Below, one piece after another: positions 1 through 64,000 of a DNA stretch of 64,000 nucleotides. Source of the stretch: Desulfovibrio sp. (GTDB taxonomy: Bacteria; Desulfobacterota; Desulfovibrionia; Desulfovibrionales; Desulfovibrionaceae); NCBI GenBank assembly GCA_016218665.1, contig JACRDI010000019.1, positions 1 to 64,000 on the forward strand, given 5' to 3'. Both the position numbers and the translations under genes were made by a program. The notes below the pieces were generated by a model. The model was not told where the DNA came from and searched no databases. It was given only the letters and a program-made list of their open reading frames with translations. Position 1 is the stretch's first letter; each line of letters starts with the position of its first letter.

Positions 1-632
1 AGCACGCTCTGCTCGATCATGATCTCGCTCTTCATGCTGGCGGCCAGGCCCTGGGAGGAGATGGACTCCAGGTCCTCCATGTTGTAGGCCACGCCGCCGC
101 CGGTGCCGCCCATGGTGAAGGCGGGGCGGATGATGAGCGGGAAGGGCAGGGTGCGGCCAATCTCGCGCACGTCGTCCATGCTGCGGGCGATGCCGCTCTT
201 GGGCCCCTTGAGGCCGATCTACTCCAGGGCGGCGCGGAACAGCTCGCGGCTTTCGGCCTTCTCGATGACGGGCACCGAAGCGCCGATGAGCTCCACGCCG
301 AACTTCTCCAGCACGCCCATCTTGGCCACGGCCAGCGCGGTGTTCAGCGCGGTCTGGCCGCCCAGGGTGGGCAGCAGGGCGTCGGGGCGCTCCTGCTCGA
401 TGATCTTGGCCACTGTGCCGGGCTCGATGGGTTCGATATAGGTGCGGTCGGCCAACTCCGGGTCGGTCATGATGGTGGCCGGGTTGGAGTTCACCAGGAT
501 GACCTCGTACCCTTCTTCCTTCAGGGCTTTGAGGGCCTGGGTGCCGGAGTAGTCGAATTCGCAGGCCTGGCCGATGACGATGGGGCCGGAGCCGATGAGC
601 ATGATCTTCTTGATGTCTGTCCGCTTGGGCAT
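1..632 (-). pseudogene. carB: carB 5' part: carbamoyl-phosphate synthase large subunit, interrupted by an in-frame TAG and cut by the window edge
   Basis: The large subunit of carbamoyl-phosphate synthase makes carbamoyl phosphate for pyrimidine and arginine synthesis. The N-terminus ([20 protein letters not shown], then [13 protein letters not shown]) is textbook CarB. ATG is at 632, preceded by a GGGG-rich ribosome site. After 137 residues the frame meets TAG (plus-strand positions 219-221) inside the conserved stretch ALE-stop-IGLKGPKSG, where CarB normally has lysine (AAG). The same frame then continues without fault to base 1, including the ATP-grasp segment RPAFTMGGTGGG. A single A-to-T change therefore explains the stop. 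It is either a real nonsense mutation or a sequencing/assembly error. TAG is an ordinary stop in this genome (many genes here end in it), so readthrough is unlikely. Confidence 0.88.
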
Positions 633-777
633 TTTCCCCGCCGCTTGTGTGAAAAGGTTTTTCCCTGTGCCTGAAACGGGAGAGATGTACGCCATAAGCA
701 TCCGGCAGGCAAGTGGCAAGGGCCGGTCCCCTCCCGGTCGGAACGCCCGGCCCGGCGCGGGTTTGCGGGGGCGCGCG

Positions 778-806
778 TTGACAGCGGCGTGCGTTTTTCC
801 TAACGT
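778..806 (+). promoter_or_regulatory. sigma-70-like promoter for the lipoprotein gene
   Basis: A perfect -35 box TTGACA (778-783) is followed after 17 bases by TAACGT (801-806), a weak -10. It lies 38 bases before the ATG at 844, in the gap between divergent carB and the lipoprotein gene. The -10 matches only half the consensus, so this is a prediction. Confidence 0.45.
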
Positions 807-843
807 TGTACGAGTCTGGAAAACCGTCTGCCAGGAGCCGTCC

Positions 844-1464
844 ATGCGCAACGCACGCGTCCTTGCCGCTGCCGTCCTTTCCCTCCTCGGCCTGCTCGCC
901 GTCCTTTCCGCCTGCGCCGGCCGCAACCCGGCCGAGGGCGCGCCCGCGCTCTCCGAGGTCCAGTTCCTCGATTCCGGCAGCTTCGACCGCAAGCTCTCGG
1001 CCTCGCTTTCGGCCAGGCAGCCGCTGGTCACGGTGGTCTTCCCGGCCTCCATCACCCTGAACAACATCCCGGAGCGCATGGACAAGTGGCTGGCCAAGGT
1101 GGAGAAGTTCGGCGGCAAGGTGGAGATACAGCCCGAGCCGGAAGCGGGCCGGGGCATCATCTCCGAGATCTTCGGCCTGTTCATCAAGGCCTACGAGGCC
1201 ATCGAGGAGGCGGTGATCTACGCCCCGGCCAAGAACTACAACGTCATGATCTACTACCGCGCCCAGACCGGCCTGGTGACGCGGCTGTGCTTCGTGCAGA
1301 AGGGCTCGCAGGCCGCCGGCCCGCAACCTGTCGGCCCGCAACCTTCCGTCTCGCAACCTGTCGATGCACAGCCTGCCGGCCCGCAGAATCCGGACGCGCA
1401 GGCGATCCCCACCGGCCCGGCTGGCGGGGGCTTCATGCCGGAGGGACTACCCCAGGCGAAGTAG
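844..1464 (+). CDS. hypothetical lipoprotein
   Basis: This is a 206-residue protein of unknown function. It starts with a typical lipoprotein signal: MRNAR, a hydrophobic core and a lipobox-like LAVLSAC near residue 20, so it should be acylated and anchored to a membrane facing the periplasm. The ATG at 844 has AGGAG (833-837) at good spacing. The middle (about residues 25-150) is mixed alpha/beta with no motif I recognise. The last 55 residues are low-complexity Pro/Gln/Ala with imperfect repeats of the type [10 protein letters not shown]. It stands alone and is transcribed away from carB. Confidence 0.85.
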
Positions 1465-1842
1465 CGCCGCAGGGCTAAAGCTCCCGTCCGCACCGTCCGA
1501 AGAGAAGGGCAACGGGCAGACGGACCTCCGGGGCATCCTTTAAGGTGTTCGCCAGGGACCGGCTCCTGTTCGAGAAAACATACCCTTTGGCCAAGGCCGC
1601 CGCCGGAAGATGGGCTTCCGCTGGCGGCCTTGGTCATTCTGGCGCGCCGCGCTCCCGCCTGCCTGCTTGGGGAGCCTGGCGCCGCCGCCTGGAACGTTGC
1701 CTGGGACATTTCGTGGAACGTTGCCGGAAGCTGCCGCCAGAAGCGTTGCCAGAAGCGTCGCCTGGGTCTGTCTGTCCGGGGCACAGCCCGTGCGGCTGCC
1801 CAGCCGCCTGAGGTGCTCTGCCTGCACACGATGCGCTCCGCA
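1465..1842. other. intergenic stretch without a recognisable gene
   Basis: About 440 bases lie between the lipoprotein gene and the converging caspase-like gene. Open frames here are GC-driven and have no ribosome site or recognisable product. The stretch holds a large hairpin (1591-1633) and two copies of GGAACGTTGCC about 23 bases apart (around 1690-1725), followed by related GCGTTGCC/GCGTCGCC motifs. A terminator for the minus-strand gene lies at its right end. Confidence 0.6.
1591..1633. terminator. large stem-loop, possible terminator of the lipoprotein gene
   Basis: The arms CCAAGGCCGCC (1591-1601) and GGCGGCCTTGG (1623-1633) pair perfectly. The inner arms CCGGAAG and CTTCCG extend the stem around a short loop. 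The bases after it on the plus strand (TCATTCT) are only moderately T-rich, so termination is possible but not certain. It could also act as a processing or stability hairpin. Confidence 0.5.
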
Positions 1843-1877
1843 CGCAAAAGACCCTGGGTGGTAAGTCGCTCCCAGGG
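1843..1877 (-). terminator. rho-independent terminator of the caspase-like gene
   Basis: Read on the minus strand, the stem CCCTGGG / CCCAGGG with a 12-base loop is followed directly by TCTTTT. It lies just downstream of the minus-strand stop at 1904. Confidence 0.65.
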
Positions 1878-1903
1878 CCCTGCTTATCGTTCTTTCAGCG
1901 GGA

Positions 1904-4240
1904 TCATCCCCTGCCGGGTGTCTGGCCGCGCGCCCTGTCTCGCGCCTTGTCTCGCGCATGCCCGTTCGCCGCGCGGGACACTGCGAACACCCCCGCAGCG
2001 CCGCAGGCGAGGCTGGCGGCAAGAAGCGCCCAGGCGCGGGCCTGCGCGTCGCCCTCGGCCGCGGCGGCCAGCAGCACCACGGGCGTCAGCGCGCCGCGCA
2101 CGGCCGCGCGGGCCCAGGGCCGCTGGCGGATGGCCTCGGCCAGGGGCGGGCTGGCGCTGTAGTAGGCATCCACCATGGCGCGCCCGGCGTCGGAGCGCAG
2201 GAGCACGGAGTCGCGGAAGCGCCGCAGGGTGAGCACGTGCTCCTCCCAGGGCTCGCCGTAGGCGGCGGTGGCGATGAAGCAGTCCGGGTTGCCGTGGTAG
2301 GCCATGCTCTGGGCCAGGCTGCCCTGGCGGATGAGGAAGCCCTTCCACACCCCGCCGAAGCTGGAGTCGCGCGCGGAGATGGGAATGGTGTCCAGGTCGC
2401 CGGAGAGGTCGCAGGTGAAGTCGTAGTAGCCGCTGCCGAAGATGCCCATGCTGTAGATCCAGCGGTAGGTCATGGTCTTGCCGGTGATCTTGATGTCGGA
2501 AATGGTGGCGGTGTTTGCGCCGCCGCCCACGCCCACCAGGGTGTCGCCGTTCAGGGTGAAGGTCATGGTGTTCACGAACCCGGTGATGGCCTTGTCCTGC
2601 ATGGTCCAGTAGAAGGTGCCCACCATGCGGCCCTTCAGGTCCACCTTGCGCGAGAGGTCGCGGGCGTACTCGCCCTGCTCGCGCTCCGGCACCAGCGCGC
2701 GGTACTCCTCCAGGGCCTTCTTGGCCTGGTCCATCTCGTTCTTCCTGGCCGCGGCCGTGGCCATGGCCAGCTGCACCAGGGCCCTGTCCGCGCCTTCCTC
2801 CTGGGCGCGGTTCAGCTGATAGGCGCTGTCGGCCTGCTGGCCTTCCAGGCCCAGCATGAGGCCCTTGGCCACGCGGATGCCGGGGGTGGTGACGCCGGAT
2901 TCCTCCACCCGGCGCACATGATACTTGGCGTCGGCCTCGCGCTTGGTGAGCATGTACGACACGGCCAGCCCGGCGCGGGCGTCGGCGTCGTCGGGGCGCT
3001 TCTGCACGGCCCCTTCGAAGTACTTCTGGGCCTCGCCGATGCCATCGCGCGCGAGCAGGGGGAAGTAAGGCGCGTTGGCCGCCACGGCGGACTTGGAGAC
3101 GCCGGGGCTGGGCGCGGCCGGGGCCGGGGGCGGCTGCTTGGGGCGCGAGGCCATGGCCAGCTGCTTGGCCTGGGCCAGCCTTTCGCGCTCGGCCTCCAGG
3201 CGCTCCTTTTCGGCCTGCAGGGCCTGCAACTGGGCCAGCTCCAGCTTTTCGCGCTTCAGGCGCTCGGCCTCCTCGGCCATGCGGCGCTTCTCGGCCTTGA
3301 TGTCCACGGCGGGCCTTGGCGCGGGGACAGGCGCGGGGACAGGCGCGGGAGCGGGCTGGGGGGCAGGCTCGGGCACGGGCAGGACCGCCGCGGACGCCTG
3401 TGCGGCCTGGGGCGCCGGAATCGGCGCCTGAATCGACGTCGGTGCCGGCGTCGGTGCCGGTGGCGGGCTCTCCTTGGCCTCTCCGGAAAGGTAGAAGTAG
3501 CCGGTGAGGGAGCTGGACTCCCACGGCACCTGCTTCTTGCCCGTCTCGGCCACCACGCCCATGCGCACGCGCATGAACACGTCGGTGATGGGCAGGCCGG
3601 GGGTGCGCATGGTCTGCAGCAGGTGCTTGGTGTAGATGCCGTTCTCGCCGGTGCCGTCGCTGGCCACGGAGCCCGGCGCGGTGGCGTAGGCGATGAGCGA
3701 GCCCGTGGGGGCGCGCATTTCCGCCAGGCCGCGCTCCGCGCTGCGGAAGCCCCGGCTGAAGGGGTTGTTGCGGCAGGCGTCCAGGATGACGATGTTCAGC
3801 GTGTTGCCGGCGTCCTCCATCTTGCCCAGCACGCGGCCCGCGTCCACGCACTCGAAGCGCACGTCGCTCTCGGTCTGGATCTTGGCGTCCACGGGCACAA
3901 GGTAGTTGCTGCCCTGCACCTGCAGGCCGTGCCCGGCGAAGTAGAACAGCCCCACGCCGCCCGCGCGCAGGTTCATGCCGAACTGGCGCACGGCCTCTTC
4001 CATCTCTTTCTGGCCGGCGTCGATCTTGAGGGTGACGTTGAAGCCCAGGCCGCGCAGCAGGGCGGCCATGTCGCGGGCGTCGTTGGCGGGGTTGCGCAGG
4101 GGGGCGGTCTTGTAGGCGCTGTTGCCGATGACGAGGGCGGTGCGCTTCTCGCCTTCCGCCGCCAGACTGCTGGAACCGGCCAGAGCGCAGACGCACACAA
4201 GGAGCAGCGCTAGGAACGGACGGGCGTGTGCGGCGCGCAT
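1904..4240 (-). CDS. caspase-fold (C14, metacaspase-like) exported protein with CFI-box C-terminal region
   Basis: This is a 778-residue putative cysteine peptidase. A signal peptide (about residues 1-28, ending SSLAAEG) is followed by a C14 caspase domain starting RTALVIGNSAYK. The catalytic dyad is visible: His104 in FYFAGHGLQ and Cys156 in ILDACRNNPF. Residues 250-370 are a Pro/Ala-rich linker and a charged coiled coil. A TPR-like region follows (around 380-470), then a beta-rich domain. The last 120 residues open with CFIATAAYG, the CFI-box, followed by a predicted membrane helix and a basic tail, which looks like a surface-anchoring or sorting region. ATG at 4240 follows a GGGGGGA ribosome site. 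The peptidase target is unknown. A structural or regulatory role is also possible. Confidence 0.87.
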   Translation of the reverse strand: MRAAHARPFLALLLVCVCALAGSSSLAAEGEKRTALVIGNSAYKTAPLRNPANDARDMAALLRGLGFNVTLKIDAGQKEMEEAVRQFGMNLRAGGVGLFYFAGHGLQVQGSNYLVPVDAKIQTESDVRFECVDAGRVLGKMEDAGNTLNIVILDACRNNPFSRGFRSAERGLAEMRAPTGSLIAYATAPGSVASDGTGENGIYTKHLLQTMRTPGLPITDVFMRVRMGVVAETGKKQVPWESSSLTGYFYLSGEAKESPPPAPTPAPTSIQAPIPAPQAAQASAAVLPVPEPAPQPAPAPVPAPVPAPRPAVDIKAEKRRMAEEAERLKREKLELAQLQALQAEKERLEAERERLAQAKQLAMASRPKQPPPAPAAPSPGVSKSAVAANAPYFPLLARDGIGEAQKYFEGAVQKRPDDADARAGLAVSYMLTKREADAKYHVRRVEESGVTTPGIRVAKGLMLGLEGQQADSAYQLNRAQEEGADRALVQLAMATAAARKNEMDQAKKALEEYRALVPEREQGEYARDLSRKVDLKGRMVGTFYWTMQDKAITGFVNTMTFTLNGDTLVGVGGGANTATISDIKITGKTMTYRWIYSMGIFGSGYYDFTCDLSGDLDTIPISARDSSFGGVWKGFLIRQGSLAQSMAYHGNPDCFIATAAYGEPWEEHVLTLRRFRDSVLLRSDAGRAMVDAYYSASPPLAEAIRQRPWARAAVRGALTPVVLLAAAAEGDAQARAWALLAASLACGAAGVFAVSRAANGHARDKARDRARGQTPGRG

Positions 4241-4351
4241 GGTCCCCCCTGGGTGGTGGTGAAATTTTGCTTCATGCTAGCAGACTGCGGCATGAATGCA
4301 AGGGGTTGCGTGCCTCCTTCCACGCAATTCGGCACAGCGTTCCGGGGGGCG

Positions 4352-4807
4352 CTATTGCACCACCCACACCGCGCAGTTCTTGGCATTGTGCACAAGCTTT
4401 GTGGACACGCTGCCGAAGAGGAACTCCTCGCTCTTGGTGAGCCCCCGCCTGCCGACCACCAGTGTGCCGAAGCCGCCCTCCTGCTGCACGTCCAGGATGG
4501 TCTGGGCGATGCTCGGCTCCGCGCTGCAGAGCACCGTGCGCTCGCTCACGGCCTCTTCGGGCATCCCTGCAGCCACGAGCCGCGCGCGGGCGTCGGCGAG
4601 GAAGTCGAACACGCGGTCGTGCTCAAGCTTGCACTGGTTCAGCCAGGCTTCCTCGGTGTCGAAGCGGTCGCGCCCCGGGGCGCGCTCGATGTACAGCAGG
4701 GTCACGCGCACGCCCGGCGCCCGGCCCAGCAGCTCCGCGGCGTAGTCCACGGCGCGGCGCGCGTTGTCCGAGGCGTCGACGGAGATGAGGATGTTCTTGA
4801 AGTCCAT
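4352..4807 (-). CDS. universal stress protein, UspA family
   Basis: This 151-residue cytoplasmic stress protein has the usual Usp length. The start (MDFKNILISVDASDNARRAV) is typical. The ATP-binding loop G-2x-G-9x-G-S is complete: Gly119, Gly122, Gly132 and Ser133, so it should bind ATP. AGGAGG stands in front of the ATG. It lies 22 bases downstream of a kinase-fold gene on the same strand, so the two are probably co-transcribed. The effect of the Usp cannot be read from sequence. Confidence 0.93.
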   Translation of the reverse strand: MDFKNILISVDASDNARRAVDYAAELLGRAPGVRVTLLYIERAPGRDRFDTEEAWLNQCKLEHDRVFDFLADARARLVAAGMPEEAVSERTVLCSAEPSIAQTILDVQQEGGFGTLVVGRRGLTKSEEFLFGSVSTKLVHNAKNCAVWVVQ

Positions 4808-4829
4808 GCGGCCTCCTTTGGCGATTGGG

Positions 4830-5813
4830 CTAAAGCTTGCGCAGGGTGTCCAGGCAGGGCTCCAGGTCGGAGAGCAGCTCGGGCACGGTCTCGTAGTAGA
4901 CCTCCGAGGCGCTGGAGTAGTGCAGCAGCACGCGGTTCAGGTCCTCCGGCACGTAGGGGAAGAGCTTCCTCAGGTTCACGATGCGGTGGCGGAAGAACAG
5001 CGCGCAGTCGGCCTCGGTGATGACCGGCGCGTCCGGGTCCGTGGCGGCGCGGTCCTGGATGGTGTGCACGCCCTTGCCGGTGATGAAGGCCAGGATGTTC
5101 CCCAGGCCGAAGAGGTCCAGGCCGAAGGGGTTCTCGGCCATGTCGTAGCCGTAGTCGAAGTCGATCCAGCAGTACTCGCCGCTTTGGTGGTCCACGTAGA
5201 GGTGGTCGCGGCGGATGTCCCCGTGGGTCTCGCCGTTGTCGTGCAGGAACTGGATGGCCTTGCAAGCGCGGACGAAGCGCTCCAGGATGCCGGGGTAGAT
5301 CTCGTGGAAGTAGGTGCGGTGGTCGGCGTTCTCGTCCTCCACGTTGAGGTCGAGCCTGCGGCCGGCCACGCGCAGCAGCACGCGCACCAGGTTGCCCTTC
5401 TCGTCGCGGTGGGCCTGGCCCTGCATGAAGCGCGGATCGCCCTCCACCAGCCGCAGGATGCGCGCCTCCTTGGCGGCGCTGCGGTGGCAGGCGATGGTCA
5501 GCGGCCCGATGTGCTGGTCGAAGGTCTCGGCGAACTCCAGCTTCAGGATGCGGTATTCTCCGCTTTCGAGCTCGATGCAGCGCTTGACCCAGAACTTGGG
5601 GTCCTCCATGCCGAAGCGCCGCTCGCGCTCGTCGCCCATCACCAGGTAGTGCCGGCCTCCCACCTTGATGACGTCGCCGTAGGTGATGCTCATGAATTCG
5701 GTGGTGTCGGTGATGACGGAGCCGTAGGTGTTCACGCTCACGGGCGGAGCAAAGCGCTCCACAAGGGCGCGCACGGTAGGGAGGGGGGCGGGCTGGGCAG
5801 CGGGTTCTGGCAT
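4830..5813 (-). CDS. protein-kinase-fold protein (aminoglycoside-phosphotransferase/Ser-Thr kinase-like)
   Basis: This 327-residue soluble protein has a kinase-like core. A catalytic loop HGDIRRDHL (197-205, catalytic Asp199) is followed by a metal-binding IDFDYG (217-222, Asp218). The usual Asn five residues after the catalytic Asp is His204 here, as in some atypical kinases. The N-terminal lobe is less clear; Lys77 or Lys91 are candidates for the ATP lysine. It is followed after 22 bases by the universal stress protein gene, which suggests that the Usp is a partner or substrate. The substrate could equally be a small molecule. Confidence 0.78.
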   Translation of the reverse strand: MPEPAAQPAPLPTVRALVERFAPPVSVNTYGSVITDTTEFMSITYGDVIKVGGRHYLVMGDERERRFGMEDPKFWVKRCIELESGEYRILKLEFAETFDQHIGPLTIACHRSAAKEARILRLVEGDPRFMQGQAHRDEKGNLVRVLLRVAGRRLDLNVEDENADHRTYFHEIYPGILERFVRACKAIQFLHDNGETHGDIRRDHLYVDHQSGEYCWIDFDYGYDMAENPFGLDLFGLGNILAFITGKGVHTIQDRAATDPDAPVITEADCALFFRHRIVNLRKLFPYVPEDLNRVLLHYSSASEVYYETVPELLSDLEPCLDTLRKL

Positions 5814-5893
5814 GGTGCGCCTCCTGGTTCAGCCTGCCTCAAAAATACGCATTCCGCACGCGGGGTCAAGGGTTTGGAGGTTTCCGCGGCCAT

Positions 5894-5932
5894 GAAAAGG
5901 GCCGCCTCCCCGTCTCCCGGAAGGCGGCCCTG
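5894..5932 (-). terminator. rho-independent terminator of the FmdE-fusion gene
   Basis: On the minus strand AGGGCCGCC and GGCGGCCCT pair around a 17-base loop and are followed by TTTTC. The hairpin begins 27 bases after the stop of the gene ending at 5959. Confidence 0.75.
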
Positions 5933-5958
5933 GAAGGCGCTTGCGCGTCTGCTTCAGC

Positions 5959-7635
5959 CTACTTGCCGAAGCAGCACTTGGGGTACACGCAGGTCTTGCA
6001 GTTGAGGCAGAAGCCGCCCTCGGCCATTTTCGCCAGGTCGGCGCGCTTCAGCTCCACCCCGGCCAGCACGCGCGGCAGCAGGATGTCGAAGCTGGTGGCC
6101 TTGTGGAACAGCGCGCAGGCCGGCACGCCCATGACCTGAGCGCTGCCTGCCGGGCAGGCCAGGCGGCCCAGGAGCGTCATGGCCCCGGGCAAGAGCGGCG
6201 CGCCGTAGAGCATGTCCGTCAGGCCCGCAGTCAGCAGGCCCTTGCGGGTCACGTCGTCGGGGTCGACGGAAAGGCCGGCCGTGGTGACGATGAGTTCCGC
6301 CCCGGCGGCAAGCAGCTTGGCCACGCTCCGGGCGATGCGCTCGGCGTCGTCGGGCACGATGTCCACGGCCACCACGCTGGAGCCCAGGCGCTCCACCTTG
6401 TCGCGCACCACGGGGGCGAACTTGTCCTCGATGAGGCCCTGGAAGACCTCCGTGCCGGTGACCAGCACGCCCACGCGCATGGGCTTCACCGGGGCGATGG
6501 AGAAGAGCGGCCCGGCGGAGAGCACGGCCTGCGCCTTGCGGAAGTTCTCGGCCGAGAGGTAGAGCGGAATGGCCCTGGCCCCGGCCAGCTCCTTGCCGGC
6601 CTCCACCAGCACGCCGTCGTGGCGGCTGGCGGCCATGACGTCGGGCACCATGTTGAAGGCCTCCAGGCGCTCGCGCTCAAGCAGGAGCACGCCGGTGGCG
6701 GTGGACCGGAAGTTGATCTTGCCCTCGTGGGGCGTCTCGTCGAAGGTGATGTTCTCGCCCGCCATGAGTCTGGCGAAGGCCAGCGCGGCCTCGTTCTCGT
6801 GGATGAAGCCGTCGGGGGTCTCCTGCTCCAGGTACACGTGGGCCCGGCCCATGGCCTGCAGGCGGCACACGTCGCCGCCGGAGATGGCGTGCCCCTTGTG
6901 GAACTCCACGCCCTTGCTCTCTCCGGCCACGATGCGCGTCATGTCGTGCAGGGTCTTGTGCCCCACGGCCTCGCTCACGGGAACGGCGGTGAGGCGCGGC
7001 CCGGCGTCCATTTGGGCCTGGGCATGGGGCGCGGTCTCGCAGCCGGCCCCCGCGGGCATGTGGCAGCCGGGCTGGCCGTAGGGGGCCTCGCCCTGGCAGC
7101 CCCGGCAGATGGCGCCGTCGCTGGGCGGGTAGGCCTCGGCGCAGATGGGGCACACGCCCACCCGGCCCATGTTCTTGTGCTTGCGGAACAGGTCGTCCAC
7201 CTGCACCGGGGCCATGGAGCACAGGTTTTCCCCGGCTTCTTCGATCTCGCGGAACAGCCTGTCCGTGTCCTGGTCGGCTTTTTTCTTGAGCTTCAGAAAC
7301 CAGCCGCGTATTTCATCGTATGGAGTCAGCTTTTCCACGTCGAGCCAGACGCGCACGCCCGTGCCGGTGTATTTGTCGTACAGGGCCAGGGCGTAGCGGC
7401 CCAGGTTCAGCACCTTCATCCAGCCGTTGCCCAGGGTGCAGGGGGTCAGAATCTGCACCGCGTCGGGCAGGCATTTGGAGGTCTCCACCACGGCGTCGAA
7501 AAGCGTGCCCTCCGGCAGCTGGCGGCGGGCCAGCTCCACCATGTAGCCGCCGAGCAAGAGGCCCGGAGCCGGGTAGCCGTGGAAGGCCGCGGCCTTGTCC
7601 TTGAATTCCTGGAAGGTGTAGGGGCCGATGTTCAT
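5959..7635 (-). CDS. FmdE-domain / molybdopterin-binding (MoCF) fusion protein
   Basis: This 558-residue cytoplasmic protein probably helps make or handle molybdenum cofactor. Residues 1-130 are an FmdE-type domain (FHGYPAPGLLLGGY, then TPCTLGNGWMKVLNLG). Residues 162-180 form a CxxC...CxxC zinc or iron ribbon (Cys162, 165, 177, 180). Residues 340-500 are a MoaB/MoeA-like molybdopterin-binding domain (VGVLVTGTEVF; VTTAGLSVDPDDVT). The tail is a cysteine cluster (CLNCKTC...KCC). ATG at 7635 is chosen because residues upstream in frame are unlike the family and because an 8-bp palindrome lies at 7662-7687. It is divergent from the molybdoenzyme operon at 7854, which suggests cofactor supply or insertion for that enzyme. 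Confidence 0.85.
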   Translation of the reverse strand: MNIGPYTFQEFKDKAAAFHGYPAPGLLLGGYMVELARRQLPEGTLFDAVVETSKCLPDAVQILTPCTLGNGWMKVLNLGRYALALYDKYTGTGVRVWLDVEKLTPYDEIRGWFLKLKKKADQDTDRLFREIEEAGENLCSMAPVQVDDLFRKHKNMGRVGVCPICAEAYPPSDGAICRGCQGEAPYGQPGCHMPAGAGCETAPHAQAQMDAGPRLTAVPVSEAVGHKTLHDMTRIVAGESKGVEFHKGHAISGGDVCRLQAMGRAHVYLEQETPDGFIHENEAALAFARLMAGENITFDETPHEGKINFRSTATGVLLLERERLEAFNMVPDVMAASRHDGVLVEAGKELAGARAIPLYLSAENFRKAQAVLSAGPLFSIAPVKPMRVGVLVTGTEVFQGLIEDKFAPVVRDKVERLGSSVVAVDIVPDDAERIARSVAKLLAAGAELIVTTAGLSVDPDDVTRKGLLTAGLTDMLYGAPLLPGAMTLLGRLACPAGSAQVMGVPACALFHKATSFDILLPRVLAGVELKRADLAKMAEGGFCLNCKTCVYPKCCFGK

Positions 7636-7661
7636 GCGTGTTTCCGCCTTGGGTTTCGTGT

Positions 7662-7687
7662 CAGTTATGCTGAAACTAACATAACTG
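7662..7687. promoter_or_regulatory. perfect palindrome CAGTTATG-N10-CATAACTG, candidate operator of the FmdE-fusion gene
   Basis: Eight-base arms (7662-7669 and 7680-7687) match perfectly. The site begins 27 bases upstream of the ATG at 7635. GTTAT/ATAAC half sites are reminiscent of molybdate (ModE-type) operators, which would fit the gene, but the regulator is not shown. Confidence 0.5.
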
Positions 7688-7747
7688 CGCAGGTAACCCG
7701 TCGGGAAACCAGGGTCAACATTTTTTGGAAAAATCGTGACTCGGTAC

Positions 7748-7776
7748 TTGACGTATATACCCCATACGGGTAGAGG
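7748..7776 (+). promoter_or_regulatory. candidate promoter of the sulfur-redox operon
   Basis: TTGACG (7748-7753) could be a -35 box. TAGAGG (7771-7776) at 17 bases is a weak -10. TATATA at 7754-7759 could be a -10 of another start. Either way the CstR-like operator at 7757-7772 lies within the promoter. Confidence 0.35.
7757..7772. promoter_or_regulatory. CsoR/CstR-type operator upstream of the cytochrome c-molybdoenzyme operon
   Basis: ATACCCCATACGGGTA is a near-palindrome of the G/C-tract type bound by CsoR-family repressors. For CstR I recall sites close to ATACCC-N-ACGGGTAT. A second copy identical in 14 of 16 bases lies at 13377-13392, in front of the CsoR-family gene of this window. 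Its placement within the promoter region fits repression. Confidence 0.7.
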
Positions 7777-7853
7777 GAACATGAAGCAGAGGAGATGAGC
7801 GGCCAGGCCAAAGCCTGCCGTGACGTATCGCCAACACCCAGGAGGAACCGACC

Positions 7854-8171
7854 ATGAAGCGCAGCACCAGCATCTTCGCCGCCATAGTCCTGGCCATCGC
7901 CACCGTGGGCATGGCCTTCGCCGCCGAGGGCAACGCCCGCAAGGGCAAGTACCTGTACCGCCAGAAGTGCCGCTCCTGCCACGGGGTGAGCGCCTCGGAC
8001 CTTTCGCCCAACTCCAAGACCCAGGCCGAGTGGAAGAAGCTCTTCGCCAAGCCCGAGGCCATCAAGTGCTACAAGGACTGGAAGGGCGTCACCCCGGAGG
8101 AGAAGACCGACATCTTCACCTACCTGCACGATTTCGCCAAGGACTCCCCCTCTCCGGCCAAGTGCAACTAA
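7854..8171 (+). CDS. small periplasmic mono-heme cytochrome c without a Met ligand
   Basis: This 105-residue protein has a signal peptide (cut near AFAAEG, residues 22-26) and one heme-binding CRSCH (Cys39, Cys42, His43). The mature part contains no methionine at all, so the sixth heme ligand cannot be the usual Met. His92, Cys72 (in IKCYKDW) or a lysine are candidates. A further Cys104 is next to the C-terminus. It probably carries electrons to or from the molybdoenzyme encoded 61 bases downstream. An AGGAGG-like site precedes ATG 7854. It is the first gene of the operon behind the CstR-type operator. Confidence 0.88.
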   Translation: MKRSTSIFAAIVLAIATVGMAFAAEGNARKGKYLYRQKCRSCHGVSASDLSPNSKTQAEWKKLFAKPEAIKCYKDWKGVTPEEKTDIFTYLHDFAKDSPSPAKCN

Positions 8172-8232
8172 AAGCGCAAAGCCCGGCGGGAGCGGCTCCC
8201 TCGCCCTCCCGCCGGCCACGACGGAGTCACCC

Positions 8233-10425
8233 ATGACAAGCCATATTTCCCGACGCGACTTCCTGCGCCTGGCTGGCGCGGCGGCCGGCGCGGCCGCGGC
8301 GACGGCGGCCAATGCCGCCCTTGCCCCGCAGGCCCGGGCCGCTGCTCCGGCGCAGGCACCGCAGTGGGAGTCGAAGTTCGGCGTGTGCGACATGTGCTTC
8401 AACCGCTGCGGGCTCATCGCCCGGGTGGAGAAGGGCGTCATCAGGAAGCTCGACCCCAACCCCAAATTCACCAAGTCGCGCGGGATGCTCTGCGCGCGGG
8501 GCAACGCCGGTGTGGACCAGGTGTACGATCCCGAGCGCCTGAAGACCCCGCTTCTGCGCACGGGCAAGCGCGGCGAGGGCAGGTGGAAGGAAGTGGGCTG
8601 GGACGAGGCCCTGGAAATTTGCGCCGGCAGGATGAAGGACATCGCCGCGAAGTACACCCGCTGCGGCATGCTCTTCAGCGCCGGGGCCGACACCCAGAGC
8701 CAGTTCGTGAACCGCTTCGCCGAGGCCTTCGGCTCCTACAACGTCACCAGCCACGAGTCCCTGTGCCTGCTCTCCGGCAACCGGGCCTTTGTGGACACCT
8801 TCGGCGAGGTGCCCCTGCCGGACGTGAAAAACAGCAAGTACGTCATCCTGGCCGGGGCCAACCGTCTGGAGGCCCTCGTCACGCCGGACAGCATGGACCT
8901 GGTGTCCATAATGAAGGACGGAGCCAAGGTGGTGGTGCTGGACCCGCGCTACACCAAGAGCGCGGCCCTGGCGAGCGAGTGGCACGCCATCCACCCCGGC
9001 ACTGACCTGGCCTTCATGCTGGCGCTGGCGCACGTCATCATCGCCGAGAAGCTCTACGACGCGAAGTTCGTGGCCGAGCGCACCAGCGGCCTGGACAAGC
9101 TCTCCGCCCACGTGGCGGACAAGACGCCCCAGTGGGCGGAAGGGGAGACCGGCATCCCCGCGGCGGACATCGCCAGGATCGCACGGGAACTTGCCGCAGC
9201 GGCCCCTGCGGCCATGGTCTACCCCGGCCGCCGCAGCTCCGACTACGAGAACAGCACCCAGATCCGGCGCGGCTTCGCCATCGTCAACGCCCTGCTGGGC
9301 AACTGGGACCGCCCCGGCGGACTTGTGCCGCCGCGCCCGGCCGGGGTGAAGAAGGTGCCCTTCGAGCCGCCGTTCTACGACGACAACCCTCCGGGCCGCG
9401 TGGACGCCAAGGGCGTGCCCCTGCTCTTCGACGACGAGGGGTCCTTCGTGCTCACGCGCGATGCCGTCATCAAGGGCGCTCCGTATCCGGTGAAGGGCTG
9501 GTTCGTGTACAAGACCAACCCCATGGCCACCGCGCCGGAGCGCAGGAAGACCCGTGAGATGATCGAAGCCCTGGACTTCCTGGTGGTGGCCGACATCGCC
9601 ATGAGCGACACGGCCTGGATGGCCGACCTGGTGCTGCCCATGCCCAGCGCCCTGGAGCGCCAGGACCCGGTGCAGGCCCTGCAGGCCGGGGCCGAGGGAG
9701 CGTGCCTTGTCTGGCGCGACCCGGTCATTGCCCCGCTGCACCAGTCCCGGCCGGTGTTCGAGGTGCTGAAGGCGCTCTCGGGAAAGCTCGGCTTCCCCGA
9801 GGCCTTCGACTTCGACATCGCCACGTACCGCGAAAAGCAGCTGGCCGCCTTTCCGGAGGCGGCGGAGATTCTGAAGCGTGACGGCGTGTTCTATCCCCCG
9901 AACCCGCCCCTGGGAACCACGGACGGACAGCCCTTCAAGACCCCCAGCCAGAAGATCGAGCTGTACAGCAACCGCTACGCGGACATGGGGCTGGACCCCC
10001 TGCCCGTGTACCAGACGCCCAAGCCCAGCCCGGACGCGGGCCGCAGGTTCCGCCTGGTGGCCGGGCGCAGCGCCTGCGTCACCCAGGCCAGCAGCACCAA
10101 CAACGCGCTCCTGTCCGAGTTCGAGCCGGAAAACACGCTTTGGCTGAACGAGGACAGCGCAAAGGAGCTGGGCGTGCGGCAGGGCGACCTGGTGCAGGTG
10201 GAAAGCCCGGCGGGCAGGGGGGAGCTCAAGGCCCTGGTGACGCCGAAGATCCGCAAGGACACGGTGTACATGCTCTCCGGCTTCGGCACCATCTCCGGCC
10301 AGCTCAAGCGCTCCAGGGTGGGCGCGAGCATCGTGGAACTCATGGAAAGCCGCCACGACGCCATCTGCGGCAACTCGGCCATCCATGAGACCTTCGTCAG
10401 CGTGAAGAAGAAGGGGGCCGCATGA
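8233..10425 (+). CDS. molybdopterin oxidoreductase catalytic subunit, thiosulfate/polysulfide reductase type (PhsA/PsrA-like)
   Basis: This 730-residue exported molybdoenzyme opens with a Tat signal, SRRDFLRLAG. Residues 52-87 bind one [4Fe-4S] cluster (Cys52, 55, 59, 87; C-2x-C-3x-C-27x-C). A cysteine in SHESLC (Cys178) stands where this family ligates molybdenum. The C-terminal third has the molydopterin-binding fold (RFRLVAGRSACVTQASSTNN region). Length and a downstream ferredoxin-type subunit plus b-type cytochrome match PhsABC/PsrABC. Thiosulfate, polysulfide or tetrathionate are likely substrates. The rhodanese gene in the operon favours sulfur over arsenate or formate. It overlaps the next gene by four bases (ATGA). 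Confidence 0.85.
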   Translation: MTSHISRRDFLRLAGAAAGAAAATAANAALAPQARAAAPAQAPQWESKFGVCDMCFNRCGLIARVEKGVIRKLDPNPKFTKSRGMLCARGNAGVDQVYDPERLKTPLLRTGKRGEGRWKEVGWDEALEICAGRMKDIAAKYTRCGMLFSAGADTQSQFVNRFAEAFGSYNVTSHESLCLLSGNRAFVDTFGEVPLPDVKNSKYVILAGANRLEALVTPDSMDLVSIMKDGAKVVVLDPRYTKSAALASEWHAIHPGTDLAFMLALAHVIIAEKLYDAKFVAERTSGLDKLSAHVADKTPQWAEGETGIPAADIARIARELAAAAPAAMVYPGRRSSDYENSTQIRRGFAIVNALLGNWDRPGGLVPPRPAGVKKVPFEPPFYDDNPPGRVDAKGVPLLFDDEGSFVLTRDAVIKGAPYPVKGWFVYKTNPMATAPERRKTREMIEALDFLVVADIAMSDTAWMADLVLPMPSALERQDPVQALQAGAEGACLVWRDPVIAPLHQSRPVFEVLKALSGKLGFPEAFDFDIATYREKQLAAFPEAAEILKRDGVFYPPNPPLGTTDGQPFKTPSQKIELYSNRYADMGLDPLPVYQTPKPSPDAGRRFRLVAGRSACVTQASSTNNALLSEFEPENTLWLNEDSAKELGVRQGDLVQVESPAGRGELKALVTPKIRKDTVYMLSGFGTISGQLKRSRVGASIVELMESRHDAICGNSAIHETFVSVKKKGAA

Positions 10426-11249
10426 ACCGGAAGCTCGCCATGGTCATAGATTCGGCCAAGTGCATCGACTGCAAGGCCTGCGTGGCCGCGTGCAAGCAGG
10501 CCAACGGCGTTGCGCGCGGGCAGCGGCGCAACTGGATCAAGGAGGCCGTTCCGCCCCTTGAGAACGGCCCGGACGGCAACAGGAAGCTGGGCCGGGGCCA
10601 CTTCCAGCCCGGGGCCTGCATGCACTGCGACGAGCCCAGCTGCGTGGCCGCCTGCCCCACGGGCGCAACCTTCAAGAACGCGGCCGACGGCACGGTGGTC
10701 ATCGACCCCCGGCTGTGCATCGGCTGCGGCAACTGCATTCCCAGCTGCCCCTACGGCGCGCGCTTCCGCGACACGCAAAGGCGTATCGCCGACAAGTGCG
10801 ACTACTGCCCGGAGCGCCGGGCCGCGGGCCTCTCCCCGGCCTGCGTGGACACCTGCCCCACCAAGGCGCGCGTCTTCGGCGACATCAACGATCCCGACAG
10901 CGAGGCCGCCAAGCTGCTTGCCGCCAACCAGGGCCGGGTGGTGCGCGTCATCGCGAAGCAGAACGACACAAAGCCCAACATGTACTACATCGCCAGCACC
11001 GCACCGGACGGCTGGGCGGTGCAGCCCGTGAACCCGCTCTCCTTCGACGCCCTGACCCAGGTGGTGGCCCCGCTGGTGAAGTACGCCGTGGGCCTTTCCG
11101 GCCTGGGCGTGCTGGCCATGCTTGCCCGCCAGCTCGTAACCTCCGGAACGGCGGGGAAGGACGGCGGCAGCCACGGGGCAGGGCAAGCCCCGGTCCCGCC
11201 GGAAACCGGCTCCGGAACAGGAAAGGAGGACGGCCATGACGCCCGCTAA
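10422..11249 (+). CDS. 4x[4Fe-4S] electron-transfer subunit (PhsB/PsrB/FdnH-like)
   Basis: This is a 275-residue iron-sulfur subunit. Four cysteine groups are visible: Cys14-17-20-24, Cys67-70-74-78, Cys99-102-105-109 and Cys126-129-141-145, the ferredoxin pattern of the DMSO-reductase-family B subunits. A hydrophobic segment around residues 212-235 can anchor it in the membrane as in FdnH, followed by a Gly/Pro-rich tail. It would pass electrons between the cytochrome b and the catalytic subunit. It has no export signal and should travel with the Tat-exported partner. It overlaps both neighbours. Confidence 0.9.
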   Translation: MNRKLAMVIDSAKCIDCKACVAACKQANGVARGQRRNWIKEAVPPLENGPDGNRKLGRGHFQPGACMHCDEPSCVAACPTGATFKNAADGTVVIDPRLCIGCGNCIPSCPYGARFRDTQRRIADKCDYCPERRAAGLSPACVDTCPTKARVFGDINDPDSEAAKLLAANQGRVVRVIAKQNDTKPNMYYIASTAPDGWAVQPVNPLSFDALTQVVAPLVKYAVGLSGLGVLAMLARQLVTSGTAGKDGGSHGAGQAPVPPETGSGTGKEDGHDAR

Positions 11250-11970
11250 CGGCGAGATCAAGCGCCACGACCCCTCGGACATCCGCATCCACTGGTTCAA
11301 CGCGGCCTGCTGGCTGGTGCTGCTCGTCAGCGGCCTCGGGCTCATCAAGAACGAAAAGCTGAACCCGCTGGGGGCCTGGCTGCCCGACGCCCTGCGCGCC
11401 CTTTTCGGGGGCGGCAGCGCGGGCGGGGCGGTGCTGCTGGTCATCCACGAGGTTGTCGGCGTGGCCTGGCTGCTGGGCATGCTGGCCTACCTGGGCGTGA
11501 ACGCGGGCGGCGCGCGGTTCTTCCTGCGCGAGATATTCAGCATCCGCCCCGGCGACCTGGCCTGGCTGGTGCGCAAGATGCTGCGCATGACCGTGGGCCC
11601 GAAGTTCGGCGGCGGCGGCGGCGAGCTGCCGCCCCAGGGCTACTACAACATGGGCCAGAAGGCCTTTGCCCAGGCCTCGGTGCTGGGCGGAATAGTCATC
11701 GGCGTCACGGGCATGGTCCTGCTGGCCTCGGACAAGTTCCTGCCCGCGTCCATGGCCGGGCTCGTAGGCTGGGCCGTGACCCTGCACTACCTGGCCGTGG
11801 GCCTTGTGTTCGCGGGCCTGCTCGTGCACGTGTACATGGCGGCCGTCTCGCCGGAGGAAAAGCCCGGCTTCCGCTCCATGTTCACCGGCACGGTGCCGCG
11901 CGACTACGCCCGGCACCACCACGGCCTCTGGCTGGACGCCCTGGAAAAGGGTACCGGCGGCGAGAAGTAG
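11236..11970 (+). CDS. cytochrome b membrane anchor (PhsC / formate dehydrogenase gamma-like)
   Basis: This 244-residue protein has about four membrane helices. Likely heme ligands are His19 in RIHWFNA at the first helix, a His in VIHEVVG in the second, and two His in the last helix (LHYLAVG...VHVYM). This matches the di-heme b cytochromes of the FdnI/PhsC family. It should connect the membrane quinone pool to the iron-sulfur subunit. Its start lies 14 bases inside the preceding gene, so the subunits are translationally coupled. Quinol-oxidising or quinone-reducing direction cannot be decided from sequence. Confidence 0.87.
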   Translation: MTPANGEIKRHDPSDIRIHWFNAACWLVLLVSGLGLIKNEKLNPLGAWLPDALRALFGGGSAGGAVLLVIHEVVGVAWLLGMLAYLGVNAGGARFFLREIFSIRPGDLAWLVRKMLRMTVGPKFGGGGGELPPQGYYNMGQKAFAQASVLGGIVIGVTGMVLLASDKFLPASMAGLVGWAVTLHYLAVGLVFAGLLVHVYMAAVSPEEKPGFRSMFTGTVPRDYARHHHGLWLDALEKGTGGEK

Positions 11971-12051
11971 GCCGCACTGAATGGATTGGACGGGCGGGGA
12001 CGTGCCCTGGCCCGAACGTGTTGCTCACCATCGAAGCACAAGGAGAACACC

Positions 12052-13158
12052 ATGCGTACCAAGCGATTCGCGCAGGCCTTCCTGCTGGTCCTTCTGGCCC
12101 TGGCCTTCGCGGTCCAGGCCCAGGCGGCCAACCCGGACTACTTCTACAAGAACCTGGTGGACATCAACTACGTGAAGCCCCTGGTGAAGGTGCCCAACCC
12201 CGAGGGCGTGAAGCTCATCGACTCGCGCCCGTACCAGGCCAAGTACGTGCAAGGCTACATTCCCACGGCCATCAGCCTGCCGGACGGCGATTTCGAGAAG
12301 AAGGCCGCCGAGCTTCTGCCCAAGGACAAGAACACCACCCTCGTCTTCTACTGCGAGGGCCCGGAGTGCCGCCTTTCCCACAACTCCGCCCGCAAGGCCG
12401 AGAAGCTGGGCTACAAGAACGTGAAGGTGTTCCCCGGCGGCTACCCGGAGTGGGTGCAGGCGGGCAACTATCCGGCCATCGGCGTGGAGCAGGTGAAGGA
12501 TCTGCTGACCAAGGGCGAGAGCTTCCTGCTGGTGGATTCCCGCCCGCTGGTGAAGTTCCTTGAGGGCAGCATCCCCGGCGCGGTGAGCATCCCCGACTCC
12601 GCCTTCGACAAGAAGCAGGGCCTGCTGCCCGCGGACAAGAACTCCCTGCTGGTGTTCTTCTGCGGCGGGTACGAGTGCCCCCTGAGCCACGCCAGCGCCA
12701 GGAAGGCCATGGCCCTGGGCTACAAGAACGTGAAGGTCTGCGAGGCCGGCGAGCCCGCCTGGGTCAAGATGTATGGCGCGACCAACGCTGGGGGCGGCGG
12801 CCTGAAGGTGCAGACCGGCGGCGTGGAAGGCGCCATCAACGTGGAGCAGTTCAAGAAGATCCTGGCCGAGAAGCCGGACAGCATCCTGCTCATCGACGTG
12901 CGCGACCCGGACGAGTTCGCCGCGGGCCATTCCCCCAGCGCGGTCAACATCCCCGTGAACGAGCTGGAGAAGAAGCTGCCCTCCATGAAGCTCGACAAGC
13001 CCGTGGTTTTCGTCTGCGCCACGGGTTCGCGCAGCGGCGAGGCCTATTACATGACCCGCGACCTGCGCAAGGACGTGAAGGACGTGTACTACCTGGAGGC
13101 CACCACCAAGTGGTCCAAGGACGGCACCTGCTCCATCACCGAGAACAAGAAGAAGTAG
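12052..13158 (+). CDS. exported triple-domain rhodanese (sulfurtransferase)
   Basis: This 368-residue protein has a signal peptide (cut near AQAANPD, about residue 26) and three rhodanese folds. Domains 1 and 2 have an unusual two-cysteine loop: CEGPECRLS (Cys101, Cys106) and CGGYECPLS (Cys204, Cys209). Domain 3 has the ordinary loop CATGSRSG (Cys322). Each first Cys could carry a persulfide. The second Cys in domains 1 and 2 could form a disulfide with it or pass sulfur on. AGGAG precedes ATG 12052, 81 bases after the cytochrome b gene. It probably handles sulfane sulfur in the periplasm, delivering to or taking from the reductase. Confidence 0.88.
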   Translation: MRTKRFAQAFLLVLLALAFAVQAQAANPDYFYKNLVDINYVKPLVKVPNPEGVKLIDSRPYQAKYVQGYIPTAISLPDGDFEKKAAELLPKDKNTTLVFYCEGPECRLSHNSARKAEKLGYKNVKVFPGGYPEWVQAGNYPAIGVEQVKDLLTKGESFLLVDSRPLVKFLEGSIPGAVSIPDSAFDKKQGLLPADKNSLLVFFCGGYECPLSHASARKAMALGYKNVKVCEAGEPAWVKMYGATNAGGGGLKVQTGGVEGAINVEQFKKILAEKPDSILLIDVRDPDEFAAGHSPSAVNIPVNELEKKLPSMKLDKPVVFVCATGSRSGEAYYMTRDLRKDVKDVYYLEATTKWSKDGTCSITENKKK

Positions 13159-13166
13159 CCTGCCTG

Positions 13167-13207
13167 GGCGGCGGGCCGGGAGGCATACCCCCCCTCGGCC
13201 CGCCGCC
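13167..13207 (+). terminator. strong hairpin after the rhodanese gene
   Basis: GGCGGCGGGCC (13167-13177) and GGCCCGCCGCC (13197-13207) pair perfectly, with more pairing inside. It starts nine bases after the stop and closes the operon. The following bases (GCATGTCCTTT) are only partly T-rich. Confidence 0.6.
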
Positions 13208-13236
13208 GCATGTCCTTTCAGCCCCCGAAGCGATAT

Positions 13237-13257
13237 TTCCGATTGAAATTATCGGAA
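13237..13257. promoter_or_regulatory. inverted repeat TTCCGAT-N7-ATCGGAA
   Basis: The seven-base arms are perfect (13237-13243 and 13251-13257). The repeat lies in the 307-base gap between the rhodanese gene and the CsoR-family gene, whose other contents are the operon hairpin and the CstR-type operator. It looks like a binding site for another regulator. No partner is evident. Confidence 0.35.
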
Positions 13258-13376
13258 TCCTGGCGTAGCAGATTGGGCCGAAGCGAGTCGAAGAAGCCCC
13301 AGGCTTGAGGAGTTCCCCTTGCCAAGCTCGGAATTCAATGACATGCCGGAATCTGCCCGGACGCCGCGCACCCCGG

Positions 13377-13392
13377 ATACCCCATGCGGGCA
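13377..13392. promoter_or_regulatory. second CsoR/CstR-type operator, in front of the regulator gene
   Basis: ATACCCCATGCGGGCA matches the site at 7757-7772 in 14 of 16 bases and lies 73 bases upstream of the regulator ATG. This is the expected arrangement for an autoregulated repressor that also controls the sulfur operon. Confidence 0.65.
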
Positions 13393-13465
13393 AGGGGCGT
13401 GCTGCGCAGTCCGGCGCGCAACGCGGTCCGGCGACGCGAAAGCCAAGGCTTTTCAGGAGGCGGAC

Positions 13466-13753
13466 ATGCCCAAGGAAGTGAAGGATCAGGAAGCCCTCAA
13501 AAAAGACGTCATGGCCCGCATGAAGCGCATCGAGGGCCAGGTGCGCGGCATCCAGCGCATGATTGAAGAGGGCAAGGAATGCGAGGACATCCTGGTGCAG
13601 GTGCGGGCGGTGCGCTCGGCCCTGCGCTCGGCCACCACGCAGATCATGCGCCGCTACCTGCTGCGCTGCAACGAGCAGGCCGTGCAGAGCGGCGATGTGG
13701 CCGGCCAGTACGAGAAGCTCATGAAGCTCGTCTCGGACTTCATCGACGGCTAG
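13466..13753 (+). CDS. cstR: CsoR-family repressor, CstR-like persulfide sensor
   Basis: This 95-residue all-helical repressor belongs to the CsoR/RcnR/FrmR family (MARMKRIEGQVRGIQRMIEE). Two cysteines, Cys39 and Cys68, are 29 residues apart, the spacing of the two ligand cysteines in CsoR and the two reactive cysteines in CstR. The copper-binding His of CsoR, four residues before the second Cys, is Tyr64 here. This argues against copper sensing and for per/polysulfide sensing through a Cys-Cys link. AGGAGG (13455-13460) fixes the start at 13466. A longer start upstream would run through the operator. Operators at 13377 and 7757 suggest autoregulation and control of the Phs-like operon. Its stop overlaps the stop of the converging TetR gene. 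Confidence 0.85.
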   Translation: MPKEVKDQEALKKDVMARMKRIEGQVRGIQRMIEEGKECEDILVQVRAVRSALRSATTQIMRRYLLRCNEQAVQSGDVAGQYEKLMKLVSDFIDG

Positions 13754-14454
13754 GCCGGCCCCTCCGCAATTCCCACCGAAGCCCCGCGCGAGCCGGACTC
13801 CCGCTGCATGGCCTCCGGCTCCGGAGGCATGTTTTTCAGCGCGCTCAAGGAAAACGCGGTGATGTGTCTGGCCAGGGCCAGAATGCCCGCCTCGTCGAAA
13901 CGCACCTGCGGGGCCAGCCGGCCGATGACCGCCCGCGAGCGGAACACGTACTGGCATTGGCCCACCACGCTCATGGCGCAGGCCAGGGTGCGGGCGTCGC
14001 CCGCCTTGGCCCTGTTGCCCAGCGCCTCCGCCACGATGCCGCGCAGTTCCTCCGCCAGGGGGACGATGTAGCGCTCCACCACATGGTCCAGGGCCTCTGT
14101 GGGCTCGTGCAGTTCCCTGGCCATGAGCTTGCCGCACCAGGCGGTGCGCCCGCTGCCCAGCATGCGCAGCAAAAAGGAGTGCACGTAGGCGAAGAGCCGC
14201 TCCCCGCAGCCGGCGCCGGGGGCCAGGTTCATGGTGGTGGGATAGCGCCGCAGGCCGCTCTCGAAGGCCTCGGCCAGCAGGGCCTTGTACAGCCCGGCCT
14301 TGTCGCCGAAGTGGTAATGCACGGCCGCCACATTGGCCTTGGCGCTGCGGCAGATCTCGCGTACCGTTGCGGCCTTGAAGCCTTTTTCCGAGAAGATCTC
14401 GCCCGCGGCCTCCAAGAGTCTTTTCTTGGTGTCGCCCTGTTCGGCCTGCAGCAT
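13750..14454 (-). CDS. TetR-family repressor (CecR/DUF1956 type)
   Basis: This 234-residue DNA-binding regulator has an N-terminal helix-turn-helix: KRLLEAAGEIFSEKGF, then VREICRSAKANVAAVHYHFG, the standard TetR pattern. The C-terminal domain (MARELHEPTEALDHVVERYI) resembles the CecR/YbiH ligand domain. GGAGG precedes ATG 14454. It is divergent from an MFS drug exporter, with a TTGAC-TTA-GTCAA palindrome between them, so it most likely represses the exporter until it binds a ligand. Confidence 0.9.
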   Translation of the reverse strand: MLQAEQGDTKKRLLEAAGEIFSEKGFKAATVREICRSAKANVAAVHYHFGDKAGLYKALLAEAFESGLRRYPTTMNLAPGAGCGERLFAYVHSFLLRMLGSGRTAWCGKLMARELHEPTEALDHVVERYIVPLAEELRGIVAEALGNRAKAGDARTLACAMSVVGQCQYVFRSRAVIGRLAPQVRFDEAGILALARHITAFSLSALKNMPPEPEAMQRESGSRGASVGIAEGPA

Positions 14455-14496
14455 GCATCCCTCCGGAACCTGTCGTGAAACGCCAGATTAAAACGC

Positions 14497-14525
14497 TTGA
14501 TTGACTTAGTCAAATGGAATACGAG
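14497..14525 (+). promoter_or_regulatory. MFS promoter with TetR operator
   Basis: TTGATT (14497-14502) and TACGAG (14520-14525) are 17 bases apart. Between them lies the palindrome TTGACTTAGTCAA (14501-14513), the obvious operator for the divergent TetR protein. Confidence 0.55.
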
Positions 14526-14554
14526 AGCGCTTCGGAACGACGGAGAGAACGAGC

Positions 14555-15997
14555 ATGGATGAAAACGGGCAAAAGACGGCCGCGGGCGACTGGCGGGCCT
14601 TCAGCGTGGCGGTGGCGGGCACCTTCATGGCCACGCTGGACTCGGGCATCGTCAACACGGCCCTGCCCACCATCGGGCTTGGTTTCGACGCGCCGCTGCC
14701 CCACGTGCAGTGGATCGTGGCCGGGTACTTCCTGGTCATCTCCTGCCTTTTGCCGCTGTTTGGCCGCATGGGCGACATGTACGGCCGCAGGCGCATGTAC
14801 ACCACGGGCTTCGTCGTGTTCACCCTGGCTTCGCTGCTGTGCGGAGCCGCCCCTTCACTGTGGGCGCTCATCGCCGCGCGCGTGGGGCAGGGCGTGGGCG
14901 CGGCCATGCTCATGGCCAACGGCCCGGGCATCATCATGGCCGCCTTCCCCGGCCCCACGCGCGGCCGGGCGCTGGGCTTCACCGGCATGACCGTGGCGCT
15001 GGGCTCCCTCACCGGTCCGGGCCTGGGCGGCCTGCTCATCCAGGGTTTCGGCTGGCGCAGCGTGTTCTACGTGAATCTGCCCATCGGCCTCCTGGGCATC
15101 TGGATGGCCCGCCGCTTTCTGCCCCCGCAGGAGCGCCTGCGCGACGAGACCCTGGACATCGCCGGGGCCGGGCTCTTCGCCCTGGGCATGGTGGGGCTGC
15201 TGCTCGCCATGAGCCACGGCCACGACTGGGGCTGGACCTCGCCCCCGGTGCTGGCGGGCCTTGGCGTGGCCCTGCTGGCCCTGCCGGGCTTCGCCCTGTG
15301 GGAAAAGCGCTGCGCGCACCCCATGCTGGACCTCTCGCTCTTCCGCGTCTGGCCGTTCTGCTCCGGCAACCTGGTGGCCTACATGGCCTTCATGAGCATG
15401 TTCACCAACGCCATCCTGCTGCCCTTCTACCTGCATGGGCAGAAGGGCCTGGAGCCCTTCGAGACCGGCCTGGTGCTCTCCTCCCTGCCGCTGACCATGG
15501 CCGTGGTGGCCCCGGTGAGCGGCTTCCTGTCCGAGCGCGTCAACTTCGCCACCCTCACCTCCATCGGCCTCGCCATCATGAGTTGCGGGCTGGCCTGGCT
15601 CTCCCGGCTGGACTCCTCGTCGCCCCTGTGGTGCGTGTACCTGGGGCAGGTCATCCTGGGCCTGGGCGTGGGGATGTTCATGTCGCCCAACAACAACAGC
15701 GTGCTTTCCAGCGCCCCGCAGGACAAGGTGGGCCTGGTGGGCGGCATCCTGGCCCTGGTGCGCAACGTGGGCATGGTTTCGGGCATCGCCGTGGCCATCA
15801 CCGTGTTCGAGGGCTTCCAGGGCCGCGCGGCCAGCGCGGGCGCCGGGCCGGGCCCCGCCTTCATGGCCGGGTTCCACGCCGCGCTCACCACCGGCGCCAT
15901 CCTCTCCGCCTGCGCGGGCTGCCTGTCGCTCTTCCGGCGCAGGCTTTTCGCCCACAAGCCCGCCCAGGAACACCGCGTGGTGCGCAAGGATTCCTAG
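14555..15997 (+). CDS. MFS drug:H+ antiporter, DHA2 (14-helix) family
   Basis: This 480-residue inner-membrane transporter has about 14 hydrophobic helices. The motifs FMATLDSGIVNTALPTI (helix 1) and GRMGDMYGRRRMY (motif A between helices 2 and 3) are diagnostic for the EmrB/QacA-like DHA2 family, which exports drugs or other toxic compounds using the proton gradient. GGAGAG precedes ATG 14555. It is controlled by the divergent TetR gene by position. The substrate is unknown. Confidence 0.92.
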   Translation: MDENGQKTAAGDWRAFSVAVAGTFMATLDSGIVNTALPTIGLGFDAPLPHVQWIVAGYFLVISCLLPLFGRMGDMYGRRRMYTTGFVVFTLASLLCGAAPSLWALIAARVGQGVGAAMLMANGPGIIMAAFPGPTRGRALGFTGMTVALGSLTGPGLGGLLIQGFGWRSVFYVNLPIGLLGIWMARRFLPPQERLRDETLDIAGAGLFALGMVGLLLAMSHGHDWGWTSPPVLAGLGVALLALPGFALWEKRCAHPMLDLSLFRVWPFCSGNLVAYMAFMSMFTNAILLPFYLHGQKGLEPFETGLVLSSLPLTMAVVAPVSGFLSERVNFATLTSIGLAIMSCGLAWLSRLDSSSPLWCVYLGQVILGLGVGMFMSPNNNSVLSSAPQDKVGLVGGILALVRNVGMVSGIAVAITVFEGFQGRAASAGAGPGPAFMAGFHAALTTGAILSACAGCLSLFRRRLFAHKPAQEHRVVRKDS

Positions 15998-16034
15998 CGG
16001 GCTTCCGTTTTCGCCCTTTGCCTCGAAAAAACCT

Positions 16035-16062
16035 TTGATTCCAGAGATGGCTCTGCTACGAT
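16035..16062 (+). promoter_or_regulatory. promoter of the potassium-channel operon
   Basis: TTGATT (16035-16040) and TACGAT (16057-16062) are 16 bases apart, 58 bases before the ATG at 16120. The -10 sits inside the palindrome at 16053-16071. Confidence 0.45.
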
Positions 16063-16071
16063 TCGTAGCAG
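16053..16071. promoter_or_regulatory. 19-bp perfect palindrome CTGCTACGA-T-TCGTAGCAG over the channel promoter
   Basis: The nine-base arms match perfectly around one central base. The site covers the predicted -10 box of the channel/cNMP gene pair, which is the position of a repressor operator. No regulator gene is adjacent. Confidence 0.55.
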
Positions 16072-16119
16072 CGTCCTCCCCCCGGACATGCGCTCCCGGT
16101 CCCAACCAAGGCGGGCGTC

Positions 16120-17271
16120 ATGGCCAGAGCACAGCTTCCCGACTTCCTGCGCGGCGGCACCTTCAAGCTGGCCGCGGCCATCTGCGCGCTCCTCTTCGTC
16201 AGCTCCACGGGCATCTACCTGGTGGAGAACCGCACCGTCGTTCCCGGCTACTTCGAGGCCCTGTGGTGGAGCGTGGTCACCATGACCACGGTGGGCTACG
16301 GCGACATCGTGCCCGCCACCACGGGCGGCAAGGTGCTGGGGCTCATGGTCATGGCCGGGGGCATCGGGCTGGTGTCCACCCTCACGGGCAACCTGGCCTC
16401 GCTGCTGGTGGAGCGCAAGGCCAAGAAACGCAAGGGGCTGCTGGAAGTGAAACAGAGCGGGCACGTGGTCGTCCTGGGGTGGAACTCGTCGGTGCCGGGC
16501 CTGGTGCGCGGCCTGAAGGAAAACGGCCTGCTGGACGCCGGGGGGCTGGTGCTGGTGACGGACCTGCCCGAGGAGCGGCGCGAGGAGGTGGCCTTCCAAC
16601 TGGAGCTGGGCCCGCGCCTGAGCTTCGTGGCGGGCAAGATCGCCCAGGAGAACGTGGTCCACAAGTCCCGGCCGGACAACGCCTCCCTGGTGTACATCCT
16701 GCGCCAGGACAACCTGCCCCCGCACGAGTCGGACCAGCAGAGCATCTACGCGGCCCTCACCGTGCGCGGCATGTCCCCCAAGGTGCCCATCTACGCCGAG
16801 GCCGCCCAGCCGGAAAACCGCGTGCACCTGCTGCGCGCGGGCGTCACCGAACTCATCGACCGGGGCGAGATATCGAGCGGGGTGCTGGCCTTGCTGGGCG
16901 CTGCGCCCCAGGCCTGGAACCTCTTGCAGGCCATGCTGGGTCTGCGCGGCCGGCCGGGCATCAGCCTGCGGGCGCTTTCCGAGGAGGAGAAGGCCGGCAC
17001 CTGGAGCGAACTGGTGAGCCGCCAGCGCCAGCAGGACGGCAGCCAGCCCCTGGCCCTGTGCCAGACCGCGCGCTCCCTGGCCCTGGAGGACATCCTGGAC
17101 GCGGGCTCGGCCCTGGACCAGTTCATCCTGGAGCTGTTCCAGTCCCACGGGCGGGAGACCAAACTCGGCAGCAGGGAGGCCGCGCTGCTGGTGAACCCGG
17201 CGGACGCCCAGGCCCTGGCCGCCTACGACGGCGTGCTGCTGCTGCGCCAGGGCGGCGGGGGCCAGCCATGA
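16120..17271 (+). CDS. two-helix potassium channel with RCK/TrkA-N-like cytoplasmic region
   Basis: This 383-residue ion channel subunit has a first membrane helix (about 16-35), a pore loop with the selectivity filter TVGYGD (57-62) and a second helix (about 70-92). The rest is cytoplasmic: a TrkA-N/Castor-like nucleotide-binding fold (HVVVLGWNSSVPGLVRGL from about 112) and a less conserved second half. It should form a tetrameric K+-selective pore. Its last codon overlaps the start of a cyclic-nucleotide-binding protein (ATGA), so the two products probably work together as a gated channel. Confidence 0.87.
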   Translation: MARAQLPDFLRGGTFKLAAAICALLFVSSTGIYLVENRTVVPGYFEALWWSVVTMTTVGYGDIVPATTGGKVLGLMVMAGGIGLVSTLTGNLASLLVERKAKKRKGLLEVKQSGHVVVLGWNSSVPGLVRGLKENGLLDAGGLVLVTDLPEERREEVAFQLELGPRLSFVAGKIAQENVVHKSRPDNASLVYILRQDNLPPHESDQQSIYAALTVRGMSPKVPIYAEAAQPENRVHLLRAGVTELIDRGEISSGVLALLGAAPQAWNLLQAMLGLRGRPGISLRALSEEEKAGTWSELVSRQRQQDGSQPLALCQTARSLALEDILDAGSALDQFILELFQSHGRETKLGSREAALLVNPADAQALAAYDGVLLLRQGGGGQP

Positions 17272-17783
17272 GCGGCCTCGACCTCTCCTGCATCCCGGTG
17301 TTCGAGGGCCTGAGCGAGGCGGAACTGGGCAAGGTGGCCGAGATCTTCCGCGAGGAGGCGCATCCCGCCGGCACCGTGGTCATGGCCGAGGGCCACACCG
17401 GGAACAGCATGTACGTGCTGGTGCGCGGCCAGGTGCAAATCTCCAAGGCCATGCTGCTGGAGGGCATGAGCGTGCCCCTCTTGAACATGGAGTCGCCGCG
17501 CAAGGTGCTGGCCACGCTCAAGCACGACGCCCACCCCGTGCTGGGCGAGGTGGCCGTCATCGACGACGAGGTGCGCTCGGCCACGGTGCGCACGGTGACG
17601 GATTGCGCTTTCCTGGTGACCACGCGGGAGCAGTTCTTCAACCTGGTCCGGCGCGAGCCGGACATCGGCGTGAAGCTCCTGCTCACCCTGGGCCGGCGCA
17701 TGGCCGCCACCATCCGCCGCGCCAACGCCGAGGTGGTCAAGCTCACCACGGCCCTGGCGCTCTCCCTGCGCAAGAACACCTAG
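17268..17783 (+). CDS. cyclic-nucleotide-binding domain protein
   Basis: This 171-residue soluble protein is a single cNMP-binding (Crp-like) beta-barrel: IPVFEGLSEAELGKVAEIF, GNSMYVLVRGQVQI, and a phosphate-cassette-like LGEVAVIDDEVRSATVRTV. It has no DNA-binding helix-turn-helix. It starts four bases inside the K+ channel gene, so it is probably a separate regulatory subunit of that channel. In most cNMP-gated channels this domain is fused to the pore protein. Confidence 0.85.
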   Translation: MSGLDLSCIPVFEGLSEAELGKVAEIFREEAHPAGTVVMAEGHTGNSMYVLVRGQVQISKAMLLEGMSVPLLNMESPRKVLATLKHDAHPVLGEVAVIDDEVRSATVRTVTDCAFLVTTREQFFNLVRREPDIGVKLLLTLGRRMAATIRRANAEVVKLTTALALSLRKNT

Positions 17784-17807
17784 GCGCCGCCGCCGCATCA
17801 AAAGAAG

Positions 17808-17839
17808 AAGGGCCGCCCCCACGCGGGAGCGGCCCTTTG
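17808..17839. terminator. bidirectional terminator between the channel operon and cydB
   Basis: GGGCCGC and GCGGCCC pair around a 12-base loop. The plus strand continues CCCTTT, and the minus strand continues TTCTTCTTTT. It lies between the converging genes ending at 17783 and 17869. Confidence 0.7.
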
Positions 17840-17868
17840 CGTTCGCGGCGCCAGGAAAGCGCGGGCGC

Positions 17869-18885
17869 CTAGTACTCCATGTCGTGCTCGTGCTCCAGGG
17901 GATAGCTGAAGGTCTTGAGGGCCCAGGCCTGGTAGCCGATGACCACGGGCACGAAGACCAGGGCCACGCCCAGCATGATCTTGAGCGTGAGCGCAGAGGA
18001 GGCGGAGTTGTAGATGGTGAGGCTCCAGGCCGGGTTCAGCGTGGAGATGAGGATGGCCGGGAACAGGCCCACCACGCCGAACAGCGCCACGCAGGCGATG
18101 AACACGGCCGAGCCCGCCCAGGCCTTCCACAGGCTGCCCGCGGAGAGGAACAGGCGCGCTGCCACCAGGCCCGCCACGGCGGCGGCCAGGATGAGGAACA
18201 GGTGCGGGTTCTTCATGTAATTGCCGAAGAGCTGCGTGTTCACATAGGTGTAGGCCAGAAACGCCAGCACCAGCACCAGCACCGCGGGCCACAGCTTGCA
18301 GGCGGTGTTGATGGCGCGGGTCTTGAGGTCGCCCGTGGCGCGGATGGCCAGCCAAAGCGCCCCGTGCAGGGCGAACATGGCCACGAAGAAGACGCCGCCC
18401 AGCAGGCCGTAAGGGTTCAGCAGATCAAGCAGGCCGGCCTGGTTGACGTGCTGCTCGTTGAGCGGCAGGCCGTGGAACAGGTTGGCGAAGGCCACGCCCA
18501 GCAGCAGGGCCGGCAGGAAGCTGCCCACCGTGTGGCAGGCGTCCCACAGGCTGCGCCAGGAGATGCTTTCCACCTTGCTGCGGAACTCGTAGGAGACGCC
18601 GCGCAGGATGAGGGCGAAGAGCAGCAGCATGAGGGCGGAGTAAAGTCCGCTGAACATGGTGGCGTAGGCCAGGGGGAAGGCCGCGAAGGTCACGCCGCCC
18701 GCGGAGAGCAGCCACACCTCGTTGCCGTCCCAGAAGGGGCCGCCGGCGTTGTAGATGGAGCGTTTGTCGAACTCGTTCTTGGCCAGGAAGGGCATCAGCG
18801 TGCCCATGCCCAGGTCGAAGCCGTCCAGCACGAAGTACACGGCCCACAGCACTCCCCAGAGCAAAAACCATATGGTCTCAAGCAT
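17869..18885 (-). CDS. cydB: cytochrome bd quinol oxidase subunit II
   Basis: This 338-residue integral membrane subunit of the oxygen-reducing bd oxidase has the typical start MLETIWFLLWGVLWAVYFVL, with DGFDLGMG and GGPFWDGNEVWLL, which are CydB signatures. About eight helices follow. It is encoded 33 bases after cydA. No small cydX-like frame follows it. In anaerobes of this family the enzyme removes oxygen. Confidence 0.96.
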   Translation of the reverse strand: MLETIWFLLWGVLWAVYFVLDGFDLGMGTLMPFLAKNEFDKRSIYNAGGPFWDGNEVWLLSAGGVTFAAFPLAYATMFSGLYSALMLLLFALILRGVSYEFRSKVESISWRSLWDACHTVGSFLPALLLGVAFANLFHGLPLNEQHVNQAGLLDLLNPYGLLGGVFFVAMFALHGALWLAIRATGDLKTRAINTACKLWPAVLVLVLAFLAYTYVNTQLFGNYMKNPHLFLILAAAVAGLVAARLFLSAGSLWKAWAGSAVFIACVALFGVVGLFPAILISTLNPAWSLTIYNSASSALTLKIMLGVALVFVPVVIGYQAWALKTFSYPLEHEHDMEY

Positions 18886-18918
18886 GTCCTACTCCTTGGT
18901 GTTGGTGTGGTTCCGAGA

Positions 18919-20223
18919 CTACGCGTCCTGCGGGCCCTTGCGGGCGGCGGTGACCATGAGGTAGGCGCCCGCCACGCCAAGCAGGGTGTACAGAAGCACC
19001 ATGGCCACGAGGGAACTGCCGGCCTGACCCGCCGTGATGGGCGAGACGGCGTCGGCCGTGCGCATGAGACCGTAGACGATCCAGGGCTGGCGGCCCACCT
19101 CGGCCACGACCCAGCCCGCCTGCATGCCCAGGTAGGGCAGGGGGATGGCGAAAATGAGCGCCTTCAGGAACAGGGGGTACTTCTCCAGCTCGTCGCGCTT
19201 CAGCAGGCCGAAGAGCATCAACAGCGGCATGAGGGTGCCGATGCCCACCATCACCCGGAAGGCGATGAAGGTGATGCCCACCGGCGGACGGTCGGCCGGG
19301 GCGAAGTCCTTCAGGCCCTTCACCTCGGCGTCGGGATCGTTGAAGGCCAGGATGCTCAGCAGCGAGGGCACGGGCAGGGCCTGAACCAGGTTCTTTTCGT
19401 TCTTCTCGTCGGGAATCTGCAGCAGGTACATGGGCGCGTTCTTGGTGGTCTCCCAGTGGGCCTCCATGGCCGCCAGCTTGGCCGGCTGCAGCTTGGCCAC
19501 CAGGTTGCCGTGCAGGTGGCCCTGGCCGGCCACGATGGCCGTGGAGGCCAGGCCGACGAAGAGGGCCAGCTTCATGGACTTGGTAAACAGCTCCACGTGC
19601 TGCTTGCGCAGCAGGTGCCAGGCGCTGATGCCGGCCATGAAGAAGGCGGCCACGCAGAAGGAGGCGGAAACCACGTGCACGAACTGGTTCCAGGCCCAGG
19701 GGTTGGTGATGACGGCCACGAAGTCGACGAGCTCGGCGCGGCCATTGCGCAGCTCGAAGCCCAGGGGATTCTGCATGAAGCCGTTGGCGATGAGGATCCA
19801 CACGGCGGAAAGGTTGCCCGCGCCCGCCACCAGCCAGGCGACCACGGCATGGGCCTTGGCGGAAAGCTTCTCCCAGCCGAAGTGCCATACCCCGATCATG
19901 GTGGATTCGAGGAAGAAGGCCGCCGTGGCCTCGATGGCCAGAAGCGAGCCGAAAATATCGCCCACATAGGCCGAGTAGCGCGACCAGTTGGTGCCGAACT
20001 GGAATTCCAGGGTGATGCCGGTGACCACGCCCAGGGTGAAATTGATGAGGAAGAGCTTGCCCCAGAACTTGGCCATGCGCCGGTACACGGGTTTTCCCGT
20101 GCGGGCGTAGGCAGTCTCCATGCAGGCGATGAGCACGGAGATGCCCAGCGTCAGCGGCACGAAGAGGAAGTGGAACATGGTGGCGGCCGCAAACTGGAGC
20201 CGCGAAAGCATGAGTGCGTCCAT
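18919..20223 (-). CDS. cydA: cytochrome bd quinol oxidase subunit I
   Basis: This 434-residue heme-bearing subunit has the motifs SRLQFAAATMFHFLFVPLT (His18, heme d side), GSLLAIEATAAFFLESTMIG (proton-path Glu residues) and a second ligand His in NQFVHVVSASF. A downstream segment FRVMVGIGTLMPLL follows. The quinol loop is of the short kind. It is first in the cydAB operon, divergent from the Hsp20 gene. Confidence 0.96.
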   Translation of the reverse strand: MDALMLSRLQFAAATMFHFLFVPLTLGISVLIACMETAYARTGKPVYRRMAKFWGKLFLINFTLGVVTGITLEFQFGTNWSRYSAYVGDIFGSLLAIEATAAFFLESTMIGVWHFGWEKLSAKAHAVVAWLVAGAGNLSAVWILIANGFMQNPLGFELRNGRAELVDFVAVITNPWAWNQFVHVVSASFCVAAFFMAGISAWHLLRKQHVELFTKSMKLALFVGLASTAIVAGQGHLHGNLVAKLQPAKLAAMEAHWETTKNAPMYLLQIPDEKNEKNLVQALPVPSLLSILAFNDPDAEVKGLKDFAPADRPPVGITFIAFRVMVGIGTLMPLLMLFGLLKRDELEKYPLFLKALIFAIPLPYLGMQAGWVVAEVGRQPWIVYGLMRTADAVSPITAGQAGSSLVAMVLLYTLLGVAGAYLMVTAARKGPQDA

Positions 20224-20285
20224 GAAACCCCCTTGGGTTGGTGATTACAACCAGGAATGGTTACTGCTATCGCTATCCAGATTGA

Positions 20286-20329
20286 ATTGCAACACCTTTC
20301 TTCTAGCACCAAGCGCTAACATTGCAACA
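20286..20329. repeat. two direct copies of ATTGCAACA in the cydA/hsp20 intergenic region
   Basis: ATTGCAACA occurs at 20286-20294 and 20321-20329, 35 bases apart, in the 176-base divergent region. The spacing of about three helical turns suggests binding sites for a regulator of cydAB or of the heat-shock gene. Confidence 0.4.
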
Positions 20330-20399
20330 AAATTGAAGGGGCGTACATTGCGTGCGTAGGGGAGCTGGATTATGTTGAGAGCCAGATCAGGAGGCAAGC

Positions 20400-20867
20400 A
20401 TGGGCAAAGGCAGATGGGATCCCTGGCGCGGCATGGACGAGTTCCGGGAACAGGTGGAGCGCTTTCTCGACGAAAGCTGCGGCGGGGCGCGCAATGTGGC
20501 CCCCTCGGGCTATGTGTGGGCGCCCCTGGCCGATCTGATGGAAACCCCGCAGGCCATCATCGCCCAGGTGGAGCTGCCGGGAGTGCCGGCAGAGTTGGTC
20601 GTGGTGGAGGTGCTGGACGGCGAACTCGTCGTTCGGGGCGAGCGCCCGTGCGAGCGGGGCCAGGAGCCGGTGTGTCAGGAGGAAGCGGGCGACCCGATCT
20701 ATCATATAATGGAGCGCGCCCACGGCACCTTTGCCCGGCGCTTTCCCCTGCCGCCCGGCATAGACGCCGGGGCGGTGAGCGCAAGGCTGGAGGGCGGCCT
20801 GCTGACCATCACCGTGCCCAAGGGAAGGGGCAGACAGGCCACGCGCTTCAGCCTTGAGGTGAAATAG
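20400..20867 (+). CDS. small heat-shock protein, Hsp20/alpha-crystallin family
   Basis: This 155-residue ATP-independent chaperone has a family-typical length. The alpha-crystallin domain runs from about residue 45 (APLADLMETPQAIIAQVELPGV) to about 150, with the closing motif ARLEGGLLTITVPK. AGGAGG (20389-20394) fixes the ATG at 20400. It binds unfolding proteins under stress. It is divergent from cydA. No sigma-32-type box is obvious. Confidence 0.93.
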   Translation: MGKGRWDPWRGMDEFREQVERFLDESCGGARNVAPSGYVWAPLADLMETPQAIIAQVELPGVPAELVVVEVLDGELVVRGERPCERGQEPVCQEEAGDPIYHIMERAHGTFARRFPLPPGIDAGAVSARLEGGLLTITVPKGRGRQATRFSLEVK

Positions 20868-21460
20868 CGCGGTGCATTCCGCTCCATCTGCGCGCAAGGG
20901 GCGTCGGGCTGGTTTCACGGCCTGGCGCCCCTTGTGCGTGAAAACACCTTCGACGCGACGAATTTTCCGATGGAAAGCATTTGCCCTGTTCGTTTCGCCT
21001 TGAAGATATCTTAGGAATATCACAGTACATTATTCTACGGCTACGTATTCTGTGTGGGAATGTCACCCTGGGGGCCGGCAAGGGGGTTGCCCCAGCCAGC
21101 AAGACACATGGCGGGTTGGTGCGGCACGGCTACAAGGAAGAGGGTGTTTCACAGGAATCATTCCCTGCGTGAAATCTTGAAAGAGAGAAATCGGGCAAGA
21201 ATTTTTAAAATTCGTTGAAAAATGAAGCTTACCATGTTGAGAATATATCCACTGAAATGTCTTGGCCAGAATCGATGCTGCCGGGAAGCGCCGTTTTGCA
21301 GGGCTTCCGCGTTTTGCGCCAATGGAAGCGGCACTCACAAAAATGTAATGAATAAAATAAAATCAGCTGGTTGTGTTGTAGAGAAAGGCTTGGGACCGGA
21401 AAGCGCTTCTGGCGGTTGGCGGGTTTGTCCGGCGCCGCACCAAAGCGTAGACCTGCCCCC
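20868..21460. other. 593-base intergenic region upstream of dnaA, AT-rich in its right half
   Basis: No convincing gene is present. It holds a hairpin after hsp20 (CAAGGGGCG 20895-20903 / CGCCCCTTG 20926-20934) and an interrupted inverted repeat TTTCAC...GGAA-TCA-TTCC...GTGAAA (21147-21174). A relatively AT-rich stretch (about 21180-21370) ends in AATGAATAAAATAAAAT. I found no full DnaA box (TTATNCACA) here. The nearest match is TTATTCACC at 21521, inside dnaA. It may be a long promoter region or part of an origin. Confidence 0.55.
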
Positions 21461-22819
21461 ATGAATGCGGACCTTTGGCCAAAACTGCTCCTCATGCTCG
21501 AAAATCGACTGGAACAGGGGTTATTCACCCTCTGGATCAGGCCATTGACCGCCCGTACGGATGGCAGCGTCCTTGAACTGCAGGCGCCAAACGACTTCGT
21601 CGCCAGCTGGGTGCGCGAGCGTCTCATGGACACCATCCGCGAAACCGCCCAGGAACTGGCCGGCAAGCGCGTGGAACTCCGCGTGGTGGTGCGCAAGCAC
21701 GCCCCCGCCGCCGCCCCGGCCCCCGCTGCGGCGAAGCCCGCTCCGCAATCCCGGCCCGGCCGGGACATCGCCCTGCCCCTGGGCTACGCGCCCCGCCCCG
21801 TGGCCGACGCGCGCTTCCGCTTCAGCTTCGACGACTTCGTGGTCGGCCCCTGCAACGAGCTGGCCTGCGCCGCCTCCAAGGGGCTGTGCAACGACATGCT
21901 GAGCGCGGACCATCTGTTCCTTTCCGCCGGGCCCGGCCTGGGCAAGACGCACCTGCTGCACGCCATCGGCCGCCAGCTGGCGGGCAAGAGCAACCGCAGC
22001 CGCGCGTCCATCGCCTGCCTCTCGGCCGAGGAATTCGCCACCCGCCTGGTGCTGGCCATCAAGGCGCGCGAAGCCGCGCGCTTCAAGGCCGAGTTCCGCG
22101 ACTCCGTGGACGTGCTCCTGCTGGAGGACATCCACTTCTTCCAGGGCAAGGGCAAGCTCCAGGATGAGTTGCTCATGACCCTGAAAGCCCTCCAGGGCCG
22201 GGGCTGCAAGGTGGTGCTCACCAGCTCCTTCCTGCCCAGGGAGCTGGACCAGGTGGACCCGCAGCTGGTGTCCTGCTTCGCCTCCGGCTTCCTGGCCCAG
22301 ATGGACGCCCCGGACTTCGCCACCCGCGAGGAGATCATCCGCCGCAAGGCGCGCAACCTGCAGGTGCAGGTGCCCGACGACGTCACCGGGCTTTTGGCCG
22401 AGCGGCTGACCACGGACATCCGCCAGCTGGAGAGCTGCCTGAACAATCTGGTGCTCAAGGCGCGTCTGCTTGGCCAGCGCATCTCGGCCGAGCTGGCCTG
22501 GCAGGTGCTGGAGAACTACGCCCCCCAGATCGCCGCGCCGGACCTGGACCGCATCGTGTCCTTCGTCTGCAAGAGCTACGGCATCGACGAGAACGAACTC
22601 CGGTCCAAGAGCCGCAGCCAGCAGACCGTGCTGGCCCGCAACACGGCCTTCTACCTGTGCCGCAAGCACACCGCCATGTCGCTCTCGGCCATCGGCGAGC
22701 GCCTGGGCCGCAAACATTCCACGGTGCTCAAGGGCATCATCAACGTGGAGCGCGAGCTGAACCACCAGACCCCCCTCGGACGGCAGCTGGCCAGCACCAT
22801 CGGCAGGCTCTCCGCGTAG
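21461..22819 (+). CDS. dnaA: DnaA replication-initiator protein
   Basis: This 452-residue AAA+ initiator shows all DnaA domains: domain I (LWPKLLLMLENRLEQGLF), an Ala/Pro linker (80-105), AAA+ domain with Walker A GPGLGKT (157-163) and Walker B LLLEDIHFF (Glu222-Asp223, where Asp-Asp is more common), and the C-terminal DnaA-box-binding part with ARNTAFYLCRKHT and IGERLGRKHSTVLKGI. The start at 21461 follows family alignment. It has no good ribosome site, and an in-frame TTG at 21371 is possible. No dnaN, recF or gyrB follows, so this may be either the main initiator placed apart or a second DnaA. Confidence 0.9.
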   Translation: MNADLWPKLLLMLENRLEQGLFTLWIRPLTARTDGSVLELQAPNDFVASWVRERLMDTIRETAQELAGKRVELRVVVRKHAPAAAPAPAAAKPAPQSRPGRDIALPLGYAPRPVADARFRFSFDDFVVGPCNELACAASKGLCNDMLSADHLFLSAGPGLGKTHLLHAIGRQLAGKSNRSRASIACLSAEEFATRLVLAIKAREAARFKAEFRDSVDVLLLEDIHFFQGKGKLQDELLMTLKALQGRGCKVVLTSSFLPRELDQVDPQLVSCFASGFLAQMDAPDFATREEIIRRKARNLQVQVPDDVTGLLAERLTTDIRQLESCLNNLVLKARLLGQRISAELAWQVLENYAPQIAAPDLDRIVSFVCKSYGIDENELRSKSRSQQTVLARNTAFYLCRKHTAMSLSAIGERLGRKHSTVLKGIINVERELNHQTPLGRQLASTIGRLSA

Positions 22820-23218
22820 TCCGCACACACGAAAGCGCCCGTCATGGGGCGATGGCATTCCGGCGCGCGCCGGGTCGGCCCTGTGCACAGGCAAATCCTG
22901 GGCAGGGGGAGGAAGCCGGCCCGGCGCTCTGCCGTTTCTGGCGCTGGCGAACGCTCCGGCTGCTGCGTGCCCTCTGCTCTCGCTGCTGATTTGACGCAGG
23001 ACGCCGTGCGCGGGAGCGCTGGCGGCAGGCCGGCGAAGACGCGCCCGCCCGTCTGATCGTCCGTCCGTCTGATCGTCCGCCCGTCTGATCGTCCGCCCGT
23101 CTGATCGTCCGTCCACTCGTCCGCCTGCCGACCGCGGGGGAGAGGGCAGATACGGAGCGGCACCGGTGCGGGGAGCCGCGCCCGGCGAGGGGAGCAGGGG
23201 ACTTCGGGAATGGGGGCG
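22820..23218. other. intergenic region between dnaA and tsaB
   Basis: About 400 bases lie between converging genes with no recognisable gene. It contains a small hairpin (CGCCC-GTCATG-GGGCG, about 22837-22852) after dnaA and a 16-bp tandem repeat at 23051-23114. Confidence 0.6.
23051..23114. repeat. four tandem copies of a 16-bp unit GTCTGATCGTCCGYCC
   Basis: The core GTCTGATC recurs at 23051, 23067, 23083 and 23099 with exact 16-base spacing. Units differ only at the pyrimidine near the end. It is non-coding and looks like a variable-number tandem repeat. Confidence 0.85.
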
Positions 23219-24079
23219 TCAGGAAAGGGTGCGGCTGCCGCGCGAGAGGATGGCCTGGGCCTCTTCTTCGGAAAGGCCCCGCCCGGCGGCGATGGCCGCC
23301 AGGTTGTCCTCGGCGTCGGAGGCGCGCAGATACACGGGCGCAAGGGGGCCGGGCCCGAAAGCGGCGCGGCTGGCCAGGGTCAGCAGGGCCTGGGGCCGGG
23401 GCGCGTCCCAGTGGGCGGGCAGCAGGCGCAGGCCGGAATCGACGGCCGCAAGCTCCCGGAAGGCGGCAAGGTTGCGGCGCAGTCCGCCGCCCAGAACGGC
23501 CAGGGGCCTGGGCAGCGCGGCCAGGAGGGCGGGCATTTCGGCCAGCTGCGCCACCCGCGGGGGCGTCAGGGCCGTCCTTCCCTGGAAGGCCTGGGCATAC
23601 ACCTGCCCCCTGCGCGACCAGGCCAGTGCCAGCACTGCGCCCTGTCCGGCCAGGGCCTCCGCGGCCTCGAAGCCCAGAAGCTCCAGGTGGCCGATGCCGC
23701 CCAGAAGCGGGCGTTCCGCCAGACCTTCTGAAAATCCCGCGCTCAGGCCCTCGGCCAGGGCCAGGGACATGCGCAGCCCCGTGAAGCTGCCCGGCCCGGT
23801 GACGCAGGCGATGCGCCGGATGGATGCAGCGGGGAGCCCGAGCCCGTGGAGCAGTTGCCGCACGCCGGGCGCCAGAAAGCGCACCGACTGCCCGGCCGCG
23901 CTCCATTCCTGGGCGGCCAGGAACTCCGCGTCCCCGCCGATTTTGTCGCCAGTCCAGTCGCCGGGCTCGCGGCCCGTTTCGGGCAGGCGGCCCAGGGCCA
24001 TCTGCAGGCGCTCGTCGGCCCCGTTGATGGCCAGCAGCAGGCCGTCGCCCGCGTTACTTGAAGAGCCGGCGCAGGTCAT
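23219..24079 (-). CDS. tsaB: TsaB, tRNA t6A37 threonylcarbamoyladenosine biosynthesis
   Basis: This 286-residue partner of TsaD helps make the t6A modification of ANN-decoding tRNAs. The signature TGPGSFTGLRMSLALAEGLS (about 93-112) is clear. The N-terminus is less standard: the usual LxxDTS is replaced by LLLAINGADE. The ATG at 24079 lies 26 bases inside rseP, and no better start exists. The C-terminus (PVYLRASDAEDN) is family-like. Confidence 0.88.
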   Translation of the reverse strand: MTCAGSSSNAGDGLLLAINGADERLQMALGRLPETGREPGDWTGDKIGGDAEFLAAQEWSAAGQSVRFLAPGVRQLLHGLGLPAASIRRIACVTGPGSFTGLRMSLALAEGLSAGFSEGLAERPLLGGIGHLELLGFEAAEALAGQGAVLALAWSRRGQVYAQAFQGRTALTPPRVAQLAEMPALLAALPRPLAVLGGGLRRNLAAFRELAAVDSGLRLLPAHWDAPRPQALLTLASRAAFGPGPLAPVYLRASDAEDNLAAIAAGRGLSEEEAQAILSRGSRTLS

Positions 24080-25115
24080 TGTAGGTGGCGAAGAGCATGA
24101 GCGCCGCCAGCATGGCGATGCCCACGCGCATGGCGGCGGCGCGCGCGCGCATGCTCAGCGGCTTGCGCGTCACGGCCTCCAGGCTGAAGATGACCAGGTG
24201 CCCGCCATCGAGCACCGGGATGGGCAGCAGGTTCACGAAGCCCAGGTTGGCCGAAAGCGCCGCCGCCAGGGCCAGCACGCCCACCATGCCCTCCTGGGCC
24301 TCGCGGTTGATGAGCTGGGCGATGAGGATGGGCCCGCCGATGGAATCGGCCGGCACCACGCGCTCGATCATCTTCACCAGGGCCATGACCATGTTCACGA
24401 TGGCGCGCCAGGTCTCCTTGGCGGAGAGCTTGAGGCTCTGCCCGGCGCTGAGGTCCAGGGTGACGATCTCCTTGGCGGCCACGATGCCCAGCATGGGCGC
24501 GCGCACCGTCTCGCCGAAGACGTTCTTGCGTTCGCGCATCTCGGGGGTGACGCTTACGGTCACGCGCTCCTTGCCGCGCTTGATCTCCATGGTGAGGGGC
24601 GTGCCTTCCGAGGTCTGCACCAGGTCGGTCAGGTCCTCCCAGAAGGTAATGGCGCGGCCGTTGACCGTGAGCACGGAGTCGCCGGGCTTGATGCCCGCGC
24701 GCACGGCAGGGCTTTCGGGCAGCACCTGGCCGATGGTGGGGGCCAGGCCCATCTGCCCCTGGGTGGCGAAAAGCGCCCAGTAGATGCCCCAGGCCAGGAT
24801 GAAGTTGAACACCGGCCCGGCGGCCACCACGCACATGCGCTGCCACACCGGCCGCAGGTTGAAGAGCAGGTGCTTGGGGATCTCGGGCTCCTCCTCCTGG
24901 TCGGGCGATTCTCCCGCCAGCAGCACGTACCCGCCCAGGGGCACGGCGCACAGGCGGTACTCGGTCATGCCGGCCTGGAAGCTCAACAGTTTCGGCCCAA
25001 AGCCCAGGGCAAAGGCCTTGACCCCGATGCCGAGCATCCGGGCCACGAGGAAGTGCCCGAGTTCGTGGAAGAAAATCAGTCCGCCCAGGACCAGGACAAT
25101 GGCGATGACACCCAA
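24054..25115 (-). CDS. rseP: RseP-type site-2 zinc metalloprotease
   Basis: This 353-residue membrane-embedded protease has the zinc motif HELGH (His17, Glu18, His21) in the first helix, a PDZ domain (about 115-190, LPESPAVRAGIKPGDSVLTV) and the closing NLLPIPVLDGGH motif with the third zinc ligand. It cleaves membrane-bound anti-sigma factors or signal-peptide remnants. The start codon is TTG at 25115, preceded by GGAG at good distance. No in-frame ATG fits better. Confidence 0.93.
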   Translation of the reverse strand: MGVIAIVLVLGGLIFFHELGHFLVARMLGIGVKAFALGFGPKLLSFQAGMTEYRLCAVPLGGYVLLAGESPDQEEEPEIPKHLLFNLRPVWQRMCVVAAGPVFNFILAWGIYWALFATQGQMGLAPTIGQVLPESPAVRAGIKPGDSVLTVNGRAITFWEDLTDLVQTSEGTPLTMEIKRGKERVTVSVTPEMRERKNVFGETVRAPMLGIVAAKEIVTLDLSAGQSLKLSAKETWRAIVNMVMALVKMIERVVPADSIGGPILIAQLINREAQEGMVGVLALAAALSANLGFVNLLPIPVLDGGHLVIFSLEAVTRKPLSMRARAAAMRVGIAMLAALMLFATYNDLRRLFK

Positions 25116-25220
25116 AGTATGCTCCTTCGCGTCTCTGCATGCGGACGCGCGGCAGTTGCTCTCTGCCCTTTCATATAAGCCGCCCCCGGCGTTGGTCCAG
25201 GGCCTGGGGCGGAAAAAACG

Positions 25221-26438
25221 CTAGAGCCCGGCGTCCTTGCGGGCGCGGTCCCTGGCCTCGGCGTCCACGGCCAGCAGGTCCGCCGCCGCGCAGTCGACGG
25301 CCAGCGGCGCGTGCCGCCCAAGGGCCGTCTCGATGAGCAGGGGAATGTCCATGAAGCCGATGGCCCCGTTCAGAAACAGCTCCACGGCCGCCTCGTTGGC
25401 GGCGTTCAGCACGGCCGGGTGGCTGTGGCTGGCGGCGTAGGCCTCCCTGGCCAGGCGCAGGCAGGGGAACAGCCCCTCGTCGGCCCGCTCGAAGGTGAGG
25501 CCGCCCACCTGGGCAAGGTCCAGCCGGGGCATGGCCAGCTCCACCCGGCGGGGAAAGCACAGGCAGTGGGCGATGGGGATGCGCATGTCCGGCACGCCCA
25601 GGTGCGCCAACTGCGAGCCGTCCACGTACTCCGCCAGGGAGTGCACGATGCTCTGCGGGTGCACCAGCACGTCCACGCGGCCGACCGGCAGCCCGTACAG
25701 GTGGCAGGCCTCGATGACCTCCAGGCCCTTGTTCATGAGGCTGGCGGAATCCACGGAAATCTTGGCGCCCATGCTCCAGTTGGGATGGTTCAGCGCCTGC
25801 TCCGGGGTGACGGAGGCCAGGAAGGCCGCGTCACGCCCGCGGAAGGGCCCGCCCGAGGCCGTGAGGATGAGCCTGGCCAGCTCCTGGCCGTCCTCGTCCG
25901 CGTGGCCGCACAGGGCCTGGAACAGGGCGTTGTGCTCGGAATCCACCGGCAGCACGAGGGCGCCCGACTCGCGGCAGGCCTGGCGGATGAGCCGCCCGCC
26001 CAGCACCAGGCTTTCCTTGTTCGCCAGGGCGATGCGCTTGCCGGCCTTGGCCGCGGCGAGGGTGGGCAGAAAGCCCGCAGCGCCCACGATGGCCGAGAGC
26101 ACGAGGTCGGAATCCGCAGACGCGGCGATGGCCTCGTAGGCGGCCGGGCCAACCAGGATTTCCGGGGCGTAGTCTCCGGGAAGGGCGGCGCGCAGGGAGT
26201 TGGCCGTCTCGTCGTCCAGCACGGCAAGCACCGCGGGGCGGAAGCGCGCGGCCTGGTCGGCCAGGCGCGCGGCGTTCTTGCCGCCGGCCAGGGCCGCCAC
26301 CCGGAAGAGGCCGGGATGCTCCTCGACCACCTTCAGCGCGCTGACGCCGATGGAGCCGGTGGAGCCGAGGATGGCCAGCCGGCGCGGGAAGGGCTGCTCT
26401 GGTGCCAGCGGCGGCCAGGTGGAGATGTAGGACTTCAT
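25221..26438 (-). CDS. ispC: 1-deoxy-D-xylulose 5-phosphate reductoisomerase
   Basis: This 405-residue NADPH enzyme of the MEP isoprenoid pathway converts DXP to 2-C-methylerythritol 4-phosphate. The nucleotide-binding LAILGSTGSIGVSAL (about 21-35), the metal site VDSEHNALFQ and ASGGPFRG, and the family-conserved NHPNWSMGAKISVDSASLMNKG are all present. It starts nine bases after cdsA ends and precedes rseP, the usual order in many bacteria. Confidence 0.96.
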   Translation of the reverse strand: MKSYISTWPPLAPEQPFPRRLAILGSTGSIGVSALKVVEEHPGLFRVAALAGGKNAARLADQAARFRPAVLAVLDDETANSLRAALPGDYAPEILVGPAAYEAIAASADSDLVLSAIVGAAGFLPTLAAAKAGKRIALANKESLVLGGRLIRQACRESGALVLPVDSEHNALFQALCGHADEDGQELARLILTASGGPFRGRDAAFLASVTPEQALNHPNWSMGAKISVDSASLMNKGLEVIEACHLYGLPVGRVDVLVHPQSIVHSLAEYVDGSQLAHLGVPDMRIPIAHCLCFPRRVELAMPRLDLAQVGGLTFERADEGLFPCLRLAREAYAASHSHPAVLNAANEAAVELFLNGAIGFMDIPLLIETALGRHAPLAVDCAAADLLAVDAEARDRARKDAGL

Positions 26439-26447
26439 GCGCGGGCC

Positions 26448-27254
26448 CTAGGGAAAGAGGGGGATGGCCTGCTTGAACAGCGCGTAGCAGGGCAGGGCCA
26501 GGAGCAGGCTGTCGATGCGGTCCAGCAGGCCGCCGTGACCGGGCAGCAGCGTGCCCGAGTCCTTGACGGAGAGCCTGCGCTTGAGGGCGGACTCGAAGAA
26601 GTCGCCCATCTGGGCGCCCACGTTCAGCACCGCGCCCAAAAGCAGCCACATGGGCAGCGGGGCGTCGCCCAGCATGGCTCCGTACACGGTGACAGCGGCC
26701 ACGCAGCCCGCGAAGCCGCCGATGCTGCCTGCCCAGGACTTCTTGGGGCTCACCTGGGGCCAGATCTTCGTCTTGCCGAAGAACGTGCCGGAGTAATAGG
26801 CCGCCGTGTCCGACATGGCGGTGGACAGGAGCACGAGGATGATCTCCAGGGTGGAGAGGGCGAGGCAGAACTGGAGCATCAGCGGCAGGTAGAACATGCC
26901 GGCCATGAGCACGAGCTCGTCGGTGAAGTCGGCGTCCTGCTGGCGGGCGCTGTAGCGCATCAGGTAGCGCAGGGCCAGGAACCAGAAGGCCCCGGCCAGG
27001 GCCCACAGGGAGGCCGGCGCACCGCCGAACTTGGCCGCCAGGAGCATGGCCGCGCCCAAGGCCACGCCGGTGATCCGCAGGGCTTTGTGCTGCGCTCCGG
27101 GGCGGAACATGGCCGTGAACTCCCACTGGCCCAGGGCGCACACCGCCATGAGCACAGCCAGGACGAACACGCCGCCCTGCCACAGGGCCAGGGCCACAAG
27201 GCCGACGGCCAGGATTGCGGTGAGGATGCGCTGCTGGTGGGAGGATGCCGGCAC
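26448..27254 (-). CDS. cdsA: phosphatidate cytidylyltransferase
   Basis: This 268-residue membrane enzyme makes CDP-diacylglycerol from phosphatidate and CTP for phospholipid synthesis. It has about seven helices and the C-terminal CdsA signature (SPKKSWAGSIGGF, then GDFFESALKRRLSVKDSG, GHGGLLDRIDS). The start is GTG at 27254 with AGGAG five bases before it. The first gene of the cdsA-ispC-rseP-tsaB operon here, it lacks the uppS/frr that often precede it. Confidence 0.93.
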   Translation of the reverse strand: MPASSHQQRILTAILAVGLVALALWQGGVFVLAVLMAVCALGQWEFTAMFRPGAQHKALRITGVALGAAMLLAAKFGGAPASLWALAGAFWFLALRYLMRYSARQQDADFTDELVLMAGMFYLPLMLQFCLALSTLEIILVLLSTAMSDTAAYYSGTFFGKTKIWPQVSPKKSWAGSIGGFAGCVAAVTVYGAMLGDAPLPMWLLLGAVLNVGAQMGDFFESALKRRLSVKDSGTLLPGHGGLLDRIDSLLLALPCYALFKQAIPLFP

Positions 27255-27444
27255 GTGGACTCCTGCTTGGGCGGCTTGCGCAAAGGCCTTTTGGCCCCGC
27301 GCGACATGGGCCTTGTACTCCATTCGCCGAATGCGGGCAACCGTGCCCGCGCCCCCTTTTCGAGGCCGGAACTCCTGTGGTATACGTAGGGCAAACGGGT
27401 GGCGAAGCGGCGCGGATGTGGCCCACGGGATAAGGGAGGCCTCC

Positions 27445-29217
27445 ATGAGTGGTAAGCAGGACGACGCGCAGAACGACGCGCAGAACGGCGCGCAGGACGG
27501 CGCGCAGGACGGCGCGGAATTCACTTGCCGGATGCCGGCCGAGGGCCAGGAGCAAGACCTTGCCGCAGCCGGTCCGGAGGAGCTGCGCGCCCAGGTGGCG
27601 CGCCTTACGGAGCACCTCTCCCACCTGACGGACATCGGCCTGGCCCTCTCGGGCGAGCAGAACCGCGACCGGCTGCTGGAGATGATCGTGAGCCTGGCCC
27701 GCTCCATCACCGGCGCCGACGCCGGCACCCTGTACATCGTGGACGACACGGGCCGGAAGCTCGAATTCGTGGTGCTGCAGAACGACACCATGAACGTGCG
27801 CCTGGGCGGCACCAGCGGCAACCCCGTCACCCTGCCGCCGGTGAACCTGTACAACGACGCGGGCGAGGAGAACCACGCCAACGTCTCCTCCCACGTGGCC
27901 CTGACGCGCGAGGTGGTCAACATCGAGGACGTGTACTGCGCGGAGGGCTTCGACTTCACGGGAACGCGCCGCTACGACGCCGGGACCGGCTACCGCTCCC
28001 GCTCCATGCTGGTCATCCCCATGGAGAACCACGAGCACGAGGTCATCGGCGTATTGCAGCTCTTGAACGCCAAGGACAAGAAAAGCGGCGAGGTGGCGGC
28101 CTTCTCGTCCGTGGGGCTGGCCGCGGTGCAGTCCCTGGCCACCCAGGCCGCCGTGGCCCTCACCAACACCCAGCTCATCCAGGGCCTCAAGGCCCTCTTG
28201 TACTCCTTCATGCAGAGCATCGCCGCGGCCATCGACGCCAAGAGCCCGTACACGCGCGGCCACATCGACCGCGTGGTGGATTTGACCATGCGCATCGCCG
28301 AGGCCGTGAACGCGCAGGAGGACGGGCCCTTCAAGGACGTGCGCTTTAACGAGAACGAGCTTGAGGAGCTGAAGCTGGCCGCCTGGATGCACGACGTGGG
28401 CAAGATCACCACGCCGGTGCACGTGGTGGACAAGGCCACCAAGCTGGAGGCCATCGTGGACCGCATCGACATGGTGGCCACGCGCTTCAAGCTCATCGGC
28501 AAGGCCCTGCAGGCGGAACTGCTGGAGAAGCTGCTGGAACTGGCCAGCGCCGGGGCCACAAGGGAGCGGATGTTCGCCGTCACCGAGGAGATGGAGCGCC
28601 GCCGGCAGGAGCTGGAGGACGACCTGGCCTTTGTCGTCTCCTGCAACAAGCCGGGCGAGTTCATGAGCGACGAGCGCATCGAGCGGGTCAGGACAATCGC
28701 CGCGCGCACCTACAGGGACGGCGAGGAAGAGAAGCCCTGGCTCACCGAGGACGAGGTGCGGAACCTGTGCATCCGCAAGGGCACCCTGACCGACGCCGAG
28801 CGCAAGATCATCGAGGACCACACCGTGGTGACGCTGGACATGCTCTCGCGCCTGCCCTTTCCCAAGCGCCTGGCCCGCGTGCCGGAGTTCGCCGGGGCCC
28901 ACCACGAGAAGCTGGACGGCACGGGCTATCCCAACCGCATCGGCGGGGACCAGCTTTCGCTTCAGGCGCGCATCCTGGCCGTGGCCGACGTGTTCGAGGC
29001 CCTGACCGCCAAGGACCGGCCCTACAAGGAGCCCATGAAGCTCTCCCAGGCCATGAAGATCATGGGCTTCATGGTCAAGGACAAGCACATGGACCCGCAG
29101 GTCTTCGACCTGTTCTTCGCCAGCGGGGTGTACAAGGACTACGCCCAGGCCCACATGAGCGAAGCCCAGCTGGACGAGGTGCCGCCGCCTGCGCCTCCGG
29201 CCGCTCCGCCGCGGTGA
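27445..29217 (+). CDS. GAF-HD-GYP protein, probable cyclic-di-GMP phosphodiesterase
   Basis: This 590-residue soluble signalling protein has a GAF sensor domain (about 65-245, ADAGTLYIVDD...MLVIPMENHEHEVIGVLQLLN). It is followed by an HD-GYP domain with the metal pair His316-Asp317 in MHDVGK and the diagnostic HHEKLDGTGYP (486-496). An insert of about 110 residues between these two motifs is longer than usual. The N-terminus has a 12-bp-derived repeat (NAQDGAQDGA-like). GGGAGG precedes ATG 27445. A GGDEF gene follows after 21 bases, so synthesis and breakdown of the messenger are paired. Confidence 0.92.
   Translation: MSGKQDDAQNDAQNGAQDGAQDGAEFTCRMPAEGQEQDLAAAGPEELRAQVARLTEHLSHLTDIGLALSGEQNRDRLLEMIVSLARSITGADAGTLYIVDDTGRKLEFVVLQNDTMNVRLGGTSGNPVTLPPVNLYNDAGEENHANVSSHVALTREVVNIEDVYCAEGFDFTGTRRYDAGTGYRSRSMLVIPMENHEHEVIGVLQLLNAKDKKSGEVAAFSSVGLAAVQSLATQAAVALTNTQLIQGLKALLYSFMQSIAAAIDAKSPYTRGHIDRVVDLTMRIAEAVNAQEDGPFKDVRFNENELEELKLAAWMHDVGKITTPVHVVDKATKLEAIVDRIDMVATRFKLIGKALQAELLEKLLELASAGATRERMFAVTEEMERRRQELEDDLAFVVSCNKPGEFMSDERIERVRTIAARTYRDGEEEKPWLTEDEVRNLCIRKGTLTDAERKIIEDHTVVTLDMLSRLPFPKRLARVPEFAGAHHEKLDGTGYPNRIGGDQLSLQARILAVADVFEALTAKDRPYKEPMKLSQAMKIMGFMVKDKHMDPQVFDLFFASGVYKDYAQAHMSEAQLDEVPPPAPPAAPPR
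27460..27517 (+). repeat. 12-bp tandem repeat inside the HD-GYP gene start
   Basis: About five imperfect units of GACGGCGCGCAG encode the repeated Asp-(Gly/Asp)-Ala-Gln residues of the N-terminus. The copy number could vary without breaking the frame. Confidence 0.65.
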
Positions 29218-29238
29218 TTAACCAGGAGCACGACCGCC

Positions 29239-30105
29239 ATGGAATTCATCAAGGTTATCTTCAGACTGTTGCTGGTCGGGGGGTGGGCGAAGCACAGGCG
29301 GCTGTTTCTGGCGCTTGGCGCGGGCACCTGCCTCATCGTCGGCTGGATCGACTACGTCACCACGGACGAAATCAATCTGTCCTTCGTCTACCTTGCGCCG
29401 GTGTTCTTCACCACCATCGCCGCAGGCCGGACCGGAGGCGTGGTCATGGCGCTCGTCTGCTCCGTGGTGAAGGTCATGACCGACGTCTACTCCGACCAGC
29501 CGTACGCCCAATCGGTGTTCTACCTGTTCAACGGCCTGGGCCTTTTTCTCGCCTTCGCCGGATTCGCGCTGCTGCTGGACATGCTGCGTCAGGCCTACCG
29601 CCGGGAATGCGACACCAACAGCACGGACGAGCTGACCGGCTTGCCGAACCGGCTCACCTTCGCGCAGTCCGCCGGGAAGGCCTGGGAAAGAAGCCGCGAG
29701 GTGGATGCGCCCTGTTCCCTGGTCGTCGTGGACATCGACAACTTCAAGGCCTTCAACCAGTCCCAGGGCGAGCATGTGGGCGACGTGGTTCTGCAGACCC
29801 TGGCGCGCGCGGCCGGCCTGGCCGTGGGTGAGCAGGGGCCGGTGTACCGTGTCGGCGGCGATGACTTCGTCGTGGTGCTTCCGGCGCACGATGGCCAGGA
29901 GGCCCGGCTTGTGGCCGAGGCTCTGCAGGAGGGGCTGATGCGCGCCGTCCGTGAGCGCAAGTGGCGGCTTTCCGTCAGCTGCTGCGTGGTGCTTTTGGGC
30001 TGCGGCACGCAGGATCTGGACGCCGCGTTGCACATGGCGCGCACCGCGCTCTACGGGGCGAAGCACAGCGGGGAGTCGGGCGTGCTGGTCGAGGCGGGGG
30101 CGTAG
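29239..30105 (+). CDS. membrane GGDEF protein, probable diguanylate cyclase
   Basis: This 288-residue protein has an N-terminal membrane part of about three helices (residues 20-115) and a C-terminal GGDEF domain (about 125-280). The domain starts DELTGLPNRLTF and has the metal-binding VVVDIDNFKAFN. The signature reads GGDDF (206-210), with Asp in place of the usual catalytic Glu, so activity may be reduced. No RxxD inhibitory site is evident. It is co-oriented with the HD-GYP gene. Confidence 0.88.
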   Translation: MEFIKVIFRLLLVGGWAKHRRLFLALGAGTCLIVGWIDYVTTDEINLSFVYLAPVFFTTIAAGRTGGVVMALVCSVVKVMTDVYSDQPYAQSVFYLFNGLGLFLAFAGFALLLDMLRQAYRRECDTNSTDELTGLPNRLTFAQSAGKAWERSREVDAPCSLVVVDIDNFKAFNQSQGEHVGDVVLQTLARAAGLAVGEQGPVYRVGGDDFVVVLPAHDGQEARLVAEALQEGLMRAVRERKWRLSVSCCVVLLGCGTQDLDAALHMARTALYGAKHSGESGVLVEAGA

Positions 30106-30117
30106 GGGCGCAGGGGC

Positions 30118-32346
30118 CTACAGCAGCTTCACGTAGTCCTTGACGATGACCTTGAGGCCGAAGCCGGGAAAGTTCACCCGGTACTTGTCCGGCGGAATCT
30201 CGGCGATGATCTTGCCCTGCCCGAAGATCTTGTGCTCGCACAGGCCGAGCTTGGCATGCGCCCCGTCCATGGCCGATTTCGGCGGAGGCGCGGCCTCGTA
30301 TTTGGCCCTTGGCGCGGCGGCCGCGCTCACCGGCCGCACGCCCGGCTCGTAGTCCGGCTTGCGCACGGGCTCCGGGCAGACAATGGGCGGCAGATAACCG
30401 TCGTCGCGGGTCATGACTCCGGGCCGCACCTGCTCGTCCTTGCGGCGCAGGCCGCCGGTGTAGGTCTCCACGTAGCGCTCGGCCAGGGCCTCGGGCAGCT
30501 CGGTGACGAAGGGGCTGGTCACGGCGGGCTCGCGGCAGTTGTTGAAGCGGTTGAACACCGAGCCGGGCACGATGAGGGCCAGCTCGTCCTTGGCGCGGGT
30601 GCAGGCCACGTACATGAGCCTGCGCTCCTCTTCCATGTCCTCCTGCCTCTGCATGGCCTTTTTGGAGGGAAAGCGCTCCTCCACCAGGTCGATGATGATG
30701 ACCGCGCGCCACTCCAGCCCCTTGGCCGAGTGCACGGTGGAGAGCACCACGGCGTTCTCCGCGCGGTCGTCGTCTGCCTGGGTGCCGTCCAGGCACAGGT
30801 CGGCCAGGAAGTCCTCGATACTCTTGTAGTTCACCACGATCTGGGCCAGCTGCTCCAGACCCGCCTGGCGCTTGGGATAGTCGTCGGGGTAGAGCTTCAC
30901 CAGGGTCGGCGCGTAGAAGCTCATGGCCCGGTCCAGCGCGGCGGCGGGAGAGGCCGCGAGCTTGCGCAGGGCGTCCAGCTCGGTGAGCAGCGGCGGCAGG
31001 TCCGGGAAGCGCTTCACGTGCTTGTCCACGCCCTTGGCGTCGCCTTCGAGGATGGCCGTGGCGATCTTGCTGGCCGTCTTGCCGCCGACTCCCTTCAAGA
31101 AGCCCAGCACGCGCTGCCAGGCCAGCATGTCCGCGGGGTTCGCCGCCAGGCGCAGGTAGGCCAGGATGTCCTTCACGTGGGCGGCCTCGTGGAAGCGCAC
31201 GCCGCCGTACTTGCGGTAGGGCAGGCCCGCGCGGGTGAGGGCCACCTCCAGCGGGTAGGACTGGTACCCGGCGCGGAACAGCACGGCGATCTCATGCAGG
31301 GGGTGGCGCGAGGCCATCTCCGTGATCAACCCCACGGCCTGGGTGGCCTGGGACTGGTCGCTCAGGGTCTGGATGATGCGCGGCCGGAGGCCCCCCTCGC
31401 GCTCGGTGAACAGGTGCTTCTCGAACTTCTGCTGCGCCCCGGCCAGGATGACGTTGGTCAGGTCCAGGATGGGCTGGGTGGAGCGGTAGTTCTGTTCCAG
31501 ACGGATGATCTTGGCGTTCTGGAAATGCTGCGGGAACTCCAGGATGTTCGCCACCACCGCGCCCCGGAAGGCGTAGATGGACTGGGCGTCGTCGCCCACG
31601 GCCATGACGTTGCCCGCCTCGCCCGAGAGCAGGCGCACCAGCCGGGCCTGCACCAGGTTGGTGTCCTGGTACTCGTCCACCATGACGAAGGGATAGCGGC
31701 GGCGCAGCCCGTCCCGGATCTCCGGGTGCTCCACAAGCAGGCGCTCCAGCTCGAACAGGAGGTCGTCATAGTCCATGAGGCCCTGGGCGCGCTTGGCCTT
31801 GGCGTACTCCTCGGCCAGGCGCTCCATGTCCGCCTGATAGGGCAGCATGTGGTAGGCCTCGCGGTCGAGGATGGCCCCGATGGACAGCTCCTTGTTGCGG
31901 CTCTTGGTGATGATGTCCGCGATGGTGGCGCGCTTGGGGTAGGAGCGGTCGCCCTTGCCCAGGTCCAGGTGGGCCTTCAGCTCGCCCAGCAGATCCTCGG
32001 AGTCGGACCTGTCCATGAGGGTGAGGCCCTGCTGGTACCCGGCCTCAAAGGCGTGTCGGCGCAGGGTGGCGTAGGCGAAGGAGTGGAAGGTGCCGCCGCT
32101 GGCCCCGGTCAGGGGGCGGCCCAGCACCAGGCCCGCCCGGTGCAGCATCTCCTGGCTGGCGCGGCGGGTGAAGGTCAGAAGCAGGATGTTCTCCGGCGAG
32201 ACGTGGGTCTGCACCAGATGCGCCAGGCGGTAGACGATGGTGCGCGTCTTGCCGCTGCCCGCGCCCGCGATGACCAGCACCGGCCCGCCCATGTGCAGGG
32301 CGGCCTCCCGCTGGGCCGGGTTCAGCTCGCGCTCGAAATCTATCAT
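30118..32346 (-). CDS. UvrD/Rep/PcrA-family superfamily 1 DNA helicase
   Basis: This 742-residue ATP-dependent 3'-5' helicase has motif Q and Walker A (LNPAQREAAL; AGAGSGKT 27-34), motif II VDEYQDTN, GDDAQSIYAFRGA, LEQNYRSTQ, and motif V/VI STVHSAKGLEW and YVACTRAKDEL. The C-terminal 70 residues end in a UvrD-like tudor fold (FGQGKIIAEIPPDKYRVNFPGFG) that can bind RNA polymerase. It probably works in DNA repair or clearing replication blocks. It ends 12 bases from the converging GGDEF gene. Confidence 0.94.
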   Translation of the reverse strand: MIDFERELNPAQREAALHMGGPVLVIAGAGSGKTRTIVYRLAHLVQTHVSPENILLLTFTRRASQEMLHRAGLVLGRPLTGASGGTFHSFAYATLRRHAFEAGYQQGLTLMDRSDSEDLLGELKAHLDLGKGDRSYPKRATIADIITKSRNKELSIGAILDREAYHMLPYQADMERLAEEYAKAKRAQGLMDYDDLLFELERLLVEHPEIRDGLRRRYPFVMVDEYQDTNLVQARLVRLLSGEAGNVMAVGDDAQSIYAFRGAVVANILEFPQHFQNAKIIRLEQNYRSTQPILDLTNVILAGAQQKFEKHLFTEREGGLRPRIIQTLSDQSQATQAVGLITEMASRHPLHEIAVLFRAGYQSYPLEVALTRAGLPYRKYGGVRFHEAAHVKDILAYLRLAANPADMLAWQRVLGFLKGVGGKTASKIATAILEGDAKGVDKHVKRFPDLPPLLTELDALRKLAASPAAALDRAMSFYAPTLVKLYPDDYPKRQAGLEQLAQIVVNYKSIEDFLADLCLDGTQADDDRAENAVVLSTVHSAKGLEWRAVIIIDLVEERFPSKKAMQRQEDMEEERRLMYVACTRAKDELALIVPGSVFNRFNNCREPAVTSPFVTELPEALAERYVETYTGGLRRKDEQVRPGVMTRDDGYLPPIVCPEPVRKPDYEPGVRPVSAAAAPRAKYEAAPPPKSAMDGAHAKLGLCEHKIFGQGKIIAEIPPDKYRVNFPGFGLKVIVKDYVKLL

Positions 32347-32377
32347 CCCGCCAGTCTCCTCGCCCGGTTCAGGCCCG

Positions 32378-33694
32378 TCACAAGATCAGCCCGCCCGGCT
32401 TTACGCCGCCCAGGCAGAAGGAATCAAGCACGATGCGCCCGGTGTCCCGCAGGCGCTGCGCCCGGCCGTCATCGCGCGTGTCCGCGAAGAACACGTCGTC
32501 CGGCACGTGCATGCCGTGGCGGCCAAAGTGCCCGAATATCCCGGCGCGGTCAAAGCGCGCCTTGAGGTCGAAGCCGGGTTCGGGAACGCAGACAAGGTCC
32601 GGCGCGTTGCCGCCCCCGACATCCACCCCGTACAATTCCCTGCCGTCGAGCACCTGCTTCATGACCTTGCGGCCCTGCCAGGTCAAGCCTTGCAGCACGT
32701 GCCGGATGTCCGCCTTGAGCCCCGCCGCCTCGTCCTCGCGCACTCTGCCCCTGGCGAAGCGCACCTGCCGGTGCAGCACGATGCGCCCGGGGTCCATGGC
32801 AAAGGCCCGCGCCTGCGCGCCGATGACGCCCGCGTCCCATTCGTCCCGCGCCGGGCGCTCATACTTCAGCAGCCCGGCCTCGAACAGCGCGCGGTTCAGG
32901 TCCACCTCGGTCTCCAGACGGCAGAAGCCGTGGTCGGCAAAGGCCACCAGCCGCTTGGGCTCCGGCAGGGCATCGAAGCGGTCCAGCACCTCGCCCACAA
33001 GCTGGTCCCACTCGCGCAGGAACGCCAGGCAGGCCCCGTGCAGCGCGTGCCCCTCGTCCTCCACGGCCGGGAAAAGAAAATGGAACAGCCGGTCCGTCTC
33101 GGTCAGCACGCACACGAACAGGTCCCAGGCCAGGTCCGGCCAGAGCAGGTTCAGGGCCGCCCGCCGCCCGGAGAGCGACCGCCGCAGCTGGTCCAGCAGG
33201 TACTCCGGCTCCCCGGCGCCGCGCGTGGTGTCGCCCTCCACCACATAGCCCGCGCTCCCAAGCGGCCCCAGCAAAAAAGGCGGGAACACCGCGCGCTCCA
33301 GATTCTCCGCCACGAAGCCCGCCACCAGCATGCCCCGCAGGGGCGCCGCCGGGGCCATGTTCGGCAGGTTCAAAACGCGCGACACCAGCCCCGCATTGCC
33401 CAGGCGCTCAAATATGGTCGGCACGCGCACGTCGCGGAAGTTGGCGATGCGCAAGGCATACGTTTGCGCATCAAGCACCGTGAAGCCATGCACGCCGTGC
33501 ACGCCCGGCCCCTCGGCCGTGAAGAAGCTCGTCCAGTTCACGGGCGAGAGCTCCGGCAGCTCGGCCGTGATAGGCCGCGCCAGGGGCAGCAGGCGAGCGA
33601 GGTTGGGCAGCCGCGGCGCAAGGGCGCGCGCAAGCGAGAGGGGCAGGCCGTCCAGGCCGAGGACGACGAGGCGCGGGCGGGCGGGAGAGGTCAT
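32378..33694 (-). CDS. alkaline-phosphatase-superfamily protein (type I phosphodiesterase/nucleotide pyrophosphatase-like)
   Basis: This 438-residue cytoplasmic protein has the metallo-phosphatase fold. Metal and nucleophile regions visible are LVVLGLDGLP (metal Asp), SPVNWTSFFTAEGPGVHG (nucleophile region) and FADHGF (second-metal Asp-His). The ATG at 33694 is chosen because an earlier start would run back into the palindromic element at 33717. The ribosome site is weak. Similar proteins occur widely as predicted phosphodiesterases or phosphomutases. The substrate is unknown. Confidence 0.82.
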   Translation of the reverse strand: MTSPARPRLVVLGLDGLPLSLARALAPRLPNLARLLPLARPITAELPELSPVNWTSFFTAEGPGVHGVHGFTVLDAQTYALRIANFRDVRVPTIFERLGNAGLVSRVLNLPNMAPAAPLRGMLVAGFVAENLERAVFPPFLLGPLGSAGYVVEGDTTRGAGEPEYLLDQLRRSLSGRRAALNLLWPDLAWDLFVCVLTETDRLFHFLFPAVEDEGHALHGACLAFLREWDQLVGEVLDRFDALPEPKRLVAFADHGFCRLETEVDLNRALFEAGLLKYERPARDEWDAGVIGAQARAFAMDPGRIVLHRQVRFARGRVREDEAAGLKADIRHVLQGLTWQGRKVMKQVLDGRELYGVDVGGGNAPDLVCVPEPGFDLKARFDRAGIFGHFGRHGMHVPDDVFFADTRDDGRAQRLRDTGRIVLDSFCLGGVKPGGLIL

Positions 33695-33716
33695 GGCTGC
33701 GGGCAGGGAGGGAGAA

Positions 33717-33904
33717 ATATGCCTCCGGCGGCCAGGGGCATTCGCCCCGAGGGACAGTGCCCCCTGGACCCGCCATGCCGCGAATCCAAGGGGCAAGACC
33801 CTTTGGATTCGCGGAGGGGGTAGGCAAAGCGTCTGGTCATCAGCGTTCCCCACCCATAAAGGGATTCCAACGGGCCTCGTGCCCTTTGGCCCCCGGAGGG
33901 ATAT
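33717..33904. repeat. 188-bp intergenic palindromic element with imperfect terminal inverted repeats (MITE/REP-like)
   Basis: The left end (33717-33738, ATATGCCTCCGGCGGCCAGG..) and the right end (33882-33904, ..TTTGGCCCCCGGAGGGATAT) are inverted copies with a few mismatches. Inside are three hairpins: CCAGGGGCA/TGCCCCCTGG (33732-33767), CGCGAATCCAA/TTGGATTCGCG (33779-33813) and CCAACGGGC/GCCCTTTGG (about 33867-33889). No protein is encoded. The modular palindromes resemble intergenic repeat families I associate with Desulfovibrio genomes. It may also terminate transcription from the gene starting at 34800. Confidence 0.6.
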
Positions 33905-33921
33905 TCTCTTCCGTCTTTCTC

Positions 33922-34800
33922 CTACGCCAGTTCCACATCGTACTTCTGCATGAACTGCACGGGGTTGTACGAGAGCTTGGCCTTGCGCAGGCCTTCGTCG
34001 CCCAGGTCCTGCTCGCGGTTCACCAGGCTGAAGCGATCCTCCTGTGCGGCCAGGAAGTGCTTGTTGATGGCCTGGTACACGCCCTTGTAGCGCGTATCGC
34101 CCTTTTCGAAGTGGATGACGATGGTGTCCTTGTCGAGCTTTTCGCCCACGGTGTAGGCGATGACCTTGCCGCCCACCCGGATGGTGCCGCCGATGAGCGC
34201 GCCCATGCGGTCAAAGTTCTTGAGCACGCGGGAGATGGCCTGGTTCTCGGCCACCAGGGCGTCGGAGGGGTGCTCCTGCCAGCCGTGCCATTCGGCCTGC
34301 ATGTCCAGCACTTCCTCCACGCAGTCGGCCTGCATGGGCGTGTACTCGAAGATGTTGGACTTCTCGAACTGGTGCAGCAGGTTCTTCTTCTTGTGGAACT
34401 TGTTGCCCTTGAGCTCCACGAGCTCGGGCACGGAATACACGTAGTCGAAGTGGTCGCGGGCCTCGGTGGCGTTCAGCCGGTCGCCGAAGGCTTCGCGCCA
34501 GATGCCCACCAGGGCCTCGGGCACGCGGGTGAAGGTGGCCGGTCCGGCCAGGCAGGGCAGCTGGGTCCAGTCCACGGCCGACCAGTCGCCCACGGGGGCC
34601 CAGAAGATCTCGTGGGGGATGGTCTGCTTGATCCACACCAGGCCGTGGGCGATGCGCCACTTGAGGCCGTAGTGCTCCGCCCAACCGTAGAGGTTGGCGA
34701 AGGCGTAGTCGGAAGTCACCTGCGGGCAGGCGGCCAGCGCGGCGCGGTAGGCGTCCTGGTGTTTCAGGCAGACGTTTTCGAAAGTCTCGCAGCTGCTCAT
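33922..34800 (-). CDS. DUF2156 / phosphatidylglycerol lysyltransferase C-terminal-like protein
   Basis: This 292-residue soluble protein has the double GNAT-like fold of DUF2156 (ACPQVTSDYAFANLYGWAEHYGLKW; FDYVYSVPELVELKGNKFHKKKNLLHQFEK; AYTVGEKLDKDTIVIHFEKGD). This is the fold of the catalytic domain of MprF-type aminoacyl-lipid synthases, without their membrane part. Its ATG overlaps the stop of the MATE gene (ATGA), so both are made together. It may transfer an aminoacyl or acyl group. The substrate is unknown. Confidence 0.85.
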   Translation of the reverse strand: MSSCETFENVCLKHQDAYRAALAACPQVTSDYAFANLYGWAEHYGLKWRIAHGLVWIKQTIPHEIFWAPVGDWSAVDWTQLPCLAGPATFTRVPEALVGIWREAFGDRLNATEARDHFDYVYSVPELVELKGNKFHKKKNLLHQFEKSNIFEYTPMQADCVEEVLDMQAEWHGWQEHPSDALVAENQAISRVLKNFDRMGALIGGTIRVGGKVIAYTVGEKLDKDTIVIHFEKGDTRYKGVYQAINKHFLAAQEDRFSLVNREQDLGDEGLRKAKLSYNPVQFMQKYDVELA

Positions 34801-36185
34801 CTGTGGGTACCGTTGTTTCCGTTGCGGGTTCTGGACATGGCGAAGCGCTGCCAGTCCTTGCGGGTGAAGATGTAGAAAAGGATGACGGCCTGGCAGGCCT
34901 GGGAGGCCAGCATGGAGATCCACACGCCCGTGGCCGAGCCCAGGATGACGTGGCCCAGCACGTAGGCCAGGGGCAGGCGCACCACCCACGTGCCCAGCCC
35001 CATGCCGAGCAGATTGTACACCGTGGCCCCCGCGCCCGCCAGGGCCCCGGCAAGGATCATGGTGGTGAGGGTGAAGGGGATGGCCAGCACGTTGTACACG
35101 AGGTAGTTCTGGGCCTCGGCCTGCACCTCTGCCTTGGGGGCGATGAAGGCGGCGATGTCGCCCAGGAAGGGCCAGAGCAGGGCGGCCAGCAGGCCGATGC
35201 CCGCGAGCCCGATGCCCAGGATGCGCAGGCCCATGCGCCGGGCCTCCACAGGTTGCCCGGCGCCCAGCAGATGGCCCACGAGGATGCTGGCCGTGAGGTT
35301 GAGCGCGAAGGCGGGCAGGAAGAGCAGGGATTCCACCCGCGCGCCGGCGGCCATGCCGGCCAGGGCGATGACGCTGTTCTGCGGCAGGCTGGCGGTGATG
35401 GAAAAAAGCACCAGATAGCCCGCGTGCCACACGATCTGCATGAGGCCGGCGGGCCAGGCCACCCGGAAGAGGTAGGGAAAGGCGCAGCGCACCCAGCGCC
35501 AGGGGGCGAAGATTTCCTTGCGCAGGCTGCCGTCCAGGCGCAGCACCACGAAGCCGAACAGCGCCCCCATGGTGATGGAGGAGAAGGTGGACCAGACGAT
35601 GCCCTGCACGCCGAGCTTCGGCAGGCCCCAGAGGCCCAGGCCCAGGGCCAGGTCGCCCAGGGTGTTCACCAGGGTCACGAGGATCATGGTGTACAGGGGC
35701 ACCATCACCTGCCGGCGCGCCCGGAACACCGCGTTCTGCATGATCATCATGTAGTAGGGCGGCAGGGTGTACAGGAACACCTGCAACACATACTCGGTGA
35801 GGGGCTTGATGTCCTGGGGCACCTGCAGGGCCAGCACGAAGAGATCGCGCAGGGGCAGGCCTATGGCCAGGAACACAAGACCCGAGGCTGCGGCGATGGA
35901 AAGGCACAAGCCTGTGTAGCGTTCTGCGCGCAGCGTTCTTTGCGCGCCGAGGGACTGGCTGATGGCCGCCACCGCCCCGCCGGCCACGGCCGTGGCGATG
36001 ATGAGGAAGAGGAACAGCGATTGGGTGATGATGCCCAGGCTGGCCTGCACCCGGTGGTCTATCTTGCCCGCCACCCATACGTCCACGAAGCCGATGAGGA
36101 AGTTGAAGAGCATCATCAGCAACTGGGGCCAGGAGAGGCTCCAGATGGCGCGGGCGGGGTTTCGGGTCAGGTCGGTCGGCTGCAT
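34797..36185 (-). CDS. MATE-family efflux transporter
   Basis: This 462-residue inner-membrane protein has about 12 helices and MATE motifs in both halves (WSLSWPQLLMMLFNFLIGFVD; VAGGAVAAISQSLGAQ; NLTASILVGHLLGAGQ). It exports compounds using a Na+ or H+ gradient. The start at 36185 (MQPTDLTRNP) has AGGA before it; in-frame codons further upstream are not family-like. It is coupled to the DUF2156 gene, so the substrate may be a lipid-linked or amino-acid-related compound rather than a drug. Confidence 0.9.
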   Translation of the reverse strand: MQPTDLTRNPARAIWSLSWPQLLMMLFNFLIGFVDVWVAGKIDHRVQASLGIITQSLFLFLIIATAVAGGAVAAISQSLGAQRTLRAERYTGLCLSIAAASGLVFLAIGLPLRDLFVLALQVPQDIKPLTEYVLQVFLYTLPPYYMMIMQNAVFRARRQVMVPLYTMILVTLVNTLGDLALGLGLWGLPKLGVQGIVWSTFSSITMGALFGFVVLRLDGSLRKEIFAPWRWVRCAFPYLFRVAWPAGLMQIVWHAGYLVLFSITASLPQNSVIALAGMAAGARVESLLFLPAFALNLTASILVGHLLGAGQPVEARRMGLRILGIGLAGIGLLAALLWPFLGDIAAFIAPKAEVQAEAQNYLVYNVLAIPFTLTTMILAGALAGAGATVYNLLGMGLGTWVVRLPLAYVLGHVILGSATGVWISMLASQACQAVILFYIFTRKDWQRFAMSRTRNGNNGTHR

Positions 36186-36358
36186 GAAGATCCTGGGCGG
36201 TGCGGATGTTGGGCCGTAAGTGCGGGCAATCTGGTCAAGTAGGCACGAATTCGGCCCTGCCAAGGGGCGGGCGCGGAATTTCTTTACGCGGCGTCCATGT
36301 TCTGCCATATCTGACCGCATGAACCCGGCGCTTGCTGCGCCGCGGGCCGGAGGTACCC

Positions 36359-36790
36359 ATGAGCGCGAAAAAAAAGGCCCAAGCCAACGCCCCTGCGGCT
36401 GTGTTGCGCGTGCACCTGTGGCTGGAGGCCGGGGGCGGCATGCTCTTCGGCCTGGGGCGCGTGCAGCTGCTTGAGCTGGTGGAGCGCCTGGGCTCGCTGA
36501 ACCAGGCGGCCAAGGCCCTGGGCATGAGCTACCGCGCGGCCTGGGGACGCATCAAGCGCACGGAGCAGGCCCTGGGCGAGGCGCTGCTGGTCAAGGCCAG
36601 CGGCCGGAAGGGCTACGAGCTGAGCGACCTGTCCAAGGCGCTCTTGAAGGACTTCGCCGCCTGGCACCAGGAGGTGGAGGCCTTCGCCCTCAAGCGCGCC
36701 AAGGAGCGCCTGCCCTGGGACGTGCAGCCCTTCAGCGGTCCGGCTGCGGGGGGCGCGGGCGGCGGGGAGCCCGGCCCGGCCAAATCCTGA
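36359..36790 (+). CDS. ModE-like winged helix-turn-helix regulator (DNA-binding domain only)
   Basis: This 143-residue protein has the LysR/ModE N-terminal winged helix: LELVERLGSLNQAAKALGMSYRAAWGRIKRTEQALGEALLVKASGRKGYELSD (positions about 40-95). The molybdate-binding MOP domains of ModE are absent. GGAGG precedes ATG 36359; it is divergent from the MATE gene. It may control molybdate-related genes together with another protein, or act as a simple repressor. Confidence 0.87.
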   Translation: MSAKKKAQANAPAAVLRVHLWLEAGGGMLFGLGRVQLLELVERLGSLNQAAKALGMSYRAAWGRIKRTEQALGEALLVKASGRKGYELSDLSKALLKDFAAWHQEVEAFALKRAKERLPWDVQPFSGPAAGGAGGGEPGPAKS

Positions 36791-36811
36791 CGCCGCCGCC
36801 TCTAAAAAGAG

Positions 36812-36851
36812 AAGGCTGCCCCCGGCGTATATGCCAGGGGCAGCCCTTTTT
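36812..36851. terminator. bidirectional rho-independent terminator
   Basis: GGCTGCCCC and GGGGCAGCC pair around a 14-base loop. The plus strand continues with CTTTTTG and the minus strand with TTCTCTTTTT, serving the ModE-like gene and the converging pnp. Confidence 0.85.
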
Positions 36852-36866
36852 GTGTCTGGCTAAAAC

Positions 36867-39110
<2,244 letters not shown>

Positions 39111-39296
39111 GAAATCTCCTGATGGTTGCCGTCCGTGCGCTGCTCCCTGCCCAGGGTTTAGCCGGCTTGGGGAAGGGCTCTTGCGTGGGCTGCCGCAAGA
39201 ACGCTTTCCGCAGCCAACTAAAGGGGGTCTGGAGACGCGCTTGCGCGGCGGACGTGGTTTGGCGGGAACGGGGGCCCCCGCCGGGGAGAGCCGGAG

Positions 39297-39329
39297 GGGG
39301 CGGAGGCTTGTCGCGCAAACCTCCGCCCC
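39297..39329 (-). terminator. hairpin between rpsO and pnp
   Basis: GGGGCGGAGG (39297-39306) and CCTCCGCCCC (39320-39329) pair perfectly, 18 bases after the rpsO stop. No T-run follows, so it is more likely an RNase-processing or attenuating hairpin than a full terminator. The remaining part of the 236-base rpsO-pnp gap shows no gene. Confidence 0.5.
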
Positions 39330-39346
39330 GGCCGTGCTGGGAACTC

Positions 39347-39616
39347 TTACTTGCGGATGCCCAGGCGCTCGATGAGCTCGCGGTAGCGCTGGATGTCCTT
39401 GTTCTTCAGGTAATTGAGAAGCTTGCGGCGCTGGCCGACCAGCTTGAGCAGGCCGGTCTTGGAGTGGAAGTCCTTCTTGTGCACCTTGAAGTGCTCGGTC
39501 AGGTAGGTGATGCGCTCGGTGAGCAGCGCCACCTGGACTTCCGGAGACCCGGTGTCTCCCTCTTTGCGCTTGAAATTCTCAATGATCTGGGTCTTTCCTT
39601 CAGGCGTCATAACCAC
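39347..39616 (-). CDS. rpsO: ribosomal protein S15
   Basis: This is an 89-residue 30S protein with the signature [17 protein letters not shown] and the conserved [19 protein letters not shown]. The start is taken as GTG at 39616 (reading [10 protein letters not shown]), because AGGAGG lies correctly before it and the length becomes the family's 89; the ATG two codons later is too far from the ribosome site. Confidence 0.96.
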
Positions 39617-39684
39617 AGCAGTATCCTCCTTGCCTGGCAGCCTCAGGTGCGGCCTGGCAGTTTCGTGCCGGAAAAGCTCCCCGT

Positions 39685-40638
39685 TCAGGTGGTGGGGGCG
39701 GCGTCCATCCACAGTCCGCGCAGGATTGCCCAGCGCAGTCCGCCGTCCTTGGCCTGAGCCTCCGCAAGGGCCACGGGTTCCCCCGCATCGTCCACCAGCA
39801 TCACCTGCTCTCCGGGTTGCCCCTGGAGCGCTTCGCCGCTGGGGCCGCCAACCGGCAGCCAGGCCCCGTTCTTCACGAGGGCGGCCAGCGTGGGCGGCAA
39901 AACGATTGTGCGCCAGTGCGGGAGCATCTTCGCCAGCGGGATGACCCGCGAAGCGAACTGCTCCGGCTCGCCAAGAACCGCGTCCAGGCTATGGGCGGCG
40001 TCTAGCCCGTAGGGCTCGCACGCCTCCCGCGTGAGCTGCGCAAGCGCCGCTCCGCACCCGAGCCGAATCCCCAAGCTGTGGACCAGGGAGCGAATGTACG
40101 TGCCAGCCAGGCAGCGTACCCTGAACCGTGCGAAGGGGAGCTCGATCTCCAGCGGTTCGACCTCATACACCTCTATCCGTTTCTCCTTGACCGGCACCGC
40201 CTCGCCCTTTCTGGCGAGCTCGTAGAGGGGTTTGCCCTCGTGCTTGGCCGCGGAGTATGCGGGAACTTCCTGCTCTGTGAGGTCCTTCCAGGACAGGATG
40301 GCCTCCCGCACGTCCTCTTGCGAAATTCCTTCTATGCCTTTTTCCTCAACCACGGCCCCTTCCATGTCGAAGGTGTCGGTGGCGAGGCCCAGGCGCATGG
40401 TGCCCGTGTACACCTTGGTCCCGCTGGTGAGGTACCCGGCGAGCTTGGTGCCCTGGCCCAAAAGAACAAGCAGCACGCCCTGGGCCAGCGGGTCCAGGGT
40501 GCCTGCGTGGCCTATCTTGCCCTGGCCAAGCCCGTGCTTGATGCTGTTCAGGCAGCCCGCGCTGGTGGGGCCGCTTGGTTTGTCCAGCACCAGCAGACCG
40601 TCCAGCTGGCCTGCGCTGCGCTTGCGCTTTCTTCCCAT
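39685..40638 (-). CDS. truB: tRNA pseudouridine-55 synthase
   Basis: This 317-residue enzyme makes the universal pseudouridine in the tRNA T-loop. The catalytic [12 protein letters not shown] (Asp49) and the [16 protein letters not shown] motif are present. A C-terminal PUA-like part completes it. The ATG at 40638 ([10 protein letters not shown]) follows the nrnA stop by 13 bases. Confidence 0.95.
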
Positions 40639-40651
40639 GCCGAGAAATGCC

Positions 40652-41620
40652 CTACACCAGTTGCAGGCCTTCGCCAAGGGCCTTCACAAGGCTCTTCTTG
40701 GCGGCGGAAAGCTCGTCGTAGATGGTGCCGCCGGCGGCGTTCCTGTGCCCGCCGCCGTCGAAAAGCGCGGCCACGGCCTGCACGTTGTCCGCCCCGGCGG
40801 AGCGCAGGCTGAACTTGTACCCGCCGTCGGGCTCCTCTCGCAGGATGACCGCCGCGCGGGTGCCGCGCAGCCGCCGCAGGAAGTTGACGATCTCCTCGCT
40901 GTCGGCCTTGGTGGTGCCGGTGCGGTCCATCATCTCCTGCGTCACCACGGCCAGGGCCACCTGTCCGCCGAAGTGCATCTCCGCGGTGGAGAAGCTCTCG
41001 CCCCAGAGGCGGAAGCGGTTCACCGTCCACTGGTTGCGGATCTTGCCGTTGATCTCGCCGGGCTTGAGCCCCAGGCGGATGAGCCTGGCCGCCAGCTCCA
41101 TGACGCGCGGATCGGTGTTGTCGAAGGTGAAGAAGCCGGTGTCCGTGGCGATGCCCAGGTAGATGGCCTCGGCCAGGTGGCCGGTCAGCGGCACGGAAAG
41201 CTCGTCCGCCAGCTCGGCGATCATGGCTGCCACGGCCGGGTAGGTGTCGTCCACCCAGTTGAACTGGCCGAAATTCGGGTTGCCCAGGTGGTGGTCGATG
41301 TTGGCCACCGGGCGGGTGCCCATGATCTTGTGCAGTTCCGGGCCCACGCGGTGGTCGTTGCCGCAGTCCAGCACGAAGATCCAGTTGCCCTCGGCCCCGA
41401 CGAGGGTGTCGTGCATGGGGCCGGGCAGGGGCAGCCAGTCGAACTGGCCGGGCAGGCCGGAGGGATTGTACAGGCAGAAGTCCTTGCCCATGGCCGAGAG
41501 GATGTAGCCGAGCGCGATGGAAGACCCGACGGCGTCACCGTCGGGGTTGGCATGCGCGGCGATCAGGAAATGGTCGCTCTTGCGGATGAGTTCAGCGATC
41601 TGCTGTACCGGGCTTGGCAT
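40652..41620 (-). CDS. nrnA: DHH/DHHA1 phosphoesterase, NrnA-type oligoribonuclease/pAp phosphatase
   Basis: This 322-residue manganese enzyme degrades short oligonucleotides or pAp. The DHH motifs are AAHANPDGDAVGSS (about 22-35) and NIDHHLGN; the C-terminal DHHA1 domain has LFDGGGHRNAAGG. ATG 41620 lies 29 bases inside rbfA, with AGGA at suitable distance. Confidence 0.92.
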   Translation of the reverse strand: MPSPVQQIAELIRKSDHFLIAAHANPDGDAVGSSIALGYILSAMGKDFCLYNPSGLPGQFDWLPLPGPMHDTLVGAEGNWIFVLDCGNDHRVGPELHKIMGTRPVANIDHHLGNPNFGQFNWVDDTYPAVAAMIAELADELSVPLTGHLAEAIYLGIATDTGFFTFDNTDPRVMELAARLIRLGLKPGEINGKIRNQWTVNRFRLWGESFSTAEMHFGGQVALAVVTQEMMDRTGTTKADSEEIVNFLRRLRGTRAAVILREEPDGGYKFSLRSAGADNVQAVAALFDGGGHRNAAGGTIYDELSAAKKSLVKALGEGLQLV

Positions 41621-41936
41621 ACACCATGTCCTCAAGGAAGTCGTCGTGGGAGAAGCGCAGCTCCGGCAGGGAGCGCATGTTCAGCCGCCGGGCCAGGCCG
41701 GAGCGCAGGAAGCCCTTGGCCTTGTTCAGGCCGTCGAGCGCCTGCTTGCGGCGTTCGGCCCCGCCGCCAACGGTGAAGGTGACCAGCGCGATGCTCATGT
41801 CGGCGTTGAGCTTGCAGCCGGTGAGGCTGACCAGCTCCAGGCGGGGGTCGGCCACTTCCTCAAGCAGCATGGTGGCCAGCTCCTGCATGATCTGGTCGCC
41901 CATGCGCACCGAGCGTCTTGAACCTGAGGCTTTCAT
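41592..41936 (-). CDS. rbfA: ribosome-binding factor A
   Basis: This 114-residue factor is needed for late 30S maturation. The family pattern RRSVRMGDQIMQELATMLLEEVADPRLELVSLT and the C-terminal LRFSHDDFLED are clear. Its ATG overlaps the stop of the DUF503 gene (ATGA) and its end overlaps nrnA, so translation is coupled in both directions. Confidence 0.94.
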   Translation of the reverse strand: MKASGSRRSVRMGDQIMQELATMLLEEVADPRLELVSLTGCKLNADMSIALVTFTVGGGAERRKQALDGLNKAKGFLRSGLARRLNMRSLPELRFSHDDFLEDMVYAKPGTADR

Positions 41937-42235
41937 TCCAGTTCTCCCGCGCTGCTGAACACTTCCGTGTCCGCGCGAACAAGCTCCGCCGGGGAGATGG
42001 CTTCCACCATCGCCAGGGCCTTGGACAGCCGGCTTTCCACCTTGGTGGTCTCGCCGGAAACCGTCACCACCGCCAGCACCAGCTTCTGGTGCGCGTCTTG
42101 GGCGTCCACTTCGCTCACGGCCACGTTGAAGGTGTTGCGAAGCTTCTGCTTCAGGCTCTGGGCCACCTGCCGCTTGCCCTTCAGGGACTCGTTGCCGTGC
42201 AGGCGGAATTCCAAAGTCAGGACGCCGATGATCAT
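41933..42235 (-). CDS. DUF503 protein (YlxP-like)
   Basis: This 100-residue protein has the family start MIIGVLTLEFRLHGNESLKGKRQ and conserved SEVDAQDAHQKLVLAVVTVS. It is always found beside rbfA and infB, so a role in ribosome assembly or translation is likely (YlxP in Bacillus). The precise function is unknown. Confidence 0.92.
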   Translation of the reverse strand: MIIGVLTLEFRLHGNESLKGKRQVAQSLKQKLRNTFNVAVSEVDAQDAHQKLVLAVVTVSGETTKVESRLSKALAMVEAISPAELVRADTEVFSSAGELE

Positions 42236-42289
42236 GTAAGGCCGCCAAAGGGTGCTGGCAATGCCTTGCGACACTGCCAGCGTCCCGTT

Positions 42290-45200
42290 CTAGTCGATGG
42301 TCCGGGCGACTTCCTTGGTCTCGAAGGCCTCGATGACGTCGCCGATCTTGATGTCGTTGAAGTTCTCCAGGCCAACGCCGCACTCGTAGCCCTTCATGAC
42401 TTCCTTGGCGTCGTCCTTGAAGCGCTTGAGGGAGGAGAGGGCGCCGGTGTAGATGACCACGCCGTCGCGCAGCAGGCGCACCTTGGCCGCGCGGGTGAGC
42501 TTGCCGTCCACCACGCCGCAGCCGGCCACCATGCCCACCTTGGGCACGCTGAAGGTGTTGCGCACCTCGGCCTGGCCCAGGTAGACCTCCTGGATGTCCG
42601 GGGAGAGCATGCCGCTCATGGCGTCCTTGATCTCGCCCACCAGCTTGTAGATGATGTCGTAGAAGCGGATCTCCACGTGCTCGGCGTCGGCCATTTCCTT
42701 GACCTTGGCCGTGGGACGCACGTTGAAGCCGATGATGATGGCCTGGCTGGCCGTGGCCAGCAGGATGTCGGACTCGGTGAGGCCGCCGGTGGCGCCGTGC
42801 ACCACCTGGATCTTCACCTCGTCGGTGGAGAGCTTGGTCAGCGCCTCGCTGATGGCTTCGAGCGAGCCCTGCACGTCGGCCTTGAGCACGAGGTTCAGGG
42901 TCTTGGCCTCGTTGGTGGGGCTGGAGGAAAGGAAGCTCTCCAGCGTCAGCTTGCTCTTGCCCACCATGTCCTTCTCGCGCTGCTTGGCGGCGCGGGTCTC
43001 GGCGATCTTGCGGGCCACCTTGTCGTCGGCCACCACCACGAACTCGTCGCCGGCCTCGGGCACGACGTCGAAGCCCTGGATCTCCACCGGGATGGCCGGG
43101 CCGGCCTGCTTGATCTTGCGGCCCTGGTCGTTGAACATGGCGCGCACTTTGCCGTGCACGCTGCCGCAGACGAAGGCGTCGCCGTTCTTCAGCGTGCCTT
43201 CCTGGATGAGCACGGTGCCCAGGGGGCCGCGGCCCTTGTCCAGCTTGGCCTCGACGATGTGGCCGCGGGCGGGCTTGCTCGGGTTGGCCTTGAGCTCCAG
43301 CACCTCGGCCTGCAGCAGGATCATCTCCAGCAGTTCATCGAGGCCGATGCGCTGCTTGGCGGACACCGGGGCGAAGATGGTGGTGCCGCCCCATTCTTCC
43401 GGCACGAGGTCGAACTCGGCCAGCTCGCGCTTCACGCGGTCGGGGTTGGCGCCTTCCTTGTCGATCTTGTTCACGGCCACCACGATGGGCACGTTTGCGG
43501 CCTTGGCGTGGTTCACGGCCTCGCGGGTCTGGTCCATGACGCCGTCATCGGCGGCCACGACCAGGACGACGATGTCCGTCACCTGTGCGCCGCGGGCGCG
43601 CATGGTGGTGAAGGCCTCGTGGCCCGGCGTGTCGAGGAAGACCACTTCGCCGCGGTTGGTGGCCACGTGGTACGCGCCGATGTGCTGGGTGATGCCGCCC
43701 GCCTCGCCCGAGGCGATGCTGGTCTTGCGGATGGCGTCGAGGAGCGAGGTCTTGCCGTGGTCGACGTGGCCCATGATGGTGACCACGGGCGGACGCGGCT
43801 TCAGGTCCTCGGCGGTGTCCGGGGCGCTGGTGGACAGGAATTCCTGCTCATCGAAGGAGACGTTCTCCACCTCGTGGCCGAACTCCGCCGCCAGCAGGGT
43901 GGCGGTGTCCATGTCCAGGGCCTGGTTGATGGTGGCCATCATGCCCATGCCGAAGAGCACCTTGATGATGGCCTGCGCCTTGATGCCCATCTGGTGGGCC
44001 AGGTCGGAGAGGCGGATGTGCTCGTCGATGCGGATCTTGCGCTTGCCGACGGGCTTCTGCTCCTCGCGCTGCTCCATGCCGCCGCGGCGCTTCTTGTGCC
44101 GAGAGCTCTTGAGGCGCATGGGGGCGTCGCCGTCCTCGGAGAGGATGGGCGCGGGCGCGAAGGAAGGCTTCTTCTTGGCCGTGGAGGGGCCGGCCTTGCG
44201 GCGGTCGTCGTCGCTGCCGCCTCCGCCGCCGGGGAACTCCACCACGCGATGTGGCTTGCGGCGGCGATCGTCGCCGTCCTTGGGGGGCGCGGCGGGACCA
44301 CCGCCAGGACCGCCGGTGCCGCCGGCCGGGCGCTGGCCGTAGCCGCCGCCGGGGCCGCCCGCGGGGCGCGGGGCATAGCCGCCGCCGCCGGGGCGCGGAG
44401 CGCCGCCGGGGCCGCCCGGACGGTCGCCGGGAGCGCCATCGCGGCGCTGGCCGTAGCCGCCGCCTCCGGCGTAGCCGCCGGGAGCGCCGCCGGCGTTCTG
44501 CCGGGGCGTATAGGGACGGGCGCCGCCCTCGTGGTGGGTGGCGGAGAATTCAGGACGCCGGGGCTGGCTGGACGCGGGCGGCGTGCTGCCCGGCTCCGGA
44601 CGGGAAATGATGCGCACCTGGGGAGCGGGAGGCACGATGACCTCGCGCTTCTGCTTACGCTTGGGCTCCTCGCCGTCGGCCTTTTCGGCTTCTGGGGCCT
44701 CGACCTTGGGCGCTTCGGCCTGGGCCTCGGCCTTGGGGGCCTCAGCGGCGGGCGCGGCCTCGGGCTTGGCCTCGGCGGCGGGCGCAGGCGCGGCGGCCTC
44801 CGCCTTGGGCGCGGGCTCGGCTTCCTTGGCCTTGGGCTCGCTGATGATGCGCACGGCCGGCTGCGGCGCGGGCGCTTCCTTGACGGGCTCGGCGACGGGT
44901 TCGGCGGCGGCTTCAGGGGCGGGCGCGGCGGCGGCTTCGGCCTTGGCCTCGGGGGCCGGGGCCGGCTTGGGCTCGGGCTTGGCCTCGCTCACGATGCGCG
45001 CGGGGCGGTCGGTGGCGGGTTCCGCCGGGCGGCGCACCACCTTGGCCGTGGCGCGGGCTTCGGCCTCCGGGGCCTTTTCATCGGCAGGGGCGGCCGGGGC
45101 CTCAGGGGCGGAGACTTCCTTCGCGGCGCGGGCCACGGGCTCCGCCTTGGGCTCGGCCACAGGTTCGGGCCTGGCTTCGGAGACGGGCTCCTCGTGGCGC

Positions 45201-45448
45201 TCTTCGCCGCCGGCCTTGGCCTTGCGGCTGCGCACGATGACGCCGGGCTGCACCTCGCGGCGCACCACCTGGGTCTGCGTGGTGGGGGTGCCGCGCAGCG
45301 TCTGCCGCACGCGGTCCACCTCGTCGTCTTCCAGGGTGCTCGAAAAGCTTTTGACCTGGATGTCCATATCCCGCAGATGCTGCAGGATCTCCCTCTGGCC
45401 GATGCCAAGTTCGGCCGCCAGGTCCTTCACCTTGAGCTTCGTCACCAT
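42290..45448 (-). CDS. infB: translation initiation factor IF-2
   Basis: This 1052-residue GTPase places initiator tRNA on the ribosome. A short N-terminal IF2N fold ([20 protein letters not shown]) is followed by about 450 residues of Ala/Pro/Glu/Lys-rich and then Gly/Arg-rich repeat sequence, a second IF2N domain ([20 protein letters not shown]), and the GTPase domain with GHVDHGKT near residue 560, DTPGHEAF and NKID. C-terminal domains 2-4 complete it. The low-complexity middle is longer than in E. coli. Confidence 0.97.
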
Positions 45449-45463
45449 TCACTTTTCCCCTTG

Positions 45464-45697
45464 TTAGCGCTTCTTCCGCCGGTCCCCGTAGCGGAGAAAT
45501 CTCTCGCGGCATTCGGCCTGGCCGCACACGTAAAGCCCTCTGCCGGGCATTCTGCCCTTGGGGTCGGGCACCAGGCCGTTCCCCGCTTCGCCTTCGCTCC
45601 GCACGTGGCGGAGCAGATCGGCCTTGGCCAGCCGCCGCCTGCAGATGCAGCACATGCGCACTGGCCCCGCAGGCTGCGGCAGGCCGTTGTCGTCCAT
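45464..45697 (-). CDS. ylxR: YlxR (DUF448) RNA-binding protein
   Basis: This 77-residue basic protein has the family pattern RMCCICRRRLAKADLLRHV and GRGLYVCGQAECRERF. YlxR is encoded between nusA and infB in most bacteria and in Bacillus or Clostridium has been linked to RNase P or transcription. The gene is six bases from nusA. Confidence 0.92.
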   Translation of the reverse strand: MDDNGLPQPAGPVRMCCICRRRLAKADLLRHVRSEGEAGNGLVPDPKGRMPGRGLYVCGQAECRERFLRYGDRRKKR

Positions 45698-45703
45698 CTG
45701 GTC

Positions 45704-46969
45704 CTACTCTGCGGCGCCGTCTTCCTCGGCGGCCGCGGGCGCCAGGCCAAGGATGTTGATGGCCGCGCGCATGTCGCGCACCTTGTCCGGCGTCATGCCG
45801 GCCACGGTGAGCAGCTGTTCTTCCGTGGCGCTCACAAGCTGGGCCGTGGTCTCGAACCCGGCGGAGATGAAGGCGTCCATGGGCACTTCGGCCACGCTGG
45901 CCAGCTGGTCCATGCCCTTCTTGTCCGCGTTGAGCTCGCCGTAGCGGCTCTCGGTGAAGATGTCGATCTTCCAGCCGAGGAGCTGGGCGGCCAGCTTAAC
46001 GTTCTGTCCCTTGCGGCCGATGGCCAGGGTGAGCTGGTCGTCGGGCACGACGACTTCGAGCGTCTTCTCGTCGTCATCGACCATGATGCGGCTGATGACG
46101 GCCGGAGACAGGGCGTTCTGGGCGTACACGGCGATGTCCGGGCTCCAGACCACGATGTCGATGCGCTCGCCCTTGAGCTCCTGCACGATGTTCTGGATGC
46201 GCGAGCCGCGGATGCCCACGCAGGCGCCCACGGGATCAACGTCGCGGTCGCGGGAGGTGACGGCCACCTTGGCGCGCAGGCCGGGATCGCGGGCAACGCC
46301 CATGATCTTGACGGTGCCGTCGTAAACCTCGGGCACCTCGCGCGCGAAGAGCGCGCCCATGTAGTCGGGGTGGGAGCGGGAGACCACGATCTGCGGACCG
46401 CGGGACTCCTTCTGCACCTCGATGATGTAGGCCTGGATGCGGTCGCCGCGCTTGTAGCGTTCGCGGGCGATCTGCTCTTCCTTGGGCAGCAGGGCCTCGG
46501 TGCGGCCGAGGTTGATGATCCAGCCGGTGCGGTCGCGGCGCTGCACGATGCCCGAGACGATCTCGCCCTTGCGGTCGCGGTATTCCTCGTAGATGATTTC
46601 CTGCTCGGCGTCGCGCATGCGCTGGATGATGACCTGCTTGGCGCTCTGCGCGGCGATGCGGCCGAGATCCTCGATCTTGACCTTGAAGCCCATCTCGTCG
46701 TCGAGGGAGATGTTGGGGTCGTGCTCGCGCGCTTCCTCCAGGGTGATCTCGCTCACGGGGTCGTTGATCTCGCTGACCACGACCTTGAACTGGTAGACCT
46801 GGATCTCGCCCAGTTCCTCGTTGAAATTCACTTCGATGTCCATCTGCTCGCCGTACTTGCGGGCGACGGAGGACCGGACGGCCTCTTCCAGGGTGTCGAT
46901 GAGCAGGTCGCGGTCGATGCCGCGGTCCTTGCTGATCTGGTCGATGGCTTTCTTCAGTTCCGAACTCAT
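45704..46969 (-). CDS. nusA: transcription termination/antitermination factor NusA
   Basis: This 421-residue RNA polymerase-binding factor has an N-terminal domain (LKKAIDQISKDRGIDRDLLIDTLEEAV), an S1 domain (GEIVSGIVQRRDRTGWIINLG), and two KH domains (VGACVGIRGSRIQNIVQEL; DQLTLAIGRKGQNVKLAAQL). A single helix-hairpin-helix-like C-terminal segment (LVSATEEQLLTVAGMTPDKV) ends it. It is shorter than E. coli NusA, which has two acidic repeats. Confidence 0.96.
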   Translation of the reverse strand: MSSELKKAIDQISKDRGIDRDLLIDTLEEAVRSSVARKYGEQMDIEVNFNEELGEIQVYQFKVVVSEINDPVSEITLEEAREHDPNISLDDEMGFKVKIEDLGRIAAQSAKQVIIQRMRDAEQEIIYEEYRDRKGEIVSGIVQRRDRTGWIINLGRTEALLPKEEQIARERYKRGDRIQAYIIEVQKESRGPQIVVSRSHPDYMGALFAREVPEVYDGTVKIMGVARDPGLRAKVAVTSRDRDVDPVGACVGIRGSRIQNIVQELKGERIDIVVWSPDIAVYAQNALSPAVISRIMVDDDEKTLEVVVPDDQLTLAIGRKGQNVKLAAQLLGWKIDIFTESRYGELNADKKGMDQLASVAEVPMDAFISAGFETTAQLVSATEEQLLTVAGMTPDKVRDMRAAINILGLAPAAAEEDGAAE

Positions 46970-47115
46970 GGCGCTCCCTCCGGTGCATCCGGTGCCGCGC
47001 GGGGCGGGGGTCCGGCGCGAGATTCTGCGTCCTAACAGCGTTCCATGGGCCGCCGTGCGGCCTGCCTGGGCCTTGGTGAAGGCCCCTCCAAAAACAGCGC
47101 GAAACCGGCCGGGCC

Positions 47116-47604
47116 TTACGCGCCCTTGATGCCGGTGTCGGGAAATTCATGCACGAGGTGCGCGCCCTTCAGGCGGCCGAAGGCCACGCGCGTCACCTTG
47201 CCGGCCTCGTCCACCAGGATGTCCTCGCCCTCGACTCCAGCGAGCGCGCCGCGCAGGTGCCTGCGGCCGTCCTGTGGCTCGAAGAGCCGCACGTCCACCA
47301 GCTGGCCCACGTAGGCGGCCATCTGCCCGGCGGAAAAGAAGCGGCGCTCAAGCCCCGGGGAGGAGACCTCCAGCACGTAGGCTCCGGGCAGCACGTCCTC
47401 GGCGTCGAACACCGCGCCCAGCGCCCGGCTGACCTTGGCGCACTGGTCGATGCTCACGCCGCCCTCGGCGGCATCAATATATATGCGCACCACCATGCGG
47501 CTGCCGGCCGAGGCGAACTCCACGCCCCAGAGGGCCACGCCCATGGGTTCCAGGGCCGGGGCGACTATCCCGGCGATACGTTCGAGCAGGGGTGAGCGCG
47601 TCAT
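47116..47604 (-). CDS. rimP: ribosome maturation factor RimP
   Basis: This 162-residue 30S assembly factor shows PMGVALWGVEFASAGSRMVVRIYID and EVSSPGLERRFF, both family-typical. The ATG at 47604 fits the alignment, though its ribosome site is poor. It heads the rimP-nusA-ylxR-infB operon. About 145 bases without a gene separate it from nusA. Confidence 0.93.
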   Translation of the reverse strand: MTRSPLLERIAGIVAPALEPMGVALWGVEFASAGSRMVVRIYIDAAEGGVSIDQCAKVSRALGAVFDAEDVLPGAYVLEVSSPGLERRFFSAGQMAAYVGQLVDVRLFEPQDGRRHLRGALAGVEGEDILVDEAGKVTRVAFGRLKGAHLVHEFPDTGIKGA

Positions 47605-47711
47605 GCTTAAACCGTCTTTTGCTTGCGGTCCCATAAAATAAAAAAGTGGACCAAAAGGCCCACCATATCTCGGGAACCGGCGAGGTACAGGCGGTCGTTT
47701 CCTTGAGGCCT

Positions 47712-47786
47712 TGGAGCGGGTGACGGGGATCGAACCCGCAACACCGAGCTTGGGAAGCTCGTACTCTACCATTGAGCTACACCCGC
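47712..47786 (-). tRNA. tRNA-Gly (anticodon CCC)
   Basis: The minus-strand sequence folds as a cloverleaf: acceptor GCGGGTG / CACCCGC, D-arm with AGCTCAATGGTAGAG, anticodon stem CGAGC / GCTCG with loop TTCCCAA (anticodon CCC), and T-loop GGTTCGATCCCC. The 3' CCA is encoded after a T discriminator, as expected for tRNA-Gly. It reads GGG codons. It lies 107 bases before rimP on the same strand. Confidence 0.96.
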
Positions 47787-47956
47787 CCGCACGGCCTATC
47801 TAGTCGGGCCATTCCCCATTGTCAACGAAAAAGCGGTTCCTGGCCAGCACTTTGTTGGGCGCCCGTTAACGCGCGGCCGAACAGGATTTCCGGCCCGGAA
47901 GGCGGGCTCGTCCGGCCGTAAATCCGCCGCGATGGGGTCGTTTTCGCGCTGTTCTC

Positions 47957-47973
47957 TTGGCGCGCTCCTTGCA
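47957..47973 (+). promoter_or_regulatory. sigma-54 promoter of the flagellar operon
   Basis: TTGGCGCGCTCCTTGCA has GG at 47959-47960 and GC at 47971-47972, exactly ten bases between, and matches the consensus TTGGCACG-N4-TTGCA at all but one position. The expected start is near 47984, six bases before AGGAGG of flgF. This fits the sigma-54 control known for middle flagellar genes. Confidence 0.75.
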
Positions 47974-48000
47974 ACAATGCGGGCAGACCAGGAGGATTTC

Positions 48001-48783
48001 ATGCGCGAAAGTATGTACAGCGCGCTCTTCGGAGCCATGTCCAACGAGTTGCGGCTCAACACTATCTCCAATAATTTGGCGAATGTGAACACCACGGGGT
48101 TCAAGAAGGAGGCCTACGCCTTCCAGGACACCTTCCAGCGCTTCGCCCACGATTATTTGACGGATGACCGCACCAACCTGCGGGGCAAGGAGATATGGCC
48201 CCGGCCCTACGTGCAGGCGCGGACCAGGCTTTCCGGCCAATACTCCGACCAGAGCCAGGGCAGCCTGCAAGTGACGGGAAACCCGCTGGACCTGGCCCTT
48301 GTGGGCAAGGGCTTTCTCAAGGTGCGCACGCCCGAGGGGGACATGATGACCCGCAACGGCAGCTTCCAGCTCGCCTCCGACGGCCGACTCATCACCGAGC
48401 AGGGCTACGAGGTCCTGGGCGACGGCGGCACACCCGTCACCCTCCCGCGGGACAACAAGATCGTCATCGACGCCAAGGGGCGCATCACCGCCGACGGCAA
48501 CCTGGTGGCCCAGCTGGACCTCGTCGACGTGTCCAACCCCCTGGCGCTGGAGAAGGCGGGCCGCAACCTCTTCCGCATCAAGAAGAACAGCCAGGCCGGG
48601 GAGGTCGAGCCCACGGAGCTCTCCGTGCAGCAGGGCTATCTGGAAAAGTCCAATGTGGAGATCGTCAGCGAACTGGTGAACATGATGGAGGCCCAGCGGG
48701 CCTTCGAGATCAACCAGAAGATAATGACCACCACCGACGGCATGGAGTCCCTCGTCATCAACAAGGTCGGCCAGATCAGCTAG
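48001..48783 (+). CDS. flgF: flagellar proximal rod protein FlgF
   Basis: This 260-residue rod protein is exported by the flagellar secretion system. It has the N-terminal rod/hook motif NTISNNLANVNTTGFKKE and the C-terminal QGYLEKSNVEIVSELVNMMEAQRAFEINQK. AGGAGG precedes ATG 48001. The distal rod gene flgG follows after 30 bases. Proximal versus distal identity rests on the order and the shorter, less conserved core. Confidence 0.92.
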   Translation: MRESMYSALFGAMSNELRLNTISNNLANVNTTGFKKEAYAFQDTFQRFAHDYLTDDRTNLRGKEIWPRPYVQARTRLSGQYSDQSQGSLQVTGNPLDLALVGKGFLKVRTPEGDMMTRNGSFQLASDGRLITEQGYEVLGDGGTPVTLPRDNKIVIDAKGRITADGNLVAQLDLVDVSNPLALEKAGRNLFRIKKNSQAGEVEPTELSVQQGYLEKSNVEIVSELVNMMEAQRAFEINQKIMTTTDGMESLVINKVGQIS

Positions 48784-48813
48784 GCCGTTCGATATTTCAG
48801 GAGGATAGCAAAC

Positions 48814-49596
48814 ATGATGCGCTCGCTTTGGACCGCCGCCACCGGCATGGTCGCCCAGCAGACGAACATCGACGTCATTTCCAACAACCTGGCCAACGTG
48901 AACACCACGGCCTTCAAGAAAAGCCGGGCCGAGTTCGAGGACTTGATGTACCAGACCCTGAGCGTTGCCGGCACCCAGAACGAGGGCGGCAACCGCCTGC
49001 CCACGGGCTTCCAGGTGGGCATGGGCGTGCGGCCCGTGTCCGTGCACAAGTTCTTCTCCCAGGGCAGCTTCCAGAACACCGGCAACACGCTCGACGTGGC
49101 CATCGAAGGCATGGGCTTCTTCAAGCTCAACCAGGACGGCAACGACGTGTACACCCGCGCGGGCAACTTCAAGCTCGACAACAACGGCCGCATCGTCAAC
49201 CCCAACGGCTACCCCCTGCAGCCGGAGTTCACCGTGCCCACCGACGCCACCACCGTCACCATCACGGAAAAGGGGCGCATCACCGCGCTTGACGCCAACG
49301 GCAAGGAACTGGCCGGCGCCGACATCCCCATCTACAACTTCATCAACCCCTCGGGCCTGAAGGCCATGGGCCGCAACATCTACGTGGAGACCGACGGCAG
49401 CGGCACCGCCACCCAGGGCACCCCCGGCGACACCAACTTCGGCACGCTGGCCCAGGGCTACCTGGAAACCTCCAACGTGGAGATGGTGGACGAAATGGTG
49501 GGGCTCATCATCGGCCAGCGCGCCTACGAGGTGAACTCCAAGGCCATGACCACCAGCGACACCATTCTGCAGACCGCCATCAACGTGAAGCGCTAG
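48814..49596 (+). CDS. flgG: flagellar distal rod protein FlgG
   Basis: This 260-residue rod protein starts MMRSLWTAATGMVAQQTNID, the FlgG hallmark, followed by VISNNLANVNTTAFKKS. The centre has LPTGFQVGMGVRPVSVHKFFSQG, and the C-terminus QGYLETSNVEMVDEMVGLIIGQRAYEVNSKAM. It forms the distal rod between rod and hook. Confidence 0.96.
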   Translation: MMRSLWTAATGMVAQQTNIDVISNNLANVNTTAFKKSRAEFEDLMYQTLSVAGTQNEGGNRLPTGFQVGMGVRPVSVHKFFSQGSFQNTGNTLDVAIEGMGFFKLNQDGNDVYTRAGNFKLDNNGRIVNPNGYPLQPEFTVPTDATTVTITEKGRITALDANGKELAGADIPIYNFINPSGLKAMGRNIYVETDGSGTATQGTPGDTNFGTLAQGYLETSNVEMVDEMVGLIIGQRAYEVNSKAMTTSDTILQTAINVKR

Positions 49597-49616
49597 TCCG
49601 GAGAGGGGAGGGGAAC

Positions 49617-50639
49617 ATGCGGCGCCACTACTCGGCCCACCACGCGGCGAACACCGCCCGGCGGACGCTGCGCTGCCTGCTGGCCACGGCCCTGGCGGCG
49701 CTGTGCCTGCTGGCCTTCGCCGCGCAGGCCAACGCAGTGGAAATGCGCCAGGGCTGGTGGCTCCAGGTCAAGAGCGCCGCCTGCGTGCAGGGGCCCAAGG
49801 TGCTCCTGGGCGACATCGCCCTGCCCCAGGGCGAAATACCCGCCTCCACCTGGAAGGAGCTTGCCGCCAGGCCCCTGTGGAACGCCCCGGAAAAGGCCGG
49901 CCACCAGACGGCGCTGACGCGGGAACGGCTGCAGGCGCTTCTGCGCTACCACGCCGAGGACATCGCCGGGGCCTTCGCCCTGCCGCCGCAGCTCATCATC
50001 CAGCGCGGCGGGGCGGTCATCTCCGGGCCGGAGGTCGAGCAGCGCGTCGTCGACTATTTGACGTCGCAGGCCGCCAAGCTCGGCGGCGACGTTGAAGTCA
50101 AGGACATGCACGGTCCGGACGCAATATTTCTGCCCAGCGGGCGCGACAGCGTCGAGATTCTGGCCGGAGCCCCGGTCAAGCCGGGCCGCGTCAACCTGGT
50201 GCTGGAAGTGAAGGGCTCCGACGGCAAGGCGCAGCGCCGCTTCGCCGCCTCGGCCTTCCTCAACGTGTGGAAGCCGCTGCCGTGCCCCATCCGGCCGCTG
50301 AACCGCCTGGAGCAGGTGAACCTGGCCAACATCCAGTTCAAGCGCAAGAACCTGGCCTACAACGAGAACGCCTGGGACGGCACCGGCGGCCCCTGGCGCA
50401 TGGTCAGAAGCGTGGGCCTGGACCAGGCCATCCGCATGACCGACATCGAGCCGGTGCCGGTCATCGCCAGGGGCGACAAAGTGAACATGGTTTTCGAGGG
50501 CGAGAACCTGCGCCTCAACGTGAAGGTGGAGGCCCTGGGCGACGGGGGAGTCGGCCAGGTCATCCAGGTCCGCAATTTGCAAAGCAACAGAAAGGTGACG
50601 GCAACCGTGCAGGACTCCGCAACCGTGGTAGTGCGCTAG
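49617..50639 (+). CDS. flgA: flagellar P-ring assembly chaperone FlgA
   Basis: This 340-residue periplasmic protein has a signal peptide (about 1-40, ending QANAVEM) and a SAF-type C-terminal domain (VPVIARGDKVNMVFEGENLRLNVKVEALGDGGVGQVIQVRN), the FlgA hallmark. It helps FlgI polymerise into the P-ring. It is somewhat longer than E. coli FlgA. GGGGAGGGGAAC precedes the ATG. Confidence 0.9.
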   Translation: MRRHYSAHHAANTARRTLRCLLATALAALCLLAFAAQANAVEMRQGWWLQVKSAACVQGPKVLLGDIALPQGEIPASTWKELAARPLWNAPEKAGHQTALTRERLQALLRYHAEDIAGAFALPPQLIIQRGGAVISGPEVEQRVVDYLTSQAAKLGGDVEVKDMHGPDAIFLPSGRDSVEILAGAPVKPGRVNLVLEVKGSDGKAQRRFAASAFLNVWKPLPCPIRPLNRLEQVNLANIQFKRKNLAYNENAWDGTGGPWRMVRSVGLDQAIRMTDIEPVPVIARGDKVNMVFEGENLRLNVKVEALGDGGVGQVIQVRNLQSNRKVTATVQDSATVVVR

Positions 50640-50669
50640 CGCGGGCCGCCAAACATAGAGGTCACGACC

Positions 50670-51365
50670 ATGAAGAAGCCCATCTCCGCCTTGCTGCTCG
50701 TCGCCCTTCTGGCCGGCTGCGCCGCCGACAGGAAGCCCATGCCCGAGCCCATCCTCACCCCGCTCAACAACATCGAGCCCGAACCGGTGAACAACCCCGG
50801 CTCGCTGTTCGAGTCGGGGCAGTCGGAGTTCCTGTTCGACGACAACCGCGCCACCCGCGTGGGCGACATCGTCATGGTCACCGTGTCGGAAATCACCACC
50901 GGCAAGCACAAGGCCGACACCACCGCCACCAAGGACAGCTCCAACGCCTACTCCATCACCGCCATGCCCAAGACCGGCATTTACGGCACCCTGGGCAAGG
51001 TGGTTCCCGGCGTCACCAACAACGGTGCGCCCGGCGTGGGCACCACAAGCGTCAGCAACCTCAAGAGCACCGGCGAAACCAAGCAGGAGTCGACCCTGAC
51101 CGCCACCGTGGCCACGCGGGTCATCCGCATGCTGCCCGGCAAGGTCATGCAGGTGGAGGGCGCCCGCCAGATCCGCATCAACGACGAGACCCAGATCCTC
51201 GTGGTGCGCGGCCTGGTGCGCCAGCGCGACATCGACTCCAAGAACACCGTGCCGTCCTCGTCTCTGGCCGATGCCCGCATCGAGGTCTACGGCCAGGGTT
51301 CTCTTTCCGACAAGCAGCGCGCCGGCTGGATGTCCAGGCTCATCGACAATGTCTGGCCCTTCTAG
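50670..51365 (+). CDS. flgH: flagellar L-ring protein FlgH (lipoprotein)
   Basis: This 231-residue outer-membrane lipoprotein has the lipobox LLAGC at about residue 16 and family motifs [30 protein letters not shown] and [20 protein letters not shown]. It builds the L-ring of the basal body, with FlgI. Confidence 0.95.
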
Positions 51366-51387
51366 CGCAAGAGTCCAGGAGGTCATC

Positions 51388-52533
51388 ATGCTTCGCGCCG
51401 CACACATCCGCACCCGCATGGGAGAACGCCTGCGCACCCTCGGCGTCATCCTGCTCTGTCTCACCGTGCTCGTTCTGGCGGGCATCGCCCCGGCCCACGC
51501 CGTGCGGCTGAAGGACATCGCCAGCTTCTCCGGCGTGCGCACCAACGAACTGGTGGGCTACGGCCTGGTTGTGGGCCTTTCCGGCACGGGCGACGGCACC
51601 ACCTCGGAGTTCACCATCCGCTCCCTCACCAACATGCTGGAGAAGATGGGCGTTTCCGTGAACCCCACCACGCTGAAGCCCAAGAACACCGCCGCGGTCA
51701 TGGTCACCGCGCGCATGCCGTCCTCGGCCCGGCCCGGCTCCCCGATGGATGTCACCATCTCCTCCATGGGCGACGCCAAGAGCCTTTTGGGCGGCGTGCT
51801 GCTGCTGACCCCCCTGCGCGGGCTGGACGGCCGCGTGTACGCCGTGGCCCAGGGCTCCCTCACCCTTGGCGGCTACTCGGCGGAAGGCCAGGCCGCCACG
51901 GCCCAGAAGAACATCACCACCGTTGCCCGCATTCCCAACGGGGCCACCGTGGAGCGCGAGGTGCCCTTCCAGTTCAACCGCCAGGACGGGCTGACCATCA
52001 ACCTTTCCGGCACGCCGGACTTCGGCACCGCCATGCAGGTGGTGAACCGCATCAACGCCTCCGTGAGCGGGGTGCACGCCAAGGCCGTGGACGCCTCCAC
52101 CATCCAGATGGCCATTCCCCAGAAGTTCCAGAACAACATCGTGCCGCTCATGGCCTCGCTGGAGAACCTGGACATCTCCCCGGACTCGAAGGCCCGCGTG
52201 GTGGTGGACGAGAAGACCGGCACCGTGGTGCTGGGCGGCAACGTGCGCCTGACCAAGGTGGCCGTGGCCCACGGCAACCTGCAGATCGTGGTGTCCGAGA
52301 CGCCCAACGTGAGCCAGCCCGGCCCCTTCTCCCAGGGCACCACCGCCGTCACCCCGCAGACCAACGTCAAGGTGAAGGAGCAGAACAACCGGCTCCTGCT
52401 CATGGAGGGCGCCACCCTGCAGGAACTGGTGGACGGGCTGAACTCCGTCGGCGCCACCCCGCGCGACCTCATATCCATCCTGCGCACCCTCAAGACCGCG
52501 GGTTCGCTGCACGCCGACCTGGAGGTCATCTAG
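51388..52533 (+). CDS. flgI: flagellar P-ring protein FlgI
   Basis: This 381-residue periplasmic protein is cut after a signal peptide (ending [12 protein letters not shown]). The hallmark [31 protein letters not shown] and [22 protein letters not shown] are present. It forms the ring in the peptidoglycan layer. AGGAGG (51377-51382) fixes the ATG at 51388. Confidence 0.96.
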
Positions 52534-52535
52534 CC

Positions 52536-53441
52536 ATGACCGAGATCGGCGCTCAGGAAGCGGCCCTGGCCGCCAAGAAGGCCCAGGACAGCGAGCTTGT
52601 GGCCTTCAAGCAGAGCATGGACCGCCTGAAGGCGGAATTGAGTCCGGGGCCCAGCGCCAAGCAGAAGCTGCGCAAGGCCTGCACGGACTTCGAGGCCGTG
52701 TTCATCAGCAAGCTGTGGGAGCAGATGCGCGCTACCGTGCCCAAGAGCGGAATGTTCAACTCCCAGCAGGAGGAGATGTACCGCTCCATGTTCGACCGTG
52801 AGTTCACGGAAAAGATGGCCCAGGACGGCGGCATAGGCCTGGGCGACATGCTCTACAACCAGCTGAAGGAAAAGATAAAGGGCGGCACCAAGGCCACCGG
52901 CGCGCAGGCCCTGCATTCGCAGGTGGGCCAGCTTTCCAACGAGAGGAACACCTCCCTTGCGCCCGCGGCCACGGGAGCCCTGCCCGGCAAGCCGGAATTC
53001 AAGATCCCCGGCCGCGGCAACGGGCTGACCCCGCAGGCGGCCGGAGCGTCCTCCTCCGCGGCGCAGCCAGCCGCCCCCCAGGCGAAGGCCCCCGAAACTT
53101 CCGCCCAGGCCGCGCCCGCCGCGGTTGCGGCGCCGAAGCCTCCGGCCTCCGTGCCCGGCGCGGTGATGGCCGATGTGGAGGCCCTGGCCCGGCGCATCGA
53201 GGCGGCCTACGACCAGCGGCAGGCCGCCCAGGCCATCCAGTCCGTTCAGTCCGGCCAGGCCGTTCAGTCCGGCCAGGCCGTTCAGTCCGGCCAGTCCGGC
53301 CAGGCCGCCGAGGCGGAAGGGCAGGGGGGCCAGCTGTCCCAGGGCCAGCCCCAGGCCGCAACCCAGGGCAAGGCGCGCTACGCCCGCACCTTGCGTGGCG
53401 AATCGGGCATCGCTGGCCGCAGATTTGCAACCATCGGGTAG
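52536..53441 (+). CDS. flgJ: FlgJ-like rod-binding protein (no muramidase domain)
   Basis: This 301-residue protein has the rod-binding domain at the N-terminal side (about 40-115: FEAVFISKLWEQMRATVPKSGMF; MYRSMFDREFTEKMAQDGGIGLGDMLYNQL). The C-terminal 190 residues are Ala/Pro/Gln-rich without the peptidoglycan hydrolase seen in E. coli FlgJ. They include three tandem VQSGQA repeats. It starts two bases after flgI ends and probably caps the growing rod. Confidence 0.87.
   Translation: MTEIGAQEAALAAKKAQDSELVAFKQSMDRLKAELSPGPSAKQKLRKACTDFEAVFISKLWEQMRATVPKSGMFNSQQEEMYRSMFDREFTEKMAQDGGIGLGDMLYNQLKEKIKGGTKATGAQALHSQVGQLSNERNTSLAPAATGALPGKPEFKIPGRGNGLTPQAAGASSSAAQPAAPQAKAPETSAQAAPAAVAAPKPPASVPGAVMADVEALARRIEAAYDQRQAAQAIQSVQSGQAVQSGQAVQSGQSGQAAEAEGQGGQLSQGQPQAATQGKARYARTLRGESGIAGRRFATIG
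53244..53297 (+). repeat. three 18-bp tandem repeats in flgJ
   Basis: Units GTTCAGTCCGGCCAGGCC start at 53244, 53262 and 53280 (the last with one change) and encode VQSGQA. Copy number changes would keep the frame. Confidence 0.8.
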
Positions 53442-53550
53442 GCCAACGCGTCGGCACGCGTGGCGTGGCTCAACAGCCGACATGATAATACATTGAAATG
53501 AAATGAAATAACCCAAGGCTGCGCGGCCGGCGGGAGTCAGGAGGCGGGAT

Positions 53551-54033
53551 ATGATCGAGAGCATCCAGGAAAATTTGACCCGGCAAATCCGTGCCCTCGA
53601 ACTTCTGTCCTCGCTTTTGGAAGAAGAATTTGCCGACCTGCGCGAGCGCCGTCCCCATGACGTGAGCGTGCTGGAACTCTCCATCCAGGAACTCATGCGG
53701 CAGATCGCCGTGGAGCGCAGGAGCCTGCGCGCCCTGATCGAGGCGGCCTACCCCGGCATGAGGCGCGTGCGCGAGGTGGCCCAGACCCTGGACGACGCCG
53801 GGGCCCAGACCCTGGCCGAACTGCTGCAGACCCTGGACCGGACCGAGCAGGCCTGCGCCGCCCAGGCGGACATGAACCGCCAGCTGGCCATGGGCCTGTA
53901 CGACCAGAGTCTCAACCTCCTCAAGAACCTGCACCAGGCCATCGACCCCGGCAAGACCGACATGTACTCCCGCAGGGGCCGCGTGGCCAAGAGCTACAAC
54001 GCGCAGCCCAGCGTCTTCCGCGGAGGTGTGTAA
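53551..54033 (+). CDS. flgN: FlgN-family flagellar chaperone
   Basis: This 160-residue helical protein (IESIQENLTRQIRALELLSSLLEEEFADLRERR) has the FlgN pattern, and it directly precedes flgK, whose product FlgN escorts to the export gate together with FlgL. AGGAGGCGG precedes the ATG. About 110 bases without a gene lie before it. Family assignment rests on fold-like pattern and position. Confidence 0.83.
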   Translation: MIESIQENLTRQIRALELLSSLLEEEFADLRERRPHDVSVLELSIQELMRQIAVERRSLRALIEAAYPGMRRVREVAQTLDDAGAQTLAELLQTLDRTEQACAAQADMNRQLAMGLYDQSLNLLKNLHQAIDPGKTDMYSRRGRVAKSYNAQPSVFRGGV

Positions 54034-56145
54034 ATGTCCGGCCTCACCTCGCTGATGAGCACGGCGAAGACCGGGCTCAACGCTTCGCAGATGGCCATCG
54101 CCGTCACCGGCGAGAACATTTCCAACGTCAACACCACGGGCTACAGCCGGCGCACGGTCAACTTCGCCGAGGCCTACGTGCTGGACACCTCCGCCGGGCA
54201 GATCGGCTCCGGCGTGTGGGCGCAGTCCATCCAGCGCTATTTCAACCAGTACGTGGAGAACCAGTACTACGACCAGGCCACCATGCGCGACCGCTGGGCC
54301 AACCTGTACACCAACCTCTCCAACACCGAGAGCCTGTTCAACGAGGCTTCCGGCTACGGCCTGTCCGACACCCTCACCGGCTTCTTCAACAGCTGGAAGG
54401 ACCTTGTGCAGTCCACGGACAACGCCAGCAGCCGCGGCAGCGTCATCGAGAGTTCGAAGACGCTCATCTCCACCCTGAACGGGATGTACTCCGACCTCGT
54501 CACCCAGCAGCAGAACACCGAGGCGGCCATCATCCAGCAGGTGAGCGAGGTGAACGATCTGCTCAAGCAGATCTCCGAGCTGAACAAGCAGATATCCACC
54601 ACCGACGCCGACAAGAACGGCCTGCTGGACTCCCGCTCGCAGCTGGTGCGCAAGCTGTCCGGCTACATGGACATCAAGTACATCGACAAGGGCGACGGCA
54701 ACATCACCATCACCACGCAGGCCGGGCAGAACCTTGTGGACGGCTCCGCCTACTTCAACATTTCCTACGACGCGCCCCAGGCCACCTCGGCCCTCAAGAG
54801 CACGTCCAGCTTCGACGGCGCGGTGTATTTCTCTGGCTCCGACTCGCAGGAGTACACCCTTGAGGTGGTGCAGGGGGGCAACGTCTCCAGCGGCACCGGC
54901 GCGGCGCTCTTCCGCGTCTCGGTGGACGGCGGCAAGACCTGGCTGAAGGACAGCGACGGCAACGAGCTGCGCGTGTCGGCCCGTGACGAGAACACCGCGG
55001 CCAAGGTCGGCGAGCTGTCCATCTGGTTCGGCACCAAGACCGACAACGAGACCGCGCCCAGCACGAACCTCTCCGTGGGCGACAAGTTCACCATCGTGCC
55101 TTCCCGCTCGCTGTACTGGAACAAGAACACCTCCACCAAGGAGAACATCACCACCTACACGTACGACGACGGCACCATGGACCCCTCCCGCCTCACGGGC
55201 GGCACCCTGTCCGCGCTGTGCTCGTACAAGAACGACTATCTGGGCGCCTACCAGGAGAAGCTCGACGCCATCGCCAACAGCGTGGTGTGGGAGGTGAACA
55301 AGCTGCACAGCCAGGGCACCGGCCTGGAGAACATCACCGAGATCAACGGCACCTATTCGGTGAAGCACGACTCCATGGCCCTTGGCAGCAACAGCTCCGG
55401 CCTCACCTATTCGAGCAAGCTCACCTCGGGCAGCTCCTACATGTATTTCTACAACACCAGCACCGGCCTGCAGGTGGCCGGCGGCGCCATCGACTTCAGC
55501 GGCCTGGCGGGCCTGAAGCGGAACTTCAATCCCGCGACCGACAGCCTGGAAGATGTGCGCGACGCCATCAACGGCACCTACGGCACCTACGTCACGGCCA
55601 GCATCGTCAACCACCAGCTGACCATCAAGGCCAACGACGGCTACTCGTTCAACATGGGGTCGGACACCACGGGCCTGTATGCCGCCCTGGGGCTCAACAC
55701 CTATTTCACGGGCTCGTCCTGCCTGGACATGGGCCTCAACACGGCCATTACCACCGACACCGACCGGCTGAACGCCGGCCACGTGAACGGGGCCGGCGAG
55801 GCCAACCAGGGCGACGGCACCACGGCCACGGCCATCTCCGACCTGCTCTCCAACAAGGTCAAGATCGGCACCCTGCGCGGCGGCACCGTCACCGAGACCC
55901 TCAGCAGCTACTACTCCGGACTGGTGAGCAAGGTCGGCGCCGACACCGCCCAGTCCAAGTACAAGTACACCTACACCGAGGCCCTGGCCTCGGACCTGGA
56001 CGACCAGCAGCAGGCCACCAGCGGCGTGAACCTTGACGAGGAGATGACCAATCTCATCAAGTACCAGCACGCCTACACCGCCGCGGCCAAGCTCATCACC
56101 ACCGCGGACGAGATGATGCAGACCCTGCTGTCGCTCAAGTCCTAA
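54034..56145 (+). CDS. flgK: flagellar hook-filament junction protein FlgK
   Basis: This 703-residue junction protein has the N-terminal LNASQMAIAVTGENISNVNTTGYSRRTVNF and the C-terminal SGVNLDEEMTNLIKYQHAYTAAAKLITTADEMMQTLLSL. The central part is longer than in Salmonella (547 residues) and holds extra beta-rich inserts. GGAGG is three bases before the flgN stop, and the ATG follows at once. Confidence 0.95.
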   Translation: MSGLTSLMSTAKTGLNASQMAIAVTGENISNVNTTGYSRRTVNFAEAYVLDTSAGQIGSGVWAQSIQRYFNQYVENQYYDQATMRDRWANLYTNLSNTESLFNEASGYGLSDTLTGFFNSWKDLVQSTDNASSRGSVIESSKTLISTLNGMYSDLVTQQQNTEAAIIQQVSEVNDLLKQISELNKQISTTDADKNGLLDSRSQLVRKLSGYMDIKYIDKGDGNITITTQAGQNLVDGSAYFNISYDAPQATSALKSTSSFDGAVYFSGSDSQEYTLEVVQGGNVSSGTGAALFRVSVDGGKTWLKDSDGNELRVSARDENTAAKVGELSIWFGTKTDNETAPSTNLSVGDKFTIVPSRSLYWNKNTSTKENITTYTYDDGTMDPSRLTGGTLSALCSYKNDYLGAYQEKLDAIANSVVWEVNKLHSQGTGLENITEINGTYSVKHDSMALGSNSSGLTYSSKLTSGSSYMYFYNTSTGLQVAGGAIDFSGLAGLKRNFNPATDSLEDVRDAINGTYGTYVTASIVNHQLTIKANDGYSFNMGSDTTGLYAALGLNTYFTGSSCLDMGLNTAITTDTDRLNAGHVNGAGEANQGDGTTATAISDLLSNKVKIGTLRGGTVTETLSSYYSGLVSKVGADTAQSKYKYTYTEALASDLDDQQQATSGVNLDEEMTNLIKYQHAYTAAAKLITTADEMMQTLLSLKS

Positions 56146-56163
56146 CAGGAAGGGAGGAAGGCC

Positions 56164-57813
56164 ATGACGCTGCGCGTCTCCACCCAGATGATGTACACCC
56201 AGTCGACGAACTACATAAACAACAAGCTCGCCTCGCTGACGGACTTGAACGAACAGGCGTCCTCGCAGAAGCGCATCAACAAGCCGTCCGACGACGCCGT
56301 CGGCTCGGCCACGGTGTTGAACCTGCGCAGCACGCTTACCTCCTACGACCAGTACAAGGAGAACGTGGCCACGGCCCAGGGCTGGCTGTCCACCTCGGAC
56401 GCCACCCTGACGCAGGTGTCCACGCTGCTCACCCGGGCCAAGGAGCTGGCCCAGGAGGCCGCCACCGGCTCCCAGAGCGCGGAAAACCGCAAGCAGATTT
56501 CCTACGAGATGCGGCAGATCTACGAGCAGCTCATCGCCCTGGCCAACACCGAATACCAGGGCAAGAGCATCTACGGCGGACAGAAGACGGACAAGAACGC
56601 CTTCAGCGAATGCCTGTGGATGACCTCAAACGACGCGTCGCTCTCCACCAGCAACAGTTTCCGCATCGAGGGCAACAGCGACACAACCGTTCTCGTGCAG
56701 TTCGTGAACAGCGGCGCCTCCACCGGCAGCTCCGCCCTCATGAGCGCCTGCGACGTGCGCTACAGCATCGACGGCGGCAAGACCTTCCGCGACGGCAGCG
56801 TGACCACCAACGCCGCCGGCGAGATCGTGGTCAGCATGCCCGAGAGCGGCACCTCCATCACCTTCGCCAGGGACACCCAGGTGAAGGTGAACAGCCAGAC
56901 AAACACCAACGACACCAACGGCACCTGGATGTGGATACGCCCCTCGGCCGTTTACAACGGAGACGACTCCGACGACACGGGCACCACGGTCAGCAGCTCG
57001 GGCCTGGGCACAAACCTCCTTGGCGCAACGGCCCGCGGCTCCTTCAGCACCAACGCCATCGTGCGCATCGACAACAAGACCGCCGTGACCATGGGCCAGC
57101 AGATCGAGTATTCCTACAGCCTGGATGGCGGCTCCACCTGGGTGACGGGCAACACCGTGGCCGCGGACAGCACCTCCAACGCCACCACCCTGAACCTGGC
57201 CGCGGGCGGTCTGCTCACGCTGGCCTCCAACGGCTCGAACGTGCTGCAGCCCGGCGCGCAGTTCCTCATCAAGCCCAACACGGCGGGAGTGAACCTGCAG
57301 ATAAGCGCCAGCGAAAGCCTGCAGGTGAACGACGTGGGCAAGGACATCTTCGGCGGCATCTACCAGGATCCCTCGAAGGTGCTGGGCAACGGCGGCAACC
57401 GCCTCACCCTGGCCAGCAGCAACGCCACGGCCGTGTTCAACTCCTCGTCGAGCATCTACACCAGCAACGGCGGCACGCCCACCAAGAACCTCTTCGAAAC
57501 CGTCGGCAACCTGGTGGCCTTCCTGGAGACCAACAACCAGCAGGGCGTGAGCCAAAGCCTGGACAGCCTGAAGCTCTGCCAGACGCAGGTCACCACCGCC
57601 CTGGCCAGCGTGGGCGGGCGCGAGAACCGCGCCTCCACCACCAAGACCATCCTCACCAACCTGACGGACAGCGTGACCTCGCAGCTGAGCTCGGTGGAGG
57701 ACGTGGACCTGACGCGGCTTCTGACGCAGCTTTCCCAGCAGGAAACAGCGTATCAGGCCGTGCTCAAGTCCTCGTCCATGATCATGCAGATGAGTCTCAT
57801 GAACTACATTTAG
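56164..57813 (+). CDS. flgL: flagellar hook-filament junction protein FlgL
   Basis: This 549-residue flagellin-like protein has conserved ends: [41 protein letters not shown] at the start, and [36 protein letters not shown] at the end. The middle is a large Ser/Thr/Asn-rich, beta-rich insert, longer than in Salmonella. It binds between FlgK and the filament. It is followed by csrA and fliW. Confidence 0.94.
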
Positions 57814-57934
57814 CGCAGGACCTGGCGGGGAAGGGCGGCCGCGGGCTGGACAGAAGGCCCTGCATAGGCTAGCTAGTGCCCTTGCCCGCGACGCAGCGGA
57901 TTTTTCAGAACGAACGGCGATCACTCGAGGCGGT

Positions 57935-58174
57935 ATGCTCATCCTCACCAGGCGGCCCGGAGAGAGTCTCTATCTGGGCGAGAACATCAAGCTCAAGGTG
58001 CTGAGCATCCAGGGCAAGCAGATAAAGCTTGGCCTGGATGTGCCCGAGGACATGACCGTGTACCGGGAAGAGGTCTACCTCAAGATCAAGGAACAGAACA
58101 GCCTGGCCCTTGAGGCCAGCGAGCAGGATCTGCTTGCGGCGGCATCGTTATGGCAGGAAGACCCAAAAAGCTAG
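57935..58174 (+). CDS. csrA: carbon storage regulator CsrA
   Basis: This 79-residue RNA-binding dimer starts [18 protein letters not shown] and has the [26 protein letters not shown]-binding end. It binds GGA sites in leader RNAs, usually repressing flagellin translation. Its gene overlaps fliW by 25 bases, the arrangement of the CsrA-FliW switch. About 120 bases without a gene separate it from flgL. Confidence 0.97.
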
Positions 58175-58641
58175 TGATCCGCACCAAGCTCGGCGAGCGG
58201 GAAGTCGCGCGCGAGAGCGTGCTCTACTTCCCCCACGGGCTCATCGGGCTGGACGACAAGCGCGAGTTCGTGCTCATCCCCGTGCGCGAGAACTCGCCGT
58301 TTCTGCTCCTGCAGTGCGTCTCCGACCCCGGCCTGGGGCTTCTGGTGGCCGATCCGTTCCCCTTCATTCCGGACTACAACGTGAAGCTTGAGCAGGCGGA
58401 GAAGAAGCTTTTGCGGGTGGAGAACATCCGCCAGATCGCCGTGCTCGTCACCGTGAGCATTCCGAAGAACCGCCCGCAGGAGACCACCCTGAACCTCACC
58501 GGGCCCATCATCCTGAACACCAAGGCCCGCATCGGCCTGCAGGCCCCGCAGGTGAACTCCAAGCTGCCCACGCACTTCCGCCTGGTGGACGCCGCGCGCA
58601 GCGGAGAGCCGGCCGGTTCCGAAGAGGCGCCGCAGGACTAG
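58150..58641 (+). CDS. fliW: flagellar assembly factor FliW
   Basis: This 163-residue CsrA antagonist ([47 protein letters not shown]) is released from CsrA by free flagellin in the known Bacillus system. The family motif [19 protein letters not shown] is present. It starts 25 bases inside csrA, so both are made at a set ratio. Confidence 0.95.
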
Positions 58642-58662
58642 CCCCCCTTGCCCAGAAAAGCG

Positions 58663-58699
58663 AATCCCCCGCCGGTTTTTGCCAGCGGGGGATTTTTAT
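58663..58699 (+). terminator. rho-independent terminator of the flagellar operon
   Basis: AATCCCCCGC (58663-58672) and GCGGGGGATT (58685-58694) pair perfectly around 12 bases and run into TTTTTATTT. It ends the flgF-fliW operon 22 bases after fliW. Confidence 0.93.
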
Positions 58700-58775
58700 T
58701 TCGGTATCTTGGGTGGTTGGAGCTTCCGGGCGCCTGGCGTGGCTGTTGCGCCGCGCCGCGGGCCTGGGCCGCCGG

Positions 58776-59084
58776 CTAGCGGGTCAGCCCCACCTCTTCG
58801 CGGATGAGGTTGGCGGCGGCCTTGCGGATGTCCGGCTTGTAGGTGCCGGCCTGCACCTGCTCCTTCAGCTCGCGCACCTTGTCGGCGCGGGTGTCCGGGG
58901 CGGCGTTGGCCACGCCCATGGCCGTGGCCAGGTTGCGCGCCTCGGGCGAGAGGGCCACCTTGTCGCCCAGCTGCTGCGCCGCGGCAGCGCCCTGGCCGGA
59001 CTGCTCCTGCTGCACCCGCTGGTTCTCCTGCAGCTTCTGCGCGGAGTAGGGGCTCATGTCCCCGTATAGCTTCTTGATCTCCAT
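58776..59084 (-). CDS. flgM: anti-sigma-28 factor FlgM
   Basis: This 102-residue, mostly unfolded protein holds sigma-28 inactive until it is exported through the finished hook. The C-terminal sigma-binding helices (DKVRELKEQVQAGTYKPDIRKAAANLIREEVGL) are clear. The ATG at 59084 has GGGGGAGAACC before it. The upstream gene on the same strand (59111-59527) ends 26 bases before it. Confidence 0.9.
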   Translation of the reverse strand: MEIKKLYGDMSPYSAQKLQENQRVQQEQSGQGAAAAQQLGDKVALSPEARNLATAMGVANAAPDTRADKVRELKEQVQAGTYKPDIRKAAANLIREEVGLTR

Positions 59085-59110
59085 GGTTCTCCCCCTCTCG
59101 TTTGAGGGTC

Positions 59111-59527
59111 TCACAACATCGTGTCGTCAACCTTGCTCAGGGTGATTTCCCAGAGCCTGCGCATGATGCGCATCTTTTCGTCCGTCTGGACTTCCTGCGG
59201 GCCTTCTGGCGTCTGGCGGAGGATCTGCACCTCGCCGCCGTCCAGGGGATAGTCGAAAAGCACGCGTTCGCCCAGTTCCTGCTCCAGTTCGGAGAGCACC
59301 CGGTCAACCACCGGATTGTCTTGCCCGTTTACGAGGAGATTTTCAATGACCTCCTGCGCGATCCGCTCGACAAGCTCCCTGCGCTTGGCCTCCCGGGAAA
59401 TGCTCACCATGTCCTGCGCACCGGAAAGGGCAAGCGCTCGCTTGAAGCGGGCCAGCCGCTTGGCGCTTGTCAGCTGCTTTCCGTAGGTGCGCAGCATGAG
59501 GCGAACGTTCACCGGCTGAATACTCAT
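59111..59527 (-). CDS. FlgM-associated protein (DVU0524-like family)
   Basis: This 138-residue soluble protein has no known catalytic motif. The start (MSIQPVNVRLMLRTYGKQLTSAKRLARFKRAL) and GAQDMVSISREAKRRELVERIAQEVIENLL resemble a family that in Desulfovibrio always sits beside flgM. It heads the two-gene unit behind the sigma-28-like promoter. A role in FlgM/sigma-28 control is likely but unproven. Confidence 0.8.
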   Translation of the reverse strand: MSIQPVNVRLMLRTYGKQLTSAKRLARFKRALALSGAQDMVSISREAKRRELVERIAQEVIENLLVNGQDNPVVDRVLSELEQELGERVLFDYPLDGGEVQILRQTPEGPQEVQTDEKMRIMRRLWEITLSKVDDTML

Positions 59528-59552
59528 CCCTTACACTCCTCGCTTGACTCCG

Positions 59553-59580
59553 TTATCGTCACCTACTGAAAATAACTTTA
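59553..59580 (-). promoter_or_regulatory. sigma-28 (FliA)-like promoter for the flgM unit
   Basis: On the minus strand TAAAGTTA is followed after 12 bases by GACGATAA. The sigma-28 consensus is TAAAGTTT-N11-GCCGATAA, so both boxes match well and spacing is one base longer. It is 26 bases before the start at 59527. Confidence 0.62.
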
Positions 59581-59725
59581 GGGGTATCGTGAAAGAAAAT
59601 CGCATCGGGCGCAATTTTTCTTCAGGGGCGGGGAAAAGCTCCCCCTCGTTGGCCCACGGTCGAACAGCCTGCGGCATCCGTCTGGCGCTGTTGAATGTTT
59701 ATGCGGATTTGTCTAGGGTCGGCGC

Positions 59726-60595
59726 ATGAGCAATGCCAAACGTTCCTTCCTGTTGATGCTGCGCACCGGAGACGAACACGCCCGCGCCCTGGGGCAGGAG
59801 ATCGCCGCCTGGCTTGCGGCCCAGGGGGCCGGCGCCACCGTGTGCGAGCACCGCGTGGGCGACGGGCTCTCCTCCTGCACGCCGCCGGCCGGCCAGGACT
59901 GGGACATGGTGCTGGTTCTCGGCGGCGACGGCACCTTCATCGGCGTGGCCCGCGTGTGCCTGCGCCTCGGCCTGCCCGTGCTTGGCCTGAACCTGGGCCG
60001 CGTGGGCTTTTTGGCCGAGGGCGCCGCCGACTGGCAGAAGCGCGTGCAGGCGTTGCTTGACGGCAACTACAGCCTCTCGCGCCGGGTATGCCTGGAATAT
60101 CGGGTGCAGCGCCGGGGCCAGGGCGTGGCCTCCGGCCTGGCGGTGAACGACGTGGTGGTCAGCCGGGGCGACATGGCCCGGCTCATCCGGCTCTCCATTT
60201 TCCGGGAAGGGGAGGGCGCGCGCGAGCGCGTGGGCGCCATGCGCGCCGACGGCCTCATCGTGAGCACGCCCACCGGCTCCACCGCGTACTGCTATTCCGC
60301 GGGCGGGCCCCTGGTGCACCCGGAGATCGCGGCCTTCTGCCTCACGCCGGTGTGCCCGTTCTTGAACACCTTCGGCCCCATGGTGCTGCCGGCCGACGCC
60401 CCCCTGGCCGTGCTGGTGGAGGAACGCCGCGGCGAGGTGCGCATGACCGTGGACGGGCAGCGGACCTTCGCCCTGGAATGCGGCGACGAGGTGGTCCTCT
60501 CCCGCAGCCCGGAGGACCTCGTCATGGCCCACACCGCCGGCTGCAGCTCGTATTTCGCCAAGCTGGCCAACAAAGGATTCTTCACCCAGAGGTAG
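59726..60595 (+). CDS. nadK: NAD kinase
   Basis: This 289-residue enzyme phosphorylates NAD to NADP. The motifs GGDGT (66-70), VNDVVVSRGDMARLI and STPTGSTAYCYSAGGP are all present. The ATG at 59726 begins a typical N-terminus. It is followed by the ARMT1-like gene after three bases. Confidence 0.96.
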   Translation: MSNAKRSFLLMLRTGDEHARALGQEIAAWLAAQGAGATVCEHRVGDGLSSCTPPAGQDWDMVLVLGGDGTFIGVARVCLRLGLPVLGLNLGRVGFLAEGAADWQKRVQALLDGNYSLSRRVCLEYRVQRRGQGVASGLAVNDVVVSRGDMARLIRLSIFREGEGARERVGAMRADGLIVSTPTGSTAYCYSAGGPLVHPEIAAFCLTPVCPFLNTFGPMVLPADAPLAVLVEERRGEVRMTVDGQRTFALECGDEVVLSRSPEDLVMAHTAGCSSYFAKLANKGFFTQR

Positions 60596-60598
60596 CCC

Positions 60599-62338
60599 GT
60601 GCCCGACTTCGCCTACGATTCCGCCAGGGAGATCCGCTACGGCAAGGATCCCGCCCTCGACGCCCTGCTCCTGCACTTCATGACCGAGAACGGGCTGGAG
60701 CACTCCATCGATCCGGAGAACGCCACGCCGGAGCAGATCCGCTTCGTGGTCTCCCTGGACGAGGACGCCTTCTACGCGCCCTGCGGCGACTGGATGCTGC
60801 ACTTCCTGCTCAAGGCCCGCCTGGACGATTCGCTGAAGCGCGAGTACGCGGACCAGTGGCGGCTTCTGGTGCGCACCGTGCGCGCGGCCATGCCCGCGGG
60901 CCCCGGCCGCAAGCGCATCCTGCAGCTGTGCCGCTACAAGTTCCGCATGGTGCTCACCACGCCCATCCTCATCCCCTCGCGCCTGCTCAAGCGCATGCTC
61001 ACCATCTTCCTGGCCCTGAGCGGCATCCCGGACCCGTATTTCGAGAAGAAGCGCGAGAAGAACCGCCGCGCCAAGACCTTCCTGGAGAGCGAGTTCTTCA
61101 ACCGCCTGGTCAACATCTGCCCGGAGGACCGCATCCAGTGCACGCGCATCACCGACCTGCGCTTCGAGCTGGATCTGCTGGAGATGGCGCGGCTTCTGTT
61201 CTTCTCCACCCACAAGCCCTTCTGGGACGATGACGAGGCCACCAAGGGCCTGGACGCCGACGCCATGCGCCACAGCCTGGACAGCGTGGACTTCTCGCCC
61301 CTGCGCTCGCTCTTCGCGCCGGAGCGCGGCCCCTTGCGCATCCTGTACCTGCCGCGGGCCAGCGGCGGCATCCTCATGGACCTCAAGGTGGTGCGCTCGC
61401 TCTTGCGGCAGGGCCACCGGGTGGTGATGGCCATAAAGGAGGGCTTCTACTTCGACAGCCCCACCGTGTGGGACATCGAGAGCGACCCCATCCTTGCCGA
61501 GGCCTTCCGCGGGGCCTACTTCCTGAACAACGACCGCGTGACCAAGAACGAGCTGCTGCAGGCCATCCGCGAGCATCCCCTGGTGGTCATCTCCGACGGC
61601 ACCCGCGAGCGCTTCAACCCCTACAGGCTGAGCGTCACCATGGCCCGCGCCTGGAAGGAGTGCGACCTGGTGCTGGCCAAGGGCGAGGCCTACTACCGCA
61701 GGCTCATCGGCACCAGCCACGAGTTCACCCGCGACCTGCTGGTGTTCTTCAGCGACGAGCAGGGCAAGTTCCGCATGTTCTTCAAGCCCAAGCCGGCGCA
61801 CGTGCGCAAATTCAGCGAGGAGGCCATCATCGCCAAGGCCGACTCCATCATCGCCGAGATGCGCGAGGCCCGCGCCCAGGGCAAGACCGTGATGTTCTAC
61901 AGCGCCGTGGTGGGCAGCATCCCCGGACAGGTCAAGACGGCCATCGAGGTGCTGAACATCTTCGTAAGCCACCTGCGCTCCCGCATGGAGGGCACCTACG
62001 TCATCAATCCGGGGGAGCACTTCGAGGAGGGCATGGACGCCGACGACCTGATGTTCATGTGGGAGCGGGTGCAGCGCAGCGGGCTGCTCAACGTCTGGCG
62101 CTTCCAGACCCACCACGACATCGAGATGAGTTTCGAGCTCATGGGCAAGAAGGTGCCGCCCGTGTGGGCCGGCAAGGACGCCACGTACTCCACCGGCTGC
62201 ACCAAGGAGATGCAGATCGCCCTCTCGGTGCAGAAGCGCCAGCCCGAACTGCAGATCATCGGCCCGGCGCCGGAGAAGTTCCTGCGCCGGCGCGAGTACG
62301 GCGTGGGCCGCTTCTCCGACGTGGTGGTGGGGGGCTGA
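60599..62338 (+). CDS. ARMT1-like (DUF89-related) domain protein with altered metal-site residues
   Basis: This is a 579-residue soluble protein. The C-terminal 350 residues follow the DUF89/ARMT1 order: RILYLPRASGGILMDLKVVRSLLRQGH, then CDLVLAKGEAYYRRL (361-366 KGEAYY). DUF89 metal enzymes have D-N-x-G-E at the first site; here it reads P-R-A-S-G-G (252-257), so the metal-binding Asp and Asn seem lost. The N-terminal 200 residues match nothing I recognise. The start is GTG at 60599, three bases after nadK, suggesting a linked role in nucleotide metabolism or repair. It overlaps mltA by one base. Confidence 0.72.
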   Translation: MPDFAYDSAREIRYGKDPALDALLLHFMTENGLEHSIDPENATPEQIRFVVSLDEDAFYAPCGDWMLHFLLKARLDDSLKREYADQWRLLVRTVRAAMPAGPGRKRILQLCRYKFRMVLTTPILIPSRLLKRMLTIFLALSGIPDPYFEKKREKNRRAKTFLESEFFNRLVNICPEDRIQCTRITDLRFELDLLEMARLLFFSTHKPFWDDDEATKGLDADAMRHSLDSVDFSPLRSLFAPERGPLRILYLPRASGGILMDLKVVRSLLRQGHRVVMAIKEGFYFDSPTVWDIESDPILAEAFRGAYFLNNDRVTKNELLQAIREHPLVVISDGTRERFNPYRLSVTMARAWKECDLVLAKGEAYYRRLIGTSHEFTRDLLVFFSDEQGKFRMFFKPKPAHVRKFSEEAIIAKADSIIAEMREARAQGKTVMFYSAVVGSIPGQVKTAIEVLNIFVSHLRSRMEGTYVINPGEHFEEGMDADDLMFMWERVQRSGLLNVWRFQTHHDIEMSFELMGKKVPPVWAGKDATYSTGCTKEMQIALSVQKRQPELQIIGPAPEKFLRRREYGVGRFSDVVVGG

Positions 62339-63765
62339 TGGCACGCCCGGGCGGCATGGTCCGGGCCGCGTTGGCGGCGGCCGCTCTGGCCGTCGCGACC
62401 ATCTCCCTGGGCGGCTGCGCCCTGCTCGACCAGCTGCCGCGGTCCTCGCCGGGGCGGCCGGAATACGCCGTGCGCAAGGCGAGAACCGGCACGCCCGCGG
62501 GCGCCCGCCAGGATTCACGGCCCAGCGCCCGGCCAGAGTCCCGGCCAGACTCAGGGCAGGACCAGCGGGACGCCGGGGCCGACGAATACCGCAGGGAGGA
62601 GCCCCGCCAGAGCGCCCCGTCGCGGATGGACGACGCGGAGGAGGGCGGCAGCGTCTTCCGGCCCAGGTCCGGCGCGCAGGCCAGGGCCTTGGCCTGGCAG
62701 CTCGACCCCGCCACCCAGTCGCTGCCGGCCTATGCCGCCCTGGCCGGCCCCCTGCGCCACAGCGTGGAGTATCTTTCGCGCCAGCGGCCCGACTCCCCGG
62801 CCCTTGTCCAGCCCGGCGGCAGCCTGAGTTACGGCCAGCTGGCCGACACCGCCCGCGAGTTGCTGGACCTGCTGCCCCGGCTGGACAGCGACCCCGGCCT
62901 GCTGGCGGAATATTTCGTGTGGTACGAGCTCTCGCCCAGCCCGCTGGTGACGGGCTACTACTCGCCGGAGGTGCCCGCCAGCCTGACCCGCCAGCCGGGC
63001 TACGAGGTTCCGCTGTACTCCAGGCCGCCGGACCTGCGCCAGGCCAGCGAGGAGGAGCAGCGCCAGGGCCGGCCCAAGGTCTACCGCGCCGAGGGCGGAG
63101 CCATCACGCCCTATTACGACCGCAAGGCCATCGACCTGGACGGCGTGCTGGCCGGGCAGGGGCTGGAGATCGCCTGGGTGAAGAGCCCGCTGGACGCCTT
63201 CCTGCTCCAGACCGAGGGCGCGGGCACGCTTTTGCTGCCCGACGGCACCCGCAGGACCGTGCAGTTCAAGGCGGGCAACGGCCAGGAATTCACGGGGATG
63301 GGGCAGCTGCTGCTGGCCAGCGGGGCCCTGCCCAGGGAGAGGCTCACCCGGACGGACATCCGCCAGTGGTGCGAGGCCAACCCCGAGCGCGCCAGGGAGC
63401 TGATGGCCCTCAACCGCAGCTACGTTTTTTTCGAGTTGCGCTCCGGGGCCAGCGTTGGAGCAATGGAAAAACCGTTGACTGCGCTGGTCAGTCTGGCTAC
63501 AGACCCAAGTCTCCTGCCCCTGGGTTCCGTGGCCGTTTTGGAAATGGCCCTGCCGGGGCGAAACGGCGGCCCGCCCGCCGGAATCCACGGGCTGGTCCTG
63601 GCCCAGGACACCGGGTCCGACATCCGAGGCCACCGGCTGGATCTCTACCTGGGCGAAGGCGAAAAGGCCGAGCGCCAGGAAGCGGGGCTGCGCGCCAGCG
63701 GCGGCCTGCATCTGCTGGTGAGCAAGAACGCTTTGCGCGGCATTGCATACACGAGAGGACAATGA
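62338..63765 (+). CDS. mltA: membrane-bound lytic murein transglycosylase A (MltA)
   Basis: This 475-residue outer-membrane lipoprotein cleaves peptidoglycan glycan strands. A lipobox (SLGGC, about residue 28), a Gln/Arg/Asp-rich linker, the MltA domain (VTGYYSPEVPASLTRQPGYEVPLYSRPPD) and the C-terminal 3D domain with the catalytic Asp in VLAQDTGSDIRGHRLDLYLG (Asp424) are visible. Its ATG overlaps the stop of the preceding gene. Confidence 0.93.
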   Translation: MARPGGMVRAALAAAALAVATISLGGCALLDQLPRSSPGRPEYAVRKARTGTPAGARQDSRPSARPESRPDSGQDQRDAGADEYRREEPRQSAPSRMDDAEEGGSVFRPRSGAQARALAWQLDPATQSLPAYAALAGPLRHSVEYLSRQRPDSPALVQPGGSLSYGQLADTARELLDLLPRLDSDPGLLAEYFVWYELSPSPLVTGYYSPEVPASLTRQPGYEVPLYSRPPDLRQASEEEQRQGRPKVYRAEGGAITPYYDRKAIDLDGVLAGQGLEIAWVKSPLDAFLLQTEGAGTLLLPDGTRRTVQFKAGNGQEFTGMGQLLLASGALPRERLTRTDIRQWCEANPERARELMALNRSYVFFELRSGASVGAMEKPLTALVSLATDPSLLPLGSVAVLEMALPGRNGGPPAGIHGLVLAQDTGSDIRGHRLDLYLGEGEKAERQEAGLRASGGLHLLVSKNALRGIAYTRGQ

Positions 63766-64000
63766 GCACCTTTTCCTGCGACGACATCAAGACACTGATT
63801 TCCCAGGCTTTCGAAGTTCAGGCCGCCACCGTGGCCGACTGGCACCGCCAGGAGCCCGCGTTTTCCGCCTCGGCCCCGCAGGCCCCCCAGCCCGATGGCG
63901 GCCCCGGCTTCCTCGACGTGCTGGCCCGCCAGCACTGGTGCAACTTCCGCCTGTGGCACGTGGAGGACCGCGCCCGCCGCAAGGACGCCGGTTCGGAACT
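63762..64000 (+). CDS. DUF4254 protein, partial (cut by window end)
   Basis: The first 79 residues are present. They contain QHWCNFRLWHVEDRARRKDAG, the pattern of DUF4254, a small helical family of unknown function common in Desulfovibrio. The ATG overlaps the stop of mltA (ATGA). The rest lies beyond the window. Confidence 0.8.
   Translation, partial: MSTFSCDDIKTLISQAFEVQAATVADWHRQEPAFSASAPQAPQPDGGPGFLDVLARQHWCNFRLWHVEDRARRKDAGSE

Follow-up and report, generated by a model that had tools for sequence, protein, structure and literature searches.

To our knowledge, the control of thiosulfate, polysulfide or sulfur reduction in sulfate reducers is poorly understood. The window analysed here, a 64,000-nt stretch of DNA from a Desulfovibrio sp., holds an operon for a putative respiratory sulfur reductase followed by a gene of the CsoR family, which raises the question of whether this regulator controls the operon and what it senses. 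Comparison of the locus with its relatives leads us to conclude that the 95-aa protein is probably a CstR-like repressor of the thiosulfate/polysulfide respiration operon. The link between operator and operon is strong, and sulfane sulfur would be the effector.

The operon lies on the forward strand and begins with a c-type cytochrome (7854..8171, +; Pfam Cytochrome_CBB3, E=3e-7) that carries a single CXXCH motif and, as judged by eye, a signal peptide, and is apparently exported. The next gene encodes a PhsA/PsrA-like molybdopterin catalytic subunit with a Tat signal (8233..10425, +; signal score 19.5 bits, slightly below the cut-off). Its best NCBIfam match is the thiosulfate reductase PhsA, at 527.7 bits under a curated cut-off of 694, and the protein is therefore named PhsA-like; its nearest solved chain is 2vpw, the Thermus thiosulfate/polysulfide reductase (E=1e-114). 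A PhsB-like iron-sulfur subunit (10422..11249, +; Pfam Fer4_11, E=4e-26) and a PhsC-like membrane subunit of the cytochrome b561/FdhI type (11236..11970, +; Pfam Ni_hydr_CYTB, E=2e-21) complete the enzyme, the latter having formate dehydrogenase gamma as its nearest NCBIfam model, below cut-off. PhsC is a b-type membrane anchor and PsrC is of the NrfD type; the three subunits with a b-type cytochrome anchor (Ni_hydr_CYTB), not NrfD, have the PhsABC layout. The original prediction had named a respiratory thiosulfate/polysulfide reductase as part of the output of a regulon, and the operon is indeed PhsABC-like, with a PhsA score below the curated cut-off. The last gene encodes a triple-rhodanese protein (12052..13158, +; three Pfam Rhodanese stretches, E=1e-47), also apparently exported, with a signal peptide seen by eye. 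Upstream, on the reverse strand, lies a divergent FmdE/MoCF_biosynth fusion gene (5959..7638, -; Pfam FmdE, E=2e-37, and MoCF_biosynth, E=2e-20). Some genus members share this divergent arrangement and others have no match beside the operon; the gene is possibly a second one served by the region at 7757.

Two operator-like sites were found in the window. ATACCCCATACGGGTA (7757..7772, +), of the form TACCC-N5-GGGTA, precedes the cytochrome c-PhsABC-rhodanese operon, and ATACCCCATGCGGGCA (13377..13392, +) lies upstream of the CsoR-family gene (hereafter csoR). The two sites agree at 14 of 16 bases, as originally predicted, and the accompanying claim that the window holds no other full copy stands as well: no third copy of the combined 16-base pattern occurs in the 64,000 nt at up to three mismatches. 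At least two matches at this threshold were also obtained in 35 of 100 shuffled sequences, and the whole source genome gave 3 pattern matches versus 9 for a backward control, so that the near-copy counts in the window and the source genome are not above chance; what marks the sites out is their conservation and where they lie. Across 15 genus genomes the perfect palindrome is likewise not enriched (24 places versus 30 for the backward control); its placement is unusual, 8 of the 24 places being before phs and 6 before yeeE.

A scan of relatives for the site before phsA-like operons, proposed in the original prediction, detected TACCC-N5-GGGTA with at most one mismatch within 300 bp upstream of the operon at 50 of 51 distinct readable Desulfovibrionaceae loci from 11 genera (no mismatch in 44, one in 6). 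By comparison, 19 permuted-arm control motifs in the same regions (988 tests) gave no perfect match and 7 matches with one mismatch. The single locus lacking the site belongs to G218 (67% complete), in which a csoR match is also missing. Seven order-level genomes that have the operon and no csoR match showed no site in the 18 kb around each operon, and one such relative, when scanned, proved to carry a gene for a PAS-sigma54 activator oriented divergently to the operon. In G003 (87% complete; the contig ends inside phsB) the operon site is present and csoR was not found. The second half of the predicted site pair held less well: the site upstream of csoR is kept at 0-1 mismatch in only 7 of 14 genus csoR loci, 73-91 nt from the gene, with C or T accepted at base four of the second arm. 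As a strict palindrome with 0-1 mismatch it occurs in 10 of 50 csoR rows and is poorly kept outside the genus.

The operon site also occupies a fixed place in the promoter. The -35 hexamer TTGACG (7748..7753, +) stands at a register 10 nt before TACCC, at which exact TTGACA was found in 40 and TTGAC in 44 of 50 loci. TTGAC keeps one position in these 44 loci, so the operator takes up the 17-bp spacer between the hexamers of a promoter of sigma-70-like type. The presumed -10 hexamer, TAGAGG (7771..7776, +), is weak in the window and was placed from the alignment of relatives, the commonest hexamers at this position among the 50 loci being TATATG, TATACG and TATATT. The promoter was recognised by aligning the upstream regions of relatives; a consensus promoter scan of both upstream regions of the window returned nothing at its threshold. 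The site in 11 genera, its absence from the operons of G218 and the seven order-level genomes lacking a csoR match, and its fixed promoter place support the original proposal of a single candidate regulon.

Regulator and operon also occur together. The regulator is present in 52 of 56 Desulfovibrionaceae genomes with phsA, within 10 kb in 49 and on separate contigs in 3 (Fisher p=6e-33 for phsA/csoR co-occurrence, uncorrected for the relatedness of the genomes), and it occurs without a phsA match at the chosen cut-off in 18 of 247 family genomes. In the source genome a further operator, outside the window, precedes a YeeE/YedE sulfur-transport pair; 10 of the 12 genus members with this pair have the site at 0-1 mismatch, including G008 and G010, in which a phs operon match is absent. 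In other genera the site was found at this level in 0 of 18 YeeE/YedE loci, 4 of the 18 being in regulator-bearing genomes, and control of the pair there is unsupported. A separate rhodanese gene, with an exact TACCC-N5-GGGCA in G009 and G013 and weaker forms in G002 and G000, was not counted as a target.

The regulator gene (13466..13753, +) encodes 95 residues with Cys39, Tyr64 and Cys68, exactly as predicted. Its match to Pfam Trns_repr_metal (PF02583; E=4e-25, 88.3 bits, cut-off 22.8) places it in the CsoR/RcnR (DUF156) family, of which it is the only match in the source genome (84% complete), and the three residues are invariant across 18 aligned regulator sequences. The two cysteines are 29 positions apart, as are Cys31 and Cys60 of Staphylococcus aureus CstR, so numbered in the accessible text of PMC9774590. 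At the metal-ligand His position the window protein has Tyr64 and SpCstR has Asn; the Cys-His-Cys copper site of copper CsoR is thus not formed. CsoR-family operators are described, in the portion of PMC10318464 seen, as pseudo-palindromic with C/G runs, and TACCC-N5-GGGTA before sulfur genes has the form expected of a CstR operator. In the tree, the non-His proteins of Desulfovibrionaceae group as a single, weakly supported clade (0.52), whose six nearest outsiders are other Cys-Tyr-Cys proteins; SpCstR, at a distance of 2.61, is no nearer than the copper sensor GtCsoR at 2.65.

We propose that the reduced protein would bind TACCC-N5-GGGTA between -35 and -10 and block RNA polymerase from the operon; in Humidesulfovibrio the repressor would also cover the YeeE/YedE pair and, in part, its own gene. 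Rising sulfane sulfur, whether polysulfide, persulfide or sulfur from thiosulfate, would act as the inducer, bridging Cys39 and Cys68 of neighbouring protomers by a di- to tetrasulfide and releasing the DNA. Derepression would then yield two products that use up the inducer, the rhodanese and the respiratory thiosulfate/polysulfide reductase, and the cell would produce the enzyme solely in the presence of its sulfur substrate.

Acting through the same operator, the regulator might instead sense thiol oxidation in general or some other electrophile, such as oxygen, nitroxyl, disulfide stress or formaldehyde. Many oxidants could join two cysteines in a disulfide where no His is present; nitroxyl also reacts with S. 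aureus CstR, according to the part of PMC5480029 consulted; and a thioredoxin-like gene was seen by eye beside 3 of 8 Cys-Tyr-Cys relatives of other phyla. The window protein further shares Pro2, along with the first conserved Cys, with the formaldehyde sensor FrmR (PMC5016687, in excerpt), but of the 15 aligned rows covering residue 2 just one, the window's own, has Pro2, and the NCBIfam FrmR model gives 42.5 bits, its cut-off being 133. As the predicted targets are sulfur genes, namely the sulfur reductase, the rhodanese and YeeE/YedE, we regard this explanation as unlikely.

An ordinary CsoR-type copper or other metal sensor, reaching the sulfur operon through metal-sulfide chemistry, would have the same fold and operator type, and its candidacy gains from the lack of a second CsoR-family match in the source genome. 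The sensor residues across the family speak against it. The family tree rows (one of them a duplicate genome) comprise 70 Cys-Tyr-Cys, 1 Cys-Ala-Cys (G097) and 23 Cys-His-Cys proteins, the metal-ligand His being Tyr or Ala in all 71 non-His rows. A P-type ATPase adjoins 19 of the 23 Cys-His-Cys regulators examined versus 1 of 71 non-His loci, and no phsA match was found near any of the 23 in the stretches examined. An orphan Cys-Tyr-Cys gene (L328, in G204) does have a copper-type P-type ATPase gene at a distance of about 0.9 kb; one locus in 71 does not alter the contrast between Tyr or Ala with sulfur linkage and His with ATPase linkage. The non-His sensor position thus divides the regulator from the ATPase-linked CsoRs of Desulfovibrionaceae, and the Tyr-versus-His signature sorts the two kinds of protein within the family. 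Copper CsoR itself differs from the window protein in its Cys-His-Cys site and P-type ATPase neighbours, and we consider a metal sensor very improbable here. Some observations count against the CstR-like reading. Among 14 csoR stretches away from phs, which include the end of a split phs locus (L333), a perfect site occurs in L326 only, and a rhodanese match lies close to one of the Cys-His-Cys genes (L337). Operators of the same kind are present in 10 of the 23 Cys-His-Cys loci, so that the effector cannot be read from the operator.

That the palindrome belongs to another regulator or is a promoter element, its linkage to csoR being an accident of gene order, would suit the 18 regulator-bearing genomes without phsA and the site in G003, but is highly implausible given the site's absence from the operons of the seven csoR-less order-level genomes and G218 and the like sites at those 10 Cys-His-Cys csoR loci.

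The proposed CstR-like repressor gives the control of sulfur respiration a defined protein and a defined element in the promoter, and the proposal lends itself to testing. On a wider scale, we lean slightly towards the view that the Cys-Tyr-Cys branch of CsoR is a switch for sulfur/thiosulfate respiration in Desulfovibrionaceae, a cytoplasmic sulfane-sulfur sensor acting in the promoter of a periplasmic reductase, that a PAS-sigma54 activator encoded next to this operon takes its place in other sulfate-reducer families, and that sulfane sulfur serves as a substrate signal and not only as a stress signal.

A literature search that covered few subscription papers, many sources being seen in part, found no CsoR or CstR protein linked to phs or psr genes; an apparent CsoR mention in PMC10989961 was an author name. 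The comparisons that follow draw on the accessible parts of the papers cited. TTHA1953 of Thermus thermophilus is likewise a CsoR-like repressor of dissimilatory sulfur genes, but its targets are for sulfur oxidation (Sox) and lie far away, its motif lacks long C/G tracts, and it does not respond to NaHS, which counts against the sulfur-sensing reading (PMC10318464). ThsSR of Shewanella halifaxensis controls a phsA promoter, but as a two-component activator that senses thiosulfate and belongs to an unrelated protein family (PMC5408782). In Acinetobacter baumannii, BigR/SqrR and FisR are persulfide sensors, and BigR controls a yeeE-yedE-pdo2 operon (PMC7315123); BigR/SqrR are of the ArsR family and FisR is a sigma54 activator, unlike the CsoR-family window regulator. 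The PAS-sigma54 activator encoded next to phs in the csoR-less relative bears a putative likeness to FisR. The closest parallels are CstR of S. aureus, E. faecalis and S. pneumoniae and YrkD of Bacillus licheniformis, with which the window protein shares the CsoR fold, the cysteine pair 29 apart, the lack of a metal-ligand His (as in SpCstR) and, by prediction, rhodanese-type targets (PMC5480029, PMC9405070, PMC9918477). Persulfides convert CstR to an interprotomer di-, tri- or tetrasulfide, and DNA binding is lost (PMC9774590, PMC5480029, PMC9405070). The CstR targets described there serve sulfide oxidation and sulfurtransfer (sqr, cstA, cstB, tauE, coaP, rhodaneses and pdo), whereas the main target predicted here is a respiratory enzyme bound to the membrane, a thiosulfate/polysulfide reductase accompanied by a cytochrome c. 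If this holds, persulfide sensing by the CsoR family would extend from detoxification and oxidation to reductive respiration.

In the window, the putative operator ATACCCCATACGGGTA (7757–7772) lies upstream of the phs operon and reads in its direction. The operon consists of genes encoding a cytochrome c (7854–8171), a PhsA-like molybdoenzyme (8233–10425), an iron-sulfur subunit (10422–11249), a membrane subunit of the cytochrome-b561 type (11236–11970) and a triple rhodanese (12052–13158). A second site, ATACCCCATGCGGGCA (13377–13392), precedes the gene of the 95-aa CsoR-family regulator (csoR, 13466–13753), and all of these genes point in the same direction. The solved structure closest by sequence to the catalytic subunit was the Thermus thiosulfate/polysulfide reductase (2vpw, E = 1e-114). 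PhsA was the best NCBIfam model with a score below its cut-off, and we therefore call the subunit PhsA-like; its substrate may be thiosulfate, polysulfide or sulfur. The regulator was the only CsoR-family match in its own genome, which is 84% complete. The gene adjoining the operon (5959–7638) encodes a fusion of an FmdE domain and a molybdopterin-binding domain that includes a zinc finger; a gene for this fusion also neighbours csoR in several phs-lacking members of the genus (loci L028, L029, L030 and L036). A TetR/CecR-type gene (13750–14454) is convergent with csoR. The two are directly adjacent in the window and in L029, L030, L035 and L036, and several genus members (L026, L028, L031, L037) carry an RND efflux pump and a membrane-fusion gene between them.

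The regulator and phsA often occurred together across the Desulfovibrionaceae. Among 247 family genomes, 70 encoded the regulator (strong matches, E ≤ about 1e-26), 56 phsA (E ≤ 1e-180) and 52 both (Fisher p = 6e-33, relatedness of the genomes being ignored). The two genes were no more than 10 kb apart on one contig in 49 genomes, spanning 11 genera, and on separate contigs in 3. Within the genus, the regulator was present in 12 and the operon in 8 of the 14 other members; in many other genera, the triple rhodanese and csoR are separated by a gene for a TorD-like chaperone and by a further rhodanese. No csoR match was found in four phsA genomes (G003, G098, G218, G268), which are 58–87% complete.

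The 300 bp ahead of the cytochrome gene were then searched in 53 rows, including 40 further stretches from the family; one genome appeared twice and one row was unreadable, giving 51 distinct loci. TACCC-N5-GGGTA was perfect in 44 of these, carried one mismatch in 6 and was missing from 1. As a check, the original prediction had proposed looking for its 16-base site before phsA-like operons of related genomes; the palindrome stood there, at 0–1 mismatch, in 50 of the 51 loci. All eight operons of the other genus members had it (seven perfect; one mismatch in G001). Among the phsA genomes without a csoR match, the scan covered G218 and G003: G218 was the only readable locus without the operator, and G003 had the operator, its contig stopping inside phsB. 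Permuted-arm controls (19 motifs, 988 tests) gave no perfect and 7 one-mismatch matches, and 157 control windows inside phsA gave 1 perfect match. Genus g5 loci (L264, L267, L278 and others) show a partial second operator-like CCCATAC(C/T)GGGT followed by GGTTATAAT, about 15–30 nt after the first. In G030 (contig 13, 33917–36088) the phsA match has one in-frame TAA, for which gene inactivation or misassembly may account.

Alignment on the operator placed an exact TTGACA starting 10 nt before TACCC in 40 of 50 loci. TTGAC occurred at this register in 44 (the six others being L041, L246, L247, L248, L256 and L284) and only twice elsewhere in the 100 nt examined. After a 17-nt spacer came a −10-like hexamer, most commonly TATATG, TATACG or TATATT, that shared 4 or 5 of 6 bases with TATAAT in 36 of 50 loci. 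Judged from these alignments, the operator fills the spacer between the putative −35 and −10 elements, a position from which a bound repressor would obstruct polymerase. The window has TTGACG (7748–7753) at the fixed register and a weak −10-like TAGAGG (7771–7776; 3 of 6 TATAAT bases); a consensus scan found no promoter there.

Conservation of the site before csoR was more limited: it was kept in 7 of 14 genus csoR loci, 73–91 nt upstream of the gene, and in few rows elsewhere in the family. Only two perfect palindromes occurred in the own genome. One precedes the phs operon; the other (contig 34, 21689–21703) lies 27 nt ahead of a YeeE/YedE pair (Pfam Sulphur transport, E = 7e-23). We examined 30 of 67 family YeeE matches. 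The site, at 0–1 mismatch, was found 23–28 nt before 10 of the 12 genus genes, including those of G008 and G010, two genomes with no phs operon match, and before none of the 18 examined outside the genus. The 15 genus genomes held 24 palindromes against 30 for the backward control, which is no excess; their placement was unusual, with 8 before phs and 6 before yeeE. In G028 (L042, L082), which has the regulator and no phs operon match, perfect palindromes precede a multihaem cytochrome gene and a membrane-protein gene, possible further targets.

Five of 14 YeeE-type loci (L102, L103, L104, L308 and L314, from G003, G009, G014, G175 and G030, respectively) carry an in-frame TGA at the conserved Cys134 (ADG-C-PSGHG; AGG-C in G030), with the reading continuing alike after it; the other nine, including that of the own genome, have TGC. 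This TGA is a candidate selenocysteine codon. The four distinct TGA sequences were predicted to fold into a similar small hairpin about 15–37 nt downstream, with energies not clearly better than those of shuffles.

The regulator also occurred without phsA, at the cut-off used, in 18 genomes, which counts against our reading. We examined 14 csoR stretches away from phs, comprising 11 of these genomes, 2 second copies and 1 split phs locus. A perfect site was found only in L326 (G149), so the orphan regulator probably has other jobs away from phs. L326 carries two perfect palindromes close together (6420–6465), about 750 bp before csoR, and no phs operon in the stretch examined. Two strong-match copies, one operon-linked and one not, were seen in G005 (L035, L038), G131 and G164.

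At the order level, seven genomes that carry an orthologous operon and gave no csoR match (L088–L094, from G047, G054, G043, G038, G035, G048 and G051, respectively) lacked TACCC-N5-GGGYA in the 18 kb examined. The regulator divergent from the operon in G051 is a PAS-sigma54 activator (Pfam), and similar proteins were recognized by eye at 5 of the 6 other loci. A regulator swap, with a PAS-sigma54 activator in place of csoR, is possible in these relatives. In several of the PAS-sigma54-type proteins, the PAS part contains the cysteine pattern C-x4-C-x2-C.

The predicted Cys39-Tyr64-Cys68 sensor did not vary among 18 aligned sequences, which came from five genera and included that of the window. 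Family rows of the tree read Cys-Tyr-Cys in 70 cases (one duplicate genome), Cys-Ala-Cys in 1 (G097) and Cys-His-Cys in 23, the last being every weaker, divergent match examined, out of 46 genomes with only such matches. A P-type ATPase gene adjoined csoR at 19 of the 23 Cys-His-Cys loci; the stretches examined around the 23 loci contained no phsA match and, in 1 case (L337), a rhodanese match. Such an ATPase gene was found in the stretch examined at 1 of 71 strong-match loci. This locus, L328 (G204), speaks against a clean divide: its csoR (6902–7174) is a Cys-Tyr-Cys orphan with no phs nearby and a copper-type P-type ATPase gene about 0.9 kb off. A gene for a small metal-binding domain is also near. 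Perfect palindromes occurred at 10 of the 23 Cys-His-Cys loci, indicating that this kind of site is shared across the family and gives no information on the effector. Non-His family proteins formed one clade with weak support (0.52). Among the 80 best outside matches, a sample thereby biased to similar proteins, the six nearest relatives of this clade were other Cys-Tyr-Cys proteins (labelled Clostridia, Chloroflexi and Thermotogae), and 3 of 8 outside Cys-Tyr-Cys proteins lay beside a thioredoxin-like gene.

The residues at the sensor site, the predicted targets and the resemblance to CstR point to sulfane sulfur as the probable effector. The reduced repressor would block the phs promoter; sulfane sulfur would bridge Cys39 and Cys68' as in CstR, releasing the repressor and allowing transcription, and the reductase and rhodanese would then use up the inducer. 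CstR forms Cys31–Cys60 di-, tri- and tetrasulfides (PMC9774590), and Cys31 and Cys62 are persulfidated in E. faecalis (PMC9405070). PhsA of a deep-sea sulfate reducer, compared here by name only, rose with thiosulfate and other sulfur sources (PMC10989961), which fits this mechanism.

In the portions of the open literature consulted, no CsoR/CstR protein was linked with a phs/psr operon. The closest precedent found there was TTHA1953, a CsoR-like protein that regulates dissimilatory sulfur genes; it gave no response to NaHS (PMC10318464), which counts against our reading. As far as the consulted passages go, Shewanella phsA is controlled by the ThsSR two-component system (PMC5408782), and CstR-type regulons comprise sulfide oxidation and sulfurtransfer genes (PMC9918477, PMC9405070, PMC5480029).
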